Source of the DNA: Oligoflexales bacterium
Lineage (GTDB): Bacteria > Bdellovibrionota_B > Oligoflexia > Oligoflexales > RGVZ01
DNA: 64,000 nt
Direction of reading: 5' to 3'
Assembly (NCBI GenBank): GCA_947494335.1
Contig: CANLUT010000002.1
Coordinates: forward strand, 434,001 to 498,000
Part shown: piece after piece, positions 1 through 64,000 of the stretch
How positions within the stretch are numbered: the first letter of the stretch is position 1
How the letters are laid out: each line of letters begins with the position of its first letter
Program-made: the position numbers and the translations under genes
Notes under the pieces: model-generated
Told to the model about the DNA's origin: nothing
Seen by the model: the letters and a program-made list of their open reading frames with translations, nothing else
Databases searched by the model: none

Positions 1-1
1 A

Positions 2-628
2 AAAGAATTGCCAACCGAGTGGCAAGCTTTACTTGCCTCGGGAAATCCCGTCGTTGCGGTATCTATGGAGGATAAGCCACTTTGCATTTTTGAGTTGAAA
101 GATGTGGTGCGAACTGACGCTGAGTCTTACCTGCAAAAAATTAAATCAAAAGGTTTTGATCTTTTTATTGCCTCTGGTGACCGTTCAGTCGTCGTTCATG
201 AATTGGTAAAATCACTTCCTGCAATATCATCTGCTCGTGGCGAAATGACGCCATCAAGTAAAAAAGACCTTGTCTCTCGTTTACAAAAAGAGGGCAAGGT
301 GGTGGCTTTCGTAGGTGACGGAATTAATGATGCTCCTGCTTTGGCGGCAGCAGATATTGGAATAGCCATGGGATCTGGGACAGATGTTGCGGCCCATAGC
401 GCAGGGCTTGTCTTACAGAAGTCTGGTCTTGGTGAGATGCTTTCGGCGATTGAGCTCTCGTCACAAATAACCAAGATCATCAAAGAAAACTTTTTTTGGG
501 CCTTCTTTTATAATGTCGCCGCTATTCCTGTGGCTATGATGGGACTTGTGACACCCATGTGGGCGGCCTTAGCGATGGCACTATCAAGCTTATCGGTCGT
601 CATGAACGCTTTGAGACTAAGGCGTTAG
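2..628 (+). CDS. copA: Copper-type P1B ATPase, C-terminal part (5' truncated)
   Basis: This is the C-terminal end of a membrane ATP-driven metal exporter; the gene starts upstream of the window. The frame is open from base 2, with no convincing internal start. The hinge motif GDGINDAPAL, which binds Mg and closes the phosphorylation domain, is clear, followed by the IGIAMGSGTDVA helix. The last two membrane helices carry YN and the signature AMALSS...NALRLRR; in the P1B-1 family the N in TM7 and the MxxSS in TM8 help form the Cu(I)/Ag(I) site. The usual TGD is SGD here, as in many members. Copper specificity is inferred from those two helices because the CPC motif lies outside the window. The 3' end overlaps the convergent HAD gene by 12 bp. 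Confidence 0.9.
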   Translation, partial: KELPTEWQALLASGNPVVAVSMEDKPLCIFELKDVVRTDAESYLQKIKSKGFDLFIASGDRSVVVHELVKSLPAISSARGEMTPSSKKDLVSRLQKEGKVVAFVGDGINDAPALAAADIGIAMGSGTDVAAHSAGLVLQKSGLGEMLSAIELSSQITKIIKENFFWAFFYNVAAIPVAMMGLVTPMWAALAMALSSLSVVMNALRLRR

Positions 629-1300
629 CGACCGCGGAAGGTGCGTAAACCAGCCCTGTGTCAATGCCTCGCCGACGTGTTGGCAGCAAACTTTAGCCCC
701 TGCATTAATCATGTCGTCGTGAGTGTTCTGTGTAAGAACACCTACGGGCAGCATACCTGCACGAACAGCCGCCGTCAGGCCATGAGGGCTATCTTCAAAC
801 ACCATAACCCTGTCATGATGCAGGACAGATATTCCTAGAGTTTTTGCACATTTTAAAAACACATCAGGTTCAGGCTTTGGGTGCGAGACGTCGTCAGAGC
901 CAAACTTTACCTCAACATTGAGTCCGCAGCGCTCTAGCGTGTTTTCAATAAAAGCCCGAGGTGCATTGCTGGCAATTCCATGCGGAATTTTTTCTTGTTT
1001 CAGCCAGGCGAAGGTTTCCAGAACCCCAGGCAGTAGTTTGATTGAAAGCTGACTTTGGCGCAGTGCCTCACGCTTTAAATCTGCCAGCTGAACTTTCAGC
1101 TGGGGTTGTCCCACGCGCTCAGAAAGAATTTGTGCAATGGCCATGGTCGAGCGCCCTGGCAGGCCTTGGGTATCTGTTAGCGGAGTGCCAAACAGTTTTT
1201 CGAAAGCCATTTGCCATGCTGTCAGGTGAACGGCTAAGCTATCAACCACGACACCGTCAAAGTCAAATATAACTCCAGCGGGTGATTGAATGGTTTCCAT
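617..1300 (-). CDS. HAD-superfamily hydrolase, beta-phosphoglucomutase-like
   Basis: This is a cytoplasmic phosphatase or phosphomutase of about 227 residues. Motif I is FDFDGVVVDS, with the nucleophile Asp13 and acid Asp15. Motif II lies in IASNAPRAF, the motif III lysine in KPEPDVF and motif IV in VMVFEDSPHG. A helical cap between motifs I and II places it in subfamily IA with beta-PGM and phosphoglycolate-type enzymes; the substrate cannot be read from sequence. The start at 1300 is preferred over an in-frame start at 1372 because the fold begins just after it and AGGA lies about 10 bases upstream. Its start overlaps the divergent lspA start. Confidence 0.85.
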   Translation of the reverse strand: METIQSPAGVIFDFDGVVVDSLAVHLTAWQMAFEKLFGTPLTDTQGLPGRSTMAIAQILSERVGQPQLKVQLADLKREALRQSQLSIKLLPGVLETFAWLKQEKIPHGIASNAPRAFIENTLERCGLNVEVKFGSDDVSHPKPEPDVFLKCAKTLGISVLHHDRVMVFEDSPHGLTAAVRAGMLPVGVLTQNTHDDMINAGAKVCCQHVGEALTQGWFTHLPRSLTP

Positions 1301-1877
1301 GTCGTTAGGTTCCTGGCCGGTTCGTAAGATTGCTTGGCTTTTTGTGGTGCTGGCTTTTGTCAGTTTACCCATCGATCAGCTTACAAAATCCCTAAGCCGT
1401 GATCTCTATCTTATCCATGAAGATGATGCTGATACGACGATTTATCAAGGAAAAAGACAAGAGGTTTTAAGTTTAGGATCTGATGAAGCCTGGCTCATCT
1501 GTAATCTTACGTATGTTCGTAACCACGGCGCGTCGTGGGGAATCATGAAAGATCTTTCTGACACCGTCAGGCCAGTTTTGCTCGTTACGTTTGGTTTGTT
1601 TTTTTCGATGATTTTGCTTTTCACGGCGCTTTCGTTTCAAAAAAACGGTGAGTCTGGCGTTGCGTTCAGCCTTGTTCTCATGGTTGCAGGATCTTTAGGC
1701 AATCTGATGGATCGCCTGCGGCTGGGCTATGTCGTTGATTTCATAACTTTGAAGGGACAGGTTTGGGGCCGCGCTTGGGGGCTGCCCAGTTTTAATGTGG
1801 CTGATATGATTATTGTAGTTGCTCTCTTTTGTCTGATCACCATGCTGCTTCGAAAAAATAAATCTTCCCAGCATTGA
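1290..1877 (+). CDS. lspA: Lipoprotein signal peptidase (signal peptidase II)
   Basis: This inner-membrane aspartyl protease removes the signal peptide from prolipoproteins after diacylglyceryl transfer. Four membrane helices are visible. Conserved blocks are DQLTK (residues 29-33), RNHGASWG (77-84), GNLMDRLRLGYVVDF with catalytic Asp141, and FNVADMI with catalytic Asp172. At 195 residues it is longer than the usual 160-170. The extra length is a loop of roughly 25-30 residues after the first helix (about 40-70), on the periplasmic side. The ATG at 1290 follows GGGTG at a spacing of five; ATG 1299 is an alternative. The start overlaps the start of the divergent HAD gene, so the two promoters must lie inside each other's coding sequence. 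Confidence 0.95.
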   Translation: MVSMSLGSWPVRKIAWLFVVLAFVSLPIDQLTKSLSRDLYLIHEDDADTTIYQGKRQEVLSLGSDEAWLICNLTYVRNHGASWGIMKDLSDTVRPVLLVTFGLFFSMILLFTALSFQKNGESGVAFSLVLMVAGSLGNLMDRLRLGYVVDFITLKGQVWGRAWGLPSFNVADMIIVVALFCLITMLLRKNKSSQH

Positions 1878-1971
1878 AGTGCTGATATTCACGCTCTCAA
1901 GCTGCTAGAATAGAAAGTCGGTGTCAATTAGATCCTATGGGCCGCGAGGCGTCTTTTGCGTGGATTCATCG

Positions 1972-4302
1972 ATGACGAAGTATGCTTACAGATCAATACT
2001 CAAGACAGCTCTTTGGTCTATCGTGTTATGCAGTGATCTGGCGATATCTGCCGAATTTCCAGATGTGATTTACAAAGTTTCAGACGAAGTCGACTCTGAG
2101 CAGCTGAGCCTTGATTCAGAGATTACTTCATTTGATCCTCAGTCCATAAAGGATCCCGATGAGCGTGCGGTTTTATTATTTACTCGAGGTCTTAAGATTT
2201 TTGAGAAAGATCCCAAGGCTGCTGCTCATTCATTTGAAGCAGCAAAAAAATCTATTCCAGAGTCTTCACCCCTGCACGCCTTAATCACGATTTACCACGG
2301 CCGTTCCTCACTCACCCCGCAAAATGCTCTCGTGATCTTGAGCAAACTAAAGGGGATCTCTAAGCGGGCATCAAATGCGCAGTACTGGCGTCCCGAGCAA
2401 TTTAATTTATTGATTGAGATCATGATCGCCCTGAAAAATGACGGGCTACTAGCTAAAACCTGGGCCGAGATGGAGCAGCGAGTCAAACCTGCTCAGCGAA
2501 GTGATGTCTTGGCAAAAAAGGTGGCGGCCTATATTGAAAGTCGCCGCATTGGTCCGAAGTCCCATCTTGTGCCTGTTGTTGAGTCTTTAGCCGCGGCCTA
2601 TCCTCATGCCGAGACAGCTCGCTGGGCCTTTCAAAAGCTGCAGGCACTCACGTGTGACCGAAGAAACCCCTACATATTCAGCTTACCACTGATAAGTCGC
2701 CTGGCCGGCAATACGAATCTTGATGAGGGTTTAAAATATTATCTCATCGCGTTGACTGAGGGTCCCGTGCGCAGCGGGTCAGGGCAGGTGAAGCGTTTTG
2801 ATATGAATGAGCGTTTAGATTTTCTCGTGCAAATTCGTTTTTGGCAGGAGGCAAGACGCCTGGCCGAAGATGAGCTTGAGGCAGTCCGCAATAGTGAGTC
2901 TCAAGAAGGCCGCGTTCGCTTGGCCAGAGTTCTAAATTCCTTGGGACAGATCCAAGTAAAACAAGGTGACTACGAGGCTGCTGCCAGAACCTGGAGTCTT
3001 TTTTTGGCGAACTTCAGTGGGCAGGTTGACTATCGTCCTGCGATGGAAAATCTAGCCGATAGCCTTGCGCGCTTGCGACTTCATGGTGTGTCCGCAAAAA
3101 TGTATGAAAGTCTTGCGCAGTCTCCATCGTCTGATCCAATTTTAAAGTGGCATCACTTCTGGAATACGTATTTGGCCGGAAACTTGAAGGAGGCTCTGGT
3201 TCTCCTTGAGCGCCCCGGTTACGTTCCTCAAAGAGACCGTGGTATCGACGGCGGTCTTGATTATTGGAAGGCAAAAGTTCTGGAAAAGACGGGCAACATT
3301 TCGCAGGCAGATGAGCTTTACAGAAAAATTCTCGCTAATAATGGCGATAACTTTTATTCGCTGATGGTACAGGCGCGTAAACCGATGCTTCTTGATTCAA
3401 CAAAAAAAGATATTGGGTCAATCGCGACAGTTTCCTTTGACGCTTCGGCCGAGTCTAACGGCTTTTTGCCGGCCAACGAAGTGCCAATTAATGAGACGCC
3501 GAAGATTGGAGTCCCCGAGGGCGAGATGCGGACGGTGATTGCTTTGAGAAAATGGGGTCAATATCAGATTGCTAGACGGCTTTTTAGATTGTTACCTACG
3601 GGTCGCAGTGGACAGTCGGCGTCAACGGATTCCTTTAGGGTGGCCATGGACCTTCGAGATTTCAGTTACGGTCTAAAGGTTACATCGATATCACAATCAC
3701 CTCTAAGAACAATTCCAAGTTCAGCAGCGCACCTCGAAGATCATATGGCTAAACATTCCAACGACTGGAAGCTTCTTTATCCCTTTGCTTACCGTGACAT
3801 TGTCGAGACCATGGGATCTGCGGCTGTCATTGATCCATTCATGGTGCTTGGCGTGATGCGTGCTGAAAGCGTTTATGACGTGGATGCGCGCAGTATCGTT
3901 GGCGCTCGTGGATTGATGCAAATCATGCCTTTTACGGCTGTCCGCATCGCGCGACTGATGAACGATCAGCGATTTGATTTGTCATCTTTGCACCGCCCGG
4001 AGATCAATATTGGCTATGGAGCCTACTACCTGAGAAAGCTTGTAGACTACTACAAGGGTAATTCACTGCTGGCGGTGGCTGCCTATAACGGAGGTCCGGT
4101 ATCTGTAGACCGCTGGGTGCAGGCCTACAGTTCACTTGAGGCCGATGAATTTGTTGAGACGATTCCTTTCCGTGAAACCCGTCGATACGTGAAGTCCGTA
4201 TTTAAAAATTTTAACCAGTATAAGTTTGTTTGGCAGCAATCTAAGGCACTTGTAGCTCTTCCAAAAGTTCCAGAGCAGGTGAGTGGGACTGAGATTTTTT
4301 GA
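1972..4302 (+). CDS. Soluble lytic transglycosylase with TPR-like helical repeats
   Basis: This periplasmic muramidase cleaves the MurNAc-GlcNAc bond to give 1,6-anhydro ends. The N-terminus (MTKYAYRS, then a hydrophobic run ending in AISA) is a signal peptide, which is why ATG 1972 is preferred over the in-frame GTG at 1921. A long helical repeat region, residues about 30-560, corresponds to the U/L superhelix of Slt70. The C-terminal SLT domain has the catalytic glutamate in MRAESVYD (Glu632 from this start), then GLMQIMPFTA, NIGYGAYYLRKL and AVAAYNGGP. At about 776 residues it is larger than E. coli Slt (about 645), mainly in the helical part. Gly-Leu-Met-Gln is the family 1 signature. Confidence 0.93.
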   Translation: MTKYAYRSILKTALWSIVLCSDLAISAEFPDVIYKVSDEVDSEQLSLDSEITSFDPQSIKDPDERAVLLFTRGLKIFEKDPKAAAHSFEAAKKSIPESSPLHALITIYHGRSSLTPQNALVILSKLKGISKRASNAQYWRPEQFNLLIEIMIALKNDGLLAKTWAEMEQRVKPAQRSDVLAKKVAAYIESRRIGPKSHLVPVVESLAAAYPHAETARWAFQKLQALTCDRRNPYIFSLPLISRLAGNTNLDEGLKYYLIALTEGPVRSGSGQVKRFDMNERLDFLVQIRFWQEARRLAEDELEAVRNSESQEGRVRLARVLNSLGQIQVKQGDYEAAARTWSLFLANFSGQVDYRPAMENLADSLARLRLHGVSAKMYESLAQSPSSDPILKWHHFWNTYLAGNLKEALVLLERPGYVPQRDRGIDGGLDYWKAKVLEKTGNISQADELYRKILANNGDNFYSLMVQARKPMLLDSTKKDIGSIATVSFDASAESNGFLPANEVPINETPKIGVPEGEMRTVIALRKWGQYQIARRLFRLLPTGRSGQSASTDSFRVAMDLRDFSYGLKVTSISQSPLRTIPSSAAHLEDHMAKHSNDWKLLYPFAYRDIVETMGSAAVIDPFMVLGVMRAESVYDVDARSIVGARGLMQIMPFTAVRIARLMNDQRFDLSSLHRPEINIGYGAYYLRKLVDYYKGNSLLAVAAYNGGPVSVDRWVQAYSSLEADEFVETIPFRETRRYVKSVFKNFNQYKFVWQQSKALVALPKVPEQVSGTEIF

Positions 4303-4354
4303 CCGCTTTTGATCAGGCAAAATTTGCCGACTGCCTATTCATTGACAGCCGATG

Positions 4355-4370
4355 CGCCAAGGACTTGGCG
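4355..4370. promoter_or_regulatory. Short inverted repeat upstream of the HTH gene
   Basis: The arms CGCCAAG and CTTGGCG are perfectly complementary and separated by two bases. The repeat lies about 85 bases before the MerR-like gene, just after a TTGACA-like hexamer at 4342. It could be an operator for that protein or a weak hairpin after the transglycosylase gene; no T-tract follows, so a terminator is unlikely. Confidence 0.3.
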
Positions 4371-4453
4371 GGCTTCCTTAGAGTCAAGATCCCCTGTTAT
4401 TCTATTACCATGACTGTGGAGTTTTGATGGCAATTGGCGAGAGGAATCTGGTT

Positions 4454-5074
4454 ATGGCAGAGCAGTGGCTATCCATCGTTGATTATGCGCGAGCGACCGG
4501 AATTTCGGATATGACGATTCGTCGTCGCATTCGAACTGGCCGCATCAGAGCCGAACTTCGTGATGGGAAGTACTATATCCCTGTTGATTTGAATGGACAG
4601 GAACAAGATCGCCGCTATGGCAATACAACCTCATCCAATTCAAATCAGGTCGTTAAAAACCATCCAAACCCTGATCGTTCGATGCGTAGCAATTTCCAAG
4701 AGCGTCCCATGCCTTACGTACGTCGCTCAGAAGAGTTGCACCACCATACGCAAGTCATGCCGAATCATGTGGGCCAAGCTCCCTCGAATTACTCAAATCG
4801 TCAGACGTTTAATAATCTGCCTGACAATATGGTGCGACCTTTGGTCGACGCTGGGCTTGCTAGCGTAGAAGCAAGATCTCTCATCGAGTTCTGCGACCGA
4901 GCCCTTGATCAGGCAAGATCTGCAGTAGAAGGCATTGAAGCTAAATATGCGGCCAAGATGGAGTCCATGTCAGCTCAGCTGATGAATCGTGACCAGGAGA
5001 TCAAATCTCTTAATCAGCAGATCGAAGATCTTCAGTTGCTGGTCCAAATTCTTGAGCGCAAAAAAATCGGCTAA
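4454..5074 (+). CDS. MerR/excisionase-like DNA-binding protein with coiled-coil tail
   Basis: This is a 206-residue protein of unknown target. Residues about 1-45 form a winged-helix of the excisionase/MerR type: WLSIVDYARATGISDMTIRR, then RRIRTGRIRAELRDGKYYIPV. A polar, Asn/Gln/Pro-rich linker follows, and residues about 150-206 form a strong heptad coiled coil ending in ILERKKIG, suggesting oligomerisation. The start at 4454 is chosen over ATG 4424 because GAGAGG lies nine bases upstream. Its stop overlaps the convergent queA stop by four bases. The full-length tail rules out a simple phage excisionase; a chromosomal regulator or nucleoid-type adaptor is more likely. Confidence 0.75.
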   Translation: MAEQWLSIVDYARATGISDMTIRRRIRTGRIRAELRDGKYYIPVDLNGQEQDRRYGNTTSSNSNQVVKNHPNPDRSMRSNFQERPMPYVRRSEELHHHTQVMPNHVGQAPSNYSNRQTFNNLPDNMVRPLVDAGLASVEARSLIEFCDRALDQARSAVEGIEAKYAAKMESMSAQLMNRDQEIKSLNQQIEDLQLLVQILERKKIG

Positions 5075-6174
5075 AGCCAGAGTAGACTGCTATCACCATA
5101 GCTAAAAAATCTGTATCCTTCGTCAACAGCTCTTCTGTAGATGCGGTGAGCGTTGTCATATCCAACGAGGGCACAGATGAGCATGAAAAGTGTGCTTTCT
5201 GGCTGGTGAAAATTGGTCATAAGAGCATCCGCGCACCAAGGCTTATGACGATCCTCTTTTGATTTAGGTCGGATAAAAATATCAGTTCTAAGCCATCTTC
5301 CAGCCAGCGTTTCAGGTTTAACGCCCTCATGTCGTGCCTGGTTCATTAAACCTTCCAAGCTTCTAAGGGCAGTTGTCCCAACTACAATGATGCGCCTATT
5401 TTCAGCTTGGGCGCGTTCAATGTCTCTTATGGTTTCACGTGGCACCATAAATCGCTCTGAGTGCATGACATGCTTTGCCGGATCATCAGCTTTCACGGGA
5501 AGAAATGTTCCTGCGCCCACGTGGAGGGTCACATGAGAAAACTGACAATTCTTCGCAGCAAGGTTTGCCATAATCTCTTTTGAGATGTGCAAACCTGCGG
5601 TTGGTGCCGCCACGGAGCCTGCGCCTTGGGCATAAACGGTCTGGTAGCGCTCTTTATCTTGAGCCTTCGTAGATTCCGTGCTGTCTTTGCGGGAAATATA
5701 GGGCGGCAGAGGCATTTCCCCGTGTTTATCGAGCCAACCTAGAAGGTCTTCTCCCGAAAGACTTAGCTCTACGGTAAAAGGTTGGGGGCCCGAGCTTTCA
5801 GTTGGACTTTCTTTGGTTATGGTGGCGGTCAGGCCAGCGTCAAAGTAAACTTTGGTACCTGTGCCGAGCTTTCGCATAGGTTTCCCCAAGGCAAGCCATG
5901 ACTCGCGTTTGTCTACGGAGGCTACGTCAGGTTCAAGCAAAAGTATTTCAACGGCGCCACCAGTGGCCAATTTTCCATGAAGACGACTAGCAATCACGCG
6001 GGAGTTGTTTACAATAATGAGCGAACACTCAGGTACGGCGTCGGCGAGGTTTTTGATTTGCGAGTGAATGATTTCATTTTTCTGCCAAATAAGAAGTCTC
6101 GAGCTATCACGCTGGCTCAGTGGATGTTGCGCCACCTGGGCTTCGGGAACTTCAAAGGAGAAGTCCTTAAGCAT
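5071..6174 (-). CDS. queA: tRNA preQ1(34) S-adenosylmethionine ribosyltransferase-isomerase
   Basis: QueA transfers and isomerises the ribosyl group of SAM to 7-aminomethyl-7-deazaguanine at tRNA wobble position 34, forming epoxyqueuosine. Family blocks are present: an N-terminal DFSFEVPEAQVAQHPL, then RDSSRLL, NNSRVIASRLHG, APTAGLHIS, THVTLHVGAGTF-like HVTLHVGAGTF, TTALRSLE, and MTNFHQPESTLFML near the C-terminus. The length of about 367 residues is usual. The start at 6174 is used because family members begin a few residues before the DF...LPE block; an in-frame start at 6210 would add 12 residues. No other queuosine gene is adjacent. Confidence 0.96.
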   Translation of the reverse strand: MLKDFSFEVPEAQVAQHPLSQRDSSRLLIWQKNEIIHSQIKNLADAVPECSLIIVNNSRVIASRLHGKLATGGAVEILLLEPDVASVDKRESWLALGKPMRKLGTGTKVYFDAGLTATITKESPTESSGPQPFTVELSLSGEDLLGWLDKHGEMPLPPYISRKDSTESTKAQDKERYQTVYAQGAGSVAAPTAGLHISKEIMANLAAKNCQFSHVTLHVGAGTFLPVKADDPAKHVMHSERFMVPRETIRDIERAQAENRRIIVVGTTALRSLEGLMNQARHEGVKPETLAGRWLRTDIFIRPKSKEDRHKPWCADALMTNFHQPESTLFMLICALVGYDNAHRIYRRAVDEGYRFFSYGDSSLLWL

Positions 6175-6189
6175 CAAGTAGTCGCCGGA

Positions 6190-7422
6190 ATGTTTAGTTT
6201 TTTCTGTCACCGATGGCCCCTTGCTCGAGGGGCGGTTTTTATCGAAATTTTAGTCAGTGGTCTATTTGTTTCGCATCCGCTGATCGCTAATCCAGATTAT
6301 TTGATTGCCAGAGATGTCCCTGCCATTATCGGCACTTCCCGGAAAAATTTGGTGGCCATCTTCAACGCCGGAACAATCGATAAGCCAGATTTTAGAATGC
6401 AAAAGCCGACCGTTGTGCCCGTTGGCGAGGACGGCAAGATCATTTGGTTTAAAAACGACGCCTGGAGGTCAGAGCCGATTATTGCCCGAGACCGCATTCT
6501 TATTGAGGAGGACATGCTCGGCCAGCCTGCCAAGGGTCGGTTTGCGCTCCAAGGGTGTACGCCAAAAAATGGAGCCTATTTTAAAAATAAACGAGGCACC
6601 ATGTGGCTCGCCTCATGTGATGAAACCGTAACGAAGAAGATTGATGATAAAACCAAGCGTGTGATTTATGACGAAGCCGGAGGTGCGATCAACTCGCGAT
6701 TCTACCGCTACCAGTTCAAGCCTGAAAACCAAATGCTTTTCAAGGAGGTCGCTCTCCGTGGGGATCAGGAGATGATTCTTGCCCGCGACAGTGATCTTTA
6801 CATTCGCTCAGATGTAAAAAATTTCTTTACGCTGAATTTTTCGTCAGCAGACATTGAAAGCAAAATGATGGATTATCGCATCGAGCCGCTGACCGCCCTC
6901 GCTTCTCTTGGCTTTTATTTGAAAGTTTTATTTTTCAAGCTGACTCTTGATCTGCGTACCGATGTGGCCTTTTTTGAAAGCTCAGCCAATATCCCCATGG
7001 TGATGACGCTACCGGTAAATGCAGCCAAAAGGTTAAATCCAAAGAGTGGAGTTCTTTACAGTTTTCAATTAGGGGATCGCATCACAAAAGAGTCACTTAA
7101 CGTGAATATGCCGGTTCTTAAATCAAACTCGATTTTTGGTGAGTACGCGGCTGAGGGGATTGCCTACTGCGGCGAGTATTGCCGCTATGACATGGTGCTG
7201 TCGTCATCTGGTAAAAGACTGAAACTTCAGATCGCCATGGCGCGCCATCTGGTCGAAAAAGGCTTTTTCCCGTGGTTTGTATCTGATGTGGAAGCCTTAC
7301 AAAAAGACATGGGCTGGTCACTACGAAGTGATCTTTCCATGAATCAGCGTGTAGGGATTTATTTTGAAGTGTCACGCCTTCCCAAGGGTAGTCACCCCTG
7401 GGATTTTTGGATTTCGTTTTAA
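6190..7422 (+). CDS. Exported protein of unknown function
   Basis: I do not recognise this family. ATG 6190 is chosen because it places a hydrophobic signal-like segment (FIEILVSGLFVSHPLIA) near the N-terminus and avoids 200 bases of overlap with the divergent queA gene. The mature part of about 380 residues is rich in charged residues and alternating strands, with one hydrophobic stretch (TALASLGFYLKVLFF) near residue 240. Cys pairs occur around ALQGCTP/ASCDE and YCGEYCRY and may form disulfides. The final residue is Phe, and the C-terminal half has beta-strand character, so an outer-membrane or periplasmic location is possible. It overlaps the convergent carboxypeptidase gene by four bases. 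Confidence 0.65.
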   Translation: MFSFFCHRWPLARGAVFIEILVSGLFVSHPLIANPDYLIARDVPAIIGTSRKNLVAIFNAGTIDKPDFRMQKPTVVPVGEDGKIIWFKNDAWRSEPIIARDRILIEEDMLGQPAKGRFALQGCTPKNGAYFKNKRGTMWLASCDETVTKKIDDKTKRVIYDEAGGAINSRFYRYQFKPENQMLFKEVALRGDQEMILARDSDLYIRSDVKNFFTLNFSSADIESKMMDYRIEPLTALASLGFYLKVLFFKLTLDLRTDVAFFESSANIPMVMTLPVNAAKRLNPKSGVLYSFQLGDRITKESLNVNMPVLKSNSIFGEYAAEGIAYCGEYCRYDMVLSSSGKRLKLQIAMARHLVEKGFFPWFVSDVEALQKDMGWSLRSDLSMNQRVGIYFEVSRLPKGSHPWDFWISF

Positions 7423-8546
7423 AGGGCGGGCTTCTTAGTGTCAGAAGACTCGTCATTAAACCGTGCAGTCTTGCGTCCGTAGGACTCAAGAAATAAGCTT
7501 GCACCTTTGGTGCGTGGTGCTGACGTGTTGACGAATGGATATTTAACCGCTTGCTCAAGACCCGGTGAGAACTGAGTCCAGTATTCAGATATTTTGTCGG
7601 GATTTGTTGTTTCTAGCTCTAGAGTCACAGTGGGGATGCCGCGCTCATTACCAGCATAATTGCCAAGACTTCCCGGGTAGAACGTGAAGTCGACAACTTT
7701 ATAGTTACGGCTATTGGCGCTCATGCTGCGAACAAGCATGCGGGCTTTTTCTTCAGAATCGGTCAAAGCACGAGGTTTTTGATCGCCTGGACCATCATAG
7801 TCATAAAACCCAAGCGGCGCGTGTACGGAAATAATTTTATCTGGCTTATAGGTGTCGATTAGCCAAATCTGGAATAGCGTCTCGATTTCGCTATTAGGGA
7901 TATGGCCCGGAAAGTGTCGTGGATTTTTCTCACGCTTTTCAGCCCACCAAGTCTTTGCGATGCCGTACCAGTCTTGCGTGAAGAAGTTACGGTTCAAGTC
8001 AACACCACGGCCGTTCGTACGACTTGCGCCGCGACGGAAAAAACCGTCTGGATTAACCAGTGGCGCAATAATGACGCGGCCGTTTTCTGGAATTAACTGA
8101 GGATTTGCCTGTAAATGATTGGCAAATTTAAATGTAATGGGGATCGGTGTCAGTTCGTCGGGGTGAACGCCGCCTAAAACGAGTGTCGTATTTGAACCAT
8201 GGCCAAACTCAGCATAGATGAGCGGGCTTCCAGCATGGCTCTTTAATTGGGAGCGCCAGTTAATGCCGCGATCACCGCAGCCTTCTATGGCAGGCTTCCA
8301 CTTAAACATCACATATGATTGTGCAATGCGGTCGCAGAAAGTTTTGACGTTTGCAGTTTCGGAGCCATAAGCCAAAACAAACTGCTGGAAATTATCTCTT
8401 AAAACAACAGGAAGGCTGATGAAGGCATCTTTCATCGCCTGGTCCGAAAAGCTCATATCGAGGGCAGCGGCCGTATTGGTCCACGCGCAAAAAGATAAAC
8501 TCAGCAGGGAGCTTAGTGATTTTGTGGTGAGATTAGTTAGGCGCAT
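7419..8546 (-). CDS. M14-family zinc carboxypeptidase, exported
   Basis: This is a metallocarboxypeptidase of 375 residues with a signal peptide (basic start, hydrophobic core, cleavage near TAAA). Zinc ligands are His128 and Glu131 in GGVHPDE and His242 in SVHAPLGF. The substrate-binding GVDLNRNF block is at 181-188, and the general base is Glu310 in TVTLELE. The family includes murein tripeptide amidases such as MpaA, and a role in trimming peptidoglycan peptides would suit the transglycosylase nearby, but the substrate is inferred only. Its start overlaps the end of the SprT-like gene by ten bases, so the two are probably one transcript. Confidence 0.9.
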   Translation of the reverse strand: MRLTNLTTKSLSSLLSLSFCAWTNTAAALDMSFSDQAMKDAFISLPVVLRDNFQQFVLAYGSETANVKTFCDRIAQSYVMFKWKPAIEGCGDRGINWRSQLKSHAGSPLIYAEFGHGSNTTLVLGGVHPDELTPIPITFKFANHLQANPQLIPENGRVIIAPLVNPDGFFRRGASRTNGRGVDLNRNFFTQDWYGIAKTWWAEKREKNPRHFPGHIPNSEIETLFQIWLIDTYKPDKIISVHAPLGFYDYDGPGDQKPRALTDSEEKARMLVRSMSANSRNYKVVDFTFYPGSLGNYAGNERGIPTVTLELETTNPDKISEYWTQFSPGLEQAVKYPFVNTSAPRTKGASLFLESYGRKTARFNDESSDTKKPAL

Positions 8547-9097
8547 TTTTCACTAGTCCCGTCTCTAAGGTTAAACAAAGTGTCTTTCAACGTGGCATAG
8601 TGCTCTATGCCTTCTTTCTTGTAACAGAAGGCACAGTATATGCTGTGGTCCAGCGCCTCTCTCAAATGCCAACGATTTTCACAGTTGCCGCAAATATATA
8701 CGTAAGTGCCTTCGGCCGCTAGTCTCGAATGCACGTGGACCTCTGGGTCTATCTGATATCCAGTTTGCTCAAACTCAGTCATTTTCTTATAGAATCGACG
8801 TGTATGACCTGGGTCAAAGCCGCAGTGGTAGAGCCATAAATGCGTCATTTCATGGAAGATCGTGTAGGGGAGAAACTGTGGATTTTCCGCGAAATAATTC
8901 ACAGAAAGCCTAATTTTGTTCTCAAACATCATGGCAAGACCCACTTTGTGTTTCATGCGTCTAGAAAATTCGATGGTCGTGCCTGCGCGCAAACTTCCCT
9001 CCGGCTGGCCAACAAAGCGTGGCAAAAATAGCTCGTAGAAGTAATCGGCAAGAAGCTCGAGATCTTCTTTATCAAATTTTAGTGAGTTCAAGGTCAT
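8537..9097 (-). CDS. SprT-like zinc metalloprotein
   Basis: This is a 186-residue SprT-domain protein. The zinc-protease motif HEMTH is at residues 82-86 within YTIFHEMTHLWLYHCG, with a likely third ligand His98 in PGHTRRF. A C-terminal zinc ribbon has Cys135-x2-Cys138 and Cys154-x2-Cys157. This matches bacterial SprT and the catalytic domain of eukaryotic Spartan; the bacterial role is not well defined. It is transcribed with the M14 carboxypeptidase downstream and lies 25 bases after the LuxE-LuxC-like gene on the same strand. Confidence 0.88.
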   Translation of the reverse strand: MTLNSLKFDKEDLELLADYFYELFLPRFVGQPEGSLRAGTTIEFSRRMKHKVGLAMMFENKIRLSVNYFAENPQFLPYTIFHEMTHLWLYHCGFDPGHTRRFYKKMTEFEQTGYQIDPEVHVHSRLAAEGTYVYICGNCENRWHLREALDHSIYCAFCYKKEGIEHYATLKDTLFNLRDGTSEKCA

Positions 9098-9122
9098 ACG
9101 TCCATTTTAACGTGAAAGACCC

Positions 9123-11459
9123 CTAAGTCGCAAAAAATGGACGACCTAAATGATGTCCGTCAAGGCTTGGCGCCCCAAGGGTTCCAAGCCTAACTAACCG
9201 AACATCGTTGACTAATTTTGGATAAGTTTTGGTCTTTGATAATGCTTTAGAAATTTCATCACTGACAGAAAGTGCTTTTAGAGAGGAAATCTTTAAAAGT
9301 TCGGTAATGATTAGATTTTTATCTGTGATTTCATCAACTAACAGTATCGGAATGACAAAATCAAGGGTGCTGACGGCATTTTGAATTTCCTTACCGAGCG
9401 AATTTGAAGCGACATTTTTAATGGCGACCGTTACGCCGTCGGCTGGCGTAAAAACCTCAAATCCATGTGCCGTGAGGCGTCCTATTTCCATGCTACGTGC
9501 TGTCTTTGACGCAATGGATTCCTCGCGAGAAGAGATGAGACCAGCTGTTGTCATTGCATCTTTTACGATTTCGATACTTCCACCAATTGTGATGATAGCT
9601 CTCGATGACAGACAGCCTCTTTGACCAAGAGACAATTGATCGGCAAGTATTTGATGACGGGTGACTGAATCTTGAAAATCTCGTTCAGTGACCATGCTCA
9701 TACTGGTGACGTTGCCGAAGGTCGAGGCGCGATTATTGGAGAACTCTCGAACAAAAAGGCAGGTCTCATCATCTCCAAAAATAAGTATGGACTCGCCGTC
9801 AAGCAAATCATTTGGCCCAAGTCGCCACGACGAAGGCAGAGTTTTGATGTCAAAACCGTCAGCTTTTGCAAGATCAATAGCTCTTTGTAAAAAGGAAGCA
9901 TCAGGAGACATCTGGTTAATACTCGGACAACGAATGCGAATGGAAAGTCCGAGAGTCAATGCGCAGCAAATTGGATAAATCACGGCAATCGAGTGGCTGG
10001 CCGGTGGAATGATGAGCCAGTTTTTTGCCGCCTGACCCTGACCAATGGACGCTAGGGCTGCATCCGCAAACCCTTGGGCGTCAGATGGTATGCCGGCCGT
10101 GAGATCAGTCACAGCTTTGCGCGCAATCACCGCGTCACCAAACTCTAGGACAAGCCGTCTATGGGCCTCTGCATCAGACAAAAGATTTAAAAGCCAACGT
10201 CGCACAACGGGAGCTCGCGCAGAGAGGTCTTTGACATTAGGCTTGTAAAAGTTTTCTGCAGCCTTTGACTTGGTGCGACTCGGGATTTTTTCTGCGCCCT
10301 TTACACTCTCCACGTTAAGTGAGCATCCCTTCAGTGGCGCCGTCGGAACGCGCCCTAAAAGAGTAAATGATTGGTCAGTATTTAGTTGCGCCAAGTCTTC
10401 CGTTTGTAATGCTAAGCCTGGCAGATCAGTGCGCAAAGGATCAAAGATGGTGAGAGCTCCGACGCCTGATTGATCAGAGGCGTCTGGTTTTGACATCACT
10501 GCTATATTCACCCACCACGGGAAGCGAAAGACTCTTGCATTGAGATCTGTCGAGATTTTTTTCGGTGTGTCCCATGCCTGCGCGGCGAGTTCACACATGC
10601 CGTATTCGCTGACGATGTCGACGTGCTCAAGTCCAAACCCGCGACTGATCATGTCGTAAAGTTCAGGGCGTGTGACAGACCTGCTTTTACCTTTGGTCCC
10701 GCCTGTTTCAATGACGATACTTCCCTCAGGAAGTTTGACCTGAAATTTTTGGTCATCAAAAAGATTTACGAAGTGAAATCCGGTACCCCAAATGACCACG
10801 GGTACATTGGACTGAGCCAGGGCTTGGAGTTGCTCTTTGGCGGCGCTTAAGTTTTCAGCATGAGCGTAGGTCGTTGGCCAAAACTTCGCAAACCAGGCAA
10901 GCATCTGGGAAAGGCTTGAGTCCGGCCAGACGTCTGGGGGTGGAATTAGGCTAAAAATTGGCCTGTCTAAAAAATTTGCAGAAAACGGCTGGGCGCGGGT
11001 TTCAAGGGCGCTTAAATAGGCCGCGATGCTTTCAGCCCTATAAAACAGCAGTCCCTCGTGACTAAAAACTGACCTTGAACGCCGCTCAGGGCCTGATGTT
11101 GTGCCGCTGGACAGGAATATCCTCAGCTTTTCCACAGGAGCCCAAACCCGCTCTGCATCTGCTCTAAAAGCTCTCATCGGTATAAATTCAGGCACCCCAA
11201 GATGGCTGTCAACCATCGGTAAACTGGGCGTTTCACGGTATCGCTGGCGGCTGGGGAAAACTTTTAAAAGTGCCTCCAGGTCTTGAACAGTGGGCCTTTC
11301 AAAGACATTTTTTGCTAGTTTTCCACAAGGCTCTTCAAGGTTATCTACAGGTGATCTTGTCATGAGCAGGTGCAAAAAATCAGCAATCTCTGGGTCCATT
11401 TGGCAAATGGTCGCCGCAGCTTTTGATAAACCTGATGATTGGTGATTCGAATCTTGCAT
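9123..11459 (-). CDS. LuxE-type acyl-protein synthetase fused to LuxC-type acyl reductase
   Basis: This is a 778-residue two-domain protein. The N-terminal half resembles LuxE acyl-protein synthetase: the adenylate-forming P-loop FLSSGTTSG is at 115-123, followed by IETGGTKGKSR and DIVSEYGMCELAAQ. The C-terminal half, from about residue 410, resembles LuxC acyl-CoA reductase: a dinucleotide-fold stretch, ILIFGDDET, a STFGNVTSMS segment, and LADQLSLGQRGCLSSR with the candidate nucleophile Cys616. In luminous bacteria the two activities are separate chains that turn fatty acid into aldehyde via acyl-AMP and thioester. No luxAB or other lux gene is nearby, so a role in aldehyde, alcohol or lipid synthesis is inferred. 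The sprT gene starts 25 bases downstream. Confidence 0.75.
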   Translation of the reverse strand: MQDSNHQSSGLSKAAATICQMDPEIADFLHLLMTRSPVDNLEEPCGKLAKNVFERPTVQDLEALLKVFPSRQRYRETPSLPMVDSHLGVPEFIPMRAFRADAERVWAPVEKLRIFLSSGTTSGPERRSRSVFSHEGLLFYRAESIAAYLSALETRAQPFSANFLDRPIFSLIPPPDVWPDSSLSQMLAWFAKFWPTTYAHAENLSAAKEQLQALAQSNVPVVIWGTGFHFVNLFDDQKFQVKLPEGSIVIETGGTKGKSRSVTRPELYDMISRGFGLEHVDIVSEYGMCELAAQAWDTPKKISTDLNARVFRFPWWVNIAVMSKPDASDQSGVGALTIFDPLRTDLPGLALQTEDLAQLNTDQSFTLLGRVPTAPLKGCSLNVESVKGAEKIPSRTKSKAAENFYKPNVKDLSARAPVVRRWLLNLLSDAEAHRRLVLEFGDAVIARKAVTDLTAGIPSDAQGFADAALASIGQGQAAKNWLIIPPASHSIAVIYPICCALTLGLSIRIRCPSINQMSPDASFLQRAIDLAKADGFDIKTLPSSWRLGPNDLLDGESILIFGDDETCLFVREFSNNRASTFGNVTSMSMVTERDFQDSVTRHQILADQLSLGQRGCLSSRAIITIGGSIEIVKDAMTTAGLISSREESIASKTARSMEIGRLTAHGFEVFTPADGVTVAIKNVASNSLGKEIQNAVSTLDFVIPILLVDEITDKNLIITELLKISSLKALSVSDEISKALSKTKTYPKLVNDVRLVRLGTLGAPSLDGHHLGRPFFAT

Positions 11460-11613
11460 GGCTCAAGCCTTTGAGGGGTGTTTTGGATGGACACCCAAGA
11501 TTTAGCGGGTTATAACTAAAAATTAGAACGAAAGTCCAAATAAATTAGGCATTACGCCAGCCAAAAACTCTGCCGAGTTTTGGCCTCGAAACAGGGAAGG
11601 TCTTTGGGACTCC

Positions 11614-12582
11614 ATGTCTTCTGAGTATTTCGTCAAGCTTGATCGTTTTGAAGGCCCGTTGGATCTTCTCCTGCACCTTATTCGTGTGCACGAGATCGAC
11701 ATCTTTGCAATCGACATCTTCAAGCTCACCACTGAATACTTAGGCTACCTGCGCCTTGTAAAATTTGATGACATCTCTGAAGCTGGTGAATTTGTGGCCA
11801 TGGGTGCCACATTAATTGAAATCAAAAGCCGAAGCCTTCTGCCTACAGAAGAGCGTAAGACTCTAAACGAAGACGGCGAAGAAGAAGATCCTCTAAAAAC
11901 TCTCCAAGACCGCTTGCTGCAATATGAAATGATTCGTCGCGCGGCAGAATGGTTCTCTCAATGTCCGCAGATGGGTGTTGAGATTCAAACTGGTCATGAG
12001 CATGAGCGCCTAGCGGAAGTATTCAAAGACGTCGAGACGCCACTCACGGGAGATCCTGCGCGTCTTATTATATTGTACGATCAGATTATGCGTGATCTTG
12101 CTGATCGCAAGGCAGCCAAGATTGAAGCCAAAACTCACGGCATTACACTTGAACAAACCATCGAGCGATTTGGTTCCTATATTGAAACCGTTCGATTTGG
12201 CATGTTCCAAGGTCTCTACAATAAATTTAGAAGCCGTTACGACATGGTCGTTCACTTGATGGCGGTCTTGGAACTTTCTAAGCAACAAAAACTTAAAATT
12301 TATCAGCAAGACATGATGGGACCACTGTGGTTTTACCGCGGTGACTTGGATGAAAGTATTTTGCCTGTGGCAAGCCCAACCATCATGCACGATGCCACAA
12401 CAGATGCTGTAGTGATTGAGGCCACTGGCGAGTCAGTAGCGGAGATCACGACAGGTGACGTTGTAATTGCAGAACTTCCAGAGGGCCCTCTGATGCCGCC
12501 GCCGGCAGAAGAGGCACCAACTCTTGAACTATCGTCTGATGAAGCACAGACCAATTCCGAAACAGCGGAGGTAGATCAATGA
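11614..12582 (+). CDS. scpA: Segregation and condensation protein A (kleisin)
   Basis: ScpA is the kleisin subunit that bridges SMC heads in the bacterial condensin complex. The N-terminal signature FEGPLDLLLHLIRVHEIDI is intact, followed by YLGYLRLVKFDDISEAGEFV and ATLIEIKSRSLLP. The winged-helix C-terminal part (VVHLMAVLELSKQQKLKIYQ) is followed by an acidic, Pro/Glu-rich tail of roughly 60 residues not found in compact ScpA proteins. At 322 residues it is longer than the usual 240-270. ATGA overlap with scpB shows translational coupling. An intergenic stretch of about 150 bases upstream presumably holds the promoter. Confidence 0.95.
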   Translation: MSSEYFVKLDRFEGPLDLLLHLIRVHEIDIFAIDIFKLTTEYLGYLRLVKFDDISEAGEFVAMGATLIEIKSRSLLPTEERKTLNEDGEEEDPLKTLQDRLLQYEMIRRAAEWFSQCPQMGVEIQTGHEHERLAEVFKDVETPLTGDPARLIILYDQIMRDLADRKAAKIEAKTHGITLEQTIERFGSYIETVRFGMFQGLYNKFRSRYDMVVHLMAVLELSKQQKLKIYQQDMMGPLWFYRGDLDESILPVASPTIMHDATTDAVVIEATGESVAEITTGDVVIAELPEGPLMPPPAEEAPTLELSSDEAQTNSETAEVDQ

Positions 12583-14087
12583 CCACTAAAGGCCATGATG
12601 ACGAAACCACAGTTGAATCAACAGTTGAGTCGACTATAAATGAAACAGTCGATCAGACAGTTGAATCTGCAGCGGCATCAGCTGACGAGTCAAGCACAGA
12701 GACCACATCTACCGAAGAGGCTGGTATTGAGTTTTCTGTTGAGACAACGGACGCCGTAGGCGAGCCCGTGTTTCCAGAGGAAGAAGCCGAAGCGCCACTT
12801 GAGGCTTCAGAAGAAACAGATCTTGAAACAGATGATGAGGCTGAAGATTCTGAGGATGATGAGTTAGACGATACAGCTGAATTTAGTGATGTAACAGACG
12901 AGGAGTCTCTCGTCGAAACTTCTTCAGAAACTAAAGAAGAGCAAACTGAGGGTGAGGCCACTGAAACCTACGAGCTTCGTGAAGAGCTAACACTTGCTGG
13001 AAAGATCGAGTCCATTGTTTTTGCATCGCCAAAGCCAATGCGTGCTGTGGAGATTCACGAGCTTTTGCTTGAGCAAGGCTACACACTAAAAGAAATTCAA
13101 GACACCTGTGACGAGCTTGTTGAGCATTACCGAGACCGCGCTGGCGGCTTTCATCTAAAGTACATTAAGCGCATGGGTTATCAGTTCCAGACGACACCTG
13201 CGGCGAAGCCACTTATGGAAAAGCAGTTTTCAAGTCGCCCACGCCCGCTGTCGAGAGCTGCTCTTGAGACCCTGGCAGTTATCGCTTACAGGCAAAAAAA
13301 ATCAAAGGGCGTCACCCGCGCTGAGGTAGAGTTTATCCGGGGCGTTGATGCCGGCTCTATTTTTAAGACACTCGTTGAGCGCAATCTTTTGACGTGTACA
13401 GGACGTAAAGAAATTCCTGGAAGACCCATGATGTTTGGCGTGACCGATGAATTTCTTAAAATCTTCCAGCTGGGGTCGATCAATGACTTGCCGCCGCTGG
13501 AAAGCTTCCAGACACCGCCTGATGTGCTCCAAGCAGCCAGTGACAAGATTGCAGCCTTTGAGGCTGAGCAAGAAGGCGTTGATACCGAAGTCTTTATCGG
13601 TGATGAGGAATACACTAGCGAGGTTATGAGCTCTGAGGAGTTTAACCCTCTAGCAGCGGAAGCTCCGACCTATGCTCCGACCCTTGATCGCCTGGAAGAG
13701 GCAAAAGGGGGCCTTGAGGCTTCATCCACCGATACAGCCATAGAGGGCGAGCTAGAGAAGGCTCAAGACTTAGACACAGAAGAATCCAAGGCTGACCTGA
13801 TCGATGTTCTCAGTGAAGGACAGGTTGCTTGGGCAGCTCCAGACGTGCATACTGATGAACGTACCATCGAGGGCGCAACCAGTGGCGAGGTGATCCAGTC
13901 CCTCGATGCGATTGACGACGAAGAATGGGACGACGATGTTCAAGTCGAGATGACTGCAACCGAGGCGCCGGAGACTGAAACCGCGCTTGCTAGCGAGGCT
14001 CAACTAGATGAGCGAGATGAGACTTCAGAAATGGCTCTCCCAATTGGGGATAGCGAGTCGCCGCGAGGCGGAGAAGTGGATCAGTGA
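12579..14087 (+). CDS. scpB: Segregation and condensation protein B with long acidic extensions
   Basis: ScpB dimers bind ScpA in the SMC condensin complex. The recognisable double winged-helix core spans about residues 137-310: LTLAGKIESIVFASPKPMRA, RPLSRAALETLAVIAYRQ, TRAEVEFIRGVD and the RKEIPGRPMMFGVTDEFLKIF block. It is flanked by an N-terminal acidic, Thr/Ser/Glu-rich region of about 135 residues with loose VEST/VDQT repeats, and a C-terminal acidic tail of about 190. The total of 502 residues is roughly twice the usual size. The last 80 bases overlap the start of the next gene in another frame. The tails look disordered and strongly negative. Confidence 0.93.
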   Translation: MTTKGHDDETTVESTVESTINETVDQTVESAAASADESSTETTSTEEAGIEFSVETTDAVGEPVFPEEEAEAPLEASEETDLETDDEAEDSEDDELDDTAEFSDVTDEESLVETSSETKEEQTEGEATETYELREELTLAGKIESIVFASPKPMRAVEIHELLLEQGYTLKEIQDTCDELVEHYRDRAGGFHLKYIKRMGYQFQTTPAAKPLMEKQFSSRPRPLSRAALETLAVIAYRQKKSKGVTRAEVEFIRGVDAGSIFKTLVERNLLTCTGRKEIPGRPMMFGVTDEFLKIFQLGSINDLPPLESFQTPPDVLQAASDKIAAFEAEQEGVDTEVFIGDEEYTSEVMSSEEFNPLAAEAPTYAPTLDRLEEAKGGLEASSTDTAIEGELEKAQDLDTEESKADLIDVLSEGQVAWAAPDVHTDERTIEGATSGEVIQSLDAIDDEEWDDDVQVEMTATEAPETETALASEAQLDERDETSEMALPIGDSESPRGGEVDQ

Positions 14088-15036
14088 AGGTCGACTTGCC
14101 GTTAACGGTAAGGTCGTTCGTGAGCTGGGAACCAAGGTAAATCCTGAATCTGATCGCGTTGCTCTCGACGGAAAAGTCGTGAAAACGAAGGTTCCGCCTA
14201 AAGTTTATTGGCTTTTACATAAGCCCGATAAAATTTTGACAGCACGCAGTGATGAAATCACCAATAAGCCAACCATTTATGATTTGCCGATGGTGGCAAA
14301 GGCCAAGTTTTTAGTCTCTCCTGTCGGTCGCCTTGATTTTCGTACAGAAGGTCTGCTGCTACTGACGAATGACGGCGAGCTGAGTTACCGCCTTTGTCGC
14401 CCGGAGTATCATGTTCCGCGCCAGTATCAGGTGCTTTTAAGTGAGCGCCTGACCAAAGAAGAAGAACAAGAGATCAAAAAAGGCATCCTCCTAGAAGATG
14501 GGCCTGTCAAAGACGTTAAAATTACTTTTGTTCACGGCACAAACATGGGTGTCTCCACAGGCTCTTGGTATCTTGTGACAGTCCACGAGGGGCGAAACCG
14601 ACTTGTGCGAAGACTCTTTGAGCACTTTAATAAGCGTGTCGTACGTCTTATCAGAATTGGCTTTGGTGAGATTCGTTTACCCAGTGATTTGCCGGCTGGT
14701 GAGTATCGTCAGCTGACGGCTGAGGAAGTGTTAACGCTGCGCAAGTCCACAGAGACGGCCAGGGTCATGGATGCGCCAAAACGTGTGTCAGCATCGAAGG
14801 CCAGGTCTCTAAGAAAGCCGCTATCACAAAAGCTTAAGTCGTCATCTGACAAGGTCGCAAAGGCGTCTGGTCAAAAGCCTGGGTCAAAGCCCACTAGTAA
14901 AGTACCGGCCGCCCCAGCCAAGAAAAAACCTGATCACAATAAATCTCAATCTGCCCGCGTCAGTTCCTCCAAAAAAAGAGGACCACTCACCGGGCCAGCC
15001 AAGGGCTCTCGCAGTCCTTCGTCCAGGAAACCGTAA
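14008..15036 (+). CDS. rluB: 23S rRNA pseudouridine synthase, RluB/RsuA family
   Basis: This enzyme isomerises uridine in rRNA; RluB modifies U2605 of 23S rRNA. The N-terminal S4 RNA-binding domain is RLQKWLSQLGIASRREAEKW. The catalytic block is GRLDFRTEGLLLLTNDG, where the Asp is the nucleophile, and the C-terminal motif is GRNRLVRRLFEHF. After residue about 245 comes a Lys/Ser/Pro-rich basic tail of about 95 residues. The start overlaps the acidic scpB tail by 80 bases in a different frame; ATG 14017 is an alternative that begins directly at the S4 domain. The basic tail contrasts with the acidic tail of its upstream neighbour. Confidence 0.93.
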   Translation: MSEMRLQKWLSQLGIASRREAEKWISEGRLAVNGKVVRELGTKVNPESDRVALDGKVVKTKVPPKVYWLLHKPDKILTARSDEITNKPTIYDLPMVAKAKFLVSPVGRLDFRTEGLLLLTNDGELSYRLCRPEYHVPRQYQVLLSERLTKEEEQEIKKGILLEDGPVKDVKITFVHGTNMGVSTGSWYLVTVHEGRNRLVRRLFEHFNKRVVRLIRIGFGEIRLPSDLPAGEYRQLTAEEVLTLRKSTETARVMDAPKRVSASKARSLRKPLSQKLKSSSDKVAKASGQKPGSKPTSKVPAAPAKKKPDHNKSQSARVSSSKKRGPLTGPAKGSRSPSSRKP

Positions 15037-15059
15037 GTTAATAAGAGGATCATCACCCC

Positions 15060-16067
15060 ATGAAACTGGCAACCCTCAGAGACTCCACTCGCGATGGAAA
15101 ACTCATAATTGTATCCAAAGATAACAAAAAATTTGTCGAAGCCACTGGTGTCGCCAAGACTATGCAGGAAGCCTTAGACAACTGGGACACGGCGAGTCCA
15201 AAACTAAATCATCTGTACCAAGATCTTAATTCCGGCAAGCTTGAAGGTCAGATCCTTGGTGACATGATTGAAAAGCAAAAGCTCGCAGCACCGCTGCCAA
15301 GAGCTTACGAGTGGATTGACGGGTCAGCTTATATCAATCACGTCGTCTTGGTGCGCAAAGCTCGCAACGCAGAGCCACCAAAAACCTTAAAGACAGATCC
15401 TCTGATTTATCAAGGTGGCTCCGGAGTATTGCTTGGGCCCACAGATCCTATTTACTTGGCCAACTCAGAATGGGGTTGTGACTTTGAATCAGAGGTGGCC
15501 GTAGTTTTGGGTGATACTCCCCAGGGCACCAAGAAGGACGATGCTGCGAAGTATATTAAGCTTGTCATGATTGTTAATGACGTGAGTTTACGAAATTTAA
15601 TTCCTGCTGAACTTGAAAAAGGTTTTGGATTTTTCCAAAGTAAGCCTGCTTCAGCCTTTGCGCCGTTTGCAGTTACCCCTGATGAGCTCGGAGATGCCTG
15701 GAAAAGTGGCCGGGTTCATCTTCCGCTTATTACGCACTATAATAGCAAAAAGTTTGGTGATCCGAATGCTGGGCCGGAAATGTTTTTTGGATTTTGTGAG
15801 TTGATTGAACACATCACAAAGACCAGAGCTTATACGGCGGGAACAATTCTTGGTTCCGGGACTGTATCTAATGAAGACCGAGCTCGTGGTAGCAGTTGTC
15901 TGGCTGAAAAACGCATGATCGAGATCATCGACTCCGGGAAAGCAGAAACTCCGTTTATGAAACCAGGTGATACGATTGAAATTGAAATGTTTGATAAGTC
16001 GGGTCAGTCGATCTTTGGCAAGATCTCGCAAACAATCACTGGAACGGCAGAGCCACTGAGACGATAA
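15060..16067 (+). CDS. Fumarylacetoacetate hydrolase family protein
   Basis: This is a cytoplasmic FAH-fold enzyme of 335 residues. Diagnostic blocks are WGCDFESEVAVVLGD (acidic metal ligands), a KPASAFAPFAVTPDELGD segment, and ILGSGTVSNEDRARGSSCLAEKR ahead of a KPGDTIEIEM strand. FAH-like enzymes cleave or decarboxylate beta-diketo or 2-oxo acids using Mg or Mn; the exact substrate is not predictable. AGAGGA lies 12 bases before the ATG. It follows rluB by 24 bases and precedes the OMP gene by two, so it is inside the scpA-fabD run, with no other aromatic-catabolism gene nearby. Confidence 0.88.
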   Translation: MKLATLRDSTRDGKLIIVSKDNKKFVEATGVAKTMQEALDNWDTASPKLNHLYQDLNSGKLEGQILGDMIEKQKLAAPLPRAYEWIDGSAYINHVVLVRKARNAEPPKTLKTDPLIYQGGSGVLLGPTDPIYLANSEWGCDFESEVAVVLGDTPQGTKKDDAAKYIKLVMIVNDVSLRNLIPAELEKGFGFFQSKPASAFAPFAVTPDELGDAWKSGRVHLPLITHYNSKKFGDPNAGPEMFFGFCELIEHITKTRAYTAGTILGSGTVSNEDRARGSSCLAEKRMIEIIDSGKAETPFMKPGDTIEIEMFDKSGQSIFGKISQTITGTAEPLRR

Positions 16068-16069
16068 CG

Positions 16070-16855
16070 ATGTTAAGACGACTAGGACTGATCATCACCG
16101 GTATGTTGATAGCTTCCTCTCAGGCTTTGATGGCCTACGAGGAGGAAAGCTCTTTTGGGACGATTAATCCCGATGAAGCAGCCCGTCCTGCCGCCGGATA
16201 TCCTGAAGTCAAACAGGCGGAACCAGTCGAAGAACCCGCAGCAAGTGAAGCGCCAGCTCCCGCGCCGCAAAAAGAGCTTCCCAAAGGCCAGCAAGGTACG
16301 TCTCAGCAAAGACCAAAGTACCGCGACTACTACGAGCAGGCATCACGTCGACAGCGTGGTGGCTATAATGACGAGGAATCTGTGGCCGTGTCGTTAGGCA
16401 TTGGCTTTGGATTTAGATATTTTCAGGGAAGCCTAGGCGTCGGTATTCCGATTAATCGCTACATGGCCTGGGGGCTTGGTGGTCAGTACTTAACGCGTGA
16501 AGACGACAAAGAGGCGGAGGTCCGCACCGGTGGTGATTTGTCTTTGATCCTTAGGCTACCAAATCCTACGCCGATTGCTCCGTTTTTGACGGCAGGTCCT
16601 GGATTTGAATCCTGGAAAAGATCAAAGGATGAAGCTGACGGTAAAGGGAAAGTCGTCTTTCATGAAGACGATAGCCCGACGGTAAATTGGTCTGTGGGTG
16701 CGTCGCTAAGACTTGCTCGCTATGTGGCGCTGGTGGGGGCATTGAAGTCTACGACTTACACGGACCGTCCACCAAGATTATTTACTGGTGATCACTCAAA
16801 ACGTGAGCTTCGCACCAACGAACGCTTTGAACTCGGATTTGCATTTATATTTTAG
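16070..16855 (+). CDS. Outer-membrane beta-barrel protein with Pro-rich N-terminus
   Basis: This is a 261-residue protein with a signal peptide (MLRRLGLIITGMLIASSQALMA). After cleavage there is a Pro/Ala/Glu-rich linker of about 80 residues, then alternating strands such as SLGIGFGFRYFQG and RYMAWGLGGQYL, typical of small 8-strand barrels. The last residue is Phe after LGFAFIF, the usual C-terminal signal for outer-membrane insertion by BAM. The function is unknown. The linker might bind peptidoglycan or span the periplasm, but no OmpA domain is present. It is two bases downstream of the FAH gene and 13 before fabD. Confidence 0.78.
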   Translation: MLRRLGLIITGMLIASSQALMAYEEESSFGTINPDEAARPAAGYPEVKQAEPVEEPAASEAPAPAPQKELPKGQQGTSQQRPKYRDYYEQASRRQRGGYNDEESVAVSLGIGFGFRYFQGSLGVGIPINRYMAWGLGGQYLTREDDKEAEVRTGGDLSLILRLPNPTPIAPFLTAGPGFESWKRSKDEADGKGKVVFHEDDSPTVNWSVGASLRLARYVALVGALKSTTYTDRPPRLFTGDHSKRELRTNERFELGFAFIF

Positions 16856-16868
16856 GAAAGGGATTTTT

Positions 16869-17795
16869 ATGTCAGATGCAATGAAAACTCTCGCCATGTT
16901 TCCTGGACAGGGAAGTCAGTATGTGGGCATGGCTAAGATGCTTTTGGAGGAGTTTCCTTACACAAAAGTCATTTATGAAGAGGCAGAAGAAGCGGCCAAA
17001 GCTCCCATTAAAAAGCTTTGCCTTGATGGTCCAGAGAGTGATCTTAAGCTTACGGCAAATACGCAGCCTTGCATTGTGACGACAAGCATTGCGACCTGGA
17101 AGGTGATGGTTCAGGAAAAAGGCTTTAAGGCTGACATGTTTGCTGGCCATAGTCTTGGTGAGTATTCAGCACTGGTTGCTGCAGACCGCCTTAAATTTGC
17201 AAAAGCCATCAGCCTTGTGCGCGCCCGTGGAATGGCTATGCAAAAGGCTGTGCCTGAGGGGCAAGGGGCGATGACGGCTGTTTTGTCACTTGAGGCGGCG
17301 CGCCTTGAAGATTTTTGCAAAAAAGCCAGTAAGCCTGGTGAAACGGTAGAAGTGGTTAACTATAACAGTCCACAGCAGCTTGTGGTGGCAGGTGCAGCAC
17401 CTGCGGTTAAACGTCTAGAAGAGGCTTTAACGGCTGAGTCTGTTAAGTTTGTTTCTCTAGCCGTATCGGCACCCTTTCACTCATCTATGATGAAGCCAGC
17501 GCGCGAGGATATGACGCCATTACTCAAGGCAACAGAGTTTGCAAATAACGATACCCGCATCATTCCAAACTTTTCGGCAGAGATCACATCGGCCTACGGC
17601 GCAGACTTTTTGATTCAGCAGATCGATAGTCCTGTTAAATGGACGCAGACGATCGATAAAGCAAACATGGCGGGTATGACTCAGTACGTGGAGGTAGGAC
17701 CTGGCAAAGTCTTGTGGGGCCTAGCTCGCAAGATTTTACCAAAAGGTGACTTTAAGCTTGCCCACACCGATAACGTCAAAGATTGGATTGGCTGA
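16869..17795 (+). CDS. fabD: Malonyl-CoA:ACP transacylase
   Basis: FabD moves malonyl groups from CoA to acyl-carrier protein to feed fatty-acid elongation. The start at 16869 is fixed by an AGGAAAGGG Shine-Dalgarno sequence and by the family N-terminus TLAMFPGQGSQYVGM; an upstream in-frame start would lie inside the OMP gene. The catalytic Ser95 is in GHSLGEYSAL, and the His partner is in APFHSSMM. The C-terminal motif YVEVGPGKVLWGL is complete, and 308 residues is the normal size. No fabH, fabG or acpP follows; a terminator lies 20 bases after the stop. Confidence 0.96.
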   Translation: MSDAMKTLAMFPGQGSQYVGMAKMLLEEFPYTKVIYEEAEEAAKAPIKKLCLDGPESDLKLTANTQPCIVTTSIATWKVMVQEKGFKADMFAGHSLGEYSALVAADRLKFAKAISLVRARGMAMQKAVPEGQGAMTAVLSLEAARLEDFCKKASKPGETVEVVNYNSPQQLVVAGAAPAVKRLEEALTAESVKFVSLAVSAPFHSSMMKPAREDMTPLLKATEFANNDTRIIPNFSAEITSAYGADFLIQQIDSPVKWTQTIDKANMAGMTQYVEVGPGKVLWGLARKILPKGDFKLAHTDNVKDWIG

Positions 17796-17815
17796 TTGTC
17801 CGAGACGTCTGCAGA

Positions 17816-17854
17816 GTCCTTGGTCAAAGTAGTGTGGCCAGGGACTATTTTTTT
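17816..17854 (+). terminator. Rho-independent terminator after fabD
   Basis: The arms GTCCTTGGTC (17816-17825) and GGCCAGGGAC (17836-17845) pair along all ten positions, three of them G-U, around a ten-base loop. A T-run (TATTTTTTT) follows directly. It closes the scpA-fabD transcription run. Confidence 0.8.
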
Positions 17855-17953
17855 GGAAAAAAAGGGTTTTGAGCTTAAATCCGACTCGAAGACCGTCTAT
17901 TCAAACGGAATTCAGTAAACCGGCCACGGAATCTAAGCGAAAAATTGAAAGAA

Positions 17954-18029
17954 TGGCGTCCCCAAGGGGATTCGAACCCCTGTATCCACCGTGAAAGGGT
18001 GGTGTCCTGGGCCTCTAGACGATGGGGAC
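17954..18029 (-). tRNA. tRNA-Glu (anticodon UUC)
   Basis: A 76-base cloverleaf reads on the minus strand from GTCCCCATCGTCTAG to a genomically encoded CCA. The anticodon loop CTTTCAC gives UUC, and the T-arm contains GGTTCGAAT. The acceptor stem GTCCCCA pairs with TGGGGAC. Confidence 0.95.
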
Positions 18030-18085
18030 AGGACGAAAAACAACGAGGTTTTCTAGGGATAATTCACTTCCTCTGGGAGAAGAAG

Positions 18086-18158
18086 TGAGCCCGGATGGAT
18101 TCGAACCATCGACCCGTACATTAAAAGTGTACTGCTCTACCAACTGAGCTACGAGCCC
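18086..18158 (-). tRNA. tRNA-Lys (anticodon UUU)
   Basis: A 73-base cloverleaf reads on the minus strand from GGGCTCGTAGCTCAG. The anticodon loop CTTTTAA gives UUU, and the T-arm contains GGTTCGAAT. The acceptor stem pairs fully, with one G-U, and ends at discriminator A. The CCA is not encoded, unlike in the neighbouring tRNA-Glu gene, which lies 56 bases downstream in the same direction. Confidence 0.95.
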
Positions 18159-18349
18159 TTAGCCTTCGGCTACGAAAACTTCGAGGCCAAAGTATTTACA
18201 AAAACCGGGGGGGGCCGTCAATGTGTATTTGGGTTAGGTTTCAAAATACTTAGCCTGCCGCCCTGTCACTCCCTTAGATCCCTGAAACCATTGATTCTTC
18301 GCCCCTTCTGACCTATTCTTCATCTGCCCCATATATCCAGGGAGACCTA
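18159..18349. other. Intergenic spacer upstream of the tRNAs and of a small gene
   Basis: This roughly 190-base spacer separates the 5' end of tRNA-Lys from a divergent small gene and so should hold promoters for both. An eight-base G-run sits near 18207. No inverted repeat or conserved site stands out. Confidence 0.4.
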
Positions 18350-18676
18350 ATGACGAAAATCATCAAAAGAGACCGCAAGGAAAGTGCCGCTGACCTTGTC
18401 ACAGCTATCGACGAGCTAAATCCCCTACTTGCAGAGCAGGGAGAAGACGATGCAGTGAGCCATTTAAAGAAAGCGGCATCGGCGCTGAAGCGCTCTGCCA
18501 TCGGCACTGACGACTACAAGCGTGCCATCGATGAAGTGATCGATGCGTTTGAAGGTGATCTTGAGCTTTCTGCTTACACGCATGCACGCAAAGACTCCAA
18601 AGAATGGACTGCTGCCGAGGAACTCACCGTGGCAAGTTGCCGCGTATTAAATCTTGCCCGTCGCATGAAGTCATAA
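18350..18676 (+). CDS. Small helical protein of unknown function
   Basis: This is a 108-residue soluble, acidic-to-neutral protein with no signal peptide or membrane helix. It appears all-helical, with Ala/Leu/Glu/Lys repeats such as AVSHLKKAASALKRSA and DDYKRAIDEVIDAFEGDLEL, suggesting a helical bundle. GGGAG lies six bases before the ATG. It is followed 53 bases later by the R3H-protein gene on the same strand. I do not recognise a family. Confidence 0.6.
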   Translation: MTKIIKRDRKESAADLVTAIDELNPLLAEQGEDDAVSHLKKAASALKRSAIGTDDYKRAIDEVIDAFEGDLELSAYTHARKDSKEWTAAEELTVASCRVLNLARRMKS

Positions 18677-18729
18677 GTGCATTGTTACTTGATGATTGAT
18701 GGCCAAAAGTGAACTTGAGGAATGAATTG

Positions 18730-19773
18730 ATGTCAGACAACAACGAACAATCTGCCCCACAGCAACCACAGCAAACAATGAAACAGCGCGTAGAGCTGCA
18801 GCGTGGGCGCAATGTGCCGATCGACTACTTCCTTTACACATGCCTTGAGCATGAGCGCACCAAGCGTGCTGCCGGTGTCGATGAAGCGCAAGCTAATCTT
18901 GGTCGCTGGCCCATCATGGTGGGAGCAACACTGGAAAGTCTCCCAGGTGAGCTTAAGACTATGGATCTAAAAGGCCTCATGAGTCGCATGAGTCTTTGGT
19001 ATGCTGCGCAGTATCCAGAGATGATGGAAGAGACACCACTGGATCACATTATGCTCAACAATATCGTTGAGCCATTTATGAAGTTTACACTGGACGTCTC
19101 TGATCTTGTTCTTTTGAAAACCGGAACTGCTCTGCCGTCCCACAACGCTGACTCAGACGAAAGCAAAGCCGTCTGGGATACAATCAAGATTGTCTTGAAG
19201 GAAGAATTTCCTGGCTACTATGCCTATTATGACCGGTTTCTGCGTTGGGCCTTTGCAGATGTTGAGCCAGAAGAAGTTGAAGAAGGCTCTCGTCCTCCCG
19301 TCGGTAAAAACATGCCAAACTTCCGCGGCAATCGCCCACAGGGCCAAGGCGGCGGAGGACACCAGCAGCGCCATGGTCAAGGCGGCGGTGGCGGTCGTGA
19401 TCACAGAGGTAACCGCGATAACCGCGGTGGTCGAGGAGATCATCGTGATAACCGTGACAATCGTGGTGGCCGCGATCACCGCGGCGGTGGTGGCGGGCAG
19501 CATCAAAAACCGCGCTTTGGTCAAGGTGGCGGCGGAGGCGGAGGCGGAGGCGGCGGTCAGCAGGCTGACGCTGAAGTAGAAGCTCAGGCACTAGCAGCCG
19601 TTGACGATGCGATCTCGAAAATCACAGCCGGTGAAGTGGAAGAAGTATTTCTAAAGCCAATGAATAGCTTTTACCGCCGCATTCAGCATCAGTATGCGGT
19701 TGATAAAGGTTTTGAGTCTTGCTCGGTGGGTGAAGGCAATGAGCGCGGCGTAAAGGTCGCTAAGAAAAGCTAA
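18730..19773 (+). CDS. R3H-domain protein with a Gly/Arg-rich (RGG) region
   Basis: This is a 347-residue putative nucleic-acid-binding protein. Residues about 20-190 form an unrecognised helical domain (IDYFLYTCLEHERTKRAAGV; LNNIVEPFMKFTLDVSDLVL). Residues about 197-277 are low-complexity Gly/Arg/Asp/His with RGG, GGRDHRG and poly-Gly runs. The C-terminus, from about 297, is an R3H domain: LKPMNSFYRRIQHQYAV, with the Arg-x3-His signature, then CSVGEGNERGVKV. R3H domains bind single-stranded nucleic acid. The start at 18730 is chosen for GAGG nine bases upstream, rather than GTG 18709. RGG linkers of this length are common in eukaryotic RNA-binding proteins and less so in bacteria. Confidence 0.75.
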   Translation: MSDNNEQSAPQQPQQTMKQRVELQRGRNVPIDYFLYTCLEHERTKRAAGVDEAQANLGRWPIMVGATLESLPGELKTMDLKGLMSRMSLWYAAQYPEMMEETPLDHIMLNNIVEPFMKFTLDVSDLVLLKTGTALPSHNADSDESKAVWDTIKIVLKEEFPGYYAYYDRFLRWAFADVEPEEVEEGSRPPVGKNMPNFRGNRPQGQGGGGHQQRHGQGGGGGRDHRGNRDNRGGRGDHRDNRDNRGGRDHRGGGGGQHQKPRFGQGGGGGGGGGGGQQADAEVEAQALAAVDDAISKITAGEVEEVFLKPMNSFYRRIQHQYAVDKGFESCSVGEGNERGVKVAKKS

Positions 19774-19805
19774 AAGCCCCCTTTAGATCTATCAGGTCAA
19801 TTTTT

Positions 19806-20576
19806 ATGAGTCAGTCTGTCTCCTCGATTGTGATTACCGGTGCTTCGGCTGGTATTGGCGAGGAGACAGCTATTTTATTTGCTGAGCGTGGTTGGCATGT
19901 TGTTCTTGGCGCTAGGCGTAAAGACAAGCTTCAAGCTCTAGCCACAAAACTCTCCCAAAAAGGTGCCTCGCAGGTCACGGTCCTTGTCTTGGATGTGACA
20001 GATGACAAGTCTGTAGAGCAGTTTGCAGCGAGCGCCTGGGAGGCAGCAGGCGGCAAGATTGATGTTTTATTTAATAACGCAGGCCTTGCCCTGGGTGTGG
20101 ATCACGTTTCAAAGGGTCTAGTGTCTGACTGGGAGTCGATGCTTGATACCAATGTCACGGGACTTCTTCGCGTCACGAGAGCTCTTCTTCCCAAGATGAT
20201 CGACTCAGCCCATGGCCACGTCATCAACATGGGAAGTATCGCTAGTCACGTGGTTTACGAAGGTGGCAGTGTTTACTGTGCGACAAAGCATGCGGTTAGG
20301 GCTATCACCAAAACCATGCGTCTAGAGCTTAATGGAACGCCGATTAGAGTGTCATTGATTGATCCGGGCATGGTGGAGACAGATTTCTCCTTGGTGCGGT
20401 TTAAAGAAGACCAAGAGCGTGCCAAAAGTGTTTATAAGGGCGTAACCCCGCTGACAGGCCGCGACATTGCAGAGTGCGTGTGGTTTGCTGCGGCAAGGCC
20501 TAAGCATGTTAATATTGAAGAGATCGTGGTGATGCCTGTGGATCAGGCTGCGCCTCACAAAATAAATCGCAAATAA
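19806..20576 (+). CDS. Short-chain dehydrogenase/reductase
   Basis: This is a classical SDR of 256 residues. The NAD(P)-binding motif is TGASAGIGEE near residue 12, followed by LGARRKDK; the Arg pair suggests NADPH. NNAGLALG, the catalytic Ser in NMGSIASH and YCATK (Tyr and Lys) are all present. PGMVETDF follows as in the YdfG/serine-dehydrogenase group. The natural substrate is not readable from sequence. AGGT lies nine bases before the ATG. The last 47 coding bases before its stop are repeated exactly at 21984-22030, after the neighbouring ATPase gene. Confidence 0.9.
   Translation: MSQSVSSIVITGASAGIGEETAILFAERGWHVVLGARRKDKLQALATKLSQKGASQVTVLVLDVTDDKSVEQFAASAWEAAGGKIDVLFNNAGLALGVDHVSKGLVSDWESMLDTNVTGLLRVTRALLPKMIDSAHGHVINMGSIASHVVYEGGSVYCATKHAVRAITKTMRLELNGTPIRVSLIDPGMVETDFSLVRFKEDQERAKSVYKGVTPLTGRDIAECVWFAAARPKHVNIEEIVVMPVDQAAPHKINRK
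20526..20572. repeat. Direct repeat, left copy (SDR gene 3' end)
   Basis: These 47 bases are identical to 21984-22030 and encode the last residues of the SDR (VVMPVDQAAPHKINRK). The left copy continues into stop TAA, the right copy into TAG. The pair brackets 1411 bases that contain the palindrome and the ATPase gene. Confidence 0.95.
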
Positions 20577-20610
20577 ACTCATTTTACCCGCCAGTTGCTC
20601 TGGATGGAGG

Positions 20611-20652
20611 TTTATGTAAAAATAGAAAGGGGTATTTCTATTTTTACATAAA
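20611..20652. promoter_or_regulatory. Perfect 18-bp-arm palindrome before the ATPase gene
   Basis: The left arm TTTATGTAAAAATAGAAA (20611-20628) is exactly complementary to 20635-20652 across a six-base loop, GGGGTA. It ends ten bases before the ATPase ATG and so spans the expected promoter or leader. It could be an operator, a hairpin controlling translation, or a recombination end; the A/T-rich arms lack a typical terminator form. Confidence 0.85.
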
Positions 20653-20662
20653 GGCTCGGTTC

Positions 20663-21895
20663 ATGCCTCATATCCGCGCGCGTCATCTCGCAGCCTATAT
20701 TCAAAAGCTCATGGGATTTTCACCGATAGTGGGACTACTCGGACATCGCCAATCGGGTAAGACCACCTTGATGAGCGAACTTGTAAAGAACTACGTAACG
20801 ATGGACCAGCGTTCAGCCCTTTTGGCGGCCGAAGCTGATCCGGACGGATTTGTTGCTAGATACTCAGGGCTGAGAAATGGCTTTGACGAGTGTCAGCTCG
20901 CTCCGTCGCTTTTTCCTGCCCTAAAGGAACGAGTCCGAGTCGATAAAAGACCTGGGCAATTTATCTTGACTGGCTCCGTGCGCTTTACAAGTAAGAAGGC
21001 CATCCGCGAGTCTCTGACCGGAAGAATTATCAACGTCACGCTTCATCCGATGGTTTTGACAGAGCTCATGCAAAAGCGTGAGTCAAAAACTATTTCACAT
21101 CTTCTTCAAAAGGGGCCATCGGGGATCGATAAACTGTTTGCAGACAACAAAATCGGGACGTCGGTAATCCGCGACGCAAAAAAAATTCTAAATCATTATG
21201 GTGAGACAGGTGGGTTGCCAGGCGTCTGTTTTGTGCGTGATAGTGGTTTGCGAAGTCAAAAGCTATCCAGTCAGCTTGAGACAATTCTGGACAGAGATCT
21301 GCGCCAGATTTTTCCGACGACTTTATCACTGGCAGCCCTAACTCGCGTTCTTACCGCCCTTGCCATGAAAAATGGTCAGCCTATCGAATGGTCTGAGATC
21401 TCAAGATCTTGCCGCATTTCGGTGCCGACCTTGCGAAAACTTTTATCGGCCTTTGAGTCCCTATTTCTCTTTACTCTGCTCGAGGCTGAGGGATCGGAGA
21501 AAAAGCCAGCGTTACTCTTTGAAGACCCTGGGGAACTAAATTTTTTGACAGAAGGTCGCCTGAGCCACCTAGATACCTGGACAAGTACAGTTTTAACCCA
21601 CGTTAGGACTATTTTGGACGTTCCCCTGGCAGGCGGAGCGAAATACCCGACTCGATTTTCCCAGTATCGTACGCGAGGTGGGGCCTTTGTACCCCTCGTA
21701 GCGCGGGCGGGGGCTTGTGCTTTAGGCGTTATTCCGATGGTGGAGGAAAACCCAGATCTTCACGTCCTCGGCAGTGCCCGCAGTTTTTTGCGTGTAAATC
21801 CGGGAGCTAGCGTTGTCTGTATTCATCCCTATGATCGTACGGAGCTTGTAAGTCAAAATATCCTTAATATTCCTGGTTACCGAGCGTTTCTGTAG
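20663..21895 (+). CDS. AAA-type ATPase with C-terminal DUF4143-like domain
   Basis: This is a 410-residue protein of the AAA_14/DUF4143 type. Walker A is GHRQSGKT (27-34). A Walker-B-like acidic stretch lies near GFDECQLAPSLFPALKERV, and the sensor segment FILTGSVRF is typical. TLHPMVLTEL follows. The C-terminal half (QLETILDRDLRQIF; ISRSCRISVPTLRKLLSAFESLFL) is the helical/winged DUF4143 part; the family's role is unknown. In many members this domain ends with a nuclease-like fold, and the C-terminus here is long and divergent. The gene sits alone between 47-bp direct repeats, preceded by a perfect palindrome, and looks inserted between the SDR gene and the basic-protein gene. Confidence 0.85.
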   Translation: MPHIRARHLAAYIQKLMGFSPIVGLLGHRQSGKTTLMSELVKNYVTMDQRSALLAAEADPDGFVARYSGLRNGFDECQLAPSLFPALKERVRVDKRPGQFILTGSVRFTSKKAIRESLTGRIINVTLHPMVLTELMQKRESKTISHLLQKGPSGIDKLFADNKIGTSVIRDAKKILNHYGETGGLPGVCFVRDSGLRSQKLSSQLETILDRDLRQIFPTTLSLAALTRVLTALAMKNGQPIEWSEISRSCRISVPTLRKLLSAFESLFLFTLLEAEGSEKKPALLFEDPGELNFLTEGRLSHLDTWTSTVLTHVRTILDVPLAGGAKYPTRFSQYRTRGGAFVPLVARAGACALGVIPMVEENPDLHVLGSARSFLRVNPGASVVCIHPYDRTELVSQNILNIPGYRAFL

Positions 21896-21983
21896 TCGGA
21901 TTAGTACATAATCTGCCTAAAGTTTTCCCTTGTGCTGGTAGCATATGAACATTAAACAACCCCCATGTTAGAATATCGAGTCA

Positions 21984-22030
21984 GTGGTGATGCCTGTGGA
22001 TCAGGCTGCGCCTCACAAAATAAATCGCAA
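21984..22030. repeat. Direct repeat, right copy
   Basis: This is identical over 47 bases to 20526-20572. Here it is an orphan 3' end of the SDR gene, closing with AAG TAG. The bases after it (TAGGTG) serve as the likely ribosome-binding site of the next gene, which suggests that this right junction is the ancestral SDR boundary. Confidence 0.95.
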
Positions 22031-22044
22031 GTAGGTGCCAAGCC

Positions 22045-22566
22045 ATGACCAAGCCTCGTCGTCCCGCAAAAAAACCGAATCGTCCTGACGCCCCAAAGAA
22101 AAAGCCAGCTCCAGCTGGCAAGGCAAAACCAGTCAATCCATTCGGGGAAAAAAAGCGCCCGGCCGGCAAAAAATTTGGCGGCAAAGGTCCAAGGGACTTT
22201 AAGCGCCGACGTCCTGAGGAAAATCTTGAGATTATTCTCACTGACAAAGAACTAGGTGAAGTAACGACCATTAAGCGTAAGCTTGCTGAGATTCGTGAAT
22301 ACAAGAAAATCTTGGCCGAAGATGGTCTAAAGCCTGACGCCGAAGACAAGGCTCGCGAAAGTGAACTGATTGTGCGTCTTCTACGGATTGAAAAAAACGC
22401 CAAGATGGCTGCTCGCCAAAGGGCCAAGGCTGCTAAGACGGAAGCCTTCCGAGTGGCTCAGGAAAAAGCTGAGTTTGCTAAGGCCAAGAAGAAATCTCGC
22501 GAAGACCGTTTCTCTGATGACGACGGCGATGATGATTATCGTCGTGGTTACGATGATGATGAGTAG
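22045..22566 (+). CDS. Charge-polarised Lys-rich protein of unknown function
   Basis: This is a 173-residue protein with a very basic, Pro/Lys/Arg-rich N-terminus (residues 1-57, with AKKPNRPDAPKKKP-type repeats). A helical, mixed-charge middle follows (ELGEVTTIKRKLAEIREYKKI), then an acidic Asp-rich tail ending in DDDE. No signal peptide or membrane helix is present. The composition recalls histone-H1-like or RNA/ribosome-associated proteins, but no family is recognised. TAGGTG about eight bases upstream overlaps the end of the right 47-bp repeat, so before the ATPase insertion it would have directly followed the SDR gene. Confidence 0.65.
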   Translation: MTKPRRPAKKPNRPDAPKKKPAPAGKAKPVNPFGEKKRPAGKKFGGKGPRDFKRRRPEENLEIILTDKELGEVTTIKRKLAEIREYKKILAEDGLKPDAEDKARESELIVRLLRIEKNAKMAARQRAKAAKTEAFRVAQEKAEFAKAKKKSREDRFSDDDGDDDYRRGYDDDE

Positions 22567-22629
22567 AGCTTAATCTGCGCCGCCCTGCGGTTTTAACCCT
22601 CCGCAAATATTATTATTACAGCCTGCCTA

Positions 22630-22644
22630 TGTACATGGCGGACC
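22630..22644. repeat. 15-bp repeat upstream of HicAB-like genes
   Basis: TGTACATGGCGGACC occurs here and again at 23406-23420. Each copy lies 69-90 bases before the first gene of a toxin-antitoxin pair. It includes the six-base palindrome TGTACA. Confidence 0.8.
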
Positions 22645-22678
22645 GCCGCCGCCTTAGGATATTGTCATAAACGGTCTA

Positions 22679-22694
22679 TCCATAAATTTATGGA
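22679..22694. promoter_or_regulatory. 16-bp palindrome, candidate HicB-type operator
   Basis: TCCATAAATTTATGGA is a perfect 16-base palindrome 39 bases before the hicA-like start. Toxin-antitoxin operons of this family are usually repressed by the antitoxin, which binds palindromes at the promoter, so an autoregulatory operator is the simplest reading. Confidence 0.5.
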
Positions 22695-22733
22695 AATGAG
22701 AAATTTTTGATGATATAAAAGGCTGGGTGTCTG

Positions 22734-22925
22734 ATGAAGCGCCGGGAATTAGAGGAGCGACTAAAGCGTTTAGGCTGGTGGTTTGTTCGACACGGTGCTC
22801 GGCATGACTTGTGGACTAATGGAGTAGATGTCGAGGCTATTCCGAGGCATGTCGAAGTCAACGAAATCACGGCAAGAAAAATCTTAAAAAACGCAAAGGA
22901 CCTGCGTCGTGCAAATAAAAGGTGA
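22734..22925 (+). CDS. hicA: HicA-like mRNA interferase toxin
   Basis: This is a 63-residue protein with the HicA dsRNA-binding-like fold: KRRELEERLKRLGWWFVRHG, then the catalytic-type His in ARHDLWTNG, and IPRHVEVNEITARKILKNA. HicA toxins cut mRNA and arrest growth until neutralised by HicB. The expected conserved His in the GSH-like position is present as RHGARHD. The gene overlaps the downstream hicB-like gene by 17 bases. A 16-base palindrome lies just upstream. Confidence 0.85.
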   Translation: MKRRELEERLKRLGWWFVRHGARHDLWTNGVDVEAIPRHVEVNEITARKILKNAKDLRRANKR

Positions 22926-23334
22926 CATCTACAAACGAGGAAAGTTCTGGATTATTGAGTGCCCAACTTTGGATGCCTCCACACAGGGACGTAGTCGGAG
23001 CGAAGCATTATCGATGATGGTTGATTGGGTCAGAACTGTCGTGGATGACGACGCCTATCCAGTCGAGATACAGGCTGTCGGTAAGTCTGGTTTTGAAATG
23101 ACATTTTCGCGTCCCGGCCCGGTCGTAGCGGTCATACTTACCCGAACACGAATGATGTCCAAGGCCACCTTGGCAGAGGTCGCGAGGGCTCTTGGGTCTA
23201 AAAGTCCAAATTCAGTTTATCAATACGAGACCGGGCGTCATGACCCAAGCTTTCAAAAGGTCAGCGATATCCTTAGAGCTATGGGTTTTGAGCTGGTAGT
23301 CTCAGTGACGAAGTCAAAGCCTAGGGTGGCTTGA
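22909..23334 (+). CDS. hicB: HicB-like antitoxin with C-terminal HTH
   Basis: This is a 141-residue antitoxin. The N-terminal part (KGDIYKRGKFWIIECPTLDASTQGRSRSEALSMM split over the HicB partial RNase-H-like fold) should bind HicA. The C-terminal part is an XRE-type helix-turn-helix (SKATLAEVARALGSKSPNSVYQYETGRHDP is the region; SVYQYETGRHDPSF is the recognition end) for operator binding. The start is GTG at 22909, giving a 17-base overlap with hicA. Gene order toxin-antitoxin is usual for this family. Confidence 0.82.
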   Translation: MQIKGDIYKRGKFWIIECPTLDASTQGRSRSEALSMMVDWVRTVVDDDAYPVEIQAVGKSGFEMTFSRPGPVVAVILTRTRMMSKATLAEVARALGSKSPNSVYQYETGRHDPSFQKVSDILRAMGFELVVSVTKSKPRVA

Positions 23335-23405
23335 TTTTCTCCTGGCTGGCTGCACTGCGTCTAGCCATGACCGTCTCCTCCGTGCCAATAATCTTTAAGT
23401 TTAGT

Positions 23406-23420
23406 TGTACATGGCGGACC
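23406..23420. repeat. 15-bp repeat upstream of the second toxin-antitoxin pair
   Basis: This is a second exact copy of TGTACATGGCGGACC (the first is at 22630-22644), 69 bases before the DUF4258-like gene. The two copies flank the HicAB pair. Confidence 0.8.
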
Positions 23421-23488
23421 ATGCTCCGGCCCTGCTATGAAACGCAGTCATCTCTGATCGGCCGCTGCGGGGTTCTGATAAACTTGAT

Positions 23489-23794
23489 GTGAAATCAAAT
23501 ATTGACTTAAAATTAAGACTGGATCCTACGCAGGCACGTAAAGCATTGTCCAAAATGCTAATGTTGAACCCAAACTGTGTTTGTTATGGCTCGCATTTTA
23601 AGGAGCGCCTCACGGAGAGGCATATGATAATGGGTGACGTTCTCAATGTGCTCCATGAGGGAAGAATCGAAAACGATGCAGAGTTTGAAAACGGTCAGTG
23701 GCGATACCGAGTCGCAACCCACAAGAAGACAATTGTGATTTCATTTGGTGATCATGACAAAATTCGTCTTATCACTTGTTGGAGGAGTAAGTGA
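23489..23794 (+). CDS. DUF4258-like putative toxin
   Basis: This is a 101-residue basic protein. The segment YGSHFKERLTERHMIMGDVLNVLHEG matches the DUF4258 pattern (HxxxRxxxRxI..DV...L..G), followed by strands (WRYRVATHKKTIVISF; IRLITCWRSK) that give a RelE-like fold. DUF4258 proteins are often paired with zinc-finger antitoxins of the YgiT type, as here. The start is GTG 23489; the stop overlaps the antitoxin start (GTGA), indicating translational coupling. Ribonuclease activity is inferred from the partner and fold. Confidence 0.78.
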   Translation: MKSNIDLKLRLDPTQARKALSKMLMLNPNCVCYGSHFKERLTERHMIMGDVLNVLHEGRIENDAEFENGQWRYRVATHKKTIVISFGDHDKIRLITCWRSK

Positions 23795-24279
23795 AGTGTG
23801 CGGCCTGTGGTCAACCCTTAAGACCATCAAAAATTGAAAATTATCACTATTCTGAATGTGGTCTAAAGAATGTCTACCTTAAAAATATCTCATCACTCGT
23901 CTGCCAAGGCTGTGGAGACTACGAAGTCCAAATACCTAATATCGATCTCCTGCATGGAGTGATCGCTATGGATTTGGCAAGCCAGCACGAAAAGCTAAGG
24001 GCAGAAGAAATCAGATTTCTTCGAGTTCATCTAGGTCTTTCTGGTATCCAATTGGCTCACGTTTTATCTGTCGAGCCAGAGACGGTGTCTCGTTGGGAAC
24101 GCGGGCGTGCGGATATGAAATTAACGAACGAGAGATTTTTAAGGATCCTGATCCTTTCAAAAGTCGGACCGTTTAGAGACTATGAAGAATTGAGTTCCTT
24201 TGGAACGTCACTTAAAAAGTCTCGGCAAACCTTAAGTTTTACGATTCGCAAGGATAGGTGGTTGCGGGCTGCGGCTTGA
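23791..24279 (+). CDS. YgiT/MqsA-type zinc-finger HTH antitoxin
   Basis: This is a 162-residue protein. Two CxxC pairs (CAACGQPL and LVCQGCGDYE) form an N-terminal zinc finger as in MqsA. The C-terminal part has an XRE-type HTH: EIRFLRVHLGLSGIQLAHVL, then SVEPETVSRWERGRADMK. MqsA/YgiT antitoxins bind toxin through the zinc domain and DNA through the HTH. GGAGGAG lies just before the GTG start. It follows the DUF4258-like toxin in a four-base overlap. Confidence 0.85.
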   Translation: MKCAACGQPLRPSKIENYHYSECGLKNVYLKNISSLVCQGCGDYEVQIPNIDLLHGVIAMDLASQHEKLRAEEIRFLRVHLGLSGIQLAHVLSVEPETVSRWERGRADMKLTNERFLRILILSKVGPFRDYEELSSFGTSLKKSRQTLSFTIRKDRWLRAAA

Positions 24280-24346
24280 TTATCCCGAAAACTATGACTT
24301 CCTCATTAACGACTGGCTATCAACAAGTTGCGAGTATTCTAAGACG

Positions 24347-25231
24347 TTAAGAGAGCAGTCCCTCAAGATATTTGCCGTAGGCATTTCCCTTAAATTTTTG
24401 GGCAAGTTCCGTTAGGTGCACGCGATCAATGTATCCTAGTCGCCATGCAATTTCTTCCGGACAGGCGATCTTAAGTCCTTGGCGTTGCTCGATGACTTCG
24501 ACGAAGTTGGCAGCCTGCAGAAGACTTTCAGGCGTTCCAGTATCAAGCCAGGCTGTTCCTCGCCCGAGGTCATGAACGGAAAGACTTCCAAGGTTTAGAT
24601 AGCAGCGAATCAGCTCGATGATTTCTGTCTCGCCTCGCGGTGAGGGCTTGAGGTTTTGCGCAAACTCCGGAGCCTTCTCATCAAAAAAGTAAAGACCGGT
24701 GATGGCTAGCTTTGAGCGTGGGGCCTTTGGTTTTTCTTCAATGGACAAGACCCGACCGTTTTCTCCCATTTCCACAACTCCATAGCGCTCTGGATCTTTC
24801 ACCTGGTAGGCGAAAATAGTGGATGCGTTATCGGAGGAGGAGATAGTTCTAAGCTCAGTTCCAAGCCCTTTTCCGTAAAAAATATTGTCGCCGAGAACAA
24901 GACAGCTGGGCGCGCCATCCAACCACTTTTGACCAATCGTAAATGCTTCAGGAAGTCCACGTGGGGCGTCTTGAGTGGCAAACGATAGATTGAGCCCCCA
25001 CTGGCTGCCATCGCCAAGAAGACGTTTGAACGCCTCATGATCCGCTGGAGTTGTGATGATCAGAGTTTCCTTAATGCCAGTGAGCATCAGGGTGCTTAGC
25101 GGATAGTAGATCATTGGTTTGTCGTAGACAGGCATCAGCTGCTTGCTAACGGAAATTGTCATCGGATGAAGGCGTGTTCCAGTTCCACCAGCTAAAATAA
25201 TACCCTTGCGACTTTTCATTTGCTTCATCAT
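24347..25231 (-). CDS. rfbA: Glucose-1-phosphate thymidylyltransferase
   Basis: RfbA (RmlA) joins dTTP and glucose-1-phosphate to make dTDP-glucose. The pyrophosphorylase signature [17 protein letters not shown] is at the N-terminus. [26 protein letters not shown], and the EERPK-type motif [13 protein letters not shown] are present. The length of 294 residues is normal. It overlaps rfbB by four bases. Neither rfbC nor rfbD is nearby, so the dTDP-sugar made is probably not L-rhamnose. It marks the left edge of the polysaccharide locus, 67 bases from the convergent antitoxin gene. Confidence 0.96.
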
Positions 25232-26304
25232 GTCCTCGTATTCGTGCTAAGTCCCAGTCGCTCGCGTCGGTAGGATCCGTCTTGCACGTGTTTACACCAG
25301 GTTTGATTGCTTAGATACCAGTTGACTGTCTTGCGGATGCCCGATTCAAATGATTCTCTTGGTCGCCACCCGAGTTCTTTTGTGATCTTGCTTGCGTCAA
25401 TGGCGTAGCGCAGATCATGGCCGGGACGATCAGAAACAAAGGCAATTTGTTTTTCATAAGACATACCGTCTTTTCTAGGAGACAGCTCGTCAAGAAGCCC
25501 ACAGATCGTTTTGACGACATCGATATTCTTCTTTTCGTTATAGCCGCCAATATTATAGGTCTCACCAAGACGTCCTGTTTCAAAGACCGTTATAAGGGCT
25601 TCGGCGTGATCTTCGACATAAAGCCAATCACGGACATTTTCACCTTTGCCGTATACGGGAAGGGACTTGCCTTCCAAAGCATTTAAAATCATGAGCGGAA
25701 TGAGTTTTTCTGGAAAGTGAAACGGTCCATAGTTATTGCTACAGTTGGTCGTAATCACTGGGAGGCCATAGGTCTCATACCAAGCTCTGACTAGATGGTC
25801 ACTTGATGCTTTTGATGCTGAGTATGGTGAGTTTGGCTGATAGGGGGTTTCTTCTGTGAACAGACCCTGATCACCGAGGCTTCCGTAAACTTCATCAGTC
25901 GATACATGGTGAAATCTAAATTTCGCCTGCGCTGTTTCTGAAAGACCATTCCAATATGAGCGACAGACTTCCAACAGGTTGTAGGTCCCGATTATATTTG
26001 TCTGAATAAAATCACCAGGACCATCAATGGAGCGGTCCACATGAGATTCTGCTGCCAAGTGCATGATGCCGTCTGGCTTGAAGTCATAAACTATTTTTCG
26101 AACGTGGTCGCGGTCACAGATATCTGCTCTCACGAACTGATATTTGGGATTATTGTCAATGGACGCTAGTGACTCGAGATTGCCAGCGTACGTGAGCTTA
26201 TCCAAGTTCAGTACATGCCAATCTCTGGAGGCAATAAGATTGCGAATCACAGCTGAGCCGATGAAGCCAGCTCCGCCTGTGATGATGATTCGCGTCATAG
26301 CCAC
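25228..26304 (-). CDS. rfbB: dTDP-glucose 4,6-dehydratase
   Basis: RfbB (RmlB) converts dTDP-glucose to dTDP-4-keto-6-deoxyglucose with NAD as a bound cofactor. The N-terminal GGAGFIGSA Rossmann motif, [15 protein letters not shown], the catalytic [10 protein letters not shown] and YSASK, and [17 protein letters not shown] are all present. The length of 358 residues is normal. The gene lies between rfbA and a GT2 gene, overlapping both. Its product feeds any dTDP-6-deoxy sugar branch; the 3,4-ketoisomerase and aminotransferase 35 kb downstream are the probable next steps. Confidence 0.97.
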
Positions 26305-27050
26305 TGTGTCCCTGATGGAATATATTTCTTCGGCATTTCGGCTTTGAAAAAGCCCTTAGGGCTTTGGAATAAATTAAAGTAGAGGATGTGGCGTAATGCG
26401 GCGACGCCATCTTTCCAGGTGATCTTTTTGCCTTCCATATAGCTTCTTGGGAAGTAGCTGATAGGAACTTCCATGATCCGCACTTTTAGACGTGCAATTT
26501 TAGCCGTGATCTCTGGCTCGAAACCAAAGCGGTTACTCTCAAGGTTAATATTTTTTAAAATCTCAGCTCTAAAAAACTTATAGCAGGTCTCCATGTCGGT
26601 TAAATAAAGACCGCTAAAAAGATTACTGAGAATTGTGAGAATCCGGTTCACCAGGTAGTGAAAAGTTCTGTGCACCTGTGGCGCGTTTTTCTTAAACCTG
26701 CTGCCGAAAACGACGTCAGCTTTGCCCTTTAGCAAAGGCTCCATAATGGCTGGGATGTCATCTAAAGAGTACTCAAAGTCGGCATCCTGGACGCCAATTA
26801 GGTCGCCAGTCGCTAGCTCAAACCCTCGCCTGAGTGCTGCCCCTTTGCCGCGATTTTCGGGTTGTTTTTGTTTAATAACTTCAGATTGGAACGAGAAATT
26901 ATTCAAAATAGACCATGAGGTGTCTTTTGAGCAGTCATCGACAAATACCAGTTGTTTATCTGCATTTAATTCAAGTTTATCTAGCTGATTCAGAAACTCT
27001 TCTAGATGATTTGCTTCGTTATAAATTGGAACGATCAAACTGACTTTCAA
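26295..27050 (-). CDS. Family 2 glycosyltransferase, DPM1/DolP-mannose-synthase-like
   Basis: This is a 251-residue GT-A enzyme. [31 protein letters not shown], the [16 protein letters not shown] block and the DxD region [13 protein letters not shown] are typical. VVFGSRFKK and [11 protein letters not shown] place it near polyprenyl-phosphate glycosyltransferases that load a sugar on undecaprenyl phosphate for use by GT-C enzymes in the periplasm. No long C-terminal membrane domain is present. It is first in the minus-strand run with rfbB and rfbA, and the 105-base gap to the divergent gene at 27156 should hold promoters both ways. Confidence 0.88.
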
Positions 27051-27155
27051 GGTTTGTCACCCCTTGGGAAAATGTTGATAAAATAACCTGAAAACATTAG
27101 CTTTATTGGATGTTCAAGCCAATCAGTTTTCTAGCCTCAAACGAGGGTTTTCAAG

Positions 27156-28397
27156 GTGTCGAAGTCAGTCTCTAACACAGTTGCAATTGTCGTACAGCGT
27201 TACGGTAAAGACGTCGTTGGAGGAGCGGAAGCTCATGCTCGCATTTTGGCTGAAAAATTAAAAAATTCATTAGGTTATAGCGTAGAGGTGTTTACCACTA
27301 CAGCTAAAGACTATATGACTTGGGCCAATGAATATGATCCGGGAACTTTAGAGGTCGACGGCATAACGGTGCATCGTTTTCCGGTAAACAGACAGCGGGC
27401 TAAATTATTTGCTTTATATGACCGGGTGATTCGAAGAATTTTGCGCTTTTCGCGTCGATTTAAGTGGCTTGATTTCTTTTCCACTGGGCTTGAGTGGCTG
27501 TGGATTTATTTTCAAGGTCCTGTCTGCCCAGCACTTGTTAAGACCTTGCACAAGAAACAAGGCCAGTACCGCAAGATCATATTCTTTTGTTACCTATACT
27601 ATCCGACTTTGGTGGCAAGTAAGGGTGTTGAAGCCAAGGCGATTTTAATTCCTCTGGCTCACGATGAGCCACCATTTCATTTCGGGATTGTTCGAGATTT
27701 GCTGCGAAGAATGCCGCGGATGATTCCCAATACAGAACCTGAATGGGACATGATCAAAAGAAAGCTCGACCCCTCCAGTCTTCCATTCTCGACTCCGGCA
27801 GGCCTTGGATTTGATTTGGCGGCGCCCGATATGACAAACGAGGTTCGGCCCCACATTAAAGACATGGTTAGTCGAGGTGACCGGTTTCTTCTTTATTTAG
27901 GAAGAATAAGTGCTGGCAAAGGTGTGCACGAGCTCATTTCCTGGTATCAGGACTGGAGACAAGTAGAAAAATCTCCTCCTATAAAGTTAGTACTCGCGGG
28001 CCACAAAGAAAGTTCTGTCATTATCCCAAACGTTTCAGAGATCAGCTACTTGGGGTTCGTTTCAGACGCAGAGCGTGATTATTTAATTCAAAACTGTTTT
28101 GCTCTCGTAAATCCATCTGTCTATGAGAGTCTTTCTATGATTGTCATTGAAGCAATCATGGCCGGAAAACCTGTATTGGCACGACGTCAATGCGAGGTAT
28201 TCAGGTTTTATTCACATTTTGCCCCATCAGTTGGTCTTTTTGGCGACGGACGCGAGTTCAGTGAGGAGCTACTCAGGCAGTTAGATATCGGGCATGAAGA
28301 GGCGCAATCGGCTATCGCGGTATCAAAGTCCTGGGCGACGGCCAGATTCTCATGGGACTCAATTTTGAAAATATTCAAGCTCCAGATTGAAGGCTAA
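27156..28397 (+). CDS. Family 4 glycosyltransferase
   Basis: This is a GT-B enzyme of 413 residues. VVGGAEAHARILAEKL near the N-terminus is the usual acceptor-side glycine-rich loop. FLLYLGRISAGKGVHEL starts the C-terminal Rossmann domain, and YLGFVSDAERDYLIQNC and NPSVYESLSMIVIEAIMAGKPVL carry the E-x7-E retaining motif. The sugar is unknown. GAGGG precedes the GTG start at a spacing of eight. It leads a plus-strand run with two integral membrane proteins. Confidence 0.88.
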   Translation: MSKSVSNTVAIVVQRYGKDVVGGAEAHARILAEKLKNSLGYSVEVFTTTAKDYMTWANEYDPGTLEVDGITVHRFPVNRQRAKLFALYDRVIRRILRFSRRFKWLDFFSTGLEWLWIYFQGPVCPALVKTLHKKQGQYRKIIFFCYLYYPTLVASKGVEAKAILIPLAHDEPPFHFGIVRDLLRRMPRMIPNTEPEWDMIKRKLDPSSLPFSTPAGLGFDLAAPDMTNEVRPHIKDMVSRGDRFLLYLGRISAGKGVHELISWYQDWRQVEKSPPIKLVLAGHKESSVIIPNVSEISYLGFVSDAERDYLIQNCFALVNPSVYESLSMIVIEAIMAGKPVLARRQCEVFRFYSHFAPSVGLFGDGREFSEELLRQLDIGHEEAQSAIAVSKSWATARFSWDSILKIFKLQIEG

Positions 28398-28398
28398 A

Positions 28399-30012
28399 AT
28401 GAATAGACTCTCCTCTTTAATTGCAAATAAATGGCCAGCATTTCTCTGCGTGCTTATCGTTGCTTTAGTCGGTACCAGATTTCACCATTGGTTGATATTG
28501 CAAGGTAGTCACGATCTTGTTCACGGTGATCTTGGCGATAGTCGTTTTGTGAATTTATTGCTGGAGCATGGATGGCTTTTTGTTTCAGGATCCTCGTTCC
28601 TCACAGAAGGTTTTTGGTCCGCTCCGTGGAATTTCCATCCGCTCACAAACTCCATGCTCATGAGCGATCTCATGTTGGGTGCCTCCTGGAATTATTCAAT
28701 TTTTAGGTGGTTTGGGTTGGATCCTGGCTCGTCCTATCAGCTATGGTTTATAACAACTTCTTGTACCAATTTCATTGCGGCTTATCTTCTGTCTCGAACG
28801 ATAGGCATTGGACTTTGGGGTAGTCTTGCATCAGCGTGGATATTTGCCTTTAGCATCATTCGTGGGTCTTTTGTTGCTCATCCACAGTTGATGCCACATT
28901 ATTTTTCAGCTCTAGCTCTACTATTTGGAATCCTTGCCTATCGCTCGCAATCGAGGAATTTTAAGGCTTTTTTCTTTGGGACTCTTGCCGGAGTTTGTTT
29001 GTCTTTGCAATTTTGGACAGCTTTTTATTTGGTTTGGTTTTCTATTTACACTCTCATTTTGGCAACGCTGTTGGCCTTTATTATTTGGAGATCAGAGGTC
29101 ATCCGTGTGTTGCGGGAGAACATGATAGCGATCATTGGATTCGGAGTAAGCTTTTTGATTGGCTCAGCCTCGCTAGCGATCAAATACTTATCAATGCAGT
29201 CCATAGTTGGAGGGCGGCAATGGTCGGATGTCGCCGGGTTTTTGCCACGCTTTCGTGCTCTTTTCCTTCCATCTCCTGATGCATGGATTTATCACTGGCT
29301 ATTCGAAATGAATTTGAACGTCAGTTCATGGTATAGTGAAATGTTCATGTTCCCTGGCATCTTTGCTATTTTTTGTGTGCTTCTTTGTTTATGGCAAAGT
29401 CGACTAAAATCAATGAGCCCGGCGATATTTTGTGCTCTATTATGGGTTGTCATCATGTTGTCGGTGCGGTACGACCTTTGGAAGGTTGTTTATTTCACGA
29501 TCCCCGGTGCAAGCGCCATTCGAGCCGTTGGTAGGATTGCTCTGGCTGGTCTCATCCCTCTAGGGATTTGTGTTGGATTCGTTGTTGAAAGCCTGATTTC
29601 GACCTACGGGCGAACGAGTAGCGCTGGTCTGCGTCTTGTTCTGAGTATTGCACTCCTTAGTATTGTCATTGTCGATAATGGTGTTACTCCTCGGTTTGGC
29701 TACTCTCTTGCCGAGAGCCAAGCCAGGATTGACACCATAAAAAAATTGCTTAGCGACAAGACCTGCAAAGTGTTCCACTTTGGATCACAGGATACCCCAT
29801 GGAAGGTTAATATTGATGCTATGTGGGCGTCAGTTCAAAGCATGTCTGCGACGGTCAACGGATACTCGGGCCACATTCCTCCTGGTTACCAAGAGGCGGG
29901 ATTAACGGATTTGATCAACGCAACAGGTGAAGGTGTTCAAAGGTGGATGGCGCTAAATAATATTTCAATAAGCAGCTCAGATGTTTGCGTTATAAAGTCT
30001 AAGGTGGAATGA
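28399..30012 (+). CDS. Polytopic membrane protein, GT-C-like
   Basis: This is a 537-residue protein with about 11-13 predicted membrane helices. After the first helix, the loop GSHDLVHGDLGDSRFVN contains acidic residues in the place where GT-C glycosyltransferases carry their catalytic Asp, followed by a large helical bundle and a C-terminal soluble part of about 100 residues. A role as a lipid-linked-sugar transferase in the periplasm is inferred only. ATG 28399 follows the previous stop by one base, with AAGG upstream. The next gene overlaps it by four bases. Confidence 0.7.
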   Translation: MNRLSSLIANKWPAFLCVLIVALVGTRFHHWLILQGSHDLVHGDLGDSRFVNLLLEHGWLFVSGSSFLTEGFWSAPWNFHPLTNSMLMSDLMLGASWNYSIFRWFGLDPGSSYQLWFITTSCTNFIAAYLLSRTIGIGLWGSLASAWIFAFSIIRGSFVAHPQLMPHYFSALALLFGILAYRSQSRNFKAFFFGTLAGVCLSLQFWTAFYLVWFSIYTLILATLLAFIIWRSEVIRVLRENMIAIIGFGVSFLIGSASLAIKYLSMQSIVGGRQWSDVAGFLPRFRALFLPSPDAWIYHWLFEMNLNVSSWYSEMFMFPGIFAIFCVLLCLWQSRLKSMSPAIFCALLWVVIMLSVRYDLWKVVYFTIPGASAIRAVGRIALAGLIPLGICVGFVVESLISTYGRTSSAGLRLVLSIALLSIVIVDNGVTPRFGYSLAESQARIDTIKKLLSDKTCKVFHFGSQDTPWKVNIDAMWASVQSMSATVNGYSGHIPPGYQEAGLTDLINATGEGVQRWMALNNISISSSDVCVIKSKVE

Positions 30013-31175
30013 TTTTGAGTCCACAACACTCAGCAGATCAAAAGTCAAAAATCTCTTTGAATGGTAGAATTCTAAGTTTGGACGCTCTTTTGGTCGGCCT
30101 TGCCGTGTTGTGTATTTTTCGGGTGATTGCAGTTTATTTTGCAAACGATTTCGCTTCAGGTGGCGGTGATTTTAAGACTGGAGACTGGCTTATAAACTAT
30201 TCTTCAGGGTTCGTGCGCCGAGGTCTCATTGGCGAGATGCTCATGATGCTGCCGCTAAATGGCGAATCTTTGCTTCGCGCAGTATTTTTTACTCAATCAG
30301 CGATCTATGTTCTGGTCTGTATTCTATATGTACGGTGTTTTTTCAAGGCGGGTGGCGACATACGATCCTCGTATTTTCTGTTCTCGCCAGCCGGAATTTT
30401 GCTATTTCCACTAAATGATCCGAGTGCGGCCTTACGTAAGGAGATATTGGTCTATCTTTCGCATTTGCTGCTGTTAATGACATTGAAGTCGAAACTTTCG
30501 CCATGGCAGCGCAGATTCATGTTGTTTGCGTGTCTTTGTCTTTATTCGGTCGCGCTTTTTAGCCATGAGCTTACGGCGTTTGCGTTGCCATTTTTTATTT
30601 TCCCGTTAGTCAGATCTGTTTATGACGGAGAGGAAAAAAAGACTGACTTAATCGTCAGCGCTGCAGTTTTGATCTTACTGACGGGGATTGGACTTTTATC
30701 GGCCGTCTTTTTTCATGGAGATCAGGACACTGTTTCTGGAATTTGTAATTATCTAACCGCGCGCGGATTATCTGGGAAGCTTTGTGGTGGCGCAGTTGGG
30801 TGGTTAGCTGGGACCGGAGCAACTGTGTCGACACATTTCTCCGATTTCGGGCGATTTTATCTTGGTTATTTATTGATTGCAGTACTGGCAATCATTCCAT
30901 TTTTAGCATTTAGGCGGTTGGACCGAGTGCTTTGGCGGGAGCTTCTGATTTGCGCCATGGGTTTGAGCCCTTTGTTCTTTGTGGCTATTGATTGGGGGCG
31001 ATGGATTCATATTTATTTTGTTCTGAGTAGCCAGCTGATTTTTTTTGACTATTTTACGAGGGGCAAAAAACTACCACAGTGGAACCTGATATTGATCTTT
31101 ATTTACTGTGTTAGTTGGGGTGTTCCACACTATTGCCCGCAGTGGCAGTGCTATAAGATAGGTCTTTTTCGATGA
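30009..31175 (+). CDS. Polytopic membrane protein of the polysaccharide locus
   Basis: This is a 388-residue protein with about 9-10 hydrophobic helices. The first loop has FASGGGDFKTGDWLINYSSGFVRRG split by a conserved-looking GDW...FVRRG segment, which I have seen only in uncharacterised surface-polysaccharide proteins. HELTAF in helix five and a DWGRW segment near the C-terminus could be functional. It may be a polymerase or GT-C enzyme; neither can be shown. ATGA overlap couples it to the upstream membrane protein. Confidence 0.65.
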   Translation: MILSPQHSADQKSKISLNGRILSLDALLVGLAVLCIFRVIAVYFANDFASGGGDFKTGDWLINYSSGFVRRGLIGEMLMMLPLNGESLLRAVFFTQSAIYVLVCILYVRCFFKAGGDIRSSYFLFSPAGILLFPLNDPSAALRKEILVYLSHLLLLMTLKSKLSPWQRRFMLFACLCLYSVALFSHELTAFALPFFIFPLVRSVYDGEEKKTDLIVSAAVLILLTGIGLLSAVFFHGDQDTVSGICNYLTARGLSGKLCGGAVGWLAGTGATVSTHFSDFGRFYLGYLLIAVLAIIPFLAFRRLDRVLWRELLICAMGLSPLFFVAIDWGRWIHIYFVLSSQLIFFDYFTRGKKLPQWNLILIFIYCVSWGVPHYCPQWQCYKIGLFR

Positions 31176-31185
31176 GGGACTAAGA

Positions 31186-32118
31186 TTAAAGTGTTAGCGA
31201 ATCTAGAACGTCTGATAAGGATTTTGACAAGGAAATTTCTGGGTGCCATCCCAAAACGCGCGCGGCGAGACTGGCATCACCCAGAAGTGAAGACTCGTCA
31301 CCGGACCTAACAAGATCATCTCGTGTTTTTGTTGTGAGGCTTTTTTTCGCAAGTCTGCACATTTCCTCAAATACATAGCCTATCGTCACACTTTTTCCGG
31401 ATCCCAAAACAAATGTCTTTTCTTCGGGCTGCTTCTCTAAAATCAAACGGTAAGCTCTGGCTATATCGCGTACATCAGTAAAATCTCTGTGTGAGTGAAG
31501 ACCGCCGGTTTCGATGCTGCTGCCGTTAGCAGCCTTCATAATCCGCTCTGCAAATCCAGCAACTACAAACGAGGGGTGCTGACCCGGTCCAATGTGATTA
31601 AATGGTCTTGCGACATAAACATCTAGTCCGTTCCCATCGTAAAGTCTGGCTACGGACTCAGCAGCTAATTTACTTTGACCATAAGATCCGCGAGGCACTA
31701 CGGGTGTAGACTCATGGCAACTAAGGTTTCCTGTTTTTAGGTCCCCACCATACACGAAGGCGCTGCTGATCATTAGAAAAGATCGATTGCGTCCACCAGG
31801 CAAATTTTTCACGGCGTTTGCGACGTGCGAGACGCTTGCAACGTTCACATCAAATAGTTGTCTTAAGTTCTTCTCAGTATCTTTGGTGTGGGCGAGTCCC
31901 GCCAAATGCACCGCAGCATCTGGCTGGTGGAGGCTCGTAATGGAGTTACATGCATCTGGATTTGCTACATCTAATGCATGCAGTTCGAGGCGTGCTCGGG
32001 CTGTCTCAAGCGTTCCTGCATGAAGTGAGGTCGCAATAACCTCATGACCATGATTTACCAATTCATTCAGTAAATGTCGGCCAACAAAACCATCGGCTCC
32101 AGTCACAAGCACTTTCAT
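31186..32118 (-). CDS. rmd: GDP-6-deoxy-D-mannose reductase-like epimerase/dehydratase
   Basis: This is an extended SDR of 310 residues. The cofactor motif is TGADGFVGRHLLN, followed by HLAGLAHTKD, a SSAFVYGGD catalytic Ser/Thr region and SYGQSK (Tyr and Lys). Rmd reduces GDP-4-keto-6-deoxy-D-mannose to GDP-D-rhamnose. The assignment rests mostly on its position directly after gmd, nine bases away, and on the domain; a UDP-sugar C4-epimerase cannot be fully excluded. It ends the minus-strand run methyltransferase-GT4-wzm-wzt-gmd-rmd. Confidence 0.78.
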   Translation of the reverse strand: MKVLVTGADGFVGRHLLNELVNHGHEVIATSLHAGTLETARARLELHALDVANPDACNSITSLHQPDAAVHLAGLAHTKDTEKNLRQLFDVNVASVSHVANAVKNLPGGRNRSFLMISSAFVYGGDLKTGNLSCHESTPVVPRGSYGQSKLAAESVARLYDGNGLDVYVARPFNHIGPGQHPSFVVAGFAERIMKAANGSSIETGGLHSHRDFTDVRDIARAYRLILEKQPEEKTFVLGSGKSVTIGYVFEEMCRLAKKSLTTKTRDDLVRSGDESSLLGDASLAARVLGWHPEISLSKSLSDVLDSLTL

Positions 32119-32127
32119 AAACAGATC

Positions 32128-33117
<990 letters not shown>

Positions 33118-33177
33118 TTAAGCGAAGAGGGGCCATTAAAGCCCAATTTTCCGCCTAATTCCAGCTAAAATAGGGCT

Positions 33178-34425
33178 CTAGGGTGAGGGTAGGTGGACAG
33201 ACACCTGTAGAGCTGTGCAACCAGCAAACTTGACTCCGGGAGCATGGATCACCCGAAACACAGCAGCGTCATTTAGCCAGTCATAATTGGACTCCAGATG
33301 GCTGTCGCCTGAGTGGGCAGCTACGGTGACTGTGTAAACGTTTTCTCCAAGATTGAGAGGCACCATAAATTCGACTGTTTGCTCGAGGCTTGCAGCCGTA
33401 AAATCAATAAGTTTCCCCAAAAGATCAGTGTTGGTGCCAAAGATGTCCTGCCCCAACCGATCTCTGATCAAAAATCCTACACTTACACGGCTGGTCGGCT
33501 CTTTGGCTTTTAGAGAAATTTTAAGTTTTAACTGTTCGCCCGAGACGAATGTTTCGGTGGGTATACTCTCGTGGTTCAATAGGTGGATATTCTCGATGTA
33601 AACCCTCTGGTTGCCTGACCTTATGGCTAGTTGATCAAGCGTTTGCCTCAAGGTTTTGACCTGACGATCTCTTTCAGCAATAAGGCTGTTGTAAGCATTA
33701 AAAACCTTAGTTGGTTCCCCCTCATCAATCACTTGGCCTTTGTCCAAGAGGTAAGCCTTATCGCAAAGGCTTTTCACAGCCGCTGCGTCATGACTAACGA
33801 AAAGAAGAGTCTTGCCGCGTGAGCGAAATTCCCTGATTTTACTGAGACATTTAGCCTGAAACCGGATATCTCCGACCGCAAGGGCCTCATCCACAATGAG
33901 GATATCTGGGTCGACGTTTATGGCCACACTAAATGCTAAACGAACATACATTCCAGATGAGTACGTCTTTACAGGGTGATGGATAAACTCCCCGATATCT
34001 GCAAACTCAGAAATTTTAGGTAAAAGCTCTTCAGTGGCGCTATCGGTTAGACCCATGATTGCGCACTGAAAACGAACGTTTTCTAATCCGGTAAATTCCG
34101 GATTAAAGCCAGCACCAAGCTCAAGCAGAGCAGCAATTTTACCGTGTACCTGAACCGATCCTCGTGACGGTGTGAGCACGCCGGCAATGCACTGAAGAAG
34201 GGTCGACTTGCCACTGCCATTTAAACCAATGATGCCGACACATTTTCCTTTGGGAATGTTGATCGAGATATCTCTAAGGGCGAAAAACTCTTCATGGTAT
34301 TTTTTTCCAAAGGGATGAAAGACTTCTTTCAGGCGATCAATATTGCGATCAAAGATTTGGTAAATCTTTGATAGGCCATTAATCTCAATGGTAAAATGTT
34401 CCCTTGCTGGAGTTATCGATGTCAT
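33178..34425 (-). CDS. wzt: Polysaccharide ABC exporter ATP-binding subunit with C-terminal binding domain
   Basis: Wzt powers export of a finished undecaprenyl-linked glycan across the inner membrane. The nucleotide-binding domain has Walker A GLNGSGKST, the LSGQ-equivalent YSSGMYVRLAFSVA and Walker B ILIVDEALAVGD. After about residue 270 there is a beta-rich domain (KLKISLKAKEPTSRVSVGFLI-type strands) of about 145 residues. This matches the Wzt C-terminal carbohydrate-binding domain found in transporters that recognise a capped O-antigen end. It overlaps wzm by four bases. The 84-base gap before gmd is A/T-poor with no clear promoter. Confidence 0.95.
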   Translation of the reverse strand: MTSITPAREHFTIEINGLSKIYQIFDRNIDRLKEVFHPFGKKYHEEFFALRDISINIPKGKCVGIIGLNGSGKSTLLQCIAGVLTPSRGSVQVHGKIAALLELGAGFNPEFTGLENVRFQCAIMGLTDSATEELLPKISEFADIGEFIHHPVKTYSSGMYVRLAFSVAINVDPDILIVDEALAVGDIRFQAKCLSKIREFRSRGKTLLFVSHDAAAVKSLCDKAYLLDKGQVIDEGEPTKVFNAYNSLIAERDRQVKTLRQTLDQLAIRSGNQRVYIENIHLLNHESIPTETFVSGEQLKLKISLKAKEPTSRVSVGFLIRDRLGQDIFGTNTDLLGKLIDFTAASLEQTVEFMVPLNLGENVYTVTVAAHSGDSHLESNYDWLNDAAVFRVIHAPGVKFAGCTALQVSVHLPSP

Positions 34426-35246
34426 AAGATATCTCCGAAATATGGTCTGAGACGCTTAAATACCGAGCGACCCAAAAGAATCACCACCAACGTAAGACTC
34501 CAAAAAATAAGTCCATGCCGCGGGGCGACGTCCCAAGACCACGCATTGCCTGATTGAGGCCCAAGAAAAGAAACGCGGTAGCCTTCAGTGATGTAGTAGA
34601 CCGGATTTAATGCAAGCCAGGGTCGCATCGTCTCTGGTAAAACATCCGCCCGCCAGATGATGGGTGTTCCCCAAAATCCCAGTTGCGCGATGATGCCAAG
34701 AAGTTGCTGCACGTCCCGAAATAACACAGTAAGGCTACTTGTAAGCCAGCTTAAGCCCACTAAAAACACCACGGCAGCAAACGTAAAATAGGGAACGTAG
34801 AGCCAAGACCACTGGGGCGTAACGCCCGTCAAAAGCAGGATTACAATCACAAGTAAAAGAAATATCCCATGAAAGACCAGGCTACTGCCAATTTTTACCA
34901 CTGGCAAAAGCTCGACTTTAAAATTCACTTTCCGCACAAGAAATGAGTAGTCCGTGACCGCCCCCGAGCCCATGATTAGTCCCTCTTGGGCGAAGTTCCA
35001 TGCGATTTGGGCGGGAAAAAACCACGCCACAAATGACACATCTGAGCCGCTTGGGTTTGCTTTTAGTCCGTAAGTGAAGACAAACCAAAGAATTCCCATC
35101 ATGCATAATGGCTGCAAAAACGCCCACATAAGTCCCAAGGCAGATCCAGCGAATCGTGACTTAACGTCGCGCCAAATCATGGTTTGAAGCAGCGTTCTTG
35201 CCTTCCAGCATTCAATGATAAATAGGGACTTGGAAGAGGAGGCCAT
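34422..35246 (-). CDS. wzm: Polysaccharide ABC exporter permease
   Basis: This is a 274-residue permease with six membrane helices. The cytosolic N-terminal segment (TLLQTMIWRDVKSRFAGSALGLMWAFLQPL) is typical of ABC-2 family Wzm/KpsM proteins, and PIIWRADVLPETMRPWLALNPVYYITEGYR is the usual gate and end-helix region. It pairs with the Wzt subunit immediately downstream and lies eight bases after the GT4 stop. Together they export the D-rhamnose-type polymer predicted from gmd/rmd. Confidence 0.95.
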   Translation of the reverse strand: MASSSKSLFIIECWKARTLLQTMIWRDVKSRFAGSALGLMWAFLQPLCMMGILWFVFTYGLKANPSGSDVSFVAWFFPAQIAWNFAQEGLIMGSGAVTDYSFLVRKVNFKVELLPVVKIGSSLVFHGIFLLLVIVILLLTGVTPQWSWLYVPYFTFAAVVFLVGLSWLTSSLTVLFRDVQQLLGIIAQLGFWGTPIIWRADVLPETMRPWLALNPVYYITEGYRVSFLGPQSGNAWSWDVAPRHGLIFWSLTLVVILLGRSVFKRLRPYFGDIL

Positions 35247-35254
35247 TGTAAACC

Positions 35255-36376
35255 CTAGATCTGTAAGCTTTGAATAAAGTGAACCAGCTCGTTTGCCAGT
35301 TTTTGTTCAGAAAACCTCTGAGCGTTTTGGTGGCCAAGACTGATAAGATCCTGTCGAAGCTTCGCATCTGATTGTATGCGATGAATTGCGGTGGCGAAAA
35401 CATCATAATTTAGATTTTTGAGGATAATGCCTCCCTGTCCTGCGGTGCTAGCCACCGCAGCCTGGTCCCAGGCAATAACAGGAAGACCCATCATCTGAGC
35501 TTCGATGACTGGAACACAAAACCCCTCGTGCTCGGACATGCAAATAAACGCCTGACAGTGTCTGTAAAGCGTGCCGAGTTTTCGGCCGTCAGCATCGTGA
35601 ACAAAAATCACTTTCGCAGAAATTTGGCCAAGCTCTGAAAGTTTTAAGAGGTCTTCCTTATATTTTTTAAAGCCAGGGCTTAAGCCTCCGCAAATAATGA
35701 GCTGAATATCAGGGCCATAAAGTTGCTCATAGCTTTTAATGGTGGCTAGAAGATGGGAATGGCCTTTGTTAGGGACAACTCTTCCCACAAATAAGACATT
35801 CAATTTGGATTTTTTAGTGATGCCCACGAGGGCTTGGTCATCAGCCTTATCTTTTAAGTCATCCACGGAAACAAAAGGGGCGATGACGCTCACATGATGA
35901 CCTGATTTGGTCAATTTATTTGAACCGGCGATGGTCCTTAAGTCAGACAAATTAAACTCAGAGTCACCGATCATGGCGTCAGGCAAATGACTTTTCATAA
36001 GCCAGCTCACCTGATCAAGACCAAGTTTCGTAGCCGCGACACTTTGCAGGTCATAGTTTTGGAAAAACCTGGGTGGTGTCATGTTGTGGTATTTAATGAC
36101 GACTTTGCCGCGGCAGGCCCTAAAAAGCTCAGGCAGAAGATGCCAGTAAACTCCCATGTGGTAGAGGAGAATGGAGTCTTTTCTAGCAAGAATTTTTAGA
36201 GCTTCGGATTTGGAGACTAGGCCATCGACTGCAGTTTTTGGCGCGTGTTCAGCATAAACTTTAACGTCAAAGCCCGCATTCGTGAGTGCTCTTTGTCCAA
36301 TCAGCAAATCCCTACCGATGGCGTCATGAATCGCTAGGGTGGGGGCGGCTAGTAGAATGATTGGCTTACCCGACAT
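35255..36376 (-). CDS. Family 4 glycosyltransferase, paralog of the one at 39.8 kb
   Basis: This is a GT-B enzyme of 373 residues. The N-terminus has HDAIGRDLL and YHNMTPPRFF; the C-terminal domain has NVLFVGRVVPNKGHSHLLA and the E-x7-E motif in SEHEGFCVPVIEAQMMG. The same landmarks (RDAIG, YHNITPMQFF, GRVSPNKCHHDLL, SEHEGFGVPIVES) occur in the enzyme at 39772-40872, so the two are paralogs. In P. aeruginosa the A-band rhamnan uses several GT4 enzymes next to wzm/wzt, which makes D-rhamnosyl transfer a reasonable inference. Confidence 0.85.
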   Translation of the reverse strand: MSGKPIILLAAPTLAIHDAIGRDLLIGQRALTNAGFDVKVYAEHAPKTAVDGLVSKSEALKILARKDSILLYHMGVYWHLLPELFRACRGKVVIKYHNMTPPRFFQNYDLQSVAATKLGLDQVSWLMKSHLPDAMIGDSEFNLSDLRTIAGSNKLTKSGHHVSVIAPFVSVDDLKDKADDQALVGITKKSKLNVLFVGRVVPNKGHSHLLATIKSYEQLYGPDIQLIICGGLSPGFKKYKEDLLKLSELGQISAKVIFVHDADGRKLGTLYRHCQAFICMSEHEGFCVPVIEAQMMGLPVIAWDQAAVASTAGQGGIILKNLNYDVFATAIHRIQSDAKLRQDLISLGHQNAQRFSEQKLANELVHFIQSLQI

Positions 36377-36387
36377 GATGATCTTGA

Positions 36388-37401
36388 TTACCGCTTCTGG
36401 GAAAGGATTGCATAGTCTTGGGGAGCTTCCAGGGGGTTTTGGGGATTGGCGCCCTCTCTAGGTGGGCTAGAGCGAATGCATTCAAGCTGCGTAAATCCGA
36501 GGAAATCCAGCATGAAACCTAAAGTTTGCGGTGGTATGGGTTTCACATGGGTAATGTCTGTCCAGAAGTTGCAGGCACCGACTATCAAGTTTTCTGGGTT
36601 TGGTGTCTCAAGCAGGACAAGTCCAGATTTCTTCAGAACGCGGGCGATCTCAGCAAGCATCTGTAATAATTCATTCGGTGCAAGATGCTCGACTACGTGA
36701 AACGCTGTGATCATATCCACAGATTCAGACGGCTGATCGGCAAGCCAAGAAAGGGCGTTTTGGTGAATGACTGAAACACCTGAACCTTTGAGTTCTTTGA
36801 TCATGGCATCATTTGAATCCACTCCAAGAACCTGAAAACCCTGCACTTTCAAAAGCTTTAGCCACTCGCCGCGGCCGCAACCAAGGTCTACAACCAAGGC
36901 CTTTGCAGAAAGTCGCGATTGGATTTGCGCGACATACTGAGATTGCTTTTCCTGAATCGAGGTCTCACTGCCTCGGAATCGATCTTCAAAAGCTCGGTAG
37001 TATCGATCCCATAGGGGGCTTAATGTTTGCTCAGATGCGCCTTGGCGAGATGATGTTGCAACCTGCGAGAGCCTTCCCATGGCCGCACGCAAATGACTAA
37101 TGTCATTTAAAAGCTCGTCAATTTGACGTTGATGTTGATCAGCTTCGATTTTTCGGTTGTGATTTTCTGCAAGGAGATTTTCGATGTGTATCGGCGCGCG
37201 CGGTAGGGATCGCAAAACTTGCCCAAGACGCCGAAATTTAGCCAGTAATCCTGAGGACTCAACACCATGGGACTGAGTATTATTGGCCACCACTGATGTT
37301 GGGCTATTTTTTTCTAAACTTGCCGCTATGGGGTTTACGGGTGAACCAGATAATTTCCTTGATATTTCAGCAGCGGTGGTTAAATCTTTTTCAAGCGACA
37401 T
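36388..37401 (-). CDS. SAM-dependent methyltransferase with coiled-coil N-terminus
   Basis: This is a 337-residue protein. Residues about 50-110 form a coiled coil (LLAENHNRKIEADQHQRQ). The class I methyltransferase domain has motif I VVDLGCGRGEWLKLL, then VLGVDSND, an ITAFHVVEHL segment and LLETPNPENL. In E. coli O9a, WbdD combines a methyltransferase and a coiled coil to cap the O-antigen, which the Wzt C-terminal domain reads. This gene leads the wzm-wzt run and might play such a cap role; no kinase domain is present. ATG 37401 is used; an upstream TTG is possible. Confidence 0.82.
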   Translation of the reverse strand: MSLEKDLTTAAEISRKLSGSPVNPIAASLEKNSPTSVVANNTQSHGVESSGLLAKFRRLGQVLRSLPRAPIHIENLLAENHNRKIEADQHQRQIDELLNDISHLRAAMGRLSQVATSSRQGASEQTLSPLWDRYYRAFEDRFRGSETSIQEKQSQYVAQIQSRLSAKALVVDLGCGRGEWLKLLKVQGFQVLGVDSNDAMIKELKGSGVSVIHQNALSWLADQPSESVDMITAFHVVEHLAPNELLQMLAEIARVLKKSGLVLLETPNPENLIVGACNFWTDITHVKPIPPQTLGFMLDFLGFTQLECIRSSPPREGANPQNPLEAPQDYAILSQKR

Positions 37402-37427
37402 AAGACAATCCAAGTCATAATAGGCAT

Positions 37428-39326
37428 TTGATTACTAAATATCCCACTGGATTAAAATTGATTTCAAGACTTTATCACAGTTTTTTGCGCAAGACTTCAA
37501 ATAGCTCCATCTATTCTTTGGCGATTTTGATGGCTTTAGCACTGATTTTTGTCAGGCCAGAGGCATTTTGGAATCACGGACTGGCAATCGAGCTAAGACA
37601 GGGGCTGTGGATATTTTGCTGCCTACACGTGGCAATAGATGCTTTGTTTTTGAGGAAAATCTGGGGCTGCTGGCTTGCAGCCATATTCGTTGGGCTCTTG
37701 TTGGCCCATTCATGGGTATCAATTTTTACCCCGGCCATTCATATCGGCATATCTGTCCAAGACTTTATGCTTGCAAAAGATGTATCGGCTTATTTTCAGT
37801 GGAATTATGCCACGAGACTTGCGGCTAACGTCGGGGTGATGCTTCTTCTAATGACAGCCCTACCAGATATCTATCGCTCCGCATCGATTGGTCAGCGTAG
37901 GTGGCTTTGGTATCTTGTGATCTTCATTCTTGCCGCAAATGTCACGGTCGCTCTCTTACAAGGTTTTTACGACCTAAATTTCATGGCCGTAGGATCGGGG
38001 TCGGCTATATCTGCAGGACGATCAGCAGCCTTGTTTGAGGACTCGGGAGCGTCGACCGTTTTGTTTGCCGCGGCCCTGGCTTTTATGTTGGGAAAGCTCC
38101 TTGAAAATCCAAGCCGCATGATGGCCGCAGCTGTAATTCTTATTGCTATCGCAGGATACAAAACCGGCGGCAGAACTTTTTTCGTCAGCGCTTTTTTCGG
38201 CGGTTTTGTCGCATTTTTAATTTTTTCCATTCGCTTCTTTGCAAGGTCCACTTCAAAGTGGTCGACCAAGCAGTCAGTCGTGATCCTTATATCGGTCCTG
38301 ATTTTGGCGCTACTTTGGACGAAAATTCCTGATTCTACCCGTGATGTTTTTTCCAGATTTGCTAAAGATCCGCGTTTTGGAGACGGAATAATGGATACCT
38401 TGGCAAATCATTTATGGGAAACCGATAGCATCCGTGCGACGAGCTTGAGAGTCATGAGCGCGGCTGCTAGGTCCCACGTGCTTGATGGCGCCGGCTTTGG
38501 CACCTATCATTCCTACTACCGGAAGTATTTAACGGTGGTCGAGAAAAGTGGGGCCCCGGTGTATGGCTATCTTGATCTACCGTCAGCGTTTTACGGCATG
38601 ATCCCTGCTGAGCTTGGAAGCATCAATGCATATGCAATGCTTCTTTTATTTTCTTCTTGGCTTATTTCCCGCAGGGCTCAGATATTTTCCTCGGGCATGC
38701 TTCCCGTTACCGCAGCACTTGCTTCAATTTCATGTAGTTTTTGGTTCGGAGTTCACATTATTTTTCAAAGCTTTAGTTGCGTATTGGGTGTTTTAATAGC
38801 AGCTATTGAGGTTTCAGCGAGACCTACAAATAGAAGCCGCAAAGAGTTTTTCCTTACTTTGGTTTTGATATTCGGACTGATTTTGGCCGTAGGTCACAAA
38901 GTAAGATTAGCTCCTCGTCAGGTCATTTTCCGCTCGGAAGTGCTAGGTGCCCCTCAAATGCCTTTAGCGATAAATGCTCCCATATCTCCGCGAGGAAGAA
39001 ATGGACAGTGGCTTGCAAGTGGCGCAGAGATCTTTTACCCGGGTAAGCCAGTCTCAATATTTATTGAGCATCCGGAAAACCTTTATCCGTTGACTGTGAC
39101 ATGGACTATTAAGGGCTCTGATGGTCAAAAACTTGGGGGCGGTGAGTCTAAAATCGACAAGCTAGATGCGATCACTGGTGGTGTGGATTTAAAAATCGGT
39201 GACGAGCAGTCATTAAATTGCCCTCAGGCGTTTAATACTAAAGACTATTGCTCTCTCCAAGTCTCTACAAAGCCATCGTGGAAATGGGGACGCGATACTC
39301 TTGGTTGGTTTTATGTTAAAGAATAA
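37428..39326 (+). CDS. O-antigen ligase/polymerase-like membrane protein
   Basis: This is a 632-residue protein with about 11-12 helices in the first 470 residues and a soluble C-terminal domain of about 130. The large periplasmic loop carries YATRLAANVGVM, and the GRTFFVSAFFGGF helix plus GAGFGTYHSYYRKY are reminiscent of the Wzy_C/WaaL superfamily. O-antigen ligases attach polymer to lipid A-core; polymerases extend it, and the two are hard to tell apart by sequence. The start is uncertain: TTG 37428 is the first candidate. The 26-base gap to the divergent methyltransferase holds both starts. Confidence 0.7.
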   Translation: MITKYPTGLKLISRLYHSFLRKTSNSSIYSLAILMALALIFVRPEAFWNHGLAIELRQGLWIFCCLHVAIDALFLRKIWGCWLAAIFVGLLLAHSWVSIFTPAIHIGISVQDFMLAKDVSAYFQWNYATRLAANVGVMLLLMTALPDIYRSASIGQRRWLWYLVIFILAANVTVALLQGFYDLNFMAVGSGSAISAGRSAALFEDSGASTVLFAAALAFMLGKLLENPSRMMAAAVILIAIAGYKTGGRTFFVSAFFGGFVAFLIFSIRFFARSTSKWSTKQSVVILISVLILALLWTKIPDSTRDVFSRFAKDPRFGDGIMDTLANHLWETDSIRATSLRVMSAAARSHVLDGAGFGTYHSYYRKYLTVVEKSGAPVYGYLDLPSAFYGMIPAELGSINAYAMLLLFSSWLISRRAQIFSSGMLPVTAALASISCSFWFGVHIIFQSFSCVLGVLIAAIEVSARPTNRSRKEFFLTLVLIFGLILAVGHKVRLAPRQVIFRSEVLGAPQMPLAINAPISPRGRNGQWLASGAEIFYPGKPVSIFIEHPENLYPLTVTWTIKGSDGQKLGGGESKIDKLDAITGGVDLKIGDEQSLNCPQAFNTKDYCSLQVSTKPSWKWGRDTLGWFYVKE

Positions 39327-39389
39327 TGAAGCAGGCAGACTCATTTAAACTGTAAGGCCTCATGATACCTTGGGGGAGTGGTTGAACTG

Positions 39390-39779
39390 ATGACAGCGTC
39401 AAATGAAGACATATTAAGAGTCGAACTTGAGAGGATTAAGGAAGTAAAATCACGCCTCGGTCTAGCGCATGATGCGGTTTTGCAGGACGCTCGAAGTCTT
39501 TCGGTTTCAAGAACAGACTTGAACCATATTGCAGACAATCTTGAAGTGACCGCGCCCTATTTATTTTCTAGTCATCGAAAACTAGCAGGTCCTGTCGTTG
39601 CGGGAATTAAGGGGATGCTCGTAAACAGAATCCTTGGCCCGCTTCTTCGAATGGCTCTGGGAAGACAGTGGGCTCTCAATCACCATGTTTACCAAACCGC
39701 AGCGGCGGTTGTGGAGCTTGACGAGCGATTAAAGCTTCTAGAAAAGCGCATTGCTCGCTTGGAGCAGAACCGTGCCTAA
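39390..39779 (+). CDS. Small helical protein of the polysaccharide locus
   Basis: This is a 129-residue protein with charged helices. The N-terminal part (NEDILRVELERIKEVKSRLG) and C-terminal part (LDERLKLLEKRIARLEQNR) are both coiled-coil-like, with a more hydrophobic middle (GMLVNRILGPLLRMAL). I do not recognise a family. It resembles the tail regions found before some locus methyltransferases, such as the one at 36.4 kb. ATG 39390 is chosen because GGGAG lies 10-11 bases upstream, whereas GTG 39378 lacks spacing. It overlaps the next glycosyltransferase by eight bases. Confidence 0.6.
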   Translation: MTASNEDILRVELERIKEVKSRLGLAHDAVLQDARSLSVSRTDLNHIADNLEVTAPYLFSSHRKLAGPVVAGIKGMLVNRILGPLLRMALGRQWALNHHVYQTAAAVVELDERLKLLEKRIARLEQNRA

Positions 39780-40872
39780 AACGATCCACCAGATCCTGCC
39801 AAATTTTTCTCCTAGGGATGCGATTGGGACCGAGGCATCTTTGATGCGAGATTTCCTAAGAAGTCTGGGCCATCAAAGTGAGATTTACTGTCTCGATGGC
39901 TATCAAAACGGATTGGCATTGCCCAGCAAAAAACTGATGACTGACATCGCAGCGCATGGCAAGGCAAGGTCTGACACGGCGGTAATATTTCATTTTAGTG
40001 TTGGCACAGAACTATCAAAGCTATGGCCGACGCTTTCTTGTCAGCGTTGGCTAAGGTACCATAACATTACTCCGATGCAGTTTTTTACCCGATCGGACGA
40101 GCTTCATGCCAGGTATATGTGCGGTCTTGGTAGAATTCAGCTCCCTGACGTATCCAAGGCGTCAGACGTCTTACTTGCGGACTCTAGCTATAATGCCTCC
40201 GAGCTTAGCAGCTTTTCAGAACAGCCTGTACACGTGATTCCGGTTTTTCGGGATTATGAAGCTTTAACTCAATCACCAGTGGATCAAGACCTCGCTAGTA
40301 AGTTAGCTGATAAATCGGTGGCGACTGTAATTTTTATCGGTAGGGTTAGCCCTAATAAATGCCATCACGATCTCTTGCAGCTACTTTCGCTACACAAAAA
40401 AATCTCATCTCGGAAAGTTCGTCTGATTTTTGCGGGGGGATATTTTTCAGCTTCCTATAAAGATATCATTCACAACTTTGCTCATGCCCTAGGTCTGACA
40501 TTGGCAAGTGACTGGAATTTTGCAGCAGATGTCTTGACGTTGGGTAGCGTCCGTGACTCACAGCTAACAACTCTTTACAAATCAGCTGATCTTTATGCGA
40601 GCTTGAGTGAGCACGAGGGATTTGGAGTTCCCATTGTTGAGTCAATGTATTTTGATTTACCCGTTTTTGCACATCACGCAACGGCTGTGTCGGAGATTTT
40701 AGGTGCGGGTGAGTTTTTAGTCGATAAATTTAACTGGCTACGAACGGTCAAGGTTTTTGACGATGCATTGTTCAATAAAGACCTACGAGCCAAAGAGATT
40801 GCTCGAACAAAATCATGGCGTACAAGGTTTGGATTAAAACGGGCTAAAGAATTGTTCCAGAGCTTGCAATAG
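39772..40872 (+). CDS. Family 4 glycosyltransferase, paralog of the one at 35.3 kb
   Basis: This is a GT-B enzyme of about 366 residues. VPKTIHQILPNFSPRDAIGT begins the N-terminal domain; YHNITPMQFF, VIFIGRVSPNKCHHDLLQL and SEHEGFGVPIVESMYFDLPV (E-x7-E region) follow the same order as in the minus-strand enzyme at 35255-36376. The start is set at GTG 39772, with GGAG eight bases upstream, because residues before it would be read from the preceding gene's coding region. The paralogy suggests both transfer related sugars, probably rhamnose. Confidence 0.85.
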   Translation: MPKTIHQILPNFSPRDAIGTEASLMRDFLRSLGHQSEIYCLDGYQNGLALPSKKLMTDIAAHGKARSDTAVIFHFSVGTELSKLWPTLSCQRWLRYHNITPMQFFTRSDELHARYMCGLGRIQLPDVSKASDVLLADSSYNASELSSFSEQPVHVIPVFRDYEALTQSPVDQDLASKLADKSVATVIFIGRVSPNKCHHDLLQLLSLHKKISSRKVRLIFAGGYFSASYKDIIHNFAHALGLTLASDWNFAADVLTLGSVRDSQLTTLYKSADLYASLSEHEGFGVPIVESMYFDLPVFAHHATAVSEILGAGEFLVDKFNWLRTVKVFDDALFNKDLRAKEIARTKSWRTRFGLKRAKELFQSLQ

Positions 40873-41051
40873 ATAGTTAGTCGACTAATGTGCGCTCGAA
40901 ATGGCTCGCTTCCGAGCGAGCTCACCGACTTCTTTGAAATTTCCATCATAATTTTCACCTTCAGACTCTAGCGTTCCCGGAGTTACTGGAATTTAAATCT
41001 CCAACAGTGATATAAATACAAACGTCGGAATTTAAAAAAGGGCTGATCAGC
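40873..41051. other. Intergenic region with palindromes
   Basis: A perfect 12-base palindrome, TTAGTCGACTAA (40877-40888), directly follows the glycosyltransferase stop. A second inverted repeat, GCTCGC...GCGAGC, spans 40904-40921. No T-run follows either, so they are not clear terminators. The remainder is A/T-rich and probably holds the promoter of the next gene. Confidence 0.4.
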
Positions 41052-42209
41052 TTGCAAAAAAAATCAAAAGTTTTGTTTGTCGTCAAAGATGCGCGTTATT
41101 TTTTGTCTCATCGCGCTGATCTGGCGCGAGCTCTCAGAGCCGAGAAATTTGATGTTATTTTAGCGACGGACTTATCGGTTGGCGGAGACTCGTCTCAGCT
41201 GAAAGATTATGTAGATTTTTGCTTGAATTTGCCATTTTTGTCAGCCAAGTCCAAACCAGTTTATACAATCCTATGCGCTATTACTGTGATTTATGAAATA
41301 TTGAAGCTACGACCAGCTTGTATATTCACGGTGACCTATCCCGCTAATGTGTTGGGCGGTTTCATTTCGAGATTGCTCGGGGTGCCGCAACTTGTCTTGT
41401 TTGCAGGTCTAGGCAATCTACTTCAAGAGTCTGGTGGCTTTAAATCAAAGATGGCTACGATGATTTTGCGCAACAGTTTGCCGAAGAAAAATTTGGCAGT
41501 GATCGTTCAGAACGCCGCAATTGGGGAGTTATTAACACGGAACAAAATCATAGAATCGCACGTCCCGGTGACATTGATTCCAGGAAGTGGTCTGAATTTT
41601 AGTGCCTATTATCATCGACGTGAAATTCTTACGGGCATCCCACGGGTTGCTTTAGTTTCTCGCCTTTTACGTGAGAAAGGTGTGATTGAGTTTATGAGTG
41701 CATGCAAAATTTTGCGTGATGAGGGGTTCGCTTGTAACTTTGAACTCGCAGGTGATGTGGATGGGCTCAATCCCACGGCAATGACCTTAGATGAGATCAC
41801 AACTCTAGCAACTTCTTGTGGGGTTCAATTTATTGGTTTTGTTTCAGACGTTCCCGCTTACTTGCAAACAGTCGACATTCTTTGTTTGCCAAGCTATCAC
41901 GAAGGACTGCCCCGAAGTTTATTGGAGGGTGCGGCGTCTGGATGTGTCCTAGTAGCGACCGATATTGCAGGCTGCAGAGACGTCGTAACACATGAGGAAA
42001 GTGGACTGCTGGTGGAGCCGCGCAGCGCGATCGATCTGGCGGATAAATTGCGCAGGATTTTAGAAAACAGACACTATGCCCAATCATTAGCTCGTGCGTG
42101 TACCGAAAACGCACGTAATAGGTTCTCATCAGACGTGATCATTCCAATGTATTGCAGTGTCATAAAAAACATCGTCAAAGCATCTTCTTCGGAACAGAAA
42201 GACTTGTGA
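41052..42209 (+). CDS. Family 4 glycosyltransferase
   Basis: This is a GT-B enzyme of 385 residues. KVLFVVKDARYFLSHRADLA, the domain-linker helices, then IPRVALVSRLLREKGVIEF and LCLPSYHEGLPRSLLEGAASG (E-x7-E region) and ATDIAGCRDVV are seen. This set resembles PglA/WbpH-type enzymes that add the second HexNAc to an undecaprenyl-PP-linked sugar. The start is TTG 41052, with AAGGG about ten bases upstream. Its 3' end overlaps the convergent wzz gene by 35 bases. Confidence 0.87.
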   Translation: MQKKSKVLFVVKDARYFLSHRADLARALRAEKFDVILATDLSVGGDSSQLKDYVDFCLNLPFLSAKSKPVYTILCAITVIYEILKLRPACIFTVTYPANVLGGFISRLLGVPQLVLFAGLGNLLQESGGFKSKMATMILRNSLPKKNLAVIVQNAAIGELLTRNKIIESHVPVTLIPGSGLNFSAYYHRREILTGIPRVALVSRLLREKGVIEFMSACKILRDEGFACNFELAGDVDGLNPTAMTLDEITTLATSCGVQFIGFVSDVPAYLQTVDILCLPSYHEGLPRSLLEGAASGCVLVATDIAGCRDVVTHEESGLLVEPRSAIDLADKLRRILENRHYAQSLARACTENARNRFSSDVIIPMYCSVIKNIVKASSSEQKDL

Positions 42210-43218
42210 GATAGGCCCATACGCTCATCGCACAGGCTAACGTAAAGGCCAGGAATGAAAAAGCTGCAACAATCGGACCGACCTTTGAATTTTTGACCCA
42301 GTTTATGTTTTCCTGAGTTAAGTCTTTGGATGGAACTAGCTGGGTTCGAGTAGCTTGGAAATTTGAAATAAGTTTGAGATCCTCAGTTAGCTGACTAAAC
42401 TTAGTTTGGAGCAGCAAATTTGATCGGGATAATTCCGATAATAAACGCACCACATTCCCGTAGTCTTTTTCAGATATTTTGCCACTAGCTCTCATTTTAT
42501 GAGCCATCGCAAAAGCCTGATCGTCTTTATAAAAAGTTCCACAAGATCCTGCATATTCCTCTGGGAAGCAAATAGAGGCGGGAAGTTTATGCCAATCGCT
42601 TGGGGCAAGTTTGATGCCGATGTTTGTTAACTGGGACTCAAGATCAATAATAGAGGCGAGAAGCTCATTTCTTTCTTTTGTGTAGTCATCAACATTCCTC
42701 TCCGCTTGCGCGAGGATCGATTTTAAATTTTCATCATATACTGAAAGCGGCTCGTTAGTTGTTTTAAGAGCAGATTCGATTAATAATTTAGACTCGGAGA
42801 GATTAAGTTTTTTCGTAGCGGTAAACTTGAGTTGTATGGATACAGGCAAGCCATTCCGGATGACCAACGTAATGTTTGGATAATTTTCCGGAGAGTAGGT
42901 GGTCGTTCGTCCGGAAAGAAACCGATCACGTGTCATGGAACTTACGAGAGTTTGACCTTCGGGCCCGAGTTTAAGAAGATTATCCTCAAGCTGTTTCACC
43001 CAGGAGTTGCTATCAATTCTTCGTGCAATCATCGGTGCCGAGTGGTTTGAAGCGCTCATGGGTGCAACATCTATACTCATGGTGTACACAACAGGCCGCC
43101 CATATTGAGCGTAAATAAAACCAATGATTGCGGCCGCAATTGAAGCAGATAAAATCAGTCGCCATCGTTTGATAACCGCAAAAATAATTTCATTCAAATT
43201 TATGTATTCTCGAGTCAT
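42175..43218 (-). CDS. wzz: Chain-length determinant protein, Wzz family
   Basis: This is a 347-residue inner-membrane polysaccharide co-polymerase. The first membrane helix (RLILSASIAAAIIGFIYAQY) is near the N-terminus and the second (GPIVAAFSFLAFTLACAMSV) near the C-terminus; between them lies a periplasmic coiled-coil-rich domain. A Pro-rich element precedes the second helix only weakly. No tyrosine-kinase domain is fused, so it fits PCP-1 O-antigen regulators. It belongs to the Wzx/Wzy-type pathway and lies beside the wecA-like gene. Confidence 0.85.
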   Translation of the reverse strand: MTREYINLNEIIFAVIKRWRLILSASIAAAIIGFIYAQYGRPVVYTMSIDVAPMSASNHSAPMIARRIDSNSWVKQLEDNLLKLGPEGQTLVSSMTRDRFLSGRTTTYSPENYPNITLVIRNGLPVSIQLKFTATKKLNLSESKLLIESALKTTNEPLSVYDENLKSILAQAERNVDDYTKERNELLASIIDLESQLTNIGIKLAPSDWHKLPASICFPEEYAGSCGTFYKDDQAFAMAHKMRASGKISEKDYGNVVRLLSELSRSNLLLQTKFSQLTEDLKLISNFQATRTQLVPSKDLTQENINWVKNSKVGPIVAAFSFLAFTLACAMSVWAYLTSLSVPKKML

Positions 43219-43276
43219 CCTGCTGTCATCCTACTGGTCTTTGATAATTGAATGAGACCAATTTTATGGTGCGATT

Positions 43277-45019
43277 TCAGTAAACAATTTTAAGGCCGTA
43301 AACTCCGGCGAGGTAAACAAATAGCAAAGCTGCCAAGGCAACGCCCTTAATTTTTGTCAATACATGGCCACTACGACTTGCCAGTGTGCGTACCGATGCG
43401 AAAATGATAATACTTCGAAGAGATATCACATTGATTTTGTATTCGCTTCTCATTGGTTCTGGGATCAGAAGAAGCACCAGTGGTATGGTTAAAAAAAGAA
43501 AGTCACTTGGTTTGACCAATAAATATCTTTTCTTTGCAGTTACTATGAATAGAGCAAGCGTACTTATGGCGAGAAAGCCAAATAAGGCATTATAAATAGG
43601 CTGGATACTAACTCTGTTTCCTAGCCACTCGATACTCATCAAATTTGAGTTGTTTACAATAAGCAGGACCATTGCAGCCAATGCCAAGCACGCGGCGTCA
43701 ATAAAATCCTGAGATCTCCTGATCATAGAGGCCACAATTGAAGAGGCTAATAAACACGCTACTGCAATCGCGGCGTAACCCATTGTGGGTCGAACGACGC
43801 CTGCAAATGCTGGGCCTGCGATAAAGATTAGATAGAGCGCGTAGCGATTAATACTTTCCCAGTATCGGATCCCTCGTGAGATCCAGGAATATGTAGCTGT
43901 CTTTCTAATGTTATCTCTGCGTTTTATTAGGTTTATTGTGCTGTTGTCTTCAAGTTTTGATGTCCCAAGAACAAATAAAATAACCATCGTGAGACCGATG
44001 TAGGGGGCTATATCGAGATTGTACCCTGGAAACGCAACGGGAAGCACGCCCATGACTCCAATTGCAAGAGCTAGAAAATAAAGTGCGCTAACAGTTTGTG
44101 CATGCGACAGTCCGATTCTCAAGAGCGCGTGGTGCATGTGAGTGCGATCTGCCGACATGGGGCTTACGCCTCTTTTCCACCGTCCGAGCATGACTGATGC
44201 GGTATCTAAAATTGGAATGGCAAGGCAACAAATTACGGAAATGAGCGGTATCACCTGACCGCTTCCATGCAAACCAACTGTGCTGGTGTTCATGCTAAGC
44301 AAAAGCAGCATCATGACACCTAGCATAAAACCAAGCCAGTTTGAGCCACCATCGCCCATAAAAATAATCGCTGGATGAGTGTTGTATCGTAAAAAACCTA
44401 AAATGGAACCCACTAGGGGACAAGCGAGCAGTAATAGTGTGCCAAGGTGGCGATCGGATATTAGATACAGGTAGCAGAGAAGGGTGATTCCGATTAACGC
44501 AATTCCACCAGCTAATCCATCGAGTCCGTCAATCATGTTGAGAGTGTTTATGGCTCCCACAACAATAAATGTTCCGAGAAAAAGAGCGGCAGGCTCCCAT
44601 AGCGTAAAAATTTTATTTGGAAATATAAGAATTTGAGACGGCGCTAAGTCGCAATAATGAACCGTTGCTGCAGCAATAACCACTTGCAGAGTGAATTTCG
44701 TTGCGGCCTTTACAGATATGATGTCATCCAGCAGGCCGATCAGAAATATAGAGGCAGCTCCGACATACACTCCCTGCATTGACGAATTTTTTATCCAGAT
44801 CATTTGGGTGAGAAAGAAGCTGATAACGATGGCAATTCCGCCAAGTCGAGGAATTGGTTTACTATGCACCTTTCTTCCGACTTCAGAATTGCCGGCATGA
44901 TGGTCTGGGGTATCAAAAAGTTGAAACGCTCCGGCGAACCGAAGTATTGGGGGGACCATTGCCAGTGAGAACATCAAGGCTGTGGCAAAACTGACGATAT
45001 AAACAAGTTCCGTTGTCAC
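43277..45019 (-). CDS. Undecaprenyl-phosphate sugar-1-phosphate transferase, WecA/MraY family, long form
   Basis: This is a 580-residue multi-spanning enzyme that starts a glycan chain on undecaprenyl phosphate. The N-terminal RKVHSKPIPRLGGIAIV, NTLNMIDGLDGLAGG (DD motif), FMGDGGSNWLGF and the PILDTASVMLGRWKRGVSPMSADRTHMHH block (HxHH-type region) are WecA-like, suggesting GlcNAc-1-P or a related substrate. Residues about 340-580 form an additional membrane region with seven or so helices not present in E. coli WecA (367 residues). The start is GTG. Confidence 0.88.
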   Translation of the reverse strand: MTTELVYIVSFATALMFSLAMVPPILRFAGAFQLFDTPDHHAGNSEVGRKVHSKPIPRLGGIAIVISFFLTQMIWIKNSSMQGVYVGAASIFLIGLLDDIISVKAATKFTLQVVIAAATVHYCDLAPSQILIFPNKIFTLWEPAALFLGTFIVVGAINTLNMIDGLDGLAGGIALIGITLLCYLYLISDRHLGTLLLLACPLVGSILGFLRYNTHPAIIFMGDGGSNWLGFMLGVMMLLLLSMNTSTVGLHGSGQVIPLISVICCLAIPILDTASVMLGRWKRGVSPMSADRTHMHHALLRIGLSHAQTVSALYFLALAIGVMGVLPVAFPGYNLDIAPYIGLTMVILFVLGTSKLEDNSTINLIKRRDNIRKTATYSWISRGIRYWESINRYALYLIFIAGPAFAGVVRPTMGYAAIAVACLLASSIVASMIRRSQDFIDAACLALAAMVLLIVNNSNLMSIEWLGNRVSIQPIYNALFGFLAISTLALFIVTAKKRYLLVKPSDFLFLTIPLVLLLIPEPMRSEYKINVISLRSIIIFASVRTLASRSGHVLTKIKGVALAALLFVYLAGVYGLKIVY

Positions 45020-45145
45020 GAGGTGACGACCTATGTTTTGACTACGATTTAACTTGAGAAAACTTTGAGAGTATATTGTAAAGTCTAAGCTAATGTCACG
45101 AATTATCCCCCTAATTTGGGGGTTTCACCTCAGCCGGTAGAAACC

Positions 45146-46237
45146 ATGTTAAGAACCCAAATCAAACCGCGTAGGCTGGCATTTTTCATCCACTCACTTG
45201 AAATGGGTGGTGCAGAAAGAGTTCTTAGCCTGCTTGCCATGGAATTGAGCAAAGAGAACTTTGTTCGCGTTTACCTATTTGATAGCCGTAAAAATAATTT
45301 TGACGTGGGAAATCTGGCAGTCGACCTTCAGCTACCGGCGGTCCAGGGCTCCCTAAGCAAGGTATTTTTGCTTTTGAGGAGAGTCTGGGCCATCGGCGGC
45401 GTTGTGAAAGAAAATAACTACGATCAAGTCATCACATTTATGGAGGGATCAAGCCTTCCGGCAGCGATAGCAGCGTTTCTAGGAGGCTGGGGTAAAAAGC
45501 TCACGGTCTCAGTCCGTCAAAACCCATATGCGTATAATTTTTTTGTCCGTTTACTAATGAAATTATTTTATCGCCCTATAATTAAAGTTAATACAAATTC
45601 ACTTGGTTCTAAAAATGCTTTAGAGCAGCTTCTTGGAAGACCTGTTTTACTGGTACACAACCCCGTTCACGTGCCGCGTGCCCTCAGTGGCCCGGCAACT
45701 TCCAGCCCGTTTAATCGTTATTTTTTATTTTTGGGCCGATTGGATCCCGTCAAACGCGTGACGGATATTGTCACCGGTTTTGGGCTAGCGACAAAGAAAA
45801 TCCCAGACGACGTTGGCTTGTGTATCGTCGGTGGTGGGCCAGATTATGAAAATATATCGAAAAAAGTCGCCGAACTTAATCTCGGTCACCGGGTTAGAAT
45901 GTTTGGGCCTTTAATGCAGCCGGATCAGCTACTGAGCAATTCTGAAGCGGTAATCCTCGCATCACAAACTGAAGGTTGGCCAAATGTTCTCTTGGAGGCA
46001 ATTCAAGCGCACAGAAAAATCATCGCCTCTGATTGTAACTTTGGCCCTCGAGAGATACTTGAAGGGGTTGGAACCCCTGAAAACCTCTTTCCAGTCGGCG
46101 ATACTTCCGTGCTTGCAGAAAAAATGATTCATGTTTTAAGTCATAAAGACGAAAACTACAGTAAGCGATGCGAAGAATTTTTCCGACGTTTTGAAGTTAG
46201 CGAAATCGCGAGGCAATGGGTCAATAATGAAAGATAG
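45146..46237 (+). CDS. Family 4 glycosyltransferase
   Basis: This is a GT-B enzyme of 363 residues. RLAFFIHSLEMGGAERVLSLL (glycine-rich loop EMGGAER), YFLFLGRLDPVKRVTDI and ILASQTEGWPNVLLEAIQA (E-x7-E) are complete. It resembles PglJ/WbpY-like enzymes acting on lipid-linked intermediates. ATG 45146 is preferred over an in-frame TTG at 45116. It overlaps the polymerase-like gene by 11 bases. The 126-base region upstream is divergent with the wecA-like gene and probably holds both promoters. Confidence 0.87.
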   Translation: MLRTQIKPRRLAFFIHSLEMGGAERVLSLLAMELSKENFVRVYLFDSRKNNFDVGNLAVDLQLPAVQGSLSKVFLLLRRVWAIGGVVKENNYDQVITFMEGSSLPAAIAAFLGGWGKKLTVSVRQNPYAYNFFVRLLMKLFYRPIIKVNTNSLGSKNALEQLLGRPVLLVHNPVHVPRALSGPATSSPFNRYFLFLGRLDPVKRVTDIVTGFGLATKKIPDDVGLCIVGGGPDYENISKKVAELNLGHRVRMFGPLMQPDQLLSNSEAVILASQTEGWPNVLLEAIQAHRKIIASDCNFGPREILEGVGTPENLFPVGDTSVLAEKMIHVLSHKDENYSKRCEEFFRRFEVSEIARQWVNNER

Positions 46238-47528
46238 TATTGGAAAATTTTCGCAGATACTTCTTGCTCTTCTATTGATGCCGGTTTTTTACCTGCCTAG
46301 GTATGGACTCATTGATTGGTCTTGGGCCTACGCGCTTTCAGGGTGTTTAATTTTGATCATGTTTTTGTCGAGCCTCAACTTTGTACTTGAGGAGATCTTG
46401 ATAATTTTGATGTGCTTAGCAGTTTTGGTTCTATCAGCATTGCAAATTAGTTTAAATGGATTGGGAGACGTTTCGTCATTATACTATCCTGCTCGGGCCG
46501 CTCGAAGTCTGGTCGTCCTAATTTTTGCAAAACTGGTGATCGATCGATTCTCTTCTCGACTAAGCGCAACCGACCTTTTGATGTCATTGCTTTTAGTTGG
46601 AATTCCACATTTTTTGGCGATATTTCTGCAGAGGATGCCTTACCTAGGTCTCAACGACATCGGTGCGCTGATGAATCTTCAAGAGGTGGCAGATCCCCGC
46701 GGGGGCTGGAGATCGATTGGCCTATCTACTGGCAATGATCTGGCCGGCGTTCTAGTCACCCTGTTTGGTTTCCTTGCGGTTATAATATTGCTGATGTCAC
46801 AACAGAGTTCTTGGATCAATAAATTCTTTTGCTGGATAATTTTGATTGCTTGGGTGCCGGCATTGCTCGTCACATCTCGAACAGGCCAAGTAACCCTGCT
46901 GTTTGGTCTGTTGATCATGGTTTTTATTATCCCAAGAATCCAGCTTGTAACACTTGTGAAAATGGCGAATCTATATCTCGTTTGGCTAATGCCAATATTT
47001 ACCTCGGCTTGTGTTGCTCTCTATTTTTATGGTGGCCAAAATATTAAGTATGCAATTCATGTGACTGTCGAGCCCCTTCGTCGAGCAATGCAGGGGTATG
47101 GGATTTCAACAGGTAGTTCGGATGACATGCTGAAAAATCATTATCGTCTTCCCCCCTTTGACTGGTCTGTCTTAACGGGTGATATTTCTCGCACATTCCA
47201 AGAGGTCGGGGTCATGGTTAGTGACGTGTCTTATGTGCAGATACTCAATGCCCTCGGTTTGATTGGTCTGCTTGGAATTTTAATTTGTAGTCTTAGTTTG
47301 ATAGTCGTAGCATTACTGAACCTTAGATCTAGTCGTGATCAGTCTGTGAAACAGACGGCAGCAGTAGTGGTGATTTCTGGGGTGGTGATCATGATCGGAA
47401 GCCTTAAGGGTCCCTATCTTTTTTCGCGTCAACTTTTTGACTTCTGGTTAATCGCCACAGCAATGCTAAGTACGGTCTTCTTAAGATCATCGCAGATTTC
47501 GGCGGTTGGGGTGCGAAGTCATGCCTAA
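46227..47528 (+). CDS. O-antigen polymerase-like protein (Wzy candidate)
   Basis: This is a 433-residue integral membrane protein with about 12 helices. The Wzy/WaaL-superfamily landmark is the loop and helix pair GGWRSIGLSTGNDLAGV followed by VTSRTGQVTLLFGLLIM, with a large periplasmic loop between about residues 285 and 345. The adjacent GT4 and GT2 genes overlap it on both sides, as in Wzx/Wzy-dependent units. ATG 46227, with GAGG upstream, is chosen. Assignment as polymerase instead of ligase rests on the lack of a C-terminal soluble domain and on the neighbourhood. Confidence 0.75.
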   Translation: MKDSIGKFSQILLALLLMPVFYLPRYGLIDWSWAYALSGCLILIMFLSSLNFVLEEILIILMCLAVLVLSALQISLNGLGDVSSLYYPARAARSLVVLIFAKLVIDRFSSRLSATDLLMSLLLVGIPHFLAIFLQRMPYLGLNDIGALMNLQEVADPRGGWRSIGLSTGNDLAGVLVTLFGFLAVIILLMSQQSSWINKFFCWIILIAWVPALLVTSRTGQVTLLFGLLIMVFIIPRIQLVTLVKMANLYLVWLMPIFTSACVALYFYGGQNIKYAIHVTVEPLRRAMQGYGISTGSSDDMLKNHYRLPPFDWSVLTGDISRTFQEVGVMVSDVSYVQILNALGLIGLLGILICSLSLIVVALLNLRSSRDQSVKQTAAVVVISGVVIMIGSLKGPYLFSRQLFDFWLIATAMLSTVFLRSSQISAVGVRSHA

Positions 47529-48435
47529 GTTTACCATATTTACTCCAACCTTTAATCGAGCTCACACGCTCCATCGTCCATTCTTATCACTAATGGCTCA
47601 ATCGTATAAAGATTTTGAATGGCTAGTGATTGATGATGGTTCTACTGATCAAACCGAGAATCTGTTGAATGAGATGAAGCAAAAGGCAACGTTCTCCTGT
47701 CGAATTATCGCTCAAGGGAATTGTGGAAAGCATGTTGCATTTAATCGGGGTGTCCGAGAGGCTCGTGGAGAGCTTTTTGTTAACCTAGACTCTGATGACG
47801 AGCTACTTCCAGATGCTTTAGAGAATATGTTAAGTATTTGGACGACTCTGAATCAAAATCTTCATTTAGAATTAATTGGTGTTACCGGCCTTTGCGTTGA
47901 CCAAACAGGTAAAATTGTTGGCGGCGCCTTTCCAAGTGACAAGATGATTATGTCTTCAAAAGAGCTTTATTTTCGTTTTGGAGATTTGGGGGAGAAGTTT
48001 GGTTTCCAACGCACTGAAGTTTTAAAAAAGTATCCTTTCCCAGAATCCCCTGGCATTAAATTTGTTGCGGAAGGATTTGTATGGTTTCAGATTTCAGAAT
48101 CTTATAAGACTCTTTTTGTGAACACGCCATTTCGTCGGTACCATCGCAACACGAATGACTTAGAGGCGCTATCGGTTGTTAATGATTTTGCGGATGTGGC
48201 GGCATCAAGAGTCGATTTCTATCGTTGTGTCCTAGAGTCTGAGTCATCGTTGATTAAATTCTCTGTTCTCAGGTATTTCAAGGCAGCCGTATCTTTTTGG
48301 CGTTGTCAGATTCATCTCAACACGCACAAATATCCTCGTCTCAAATCGTTTCTTGGTCTGGCGTTAGTAATCGCCGGTTTGCCGATCGGTTTCCTACTTT
48401 ATGCTTACGATCAGACTCGGAAGATTAGGAAGTGA
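47521..48435 (+). CDS. Family 2 glycosyltransferase
   Basis: This is a GT-A enzyme of 304 residues. FTIFTPTFNRAHTLHRPFLSL and WLVIDDGSTDQTENLL form the nucleotide-binding front; FVNLDSDDELLPDAL has the DxD-type metal motif. The C-terminal helix (GLALVIAGLPIGFLLYAY) is hydrophobic and likely anchors it in the membrane. ATG 47521 overlaps the polymerase stop by eight bases. The sugar is unknown. Confidence 0.88.
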   Translation: MPKFTIFTPTFNRAHTLHRPFLSLMAQSYKDFEWLVIDDGSTDQTENLLNEMKQKATFSCRIIAQGNCGKHVAFNRGVREARGELFVNLDSDDELLPDALENMLSIWTTLNQNLHLELIGVTGLCVDQTGKIVGGAFPSDKMIMSSKELYFRFGDLGEKFGFQRTEVLKKYPFPESPGIKFVAEGFVWFQISESYKTLFVNTPFRRYHRNTNDLEALSVVNDFADVAASRVDFYRCVLESESSLIKFSVLRYFKAAVSFWRCQIHLNTHKYPRLKSFLGLALVIAGLPIGFLLYAYDQTRKIRK

Positions 48436-48459
48436 TGATTTAACTAGAAGATTTTCGGC

Positions 48460-49701
48460 TTAGTGACGAAATTTCCGGATAGACTGATAAGTTGCATTAA
48501 CGCCAACCCCAAAAAGAATAGCAAACGGTCCGATCATCGCGATCCTGAAGCGTCCATACGCTTCAGCTCCAATACTGATGCCCATCAGAGCAACTACTAA
48601 GACAGATGCAAGGATTCGTAAACGTCTCGGCGCATAGGAACTAAATACTCCGACTGTTGCCAAAAGCCATGCTATTGCAAGGCCCAATGCGCTTATAATT
48701 CTAGTCTTTTGTTTGTCAAGGCCTGTAACAACTTCAATCTCGTCATCACCAACACCAAGAGCGACATAGGCGACTGATCTGACGGCTAATTTAAGCGCAC
48801 CTAAAAGCGAAGCCTTCTTTAAAAGTTCGGAGCGAATGTCTGCATGACAGGTCTCCAAAGATCGATCTCTTAAGCATGCTTCGAGTTGAGATTGAGTTAG
48901 GTCGATGGTGCTGTCAAAAGGATTTTTAGAAAAAATGTCATTTGATGACATAGCTGTGATTCCTCCTATTTTGTAGGCGGTCATTTGCCAATCACCTAAT
49001 GTAGATACAGTCCATCTATCCAAAACGTGATGCTGTCGATAAAGCCAAGGTCCGAGGGTTGTGCCAACACCAATTAGGAAAAATATCAAAGACAAAAAGC
49101 GTCCTCTATTTCGCGCAAAAAAGGAATTAACCGAGCCGACCAAGGCAACGGGTAGATTTATTGGTCTGATGACTACAGCAATTCCTGCAACAAGACCAGA
49201 AGCAAGGCTATGAGTTCCTCCAGAGTCACCAAATGCGATTATCAAGAAAAACAACACAAAAATACCGCCGATCCAATCCGAGAGTATAAAATTCAAATTT
49301 GCGAGGGGTGCAGGATCAAGACAGAAAAGGCAGAAAAAAGCTGACGAGATCATTCGACTGTCAGAGGTCTTAAAAAGCCAGACAGCAGCAAGTAGTCCAC
49401 AAAAAACGTACAAAATATGCTGCAGCATTGAAATAGATAGATCAGATAACCCGACAGCGTAACAGAGAGCTAAAAAAATTGGATATCCAGGAGTTCTACT
49501 AGTTTCAATTGCCCCCGAGTCTGTTACTAGGCCGATGCCGCTTAGTATTCCAAATGTCGGATTAATATAGGTATGGCTGTCTGGTTGATAGATTGAGACC
49601 GATGAAAGTCGAAAAGTTATGTGTGCCAGTAACACAATGAAAGCTGGAATTGAGAGAAACATAATCGACTTCAATCTTTTGCTCCAGACACAAAAGTGCA
49701 T
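48460..49701 (-). CDS. GT-C-type membrane glycosyltransferase candidate
   Basis: This is a 413-residue protein with about 10 helices. The first periplasmic loop contains QPDSHTYINPTFGILSG and SRTPGYPIFLALCYA, the Asp...RTPGYP pattern seen in GT-C/dolichyl-phosphate-mannose-type transferases. FILSDWIGG in a later helix-end is also typical. Such enzymes use a polyprenyl-phosphate sugar made by a GT2 enzyme such as that at 26.3-27.1 kb. GGAG precedes the ATG by four bases. Confidence 0.75.
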   Translation of the reverse strand: MHFCVWSKRLKSIMFLSIPAFIVLLAHITFRLSSVSIYQPDSHTYINPTFGILSGIGLVTDSGAIETSRTPGYPIFLALCYAVGLSDLSISMLQHILYVFCGLLAAVWLFKTSDSRMISSAFFCLFCLDPAPLANLNFILSDWIGGIFVLFFLIIAFGDSGGTHSLASGLVAGIAVVIRPINLPVALVGSVNSFFARNRGRFLSLIFFLIGVGTTLGPWLYRQHHVLDRWTVSTLGDWQMTAYKIGGITAMSSNDIFSKNPFDSTIDLTQSQLEACLRDRSLETCHADIRSELLKKASLLGALKLAVRSVAYVALGVGDDEIEVVTGLDKQKTRIISALGLAIAWLLATVGVFSSYAPRRLRILASVLVVALMGISIGAEAYGRFRIAMIGPFAILFGVGVNATYQSIRKFRH

Positions 49702-49708
49702 AAATCTC

Positions 49709-50818
49709 CTAATCAGTGGTTTGTGTATCTAGGTTAGCCCACATCCGAAATAGCGTCTCAATCGAGAAATCCTTGGCTCGCTTATGAGCGGCGGAAGCAA
49801 GTCTAAGTCGCAAGTCTTCATCACTGATAAGAGTCGTGATCCGATTCAAAAATGATTGGTGATCGCCAACAGGTATCAAAAATCCATTGACGCCATTCGA
49901 AATAATTTCTTTTGGTCCGTATGGGCAATCGTAACTTACAGGTACCAGACCATGAGCCATTGCTTCAAGTAACGAATTAGGAAACCCCTCAGTATAAGAT
50001 GGGAAAACAAAGATGTCTCCCGGGTTGGCGACCTCCCAAGGATTCGTAAGGGAGCCAAGAAGTTCTACAGAATTAGTTAACCCCAGGCCTTCAATCATTG
50101 ACTGAAGATTTGCTTTCTCAGGACCATCACCAATAACTAGACACGTTATTTTCGGAGAAATCGAATTTAAATTTGAGAGTACTTTAATCAGATCGTATAG
50201 GCCTTTCAGCTTATTCAAGCGTCCGACAAAGACCATGTTGGGTCGTCTCGATTCAAAAGTTAGCGGCGGCGGAACTTCCACGGCATTTGGGATTACAACT
50301 ATTTTCGTCCAAGGCCATCTTGGTGCGGCCCATTGTGTTGCTATCGCTTGGGTTTGAACGACGAGAGAGTCAACCAAATGATAAGCGAAAAGTCTTACCA
50401 TTCGCCAATACCATGGCAGCGCTGCAGAATAGGGATTTTGGCGTTCTGCTACAGCAATTCTTAGATTTAGACCCGCCCCGGCTATCAGCACCAAAAGCGC
50501 ATTATGGTCTCCAAAAACGAGAAAAAAATCTCGTCGATGGCGCTGAAGATGGTTTCGTAGTATTTTGAGACGCGAAAAAAAGGAGCCAATGCGTAAGGTG
50601 CTATTCTCCTCTGATTTTCCAATGTCCAGCCGATATCTGGCTACCCGGGGCGGGAGTTGAAAAAAGTCGTCGGTTGAATACAATGTAGCGACAGATGGTT
50701 TTATTTGGTCGTGAGCGTCGAGGTGTCTGCATATATTTGCAACTGTGCGCTCTGTGCCGCCACATTCAAGTGAGCTGCATATGATGTGGACTTGGTTCAT
50801 GGTTCGAGTTGATGTCAC
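49709..50818 (-). CDS. Family 4 glycosyltransferase
   Basis: This is a GT-B enzyme of 369 residues (363 if ATG 50800 is used). HIICSSLECGGTERTVANICRH with the GGTER loop, NMVFVGRLNKLKGLYDLIKVL, VFPSYTEGFPNSLLEAMAHGLVPV (E-x7-E) and a glycine-rich linker are all intact. The GTG at 50818 has GGAG 11 bases upstream. It is transcribed ahead of the GT-C-like gene, seven bases apart. Confidence 0.87.
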   Translation of the reverse strand: MTSTRTMNQVHIICSSLECGGTERTVANICRHLDAHDQIKPSVATLYSTDDFFQLPPRVARYRLDIGKSEENSTLRIGSFFSRLKILRNHLQRHRRDFFLVFGDHNALLVLIAGAGLNLRIAVAERQNPYSAALPWYWRMVRLFAYHLVDSLVVQTQAIATQWAAPRWPWTKIVVIPNAVEVPPPLTFESRRPNMVFVGRLNKLKGLYDLIKVLSNLNSISPKITCLVIGDGPEKANLQSMIEGLGLTNSVELLGSLTNPWEVANPGDIFVFPSYTEGFPNSLLEAMAHGLVPVSYDCPYGPKEIISNGVNGFLIPVGDHQSFLNRITTLISDEDLRLRLASAAHKRAKDFSIETLFRMWANLDTQTTD

Positions 50819-50990
50819 GTGGCGCCGAACTCCCCGTAAAATGAGCTATCGAGAGTGTTTATTGACGGGCTGAAAATACTAAAACGGTTGAACTAACGGT
50901 TAAAGGACTTTTTTCATTCTCATTTATTTTGATGCTGTACGGGGCATAAGGTTCTAATTATTCTAAATTTTTCTCAGCAAGGATCATGAG

Positions 50991-51938
50991 TTGCCTATAA
51001 AATCGCCTAAAGTTTCAGTTTTTTTTATCACATACAACCACGAAAAATTTGTCCGAGCATCTCTGGACTCTCTTTTATCGCAGAGCTTTCAGGACTTTGA
51101 AGTTGTCATCGGGGACGATGCCTCCACCGATGGAACAAAAGAAATCTTGATGGAATATCAAAGACGCTATCCAGACAAGATCGACTTAGTACTTAATAAA
51201 ACTAATGTGGGCGTGACCGCGAACAGTAATCTTATCCTTGCCAGATGCCGCGGAGAGTACGTCTGTTTTCTAGCTGGAGATGATATCTATTACCCAGAAA
51301 AACTACGTCTACAGGTCCAGGCCATGGATCGCGTCGCTGATTCAATTTTAAGTTACCATGATATTGAAGTCTTTGACTCCGACTCTGGAAGCACTTTGCG
51401 TTTTTTTAATCGAGGTTCAAATAGCTATCGGGGTGAGGTTGGCGGCACGCAACTAATCGCGAAAAGACTTGTGCAAAAAGGTGTTTTTATGGGCGCAGTG
51501 TCAATTATGGTGCGACGAGACGCGCTACCGCCGTGGCTTTTTGATGATCGAGTTCGCGTTGCATCCGACTGGCTCATGTGGATCGATATTTGTGCGAGAA
51601 ACCACGGGAAGGTTTTGTTTTTAGACGAAGTTCTAGCTCGCTATCGAAAACATCAAGGAGGTGTGTCAATCGAGCCGCAAAAAAATCGTGATGATATTTA
51701 TGTTACTCTTGGGATCGTCGAACATAGATATCCAGAATTGCGGGCTGCGGCAGCCGCACACAGAGCCTATTGTTATTATTCCGAGGCTATTGCGAGAGTT
51801 GGCCAAGGCAATTATCGAGAGGGTAATCGGATGCTAGTTGCCGGAGTTTATGCCTCAAGAAGACTATATAGCTGGAAAGCCTTGCCATGGCTGCTGTACT
51901 CGTGGTTCCGGCAAGTTCTTTATTTTATGAATTCATGA
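50991..51938 (+). CDS. Family 2 glycosyltransferase
   Basis: This is a GT-A enzyme of 315 residues. KVSVFFITYNHEKFVRASLDSL and VVIGDDASTDGTKEIL are the N-terminal motifs; YVCFLAGDDIYYPEKLRLQ carries the acidic metal site (GDD in place of DxD). SDWLMWIDICAR and LARYRKHQGGVS, a chain-synthase-like end, follow. The start is TTG 50991, with AAGGA nine bases upstream. It stands alone on the plus strand between the divergent GT4 and the O-acyltransferase. Confidence 0.87.
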   Translation: MPIKSPKVSVFFITYNHEKFVRASLDSLLSQSFQDFEVVIGDDASTDGTKEILMEYQRRYPDKIDLVLNKTNVGVTANSNLILARCRGEYVCFLAGDDIYYPEKLRLQVQAMDRVADSILSYHDIEVFDSDSGSTLRFFNRGSNSYRGEVGGTQLIAKRLVQKGVFMGAVSIMVRRDALPPWLFDDRVRVASDWLMWIDICARNHGKVLFLDEVLARYRKHQGGVSIEPQKNRDDIYVTLGIVEHRYPELRAAAAAHRAYCYYSEAIARVGQGNYREGNRMLVAGVYASRRLYSWKALPWLLYSWFRQVLYFMNS

Positions 51939-52244
51939 TCACTGGGCTCATCAATATTCAATCTTGTCGCTACCGTGCGTTGACTATTAGTAACGAGAGC
52001 TTATTTTTGGAAAGTAATCTTAATTGTTTAAGCGGTAAGGAAAATCCTCGGATCATATCTCGGTGTTCGAAGAATTTTTTCTGAGCAACATAATCTAGTT
52101 ATTTGCAGAAATTGATTCGAGTATTGACCTCCGATAAATTAAAAAATCACCCACTCAGTATTTCGGTCGTGACGCGCGTAATTGAAAAGGTTCCGGTCGA
52201 ATCTGCTAGATAGTCACTTTCATAATGAGTAACATGATAGTCGA
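51939..52244. other. Intergenic region with no gene
   Basis: These 306 bases are A/T-rich, and short open frames here lack a ribosome-binding site or family resemblance. TTGACC (about 52123) may belong to a promoter of the downstream acyltransferase gene. Nothing else stands out. Confidence 0.4.
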
Positions 52245-54326
52245 ATGAGTGGGGTGACAAAAATGTGGACGGTCGCGGTAAAGAGCTCGATCAGGCAATT
52301 TGCAGAACGACGGACTTTATCAATTCTCTCAGTTTTGTATGGAAATATTCATGGACCTGAATCGGCGTCTGATTATCGTGCCGATATCGATGGTCTGCGC
52401 GCAATCGCAGTCTTGGCGGTCCTGTTTTTTCATGCGTTTCCAAAGAGTCTAAGTGGTGGTTTTGTCGGCGTCGACGTTTTCTTTGTTATTTCTGGATATT
52501 TAATCACCGGTATTATTTACCGAGGGCTGCAGCGGGGCAAATTTCAGTTCTATGATTTTTGGGCTCGTCGTATTCGACGTATTTTCCCGGCCTTACTCAT
52601 CACGATTACCTCTGTTTATTTAGCTGGATGGCTATATCTCTTGCCAGCAGAGTTCGAGGCCCTGAAAGGTCAAATTCTGTGGGGTCTTGCTTTTTCTGCA
52701 AATTTTAAACTTTATTCCGAGGTGGGATACTTTGACGTCGCGGCTGAACTTAAACCATTACTTCACCTGTGGTCGCTGGCAATTGAGGAGCAGTTTTACC
52801 TTATTTGGCCTCTAATTTTGTGGCTGTTATACCGGAGTCGCCTTTATCTTTTAACGGTAATATTTTTTCTGACTGTGCTGAGTTACCAAAGCCGCAAATT
52901 CATTTTTGGAACAGATGCCGCAGCTTTTTACATGCCATGGTCTCGTTTTTGGGAACTCCAGGTGGGTGCCCTGCTTGCGATCTGGAGTGATGGAACTTCT
53001 TCGCAGTTATCTTCAATTTTCTTGCGCTTTGACCGCTACCTTCGAAAAATTTTCAATTTGCCTGCAGACATTCCAGCTACGAATTTATTGAGGAATGCTC
53101 TAAGTATTGTTGGATTTTGTCTGATCGCCTTTGCTTGTGTTAAATTTAATCGTTCGACTCCTTTCCCAAGTCGTTTTACTTTAATGCCTGTTGTTGGGGC
53201 GTGCTTCGTGATTATTGCTGGAAAGGACGCTTTTCTAAATAAGTGGTTCTTGTCTTTAAGTGCCATGCGGTTTTTAGGTTTAATTTCGTTTCCCCTTTAC
53301 TTGTGGCACTGGCCACTGCTCGCATTCGCGCGCATCTTGTACGGCACTCCAAGTGTGGAAGTTGTTTTTATCGTCATTGGCTTAAGTTTTTTGTTATCCA
53401 TTACAACGTATTATTTAGTTGAGAAACGGCTTCGGTTTGATTCTGGGCAGGTTCCTTGGAGAGCTCCGGCTTTAATGGTTGCTTTAGGGGGGCTGTTTTT
53501 TTGCGTAACGTGGGGAGAAATCAAGCCGCGATCAAACTCTTTTGGAGTCGAAAAAGTTAATTCTGCTATTGGAAGTTGGCAGTATCCGACTAAAAGCATG
53601 GTTTCAAAAAAATTCGAAAATGGAATGGAATTTTGGGAAATAGGCACAGGGAGCCCGCGAAATGTTCTATTTATCGGTAGTTCTCATATGTGTCAGTGGG
53701 CACCGGCTATTGATGCGCTTGCCACTTTAAATAAACTTGGCGTTAATGCTTGGTTTTTCGAAGTAAGTGGGTGTGGACGTGGTGTTGGGCCTCTTGATGG
53801 CTACGCTCAGGTAGAATGGCTACTTGAAAAAAACGTTAAATTTGATGCAATCGTTTGGGCTGCTGCTTGGTATGAGCAGTATTGGGAGGCTGTCTATCAA
53901 GAGAAGACTTTGAAAATTCTTGAATTAGCGAAAAAGAAAAAAAAACGAATGGTCATCGTATTGGATTATGCTACTGGACCCGATTTTGACCCGGCATTCA
54001 TGATCAAAAGATCTTTGTTAGGTGGATTTGAAGCTGGACCGGCCTTTATTCCGAAGGAAATTGCTATTAAACCGCAATTACGGGTTCGCGAAGCGCTTTT
54101 TAACCTTGCTCGCACTTACGACGCGGAAATTGTCGACCCGTTTTTATATTTATGTGGAAAAAAAGGTTGTCCAACTCGCGATCTAGATGGGTATCCCCTT
54201 TACAAGGATGGAAATCACTTTAATCCAATGGCTGCTGAGAAACATTTAACGTTCATCGGGGGGGCGTTAAATATTTTGCGGGAAGTTCCTGGCAAGAAAT
54301 CGTTGGCTGGCTTTGATAAAGAGTAA
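52245..54326 (+). CDS. OafA/YrhL-type O-acyltransferase with C-terminal SGNH domain
   Basis: This is a 693-residue enzyme that probably O-acetylates a surface glycan. The acyltransferase-3 domain begins YRADIDGLRAIAVLAVLFFH and has GGFVGVDVFFVISGYLIT and FWARRIRRIFPALL, with about 10-11 helices. The C-terminal SGNH hydrolase-like domain has VLFIGSSHMCQW (nucleophile Ser) and DGNHFNPMAAE with the catalytic Asp/His pair; SGNH-fused acyltransferases move acetyl from the membrane domain to a periplasmic acceptor. A 45-residue N-terminal extension precedes the usual DGLRA motif. The acceptor is unknown. Confidence 0.92.
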   Translation: MSGVTKMWTVAVKSSIRQFAERRTLSILSVLYGNIHGPESASDYRADIDGLRAIAVLAVLFFHAFPKSLSGGFVGVDVFFVISGYLITGIIYRGLQRGKFQFYDFWARRIRRIFPALLITITSVYLAGWLYLLPAEFEALKGQILWGLAFSANFKLYSEVGYFDVAAELKPLLHLWSLAIEEQFYLIWPLILWLLYRSRLYLLTVIFFLTVLSYQSRKFIFGTDAAAFYMPWSRFWELQVGALLAIWSDGTSSQLSSIFLRFDRYLRKIFNLPADIPATNLLRNALSIVGFCLIAFACVKFNRSTPFPSRFTLMPVVGACFVIIAGKDAFLNKWFLSLSAMRFLGLISFPLYLWHWPLLAFARILYGTPSVEVVFIVIGLSFLLSITTYYLVEKRLRFDSGQVPWRAPALMVALGGLFFCVTWGEIKPRSNSFGVEKVNSAIGSWQYPTKSMVSKKFENGMEFWEIGTGSPRNVLFIGSSHMCQWAPAIDALATLNKLGVNAWFFEVSGCGRGVGPLDGYAQVEWLLEKNVKFDAIVWAAAWYEQYWEAVYQEKTLKILELAKKKKKRMVIVLDYATGPDFDPAFMIKRSLLGGFEAGPAFIPKEIAIKPQLRVREALFNLARTYDAEIVDPFLYLCGKKGCPTRDLDGYPLYKDGNHFNPMAAEKHLTFIGGALNILREVPGKKSLAGFDKE

Positions 54327-54843
54327 TACATGGAACACGAACCCATTGGATGAGCATTGCTAGACAGGGTCTCTAATTTTGCTCTACCTTTATGTACTTT
54401 CTTATGGTTTAAAATTATTGACCTCTTACGAGAGGCTTCTTGATTTTTATTCGTCATCTAATCCCACTAATTAAAATGGAAATATACTTTTAAAAAGTCA
54501 TAATTAGTTTATGAATCTGACTATTATACCCAATTAATAAAATAATCTTTTCTCCCGAGCTAATTCAACGTCATCAGTGCTTTGAGAGGTTCACTCAATA
54601 AGTTGGGGAAATCCGTGGACCAAATGCCCACCCTCGCCCCGCCTGAAAATTGAGCGAGGCGTTTCAATCCAAAATCTAAAAATAGATGAAGCGGGGATAG
54701 GGTGATTCCACCTGTGCTATAGCAGTCAACTAGCGTAATACGTGGGAAAATCCGCTTGTTACTGTGGCGTAAGTTCAGTATGTCTAATGACATAAGTTTC
54801 CAAGTGCTTTCTCAGGACCAATTTCAGGCAGCGATCGGATGCC
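54327..54843. other. A/T-rich gap with a possible ORF remnant
   Basis: These 517 bases separate two plus-strand genes. A five-base-pair hairpin (CCTCT/AGAGG at 54422-54435) followed by a T-rich stretch might end the acyltransferase transcript. A 77-residue minus-strand frame (54560-54793) has no recognised family and only a weak ribosome site. Long A/T runs between 54460 and 54560 may hold a promoter. Confidence 0.4.
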
Positions 54844-56223
54844 ATGGCTACGCAAGATAGATATTTTGACTATGTAGTGTCAGGTCACTCCGTTGCATCT
54901 TTGGTGGCATTAAAAGAGCTACAGTCTAAAGGGTGCTCGGTATTTTGGCTTCGGTCCCCTTCTCCTTTGGGGGGTGTGTTCTGGGGTCGAGATTACGGCG
55001 AATTATGTTTTGATCGCGGAATGATGCTGATTGAGCCTACTTCGTTTGCAGTGAACCAGTCTTCGGACGTTACAACATATGATCCCAATCGAAGAAATGA
55101 TGTCGCTCGGTTCAGTAAGCTCGTTGACAATTATTTAAGGTCAATTGGAATAGATTGTAAGCAGGTTCTAACTCCGAAGATGAGGGTCTTTGATAAAGTC
55201 GTAGATGATTTGATTATTTCAAATCGGGTTTCGTCACTTCAGAATCTCCCAGTTAGTGTTACCGAAATCATGAGATTAGAACTGTCCGAGATCGCGTCGG
55301 GTTTTGCTGCGAATCCAACGCTACATGCCTCAAATAAACTTAATCCAAGTTTCGATGCGGTATCGTTCGAGGCGGCCTCAATTGCTAACCACGGAAAAGT
55401 ATTTCACGAGATTTTTATTGCATCATTTGCCGATAAATTGGGATTTACTGATCTCGGGAAAATACCCGCGAAGTATCATCGCAGTCTTTGGCTACCGCTT
55501 TTTTATCCTGAAACTTTACAGTGTGGATTGACCGGCGATAATGCGACATTAGACGCTACATTTTTTTCGTATCCTGCCAGAGGGTCATTTCGGGGTGTCA
55601 TCGAAAAATTGCGACCACTACAAAAGTTGCCTCAAGCAGATTTGGCCGACGTGAAAGCTATACGCAAAGAAGTCAGCGATACTAGATTCATTTTTAATTC
55701 CGGAGATATTACAACACGGCGAGTTATCTGGGGCGATCGTTTGGGTGAATTGTTGAGTCTAGCGGGAATGACAGGCGAAAAACCAAGTCGTGGCTCGATG
55801 GCAAGCTTTCAAATTTATTATTTAACGATTCCTAAATCAAATTTGGCTTATGACTTTTCTACGGTTTTTGTTCTCGATCAATCATCTCGGATCTTTCGCG
55901 TCACTGACCAATCAAGCTGTAGTCAGGAGGCTGGCGATCTTTCTCGATTATGTGTGGAGGTAAAAGAGGGAGGCGCTGAGTCAATTGATCTGGGTGCCGA
56001 ATTGTTAAAGCTTGGATTCATAAGAAGTAGATCAGAGATTGCTCTTATCGGATTTGAAAATGCGCAACTTCCATTTCCGGGGTTTTCTGAAATGGCGTCT
56101 GCGAAAAGAATTTTCGATAAGATGCAAGAATATTATCCGTTCACCTTCCTTGGGCATGCAGCTGCGCCAGGAACAGGTTCTTTTAATGATCAAATTGTTC
56201 AAGGTTTGAGCGCAGCAAATTAA
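54844..56223 (+). CDS. Flavoprotein-like oxidoreductase, UDP-galactopyranose-mutase-like fold (tentative)
   Basis: This is a 459-residue protein. The N-terminus YFDYVVSGHSVASLVALKEL, then CSVFWLRSPSPLGGVF, has the beta-alpha-beta order of an FAD-binding Rossmann fold, but the first glycine motif is GHSVAS and not GxGxxG. The C-terminal GHAAAPGTGSFNDQIVQGL resembles the closing FAD segment of UGM- and amine-oxidase-type proteins. Loss of a canonical dinucleotide motif makes activity uncertain. It starts a plus-strand cassette with two methyltransferases and a FemAB-like protein, which suggests sugar modification. Confidence 0.5.
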   Translation: MATQDRYFDYVVSGHSVASLVALKELQSKGCSVFWLRSPSPLGGVFWGRDYGELCFDRGMMLIEPTSFAVNQSSDVTTYDPNRRNDVARFSKLVDNYLRSIGIDCKQVLTPKMRVFDKVVDDLIISNRVSSLQNLPVSVTEIMRLELSEIASGFAANPTLHASNKLNPSFDAVSFEAASIANHGKVFHEIFIASFADKLGFTDLGKIPAKYHRSLWLPLFYPETLQCGLTGDNATLDATFFSYPARGSFRGVIEKLRPLQKLPQADLADVKAIRKEVSDTRFIFNSGDITTRRVIWGDRLGELLSLAGMTGEKPSRGSMASFQIYYLTIPKSNLAYDFSTVFVLDQSSRIFRVTDQSSCSQEAGDLSRLCVEVKEGGAESIDLGAELLKLGFIRSRSEIALIGFENAQLPFPGFSEMASAKRIFDKMQEYYPFTFLGHAAAPGTGSFNDQIVQGLSAAN

Positions 56224-56241
56224 ACAAATGAGGTTTTGCAC

Positions 56242-56982
56242 ATGGTACTTAAATCAGACGATCTTGATAAAATAGCGCAAAATTACCACTTGAACACTGA
56301 AATCAAAGATAAATTTATTGAAGATATCGGCCAGCAGCACTCTTTTAAGTGGCTACTCAAAAATTTGGGTCCGACAACTAATCGCGTTCTCGAGCTAGGT
56401 TATGGAGACGGCATCATTACTCAGAATTTGGTGGATTCTGGCTACCAGCCACATGTTGTTGAAGGAGCTTCTTCGCTAGTTCATGTCGCTCAAAAAAAAC
56501 ATGGTTCAAAAATCACCATTGATCATGGGATGTTCGAGAGTTTTAAACCTAACGCGCGTTATCATCGCATCATTGCAAGCCATGTTCTTGAGCATGTGGA
56601 TGATCCGCGCGCAATGATGCGATTATTGGGCGGCTGGCTCGAGCCCCACGAAGGTCGGATTTTGATTTTAGTCCCCAATTCTGAATCTATTCATCGTCGT
56701 CTTGCGGTCTTGATGGGGCTTCAGCCTCGTCTCGATAGTCTTGGAGCTCGAGACTTAATAGTTGGTCATCAGCGGGTTTATAATGTTTCATCATTATGTG
56801 AGGACGTTATTTCTTCTGGATTTAAAATAGAATCCGTCCAGGGATTTTTCCTTAAGACACTGCCGAATTCTATGATGCTAGGTTATACCCCAGAGCTTCT
56901 AGAGGCACTTCATTCGGTATCTGACGGTTTACCCGCGGAACTGTGCGCTAATATCGGCGTGGTTGCTCGTTTAGACAAGTGA
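56242..56982 (+). CDS. Class I SAM-dependent methyltransferase
   Basis: This is a 246-residue methyltransferase. Motif I is VLELGYGDGIITQNL; IIASHVLEHVDDPRAMM is motif II-III, followed by ILILVPNSESIHRRLAVLMG. The downstream methyltransferase at 58030 shares VPNSES-H-LA-MGL and the same C-terminal pattern, so the two are paralogs. ATG 56242 has GAGG nine bases upstream. A C- or O-methylation of a nucleotide or lipid-linked sugar is plausible but not shown. Confidence 0.82.
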   Translation: MVLKSDDLDKIAQNYHLNTEIKDKFIEDIGQQHSFKWLLKNLGPTTNRVLELGYGDGIITQNLVDSGYQPHVVEGASSLVHVAQKKHGSKITIDHGMFESFKPNARYHRIIASHVLEHVDDPRAMMRLLGGWLEPHEGRILILVPNSESIHRRLAVLMGLQPRLDSLGARDLIVGHQRVYNVSSLCEDVISSGFKIESVQGFFLKTLPNSMMLGYTPELLEALHSVSDGLPAELCANIGVVARLDK

Positions 56983-57071
56983 TGAAAGTAAATCTAAACC
57001 TAAATTTTAGTGGTGAAAGATAGATCGCTCATGGGTGTTAGAAATAGTGCGGGAATGATCGGGGCTCAAAA

Positions 57072-58037
57072 GTGAATTGTGGAAAAAGAATTAATGAAGA
57101 ATATCAGATTGAGATAAATCAGTCAGATGAAGAGTCTACGCAGGAATTTCCGATTTTTCATCAAAAGCGATTTTTCGAAATTCATGCTCGAGAAAGGTTA
57201 GATAAATTCATAACTATAAATCGAATCTCCGACGGAAAAGCGGTTGGTTCATTTTTTTTGGGCGATGGTGGAGATTCCTTTTTGAGCCCACTTCGGGGGA
57301 GTTATGGCGGTTTATATTTGTCAAGCGCCTCGCGAGACATTTCTTTGATTCGCGACACACTTGCTTGGGTTGCGTCTTTTGTTCAGGAAAATAAGGGCCG
57401 TAAACTGACGATTACTTTGCCCCCAATGGCATACGATGAAGACTTTCTCTCAGAGCAGTCGAATGTATTGCTCGGTCTTGGATTCAAGGTGGCAAGATGC
57501 GAAATAAATTATTCGTCTCATGTTGATGCCAACTTTATCCAAAGTTGGCATCACGGCAATAGGAAACGTCTTCGGCAGTGCGTCGAGGACGGGTTTGAGT
57601 GCGACTCGGTAAACATTGATGGTTTGGAGGAGGTTTACGGCGTGCTCGCGCAGAATAGGGCGCAGCGTGGTCGCGCGTTGAGTATGGCATACGAAAACAT
57701 CAAGACGATGTTTGAAAAATTCCCAACCAAAATGTATGCCCACCGTGTAAAATCAAAGGATGGTTCCGTTGTTGCGGCAAGCATATCTATGCGCATAGAA
57801 AATGGTATCCATTATGTTTTTTATTGGGGCGAAGTTGCGGCCCATAATCGAAGCCCCGTTGTGATGATTGCAAATGAAATATTTAATCTCTGCATGGGAG
57901 ATGGCTGCAGGATTTTAGATTTAGGTGTGTCGACGTTAGATGGCGTTCCTAATTTGGGGCTTATTAGATTCAAGAAGAACTTGGGTTGTAAGGCGTCATT
58001 GAAATTTACTTTTTCGAGGGATTTTTTACATGCGTGA
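57072..58037 (+). CDS. FemAB/GNAT-like acyl- or aminoacyl-transferase
   Basis: This is a 321-residue protein. GSFFLGDGGDSFLSPLRGSYGG, SWHHGNRKRLRQCVEDGFEC, HRVKSKDGSVVAASIS and the closing LGLIRFKKNLGCKASLKF are characteristic of the FemAB-like double GNAT fold. Such proteins add amino acids or acyl groups to peptides or sugar amines. In this setting, N-acylation of a 3-amino sugar would supply the step missing after the FdtA/DegT pair; that is inference only. The GTG start has GGGG upstream, and its end overlaps the next methyltransferase by eight bases. Confidence 0.7.
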   Translation: MNCGKRINEEYQIEINQSDEESTQEFPIFHQKRFFEIHARERLDKFITINRISDGKAVGSFFLGDGGDSFLSPLRGSYGGLYLSSASRDISLIRDTLAWVASFVQENKGRKLTITLPPMAYDEDFLSEQSNVLLGLGFKVARCEINYSSHVDANFIQSWHHGNRKRLRQCVEDGFECDSVNIDGLEEVYGVLAQNRAQRGRALSMAYENIKTMFEKFPTKMYAHRVKSKDGSVVAASISMRIENGIHYVFYWGEVAAHNRSPVVMIANEIFNLCMGDGCRILDLGVSTLDGVPNLGLIRFKKNLGCKASLKFTFSRDFLHA

Positions 58038-58764
58038 CTTGAGTCGTTATGCCGATATTTATTCGGATGATTTCTTCGAAGGTGTAATGGTCTCTGTTAG
58101 AAGAAACATGATTTTAGATCTTATTAGACGTCGCCGTCCCCAAAGTATTCTCGAGGTGGGTTGTGGTTTGTTGCCGTTATTTATTGATTGTCCTGATGTC
58201 AAGAATCACTTGGTCATTGATCCGTGTGAAAAATTTTATTTAAACGCATTAAAGTTAGCAGAGGCCCGCTCTGGAGTTCACGTCGTTTGCGGAAAATTCG
58301 AGGACCTGCCAAACGCTTCCTGGTCGGAAGGCTTTGATCTGGTAGTGATAAGCAGCCTAATTCACGAATTACCGAATGCGGATGAGCTCATCAGCAAAGC
58401 GAAAAGCTTGTGTCACGCGAAATCAATATTGCATGTGAATGTTCCTAATTCAGAATCATTCCACATCAAATTAGCGGGGGCAATGGGGTTGATAAGCAAG
58501 TCTGATGAGCTTTCGGAACGAGCCATAAAATATCAGCGTTCACGTACGTTCAATTTAAACCAATTGAAAGTGACTTTAGAGGTAGCTGGATTTGAGGTGC
58601 TAGAATCTGGCGACTATTTCATAAAGCCATTTACCCATGCGCAAATGGCCGCAACCATGCAGGCCGGCATTATAAATGAAGCGGTAATCAATGGTTTAGC
58701 GAATTTATCATCTCAGTTATCTGGCTGGGGGGCTGAGATTTACGTAAACTGTGCGCCCAAATAG
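58030..58764 (+). CDS. Class I SAM-dependent methyltransferase, paralog of the one at 56.2 kb
   Basis: This is a 244-residue methyltransferase. SILEVGCGLLPLFI is motif I, VISSLIHELPNADELI motif II, and LHVNVPNSESFHIKLAGAMGL the shared downstream segment. It overlaps the FemAB-like gene by eight bases, indicating translational coupling. The paralogy with 56242-56982 suggests sequential or alternative methylations on the same class of substrate. The substrate is unknown. Confidence 0.8.
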   Translation: MRDLSRYADIYSDDFFEGVMVSVRRNMILDLIRRRRPQSILEVGCGLLPLFIDCPDVKNHLVIDPCEKFYLNALKLAEARSGVHVVCGKFEDLPNASWSEGFDLVVISSLIHELPNADELISKAKSLCHAKSILHVNVPNSESFHIKLAGAMGLISKSDELSERAIKYQRSRTFNLNQLKVTLEVAGFEVLESGDYFIKPFTHAQMAATMQAGIINEAVINGLANLSSQLSGWGAEIYVNCAPK

Positions 58765-58896
58765 TTGATTTTCTTTAAGATGTCAGTCGCGGAAAATCTC
58801 TGTCCATGGATAGTTGGATTGAACTCTCACTGTTAGTGCTTTGAAGTATTGAAGCTCAATGTTGCGATGATGAAAGTTATGGTGACTCCACGGTGT

Positions 58897-60162
58897 TCAG
58901 ATGTTTCCGGAGAGTAATCTTTTTTCTTGCGTATCAATCTTAAAGATAAAAAATAAGTTTACTAGAAATGAAATCGAATAGGAAAAAAGAAAAGTGTAGG
59001 CTCCACCTAATGCTCCAAGCGACGGGATGAGAATTAAATTTAATCCTAAACTTGCAAGTCCAAGTCCAATAGTTAACCCGGACGCTGTTTTAAAATACCC
59101 TCGGCAGATCCACTGCGGAGACATTATCGTTGAAAGGGTGAACCCACCTACTCCCAGAAGGAAAATGTATAATACGGCTAGGGAGTCCTGAAACTTGTTT
59201 CCAACCAGAACCGGCAACCAATACTGGGCAGTAATCCCGCAAAAAACTGCGCCGACTGTCATAGTAATAAGAGTTATTATCACAATCCTCTTGTATGCGG
59301 GCCATCCTTCATGCAGTCCATTTGATGTTATTTGTCCGTATAAGACTTGGGATATTGCGACTGGAATAATTTGAACCATCCCGATCACCTGCTGACTTAG
59401 CTGATAAATACCTACATCCTGATTTGTGCCGTGCTTTGCAAGGAGAATGATATCGAAGCCTGCAATGAAAAACATACCAATCGCATTCAGGTGAAGTTTT
59501 GCTGCGTCAAAAAGGAAATCTTTTAATTCGGCACCGGTGAGTATTGCTTTAGAGATGCCAGATTTGAAGGCCGCTTTGGCCAAAAAGATGCTTGATGAAA
59601 CTTGAACTGCGACATTTAACAAGAATATATTCTTGACAGTTACGCTATTTGACAGTGCCAAGGCGAGTATGGCTAAAGCATGAATTGATCGCAAAGCGAT
59701 TTGAATTTTATTTACTTTGGAAATTTGATTTGAGGCTGCTAACAGAGAGGTGCCAAATAGGTCCCAAATCAGAAAGGGGATCGTTAGTAACGAAACAATC
59801 AAAAGAGATTCTGAAACCTGACCGAAATAAGCTAGGCCTTTGAAATAGAGTATTAGCATCGAGTAGAAAACGGCTAGGCTACCTAAAATGCCAGCTGCCC
59901 ACAGCAGCGTCGCTGCCAGTCGGTCAAAAATGGTAGGGCTCTTTCCGAGACGATGCGAGGCAACTTGCCCCAAACTTAGGTAAAAGAAAGTTGAAAATGT
60001 TGTGGCCCAGGTAGAAGCGATAGCCAATTCACCACGACCCTCTGGCCCAAGATGTCTAGCTGTTATGTAGAGCGTTAGAATTCCAACCAGAGCCAGATAA
60101 ATTCTGGCTCCGCTGGTGAATAAAATAGATCTGCCGATTGTCTTTACTTGTTCTTTCATCAT
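58897..60162 (-). CDS. wzx: Polysaccharide flippase (Wzx/MATE-MVF-like)
   Basis: This is a 421-residue integral membrane protein with about 12 helices. The N-terminus ILFTSGARIYLALVGILTLYITARHLGPEGRGELAIAST shows the conserved ARxLGPEGRG segment of polysaccharide-specific flippases. It transfers undecaprenyl-PP repeat units across the inner membrane for Wzy. It overlaps the upstream aminotransferase gene by four bases in the run fdtA-aminotransferase-wzx. Confidence 0.9.
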   Translation of the reverse strand: MMKEQVKTIGRSILFTSGARIYLALVGILTLYITARHLGPEGRGELAIASTWATTFSTFFYLSLGQVASHRLGKSPTIFDRLAATLLWAAGILGSLAVFYSMLILYFKGLAYFGQVSESLLIVSLLTIPFLIWDLFGTSLLAASNQISKVNKIQIALRSIHALAILALALSNSVTVKNIFLLNVAVQVSSSIFLAKAAFKSGISKAILTGAELKDFLFDAAKLHLNAIGMFFIAGFDIILLAKHGTNQDVGIYQLSQQVIGMVQIIPVAISQVLYGQITSNGLHEGWPAYKRIVIITLITMTVGAVFCGITAQYWLPVLVGNKFQDSLAVLYIFLLGVGGFTLSTIMSPQWICRGYFKTASGLTIGLGLASLGLNLILIPSLGALGGAYTFLFSYSISFLVNLFFIFKIDTQEKRLLSGNI

Positions 60163-61268
60163 CTGAAAAATGCAGAAATACGATCACACACATAATCGAC
60201 CTGCTCGGTAGACAAGTGGGGGCCGATTGGGAGGCTTAAAACTTGTGATGATAAAGTATCAGCAATCGGTAGCGAGATATTCTTGTATAGACCACTATAA
60301 GCACCGCTCCGATGAGGTGCGACGGGATAGTGTACTAGGCATTGAATGCCCTGATCCTTAAGATAATCGAGCATTTTATCACGCTGCGCTGTGCGCACAA
60401 CGTAAAGATGCCAAACAGGGTCAGCCCAGACGGGGGTTTCGGGGAGACATAAATCGCCTATGTTCCGAAGTTTTGTTTGGTAAATCGCGGCCAGCTGCTG
60501 TCTTCGCGCATTCCAAGGGGGCAAAGTCTTTAATTTTAACCTTAAAACTGCAGCTTGAATTTCGTCTAGACGAGAGTTGGAGCCGAGTACGTCGTGATAG
60601 TATTTCTTCTCGGAGCCATAGTTTCTCAGTGATCTTATTCGTTTTGCAACGTCAACATCATTGACAGTTACGCATCCACCATCGCCAAAAGCGCCAAGAT
60701 TTTTCCCTGGATAGAAACTAAAAGCAGCCCCATCCGCTAGGCTCCCCACGTTTTTTGTCTTGTATTTAGCACCGTGTGCTTGTGCGGCGTCCTCAAATAA
60801 CAATATTTTCTTATCACCAATCGATAATTTGATTGAGTCAATATCGGCGGGTTGACCGTATAAGTGCACAGCAATAACGGCGCGCGTCTTGGGGGAGATC
60901 AGCGACGCAATTTTATCAGCGTCAATGTTATTCGTGCCTATTTTGGGTTCGCATGGAACTGGCGTGGCCCCGCACATTGAGACGGCAAGCCATGTGGCTA
61001 TAAATGTGTTTGACGGAACGATCACCTCATCGCCAGGACCAATGTTATGAGCTTGAAGCATCAATGTGATGGCATCAAGACCATTGGCAACACCGATACA
61101 ATGTTCTGCTCCAGTGAAATTTGCAAACTCCCGCTCGAACGCCTGGCATTCAGGCCCCAGAATGTAGTGTCCTGATTCAAGAACGGCAGCCACTTTCTTG
61201 GTGATTTCATCTCGAAGTGAGTCGTATGTGGCGTGAACATCTAAAAATGGAACTGTTTTTGAGATCAT
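60159..61268 (-). CDS. fdtB: DegT/DnrJ/EryC1 sugar aminotransferase (FdtB-like)
   Basis: This is a PLP-dependent aminotransferase of 369 residues. YILGPECQAFEREFANFTGA, GVANGLDAITLML, the PLP-binding FEDAAQAHGAKY and the lysine in FSFYPGKNLGAFGDGGCV are intact, along with NYGSEKKYYHDVLGSNSRLDEIQAA. Following FdtA it would aminate dTDP-3-keto-6-deoxyhexose to a 3-amino sugar. Symbol and stereochemistry (Fuc3N versus Qui3N) depend on the ketoisomerase and cannot be read from sequence. Confidence 0.88.
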   Translation of the reverse strand: MISKTVPFLDVHATYDSLRDEITKKVAAVLESGHYILGPECQAFEREFANFTGAEHCIGVANGLDAITLMLQAHNIGPGDEVIVPSNTFIATWLAVSMCGATPVPCEPKIGTNNIDADKIASLISPKTRAVIAVHLYGQPADIDSIKLSIGDKKILLFEDAAQAHGAKYKTKNVGSLADGAAFSFYPGKNLGAFGDGGCVTVNDVDVAKRIRSLRNYGSEKKYYHDVLGSNSRLDEIQAAVLRLKLKTLPPWNARRQQLAAIYQTKLRNIGDLCLPETPVWADPVWHLYVVRTAQRDKMLDYLKDQGIQCLVHYPVAPHRSGAYSGLYKNISLPIADTLSSQVLSLPIGPHLSTEQVDYVCDRISAFFR

Positions 61269-61669
61269 TCTTTCCTAACGGTCCTCATGAAGTCTTGGTA
61301 ATCCCGGATGTAATCGTCAGCTTCATAAACGCGAGAGGCGAGTACCATGCATACGCTACCAGATGAAAAATTCTTCATTTCTCGCCAAACAAAGCAATCA
61401 ATTAGCAACCCTTCGTAAGGCTTGTTTAAGGTCACCGTCTCTCGACTTTTACCGTCATCAAGCAATACATCAAAGCTTCCAGACACAGCGATAAGCAACT
61501 GTGTTAGGTTACGATGCGCGTGACCACCGCGCTCAGATTCAGCCGGCACATCGTAAAGATAGTAGACTCTTCTGATCTCAAAGGGAATATGTCTTTGCCC
61601 TTCAATGAAAGTCAAGTTTCCTCGCGGATCTGATATTTTAGGAAGAGAGATTCGTTTTACTAATGACAT
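61265..61669 (-). CDS. fdtA: dTDP-4-keto-6-deoxyhexose 3,4-ketoisomerase (FdtA/QdtA-like)
   Basis: This is a 134-residue cupin enzyme. SDPRGNLTFIEG, RRVYYLYDVPAESERGGHAHR (the HAHR metal-free active-site motif) and LLIDCFVWREMKNFSSGSV match the WxcM/FdtA family. It converts dTDP-4-keto-6-deoxyglucose to the 3-keto sugar for 3-amination. FdtA gives the galacto and QdtA the gluco isomer. It starts the minus-strand run with the aminotransferase and wzx, while the rfbA and rfbB it relies on lie 35 kb away. Confidence 0.88.
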   Translation of the reverse strand: MSLVKRISLPKISDPRGNLTFIEGQRHIPFEIRRVYYLYDVPAESERGGHAHRNLTQLLIAVSGSFDVLLDDGKSRETVTLNKPYEGLLIDCFVWREMKNFSSGSVCMVLASRVYEADDYIRDYQDFMRTVRKE

Positions 61670-62107
61670 TTGGCCAATTACCCTGAGTTCGGCTTAAGCT
61701 GAACATCGATTGCAAACGTTAAATTTTAGCACATTGAGGATATCTGCTAAGTGTCGGCCCCTTGTCTAGTGTTTATAATAATGACGCTTAGTTTAAAGCC
61801 AAAACACTTTAAGAATTAAAAACCAATCACGTTGGGCGGAGGGGGCCCGTGCATAAAATCCATAGAAATTTCGATAGTTGAGCGCCGCGAAAGCAATCGC
61901 TAAGTGATAAAGGTGTTCGTTTCGTTTCAACGGCCCACTGGCGGTTTCAATTTAATGACACCTAGGCTAAAAGATGCTTGGAACTTGTAGCTCAAACCAG
62001 TAAAGTCAGCGTGTTAGCTAGAATGAATCTAGGAATTAGTGTTGTCTGGTGGATAACATTTTTTGGTGTCCATTTATCGCTCTCTATAGAGAGGAAATCT
62101 TAAAATT
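61670..62107. other. Divergent control region between fdtA and tviB
   Basis: This 438-base non-coding region lies between two divergent transcripts. A TATAAT at 61774-61779 is a possible -10 element without a clear -35. No JUMPstart/ops element was found. Its last part is a perfect palindrome, CTCTCTATAGAGAG (62080-62093), which overlaps the tviB ribosome-binding site. Confidence 0.45.
62080..62093 (+). promoter_or_regulatory. Palindrome overlapping the tviB ribosome-binding site
   Basis: CTCTC TATA GAGAG can form a short hairpin whose 3' arm covers the GAGAGG Shine-Dalgarno sequence 14 bases before the ATG. This might lower initiation, or be a protein site in DNA. Five base pairs give only modest RNA stability. 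Confidence 0.35.
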
Positions 62108-63394
62108 ATGGCAAATCCTACGATAGCAATTGTTGGGCTAGGTTATGTTGGTTTACCAGTAGCCGTGGCTTTCGGTAAGTCGCAGAAGACAATCGGGTTT
62201 GATATTTCATCTCATCGAATTGGTGAGCTGAAAGGTGGTCATGACAGCACTCTTGAGGTTGAGGCTGGCGAGCTCAAAGAAGCTAAACATCTTCACTATA
62301 CAGCAGATCCAAATGATCTGCGCGAAGCCGATGTATTGATTGTATGTGTTCCAACTCCTGTGGACTCAGCCAATAAGCCTGATTTTACCCCGCTGATTAA
62401 AGCATCGGAAAGCGTTGGAAAATATTTAAAGTCTGGTGCTGTGGTCGTGTATGAATCAACAGTTTATCCCGGAGCAACCGAGGAGATTTGTGTCCCTGTA
62501 TTAGAGCGGGTTTCTGGAAAGACTTGGAAAAAAGACTTTTACATTGGCTATTCTCCAGAGCGCATCAATCCAGGCGATAAGCAGCACACCCTAACAACGG
62601 TGAAAAAAGTAGTAGCTGGCGATTCTCCAGAGACGCTGAAGAAATTAAGTAAACTTTATGGCTCGATCATTAAAGCAGGCATTCACGAAGCAGAATCGAT
62701 CAAAGTCGCTGAGGCCGCGAAAATTATTGAAAACACTCAGCGCGATATCAATATTGCTCTGATCAATGAATGCTCGATGATCTTCAAGCGGATGGGTGTT
62801 GACACTCAGGCTGTACTGGATGCTGCTGGGACAAAATGGAATTTCTTAAATTTCAGACCAGGTCTTGTTGGAGGCCACTGCATTGGTGTGGATCCCTATT
62901 ACTTAACTCACAAAGCAGAAATGCTTGGGCACCATGCCAGAGTTATCCTTGCTGGTAGGGCTATTAATGACGGTATGGGCAAATTTATCGCCGAACAAAC
63001 GGTGAAAACTATGCTTCATAATGGAATCCAGGTGCGCGGAGCAAAGGTTGTCGTGATGGGTTTGACCTTCAAAGAGGACGTTCCTGATTTACGAAACTCA
63101 AAAGTTATAGATGTGATCCGCGAGCTTCAGGAGTATGGAATCGATTGTCTCATCAACGATCCAATGGCAAATCCTGAAGAGGCAAAAGAGGAATATGGAG
63201 TCCAACTTTTAGAGTGGAAAGCTATTCCGAAATGTCAGGCGGTTGTTGCTGCGGTCGGGCACCAGCAATACAGAGAAAACGGATTGAGAATGATCTCTGA
63301 AAAGCTCGATAAGGGCGGCTGTTTGATTGACGTGAAATCAATGTATGACCGACAAAAAGTTACTGATCTTGGGCTAGCGCATTGGCGGCTTTGA
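62108..63394 (+). CDS. tviB: UDP-N-acetylhexosamine 6-dehydrogenase (TviB/WbpO-like)
   Basis: This is a 428-residue nucleotide-sugar dehydrogenase that oxidises C6 of a UDP-HexNAc in two steps. GLGYVGLPVAVAFG is the NAD motif; VCVPTPVDSANKPD, ESTVYPGATEEICVPVLE, AEAAKIIENTQRDINIAL and FRPGLVGGHCIGVDPYYLTHKAE with catalytic Cys258 are complete. These match the TviB/WbpO/WbpA group and not UDP-glucose dehydrogenase, which supports UDP-GlcNAcA or UDP-GalNAcA as product. A C4-epimerase gene follows after three bases. GAGAGGAAA precedes the ATG. Confidence 0.92.
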   Translation: MANPTIAIVGLGYVGLPVAVAFGKSQKTIGFDISSHRIGELKGGHDSTLEVEAGELKEAKHLHYTADPNDLREADVLIVCVPTPVDSANKPDFTPLIKASESVGKYLKSGAVVVYESTVYPGATEEICVPVLERVSGKTWKKDFYIGYSPERINPGDKQHTLTTVKKVVAGDSPETLKKLSKLYGSIIKAGIHEAESIKVAEAAKIIENTQRDINIALINECSMIFKRMGVDTQAVLDAAGTKWNFLNFRPGLVGGHCIGVDPYYLTHKAEMLGHHARVILAGRAINDGMGKFIAEQTVKTMLHNGIQVRGAKVVVMGLTFKEDVPDLRNSKVIDVIRELQEYGIDCLINDPMANPEEAKEEYGVQLLEWKAIPKCQAVVAAVGHQQYRENGLRMISEKLDKGGCLIDVKSMYDRQKVTDLGLAHWRL

Positions 63395-63397
63395 TCG

Positions 63398-64000
63398 ATG
63401 AAAGATACATTTTCTGCAGCTTCTTACCTCGAGGGTAAAGATCAAAAATGGTTAGTCACTGGTGCTGCCGGCTTTATTGGTAGCCATCTGACTCAGGCAT
63501 TGCTCGAAGCTAACCAGCGAGTCGTTGCGGTCGATAATTTTTTGACTGGGAAGCCTGAAAATATTGAAGATGTGAAGCGACGCGTTGGTGCTTTGGCATC
63601 TAAGAAACTAGAGTTCCATGAATTAGATATCAGAGACCAAGCTGCGATGAGTCGCATAACCAAAGGCGTCGACTTTGTATTACATCAGGCTGCGCTAGGT
63701 AGCGTACCACGTTCGATCAAAGATCCGATGACGTCGCATGATGTAAATGTAAATGGTTTTTTGTCGGTTTTAGAGGCTGCTCGAGCAGCTAAGGTTAAGC
63801 GCTTTGTCTATGCGTCTTCGAGCTCGGTGTATGGCGATCATCCAGTGCTTCCCAAGGTGGAAGAGCAAATCGGAAATCCACTCTCGCCCTACGCTGCCAC
63901 AAAGAGAACCAACGAAATTTATGCCCGAGCCTATGCTTCTGCCTATCAGATGACTTTGGTTGGGCTTCGGTATTTCAATGTGTTTGGTCCTCGCCAAGAT
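63398..64000 (+). CDS. UDP-N-acetylglucosamine C4-epimerase, TviC/WbpP-like (3' truncated)
   Basis: The gene runs off the end of the window after 201 codons, so only the N-terminal part is seen. WLVTGAAGFIGSHLTQALLE is the NAD motif; HQAALGSVPRSIKDP, YASSSSVYGDHP (catalytic Ser) and SPYAATKRTNEIYA (Tyr and Lys) are intact, and GLRYFNVFGPRQD closes the visible part. An N-terminal extension of about 15 residues before the Rossmann fold is typical of WbpP/TviC. Together with tviB this predicts UDP-GalNAcA. Confidence 0.9.
   Translation, partial: MKDTFSAASYLEGKDQKWLVTGAAGFIGSHLTQALLEANQRVVAVDNFLTGKPENIEDVKRRVGALASKKLEFHELDIRDQAAMSRITKGVDFVLHQAALGSVPRSIKDPMTSHDVNVNGFLSVLEAARAAKVKRFVYASSSSVYGDHPVLPKVEEQIGNPLSPYAATKRTNEIYARAYASAYQMTLVGLRYFNVFGPRQD

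Follow-up and report, generated by a model that had tools for sequence, protein, structure and literature searches.

The closest described relative of the protein reported here is the LuxE-LuxC fatty acid reductase complex of Photobacterium phosphoreum (7xc6), with which it shares both folds, the ATP loop, the cysteine of the KGCSL motif and the cysteine of LuxC. A second point of comparison is carboxylic acid reductase (CAR; A-PCP-R), which converts an acid to an aldehyde in a single chain through adenylation, thioester formation and reduction, and relies for this on a phosphopantetheine arm together with a reductase of the SDR type. The fusion is likewise predicted to be a single-chain acid reductase, but with a cysteine relay and a reductase of the aldehyde dehydrogenase (ALDH) type.

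Queuosine is a widespread modification of the tRNA wobble base, which animals obtain from bacteria, and its synthesis from 7-carboxy-7-deazaguanine (CDG) is taught as the action of QueC followed by QueF. The canonical route runs from GTP to H2NTP (FolE), CPH4 (QueD), CDG (QueE), preQ0 (QueC) and preQ1 (QueF), and is completed by Tgt, QueA and QueG or QueH (PMC5372724). The QueG/QueH pair is an instance of non-orthologous replacement within queuosine synthesis, in which an unrelated enzyme performs one step (PMC5372724).

The window protein differs from the P. phosphoreum complex in that it is one chain, belongs to a separate clade, has no lux genes around it and is linked to queuosine genes; its predicted substrate is a 7-deazaguanine carboxylate instead of a fatty acid. 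The homology, the catalytic residues and the genomic context described below make it quite probable that the fusion reduces CDG at the expense of ATP and NADPH, and that an aminotransferase turns its product into preQ1, bypassing QueC and QueF. Such a route would share with QueC and QueF the starting compound CDG, the end product preQ1 and the requirement for ATP and a reductant. QueC and QueF have no sequence relation to LuxE-LuxC, however, and their occurrence is mutually exclusive with it; they proceed through an amide and a nitrile and then reduce the nitrile, whereas the predicted LuxE-LuxC route uses an aldehyde and transamination. In contrast with the QueG/QueH case, where the last step is swapped, two earlier steps would here be replaced jointly, by way of a new predicted intermediate. 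No earlier report tying LuxE to queuosine or to the replacement of QueF was found in the open-access papers searched, bioRxiv preprints not included; since the search covered open-access papers only, such a report may exist elsewhere.

The fused protein and its catalytic residues

The window, that is, the whole stretch of 64,000 nucleotides analysed, encodes the fusion on the minus strand in one open ORF (9123-11459), with the ATG at 11459, 778 codons at 9126-11459 and the stop codon at 9123-9125. This agrees with a sequence-only reading of the window, which had proposed a single 778-residue chain with a LuxE-like and a LuxC-like part. The LuxE-like adenylating half (residues 1-400; 10260-11459, minus strand) has the fold of PaaK/benzoate-type AMP ligases, and the LuxC-like thioester reductase half (residues 425-778; 9126-10187, minus strand) has the ALDH fold. 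Relatives were needed to assign both halves, because the single window sequence matched no Pfam family, including the PF04443 and PF05893 named in that reading, gave nothing useful against NCBIfam and matched no PDB chain. The two families do appear among 44 aligned fusion relatives, PF04443 (LuxE) in 13 and PF05893 (LuxC) in 15, and stand-alone LuxE relatives encoded by separate genes match PF04443 clearly over the cut-off. Profile searches of the PDB recovered 7xc6 LuxE (7xc6_E) at 1.8e-10 with the whole-protein profile and at 5.4e-37 with a profile of the stand-alone relatives, and 7xc6 LuxC at 0.0074.

The AlphaFold model of the fusion (pLDDT 88, pTM 0.87) has the LuxC chain 7xc6_A as its top PDB match in Foldseek (5.5e-9). 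When the N-terminal half is modelled alone, the closest folds are PaaK-type and aryl-acid AMP ligases, several of them for aromatic acids, a ranking that is no proof of the substrate.

The motifs pointed out earlier are all present: the ATP loop SSGTT (residues 117-121; 11097-11111), the adenylate-forming motif SEYGMCE (residues 284-290; 10590-10610) and LGQRGCLSS, which holds the LuxC-type catalytic Cys616 (9612-9614), each on the minus strand. Alignment of the 44 relatives shows no loss of the ATP loop or the catalytic cysteine. Invariant residues comprise S117, S118 and G119; T252, G253, G254 and K256 (TGGxK); S284, E285, Y286 and E290; D355 and R370; and the pairs G378-C379 and G615-C616. 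Cys379 (10323-10325, minus strand) is a further invariant cysteine, absent from the earlier account, and is conserved without exception in the 44 fused and 18 separate LuxE proteins. It lies within KGCSL, a motif found near the C-terminus of LuxE in 7xc6, where it marks the acyl carrier, and C616 aligns with the cysteine of LuxC in 'QQAC'. Residues 385-390, which follow C379, are of low confidence in the full-length model, which would fit a C379 carried on a mobile arm. An acyl relay between the two halves, as in 7xc6, is likely. At the position of the ALDH-type Asn the window protein has Ser, and this position is variable across the family.

The gene lies outside any lux operon, as had been claimed: Pfam searches of the adjacent genes, and a reading of the window's ORFs, revealed no luxA/luxB luciferase and no luxD. 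The fusion is related to LuxE-LuxC and probably works like them, yet is no member of a luminescence system, and its predicted role is new.

Distribution of the family and linkage to queuosine genes

The comparison covered about 130 genomes, made up of a set of 96 and 40 further luxE-positive genomes from other phyla. A scan of contigs with the single sequence found no relative; an alignment-based scan succeeded. A search of the 96 genomes detected the LuxEC protein in 55 at E <= 0.001, clearly in 54. Throughout Oligoflexales, the order to which the source genome belongs, and throughout its class, one ORF of ~640-870 aa carries both halves, with few split cases, and in Verrucomicrobiota, Armatimonadota, Eremiobacterota and others the halves are two separate genes, mostly adjacent or overlapping. 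The Oligoflexia fusions and the separate-gene relatives form one clade in the LuxE tree, apart from four canonical LuxE (100% SH-aLRT). Most simply, the fusion arose in the Oligoflexia line, was later split again in genomes G008 and G034, and originated separately in a planctomycete (L166).

The halves of the former fusion are on different contigs in G034 (L043 and L044) and are overlapping ORFs in G008 (L045), where a frameshift could be the cause. The independent LuxE-LuxC fusion is found at L166:5722-8244, in a Phycisphaerae genome. Five genomes (G001, G004, G006, G007 and G013; L071-L075, L083-L087) have, besides the fusion, a canonical LuxE adjoining LuxC. The LuxC ORF of this pair measures ~845-929 aa in G001, G004, G006 and G007, and the two that were read, those of G001 and G006, have a second AMP-ligase-like domain. 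The extra pair is possibly a different system that is truly fatty-acid-related.

The immediate neighbours in the window are a sprT-like gene (8537-9097, minus strand; PF10263) and an M14 carboxypeptidase-like gene (7419-8546, minus strand; PF00246), neither with a proposed role, and the divergent scpA (11614-12582, plus strand; PF02616). The order sprT, M14, luxEC and divergent scpA-scpB-rluB is common to most Oligoflexales families, so luxEC is an old resident of the order and no recent arrival. The sequence-only reading held that the neighbours do not explain the fusion. This is wrong because queA (tRNA preQ1(34) S-adenosylmethionine ribosyltransferase-isomerase; 5071-6210, minus strand; PF02547 at 2.1e-106, NCBIfam QueA 370.7 bits, over cut-off) lies a few genes from the fusion and is immediately beside it in four Oligoflexales loci (L046, L058, L061 and L066). 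The product of queA would act on the proposed end product preQ1 after Tgt. A conserved ORF of 481 aa without a Pfam match (5977-7422) sits between queA and the M14 gene, as in many relatives. Elsewhere in the window, ORF translations reveal a large polysaccharide biosynthesis island (24300-61300) of nucleotide-sugar enzymes, glycosyltransferases, an ABC exporter and flippase- or polymerase-like ORFs.

Other phyla display more direct links, as seen by clustering the neighbours of the non-Oligoflexia loci. A small gene follows luxC in 20 loci, Verrucomicrobiota included, and the arrangement is read as luxE-luxC-queD: NCBIfam classed the one member searched as QueD, with a score over the cut-off, and PF01242 matched the two members searched with Pfam. 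A class-III aminotransferase is found near luxE-luxC in ten loci, with the order luxE-luxC-aminotransferase in Eremiobacterota. A QueE motif search located queE beside the class-III aminotransferase in L153, L156, L160 and L173. In L160, queE (confirmed by NCBIfam), the aminotransferase, luxE and luxC are co-directional, and in L153, L156 and L173 the four genes are near one another. No preQ1 riboswitch reached the gathering score in the loci tested.

The source genome itself contains FolE, a QueD candidate, QueE and QueA; QueC and QueF were not found in it. Its QueE (G000:C2:392110-392745) is detected at 4.6e-84 with an NCBIfam QueE score of 285.5 bits, and QueE is present in most luxEC-positive relatives. 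A class-III aminotransferase (G000:C2:392721-393977) overlaps queE and lies directly behind it. The aminotransferase was sought across Oligoflexales with a profile built from the operonic set of other phyla, and the best match lies directly behind queE, within 50 bases, in 31 of the 34 Oligoflexales genomes with an A3-type QueE. The exceptions are G028 and G037, both of which have QueC and QueF, and a third genome with the two genes on different contigs. Since adjacency to queE played no part in choosing the aminotransferase, this placement bears out the hypothesis independently. The operonic and Oligoflexia aminotransferases cluster away from 15 paralogues (96% SH-aLRT). Silvanigrellales have luxEC and the aminotransferase, the latter not adjoining queE.

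The QueD candidate of the source genome is an unusual double PTPS protein of 322 aa (L213:9496-10461, contig C4), which scores 49.6 bits with TIGR03367, below the cut-off of 89.25. Its double PTPS/QueD-like homologues are widespread in Oligoflexia and stand beside queE in Silvanigrellales. Canonical PTPS matches that adjoin an SDR were not taken for QueD, being possible pterin genes.

Mutual exclusion with QueC and QueF

If LuxE-LuxC and the aminotransferase make preQ1, their carriers should dispense with QueC and QueF, yet keep QueE and QueA. Among the 96 genomes, strong QueF occurs in none of the 54 luxE-positive genomes versus 23 of the 42 luxE-negative ones (Fisher ~5e-11), and strong QueC in one versus 26 (Fisher ~2e-11), P values that overstate independence because the genomes counted are related. 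The 40 further luxE-positive genomes of other phyla include none with QueC and one with QueF. The two exceptions are both draft genomes: G054, which is luxEC-positive with a QueC match at 1.2e-37, and G102, which is luxE-positive with a QueF match at 1.2e-20.

The exclusion also holds at short evolutionary range. Exactly three Oligoflexales genomes have QueC and QueF (G026, G028 and G037), and all three are without luxEC. They belong to a single family (f11), the other members of which (G031, G034, G040 and G042) carry luxEC and neither QueC nor QueF. The fourth Oligoflexales genome without luxEC, G022, is also without QueC, QueF and QueE.

Weak matches in luxEC-positive genomes were rejected as real QueF or QueC. 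Those to QueF are at ~1e-5; the one in the source genome is its FolE, and the others have a FolE-like length and an identical partial span of the profile. The weak QueC matches have partial profile coverage or a marginal score.

A predicted route from CDG to preQ1

Adenylation, thioester formation and reduction are the known chemistry of LuxE-LuxC, and class-III aminotransferases are the usual enzymes for converting an aldehyde to an amine. Applied to queuosine synthesis, this chemistry would begin with CDG, the product of QueE, whose carboxylate the LuxE half would adenylate to CDG-AMP. C379 would then take over the CDG acyl group from CDG-AMP as a thioester and hand it on to C616 in the LuxC half, again as a thioester, and reduction there with NAD(P)H would release it as 7-formyl-7-deazaguanine. 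The class-III, PLP-dependent aminotransferase would aminate this aldehyde, and the resulting preQ1 would go on to Tgt and QueA. Because LuxE-LuxC and the aminotransferase would reach preQ1 from CDG, they would replace both QueC (CDG to preQ0) and QueF (preQ0 to preQ1). The homology, catalytic residues, operon links, exclusion pattern and the presence of QueE and QueA are observed, and from them we infer the chemistry after CDG, namely the substrate, the aldehyde intermediate, the reductant and the order of events. Several observations weigh against the scheme: the window sequence by itself matches neither Pfam family, the QueD candidate is unusual, the aminotransferase of Silvanigrellales stands apart from queE, G054 and G102 break the exclusion, the ALDH-type Asn is replaced by Ser, and the loci tested yielded no preQ1 riboswitch. 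The wider claim, that several phyla possess a second, independent route to preQ1 through a LuxE-LuxC aldehyde and transamination, without preQ0, QueC or QueF, is likely, though put a little more cautiously than the function of the fusion.

The alternative that survives best keeps the role in queuosine synthesis and changes the chemistry: the acyl-enzyme could, for instance, be aminated directly to an amide or imine, or the aminotransferase could serve as a source of ammonia. All of the genomic evidence is common to both schemes, as the linkage of genes cannot tell in which order the steps take place. The LuxC half, however, retains the reductase cysteine and the ALDH fold, and turning an aldehyde into an amine is what class-III aminotransferases generally do, which makes the alternative chemistry unlikely.

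A fused fatty acid reductase whose long-chain aldehyde would go into a lipid or signal is very unlikely, although the homologous LuxE and LuxC have a fatty acyl group as their known substrate and no luciferase operon would be required. The consistent links are to queD, queE, queA and the aminotransferase and not to any lipid gene, and a fatty aldehyde offers no reason for, nor predicts, the mutual exclusion with QueC and QueF. The clade is moreover separate from canonical LuxE (100% SH-aLRT), and some relatives retain an additional canonical LuxE/LuxC pair. The sequence-only reading had the fusion channel an acyl-enzyme to a fatty aldehyde, with a new lipid or signal as the product. Channelling to an aldehyde probably stands, but the fatty nature of that aldehyde does not, the linked genes being those of queuosine; a lipid or signal product is likewise disfavoured, as no lipid gene is consistently linked and the exclusion of QueC and QueF points to queuosine.

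Least probable of all is that preQ1 or queuine is salvaged from outside, with LuxE-LuxC in an unrelated role and an accidental link to queuosine: bacteria without queD, queE and queC are known to salvage, but the salvagers described lack queD/queE (PMC5372724), whereas the luxEC-positive genomes here retain queE, and linkage to queuosine genes is seen in Oligoflexia, Verrucomicrobiota and Eremiobacterota alike, in differing gene orders, so that the accident would have to be repeated.

Reduction of CDG by LuxE-LuxC, if true, would explain queuosine synthesis in genomes that have QueE and QueA and are without QueC or QueF. It would assign a function to a family whose only present annotation is LuxE/LuxC-like or acyl-CoA reductase; the reach of the Lux-type acid reductase would extend from lipids into nucleobase chemistry. 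It also cautions against labelling such genomes as salvagers or as makers of fatty aldehyde.

One locus contains a further small gene. An ORF of ~105 aa (L040:9441-9728, minus strand) lies between the aminotransferase and luxE and has a weak match to the tunnelling fold of QueF/FolE; it may be a base-binding helper.
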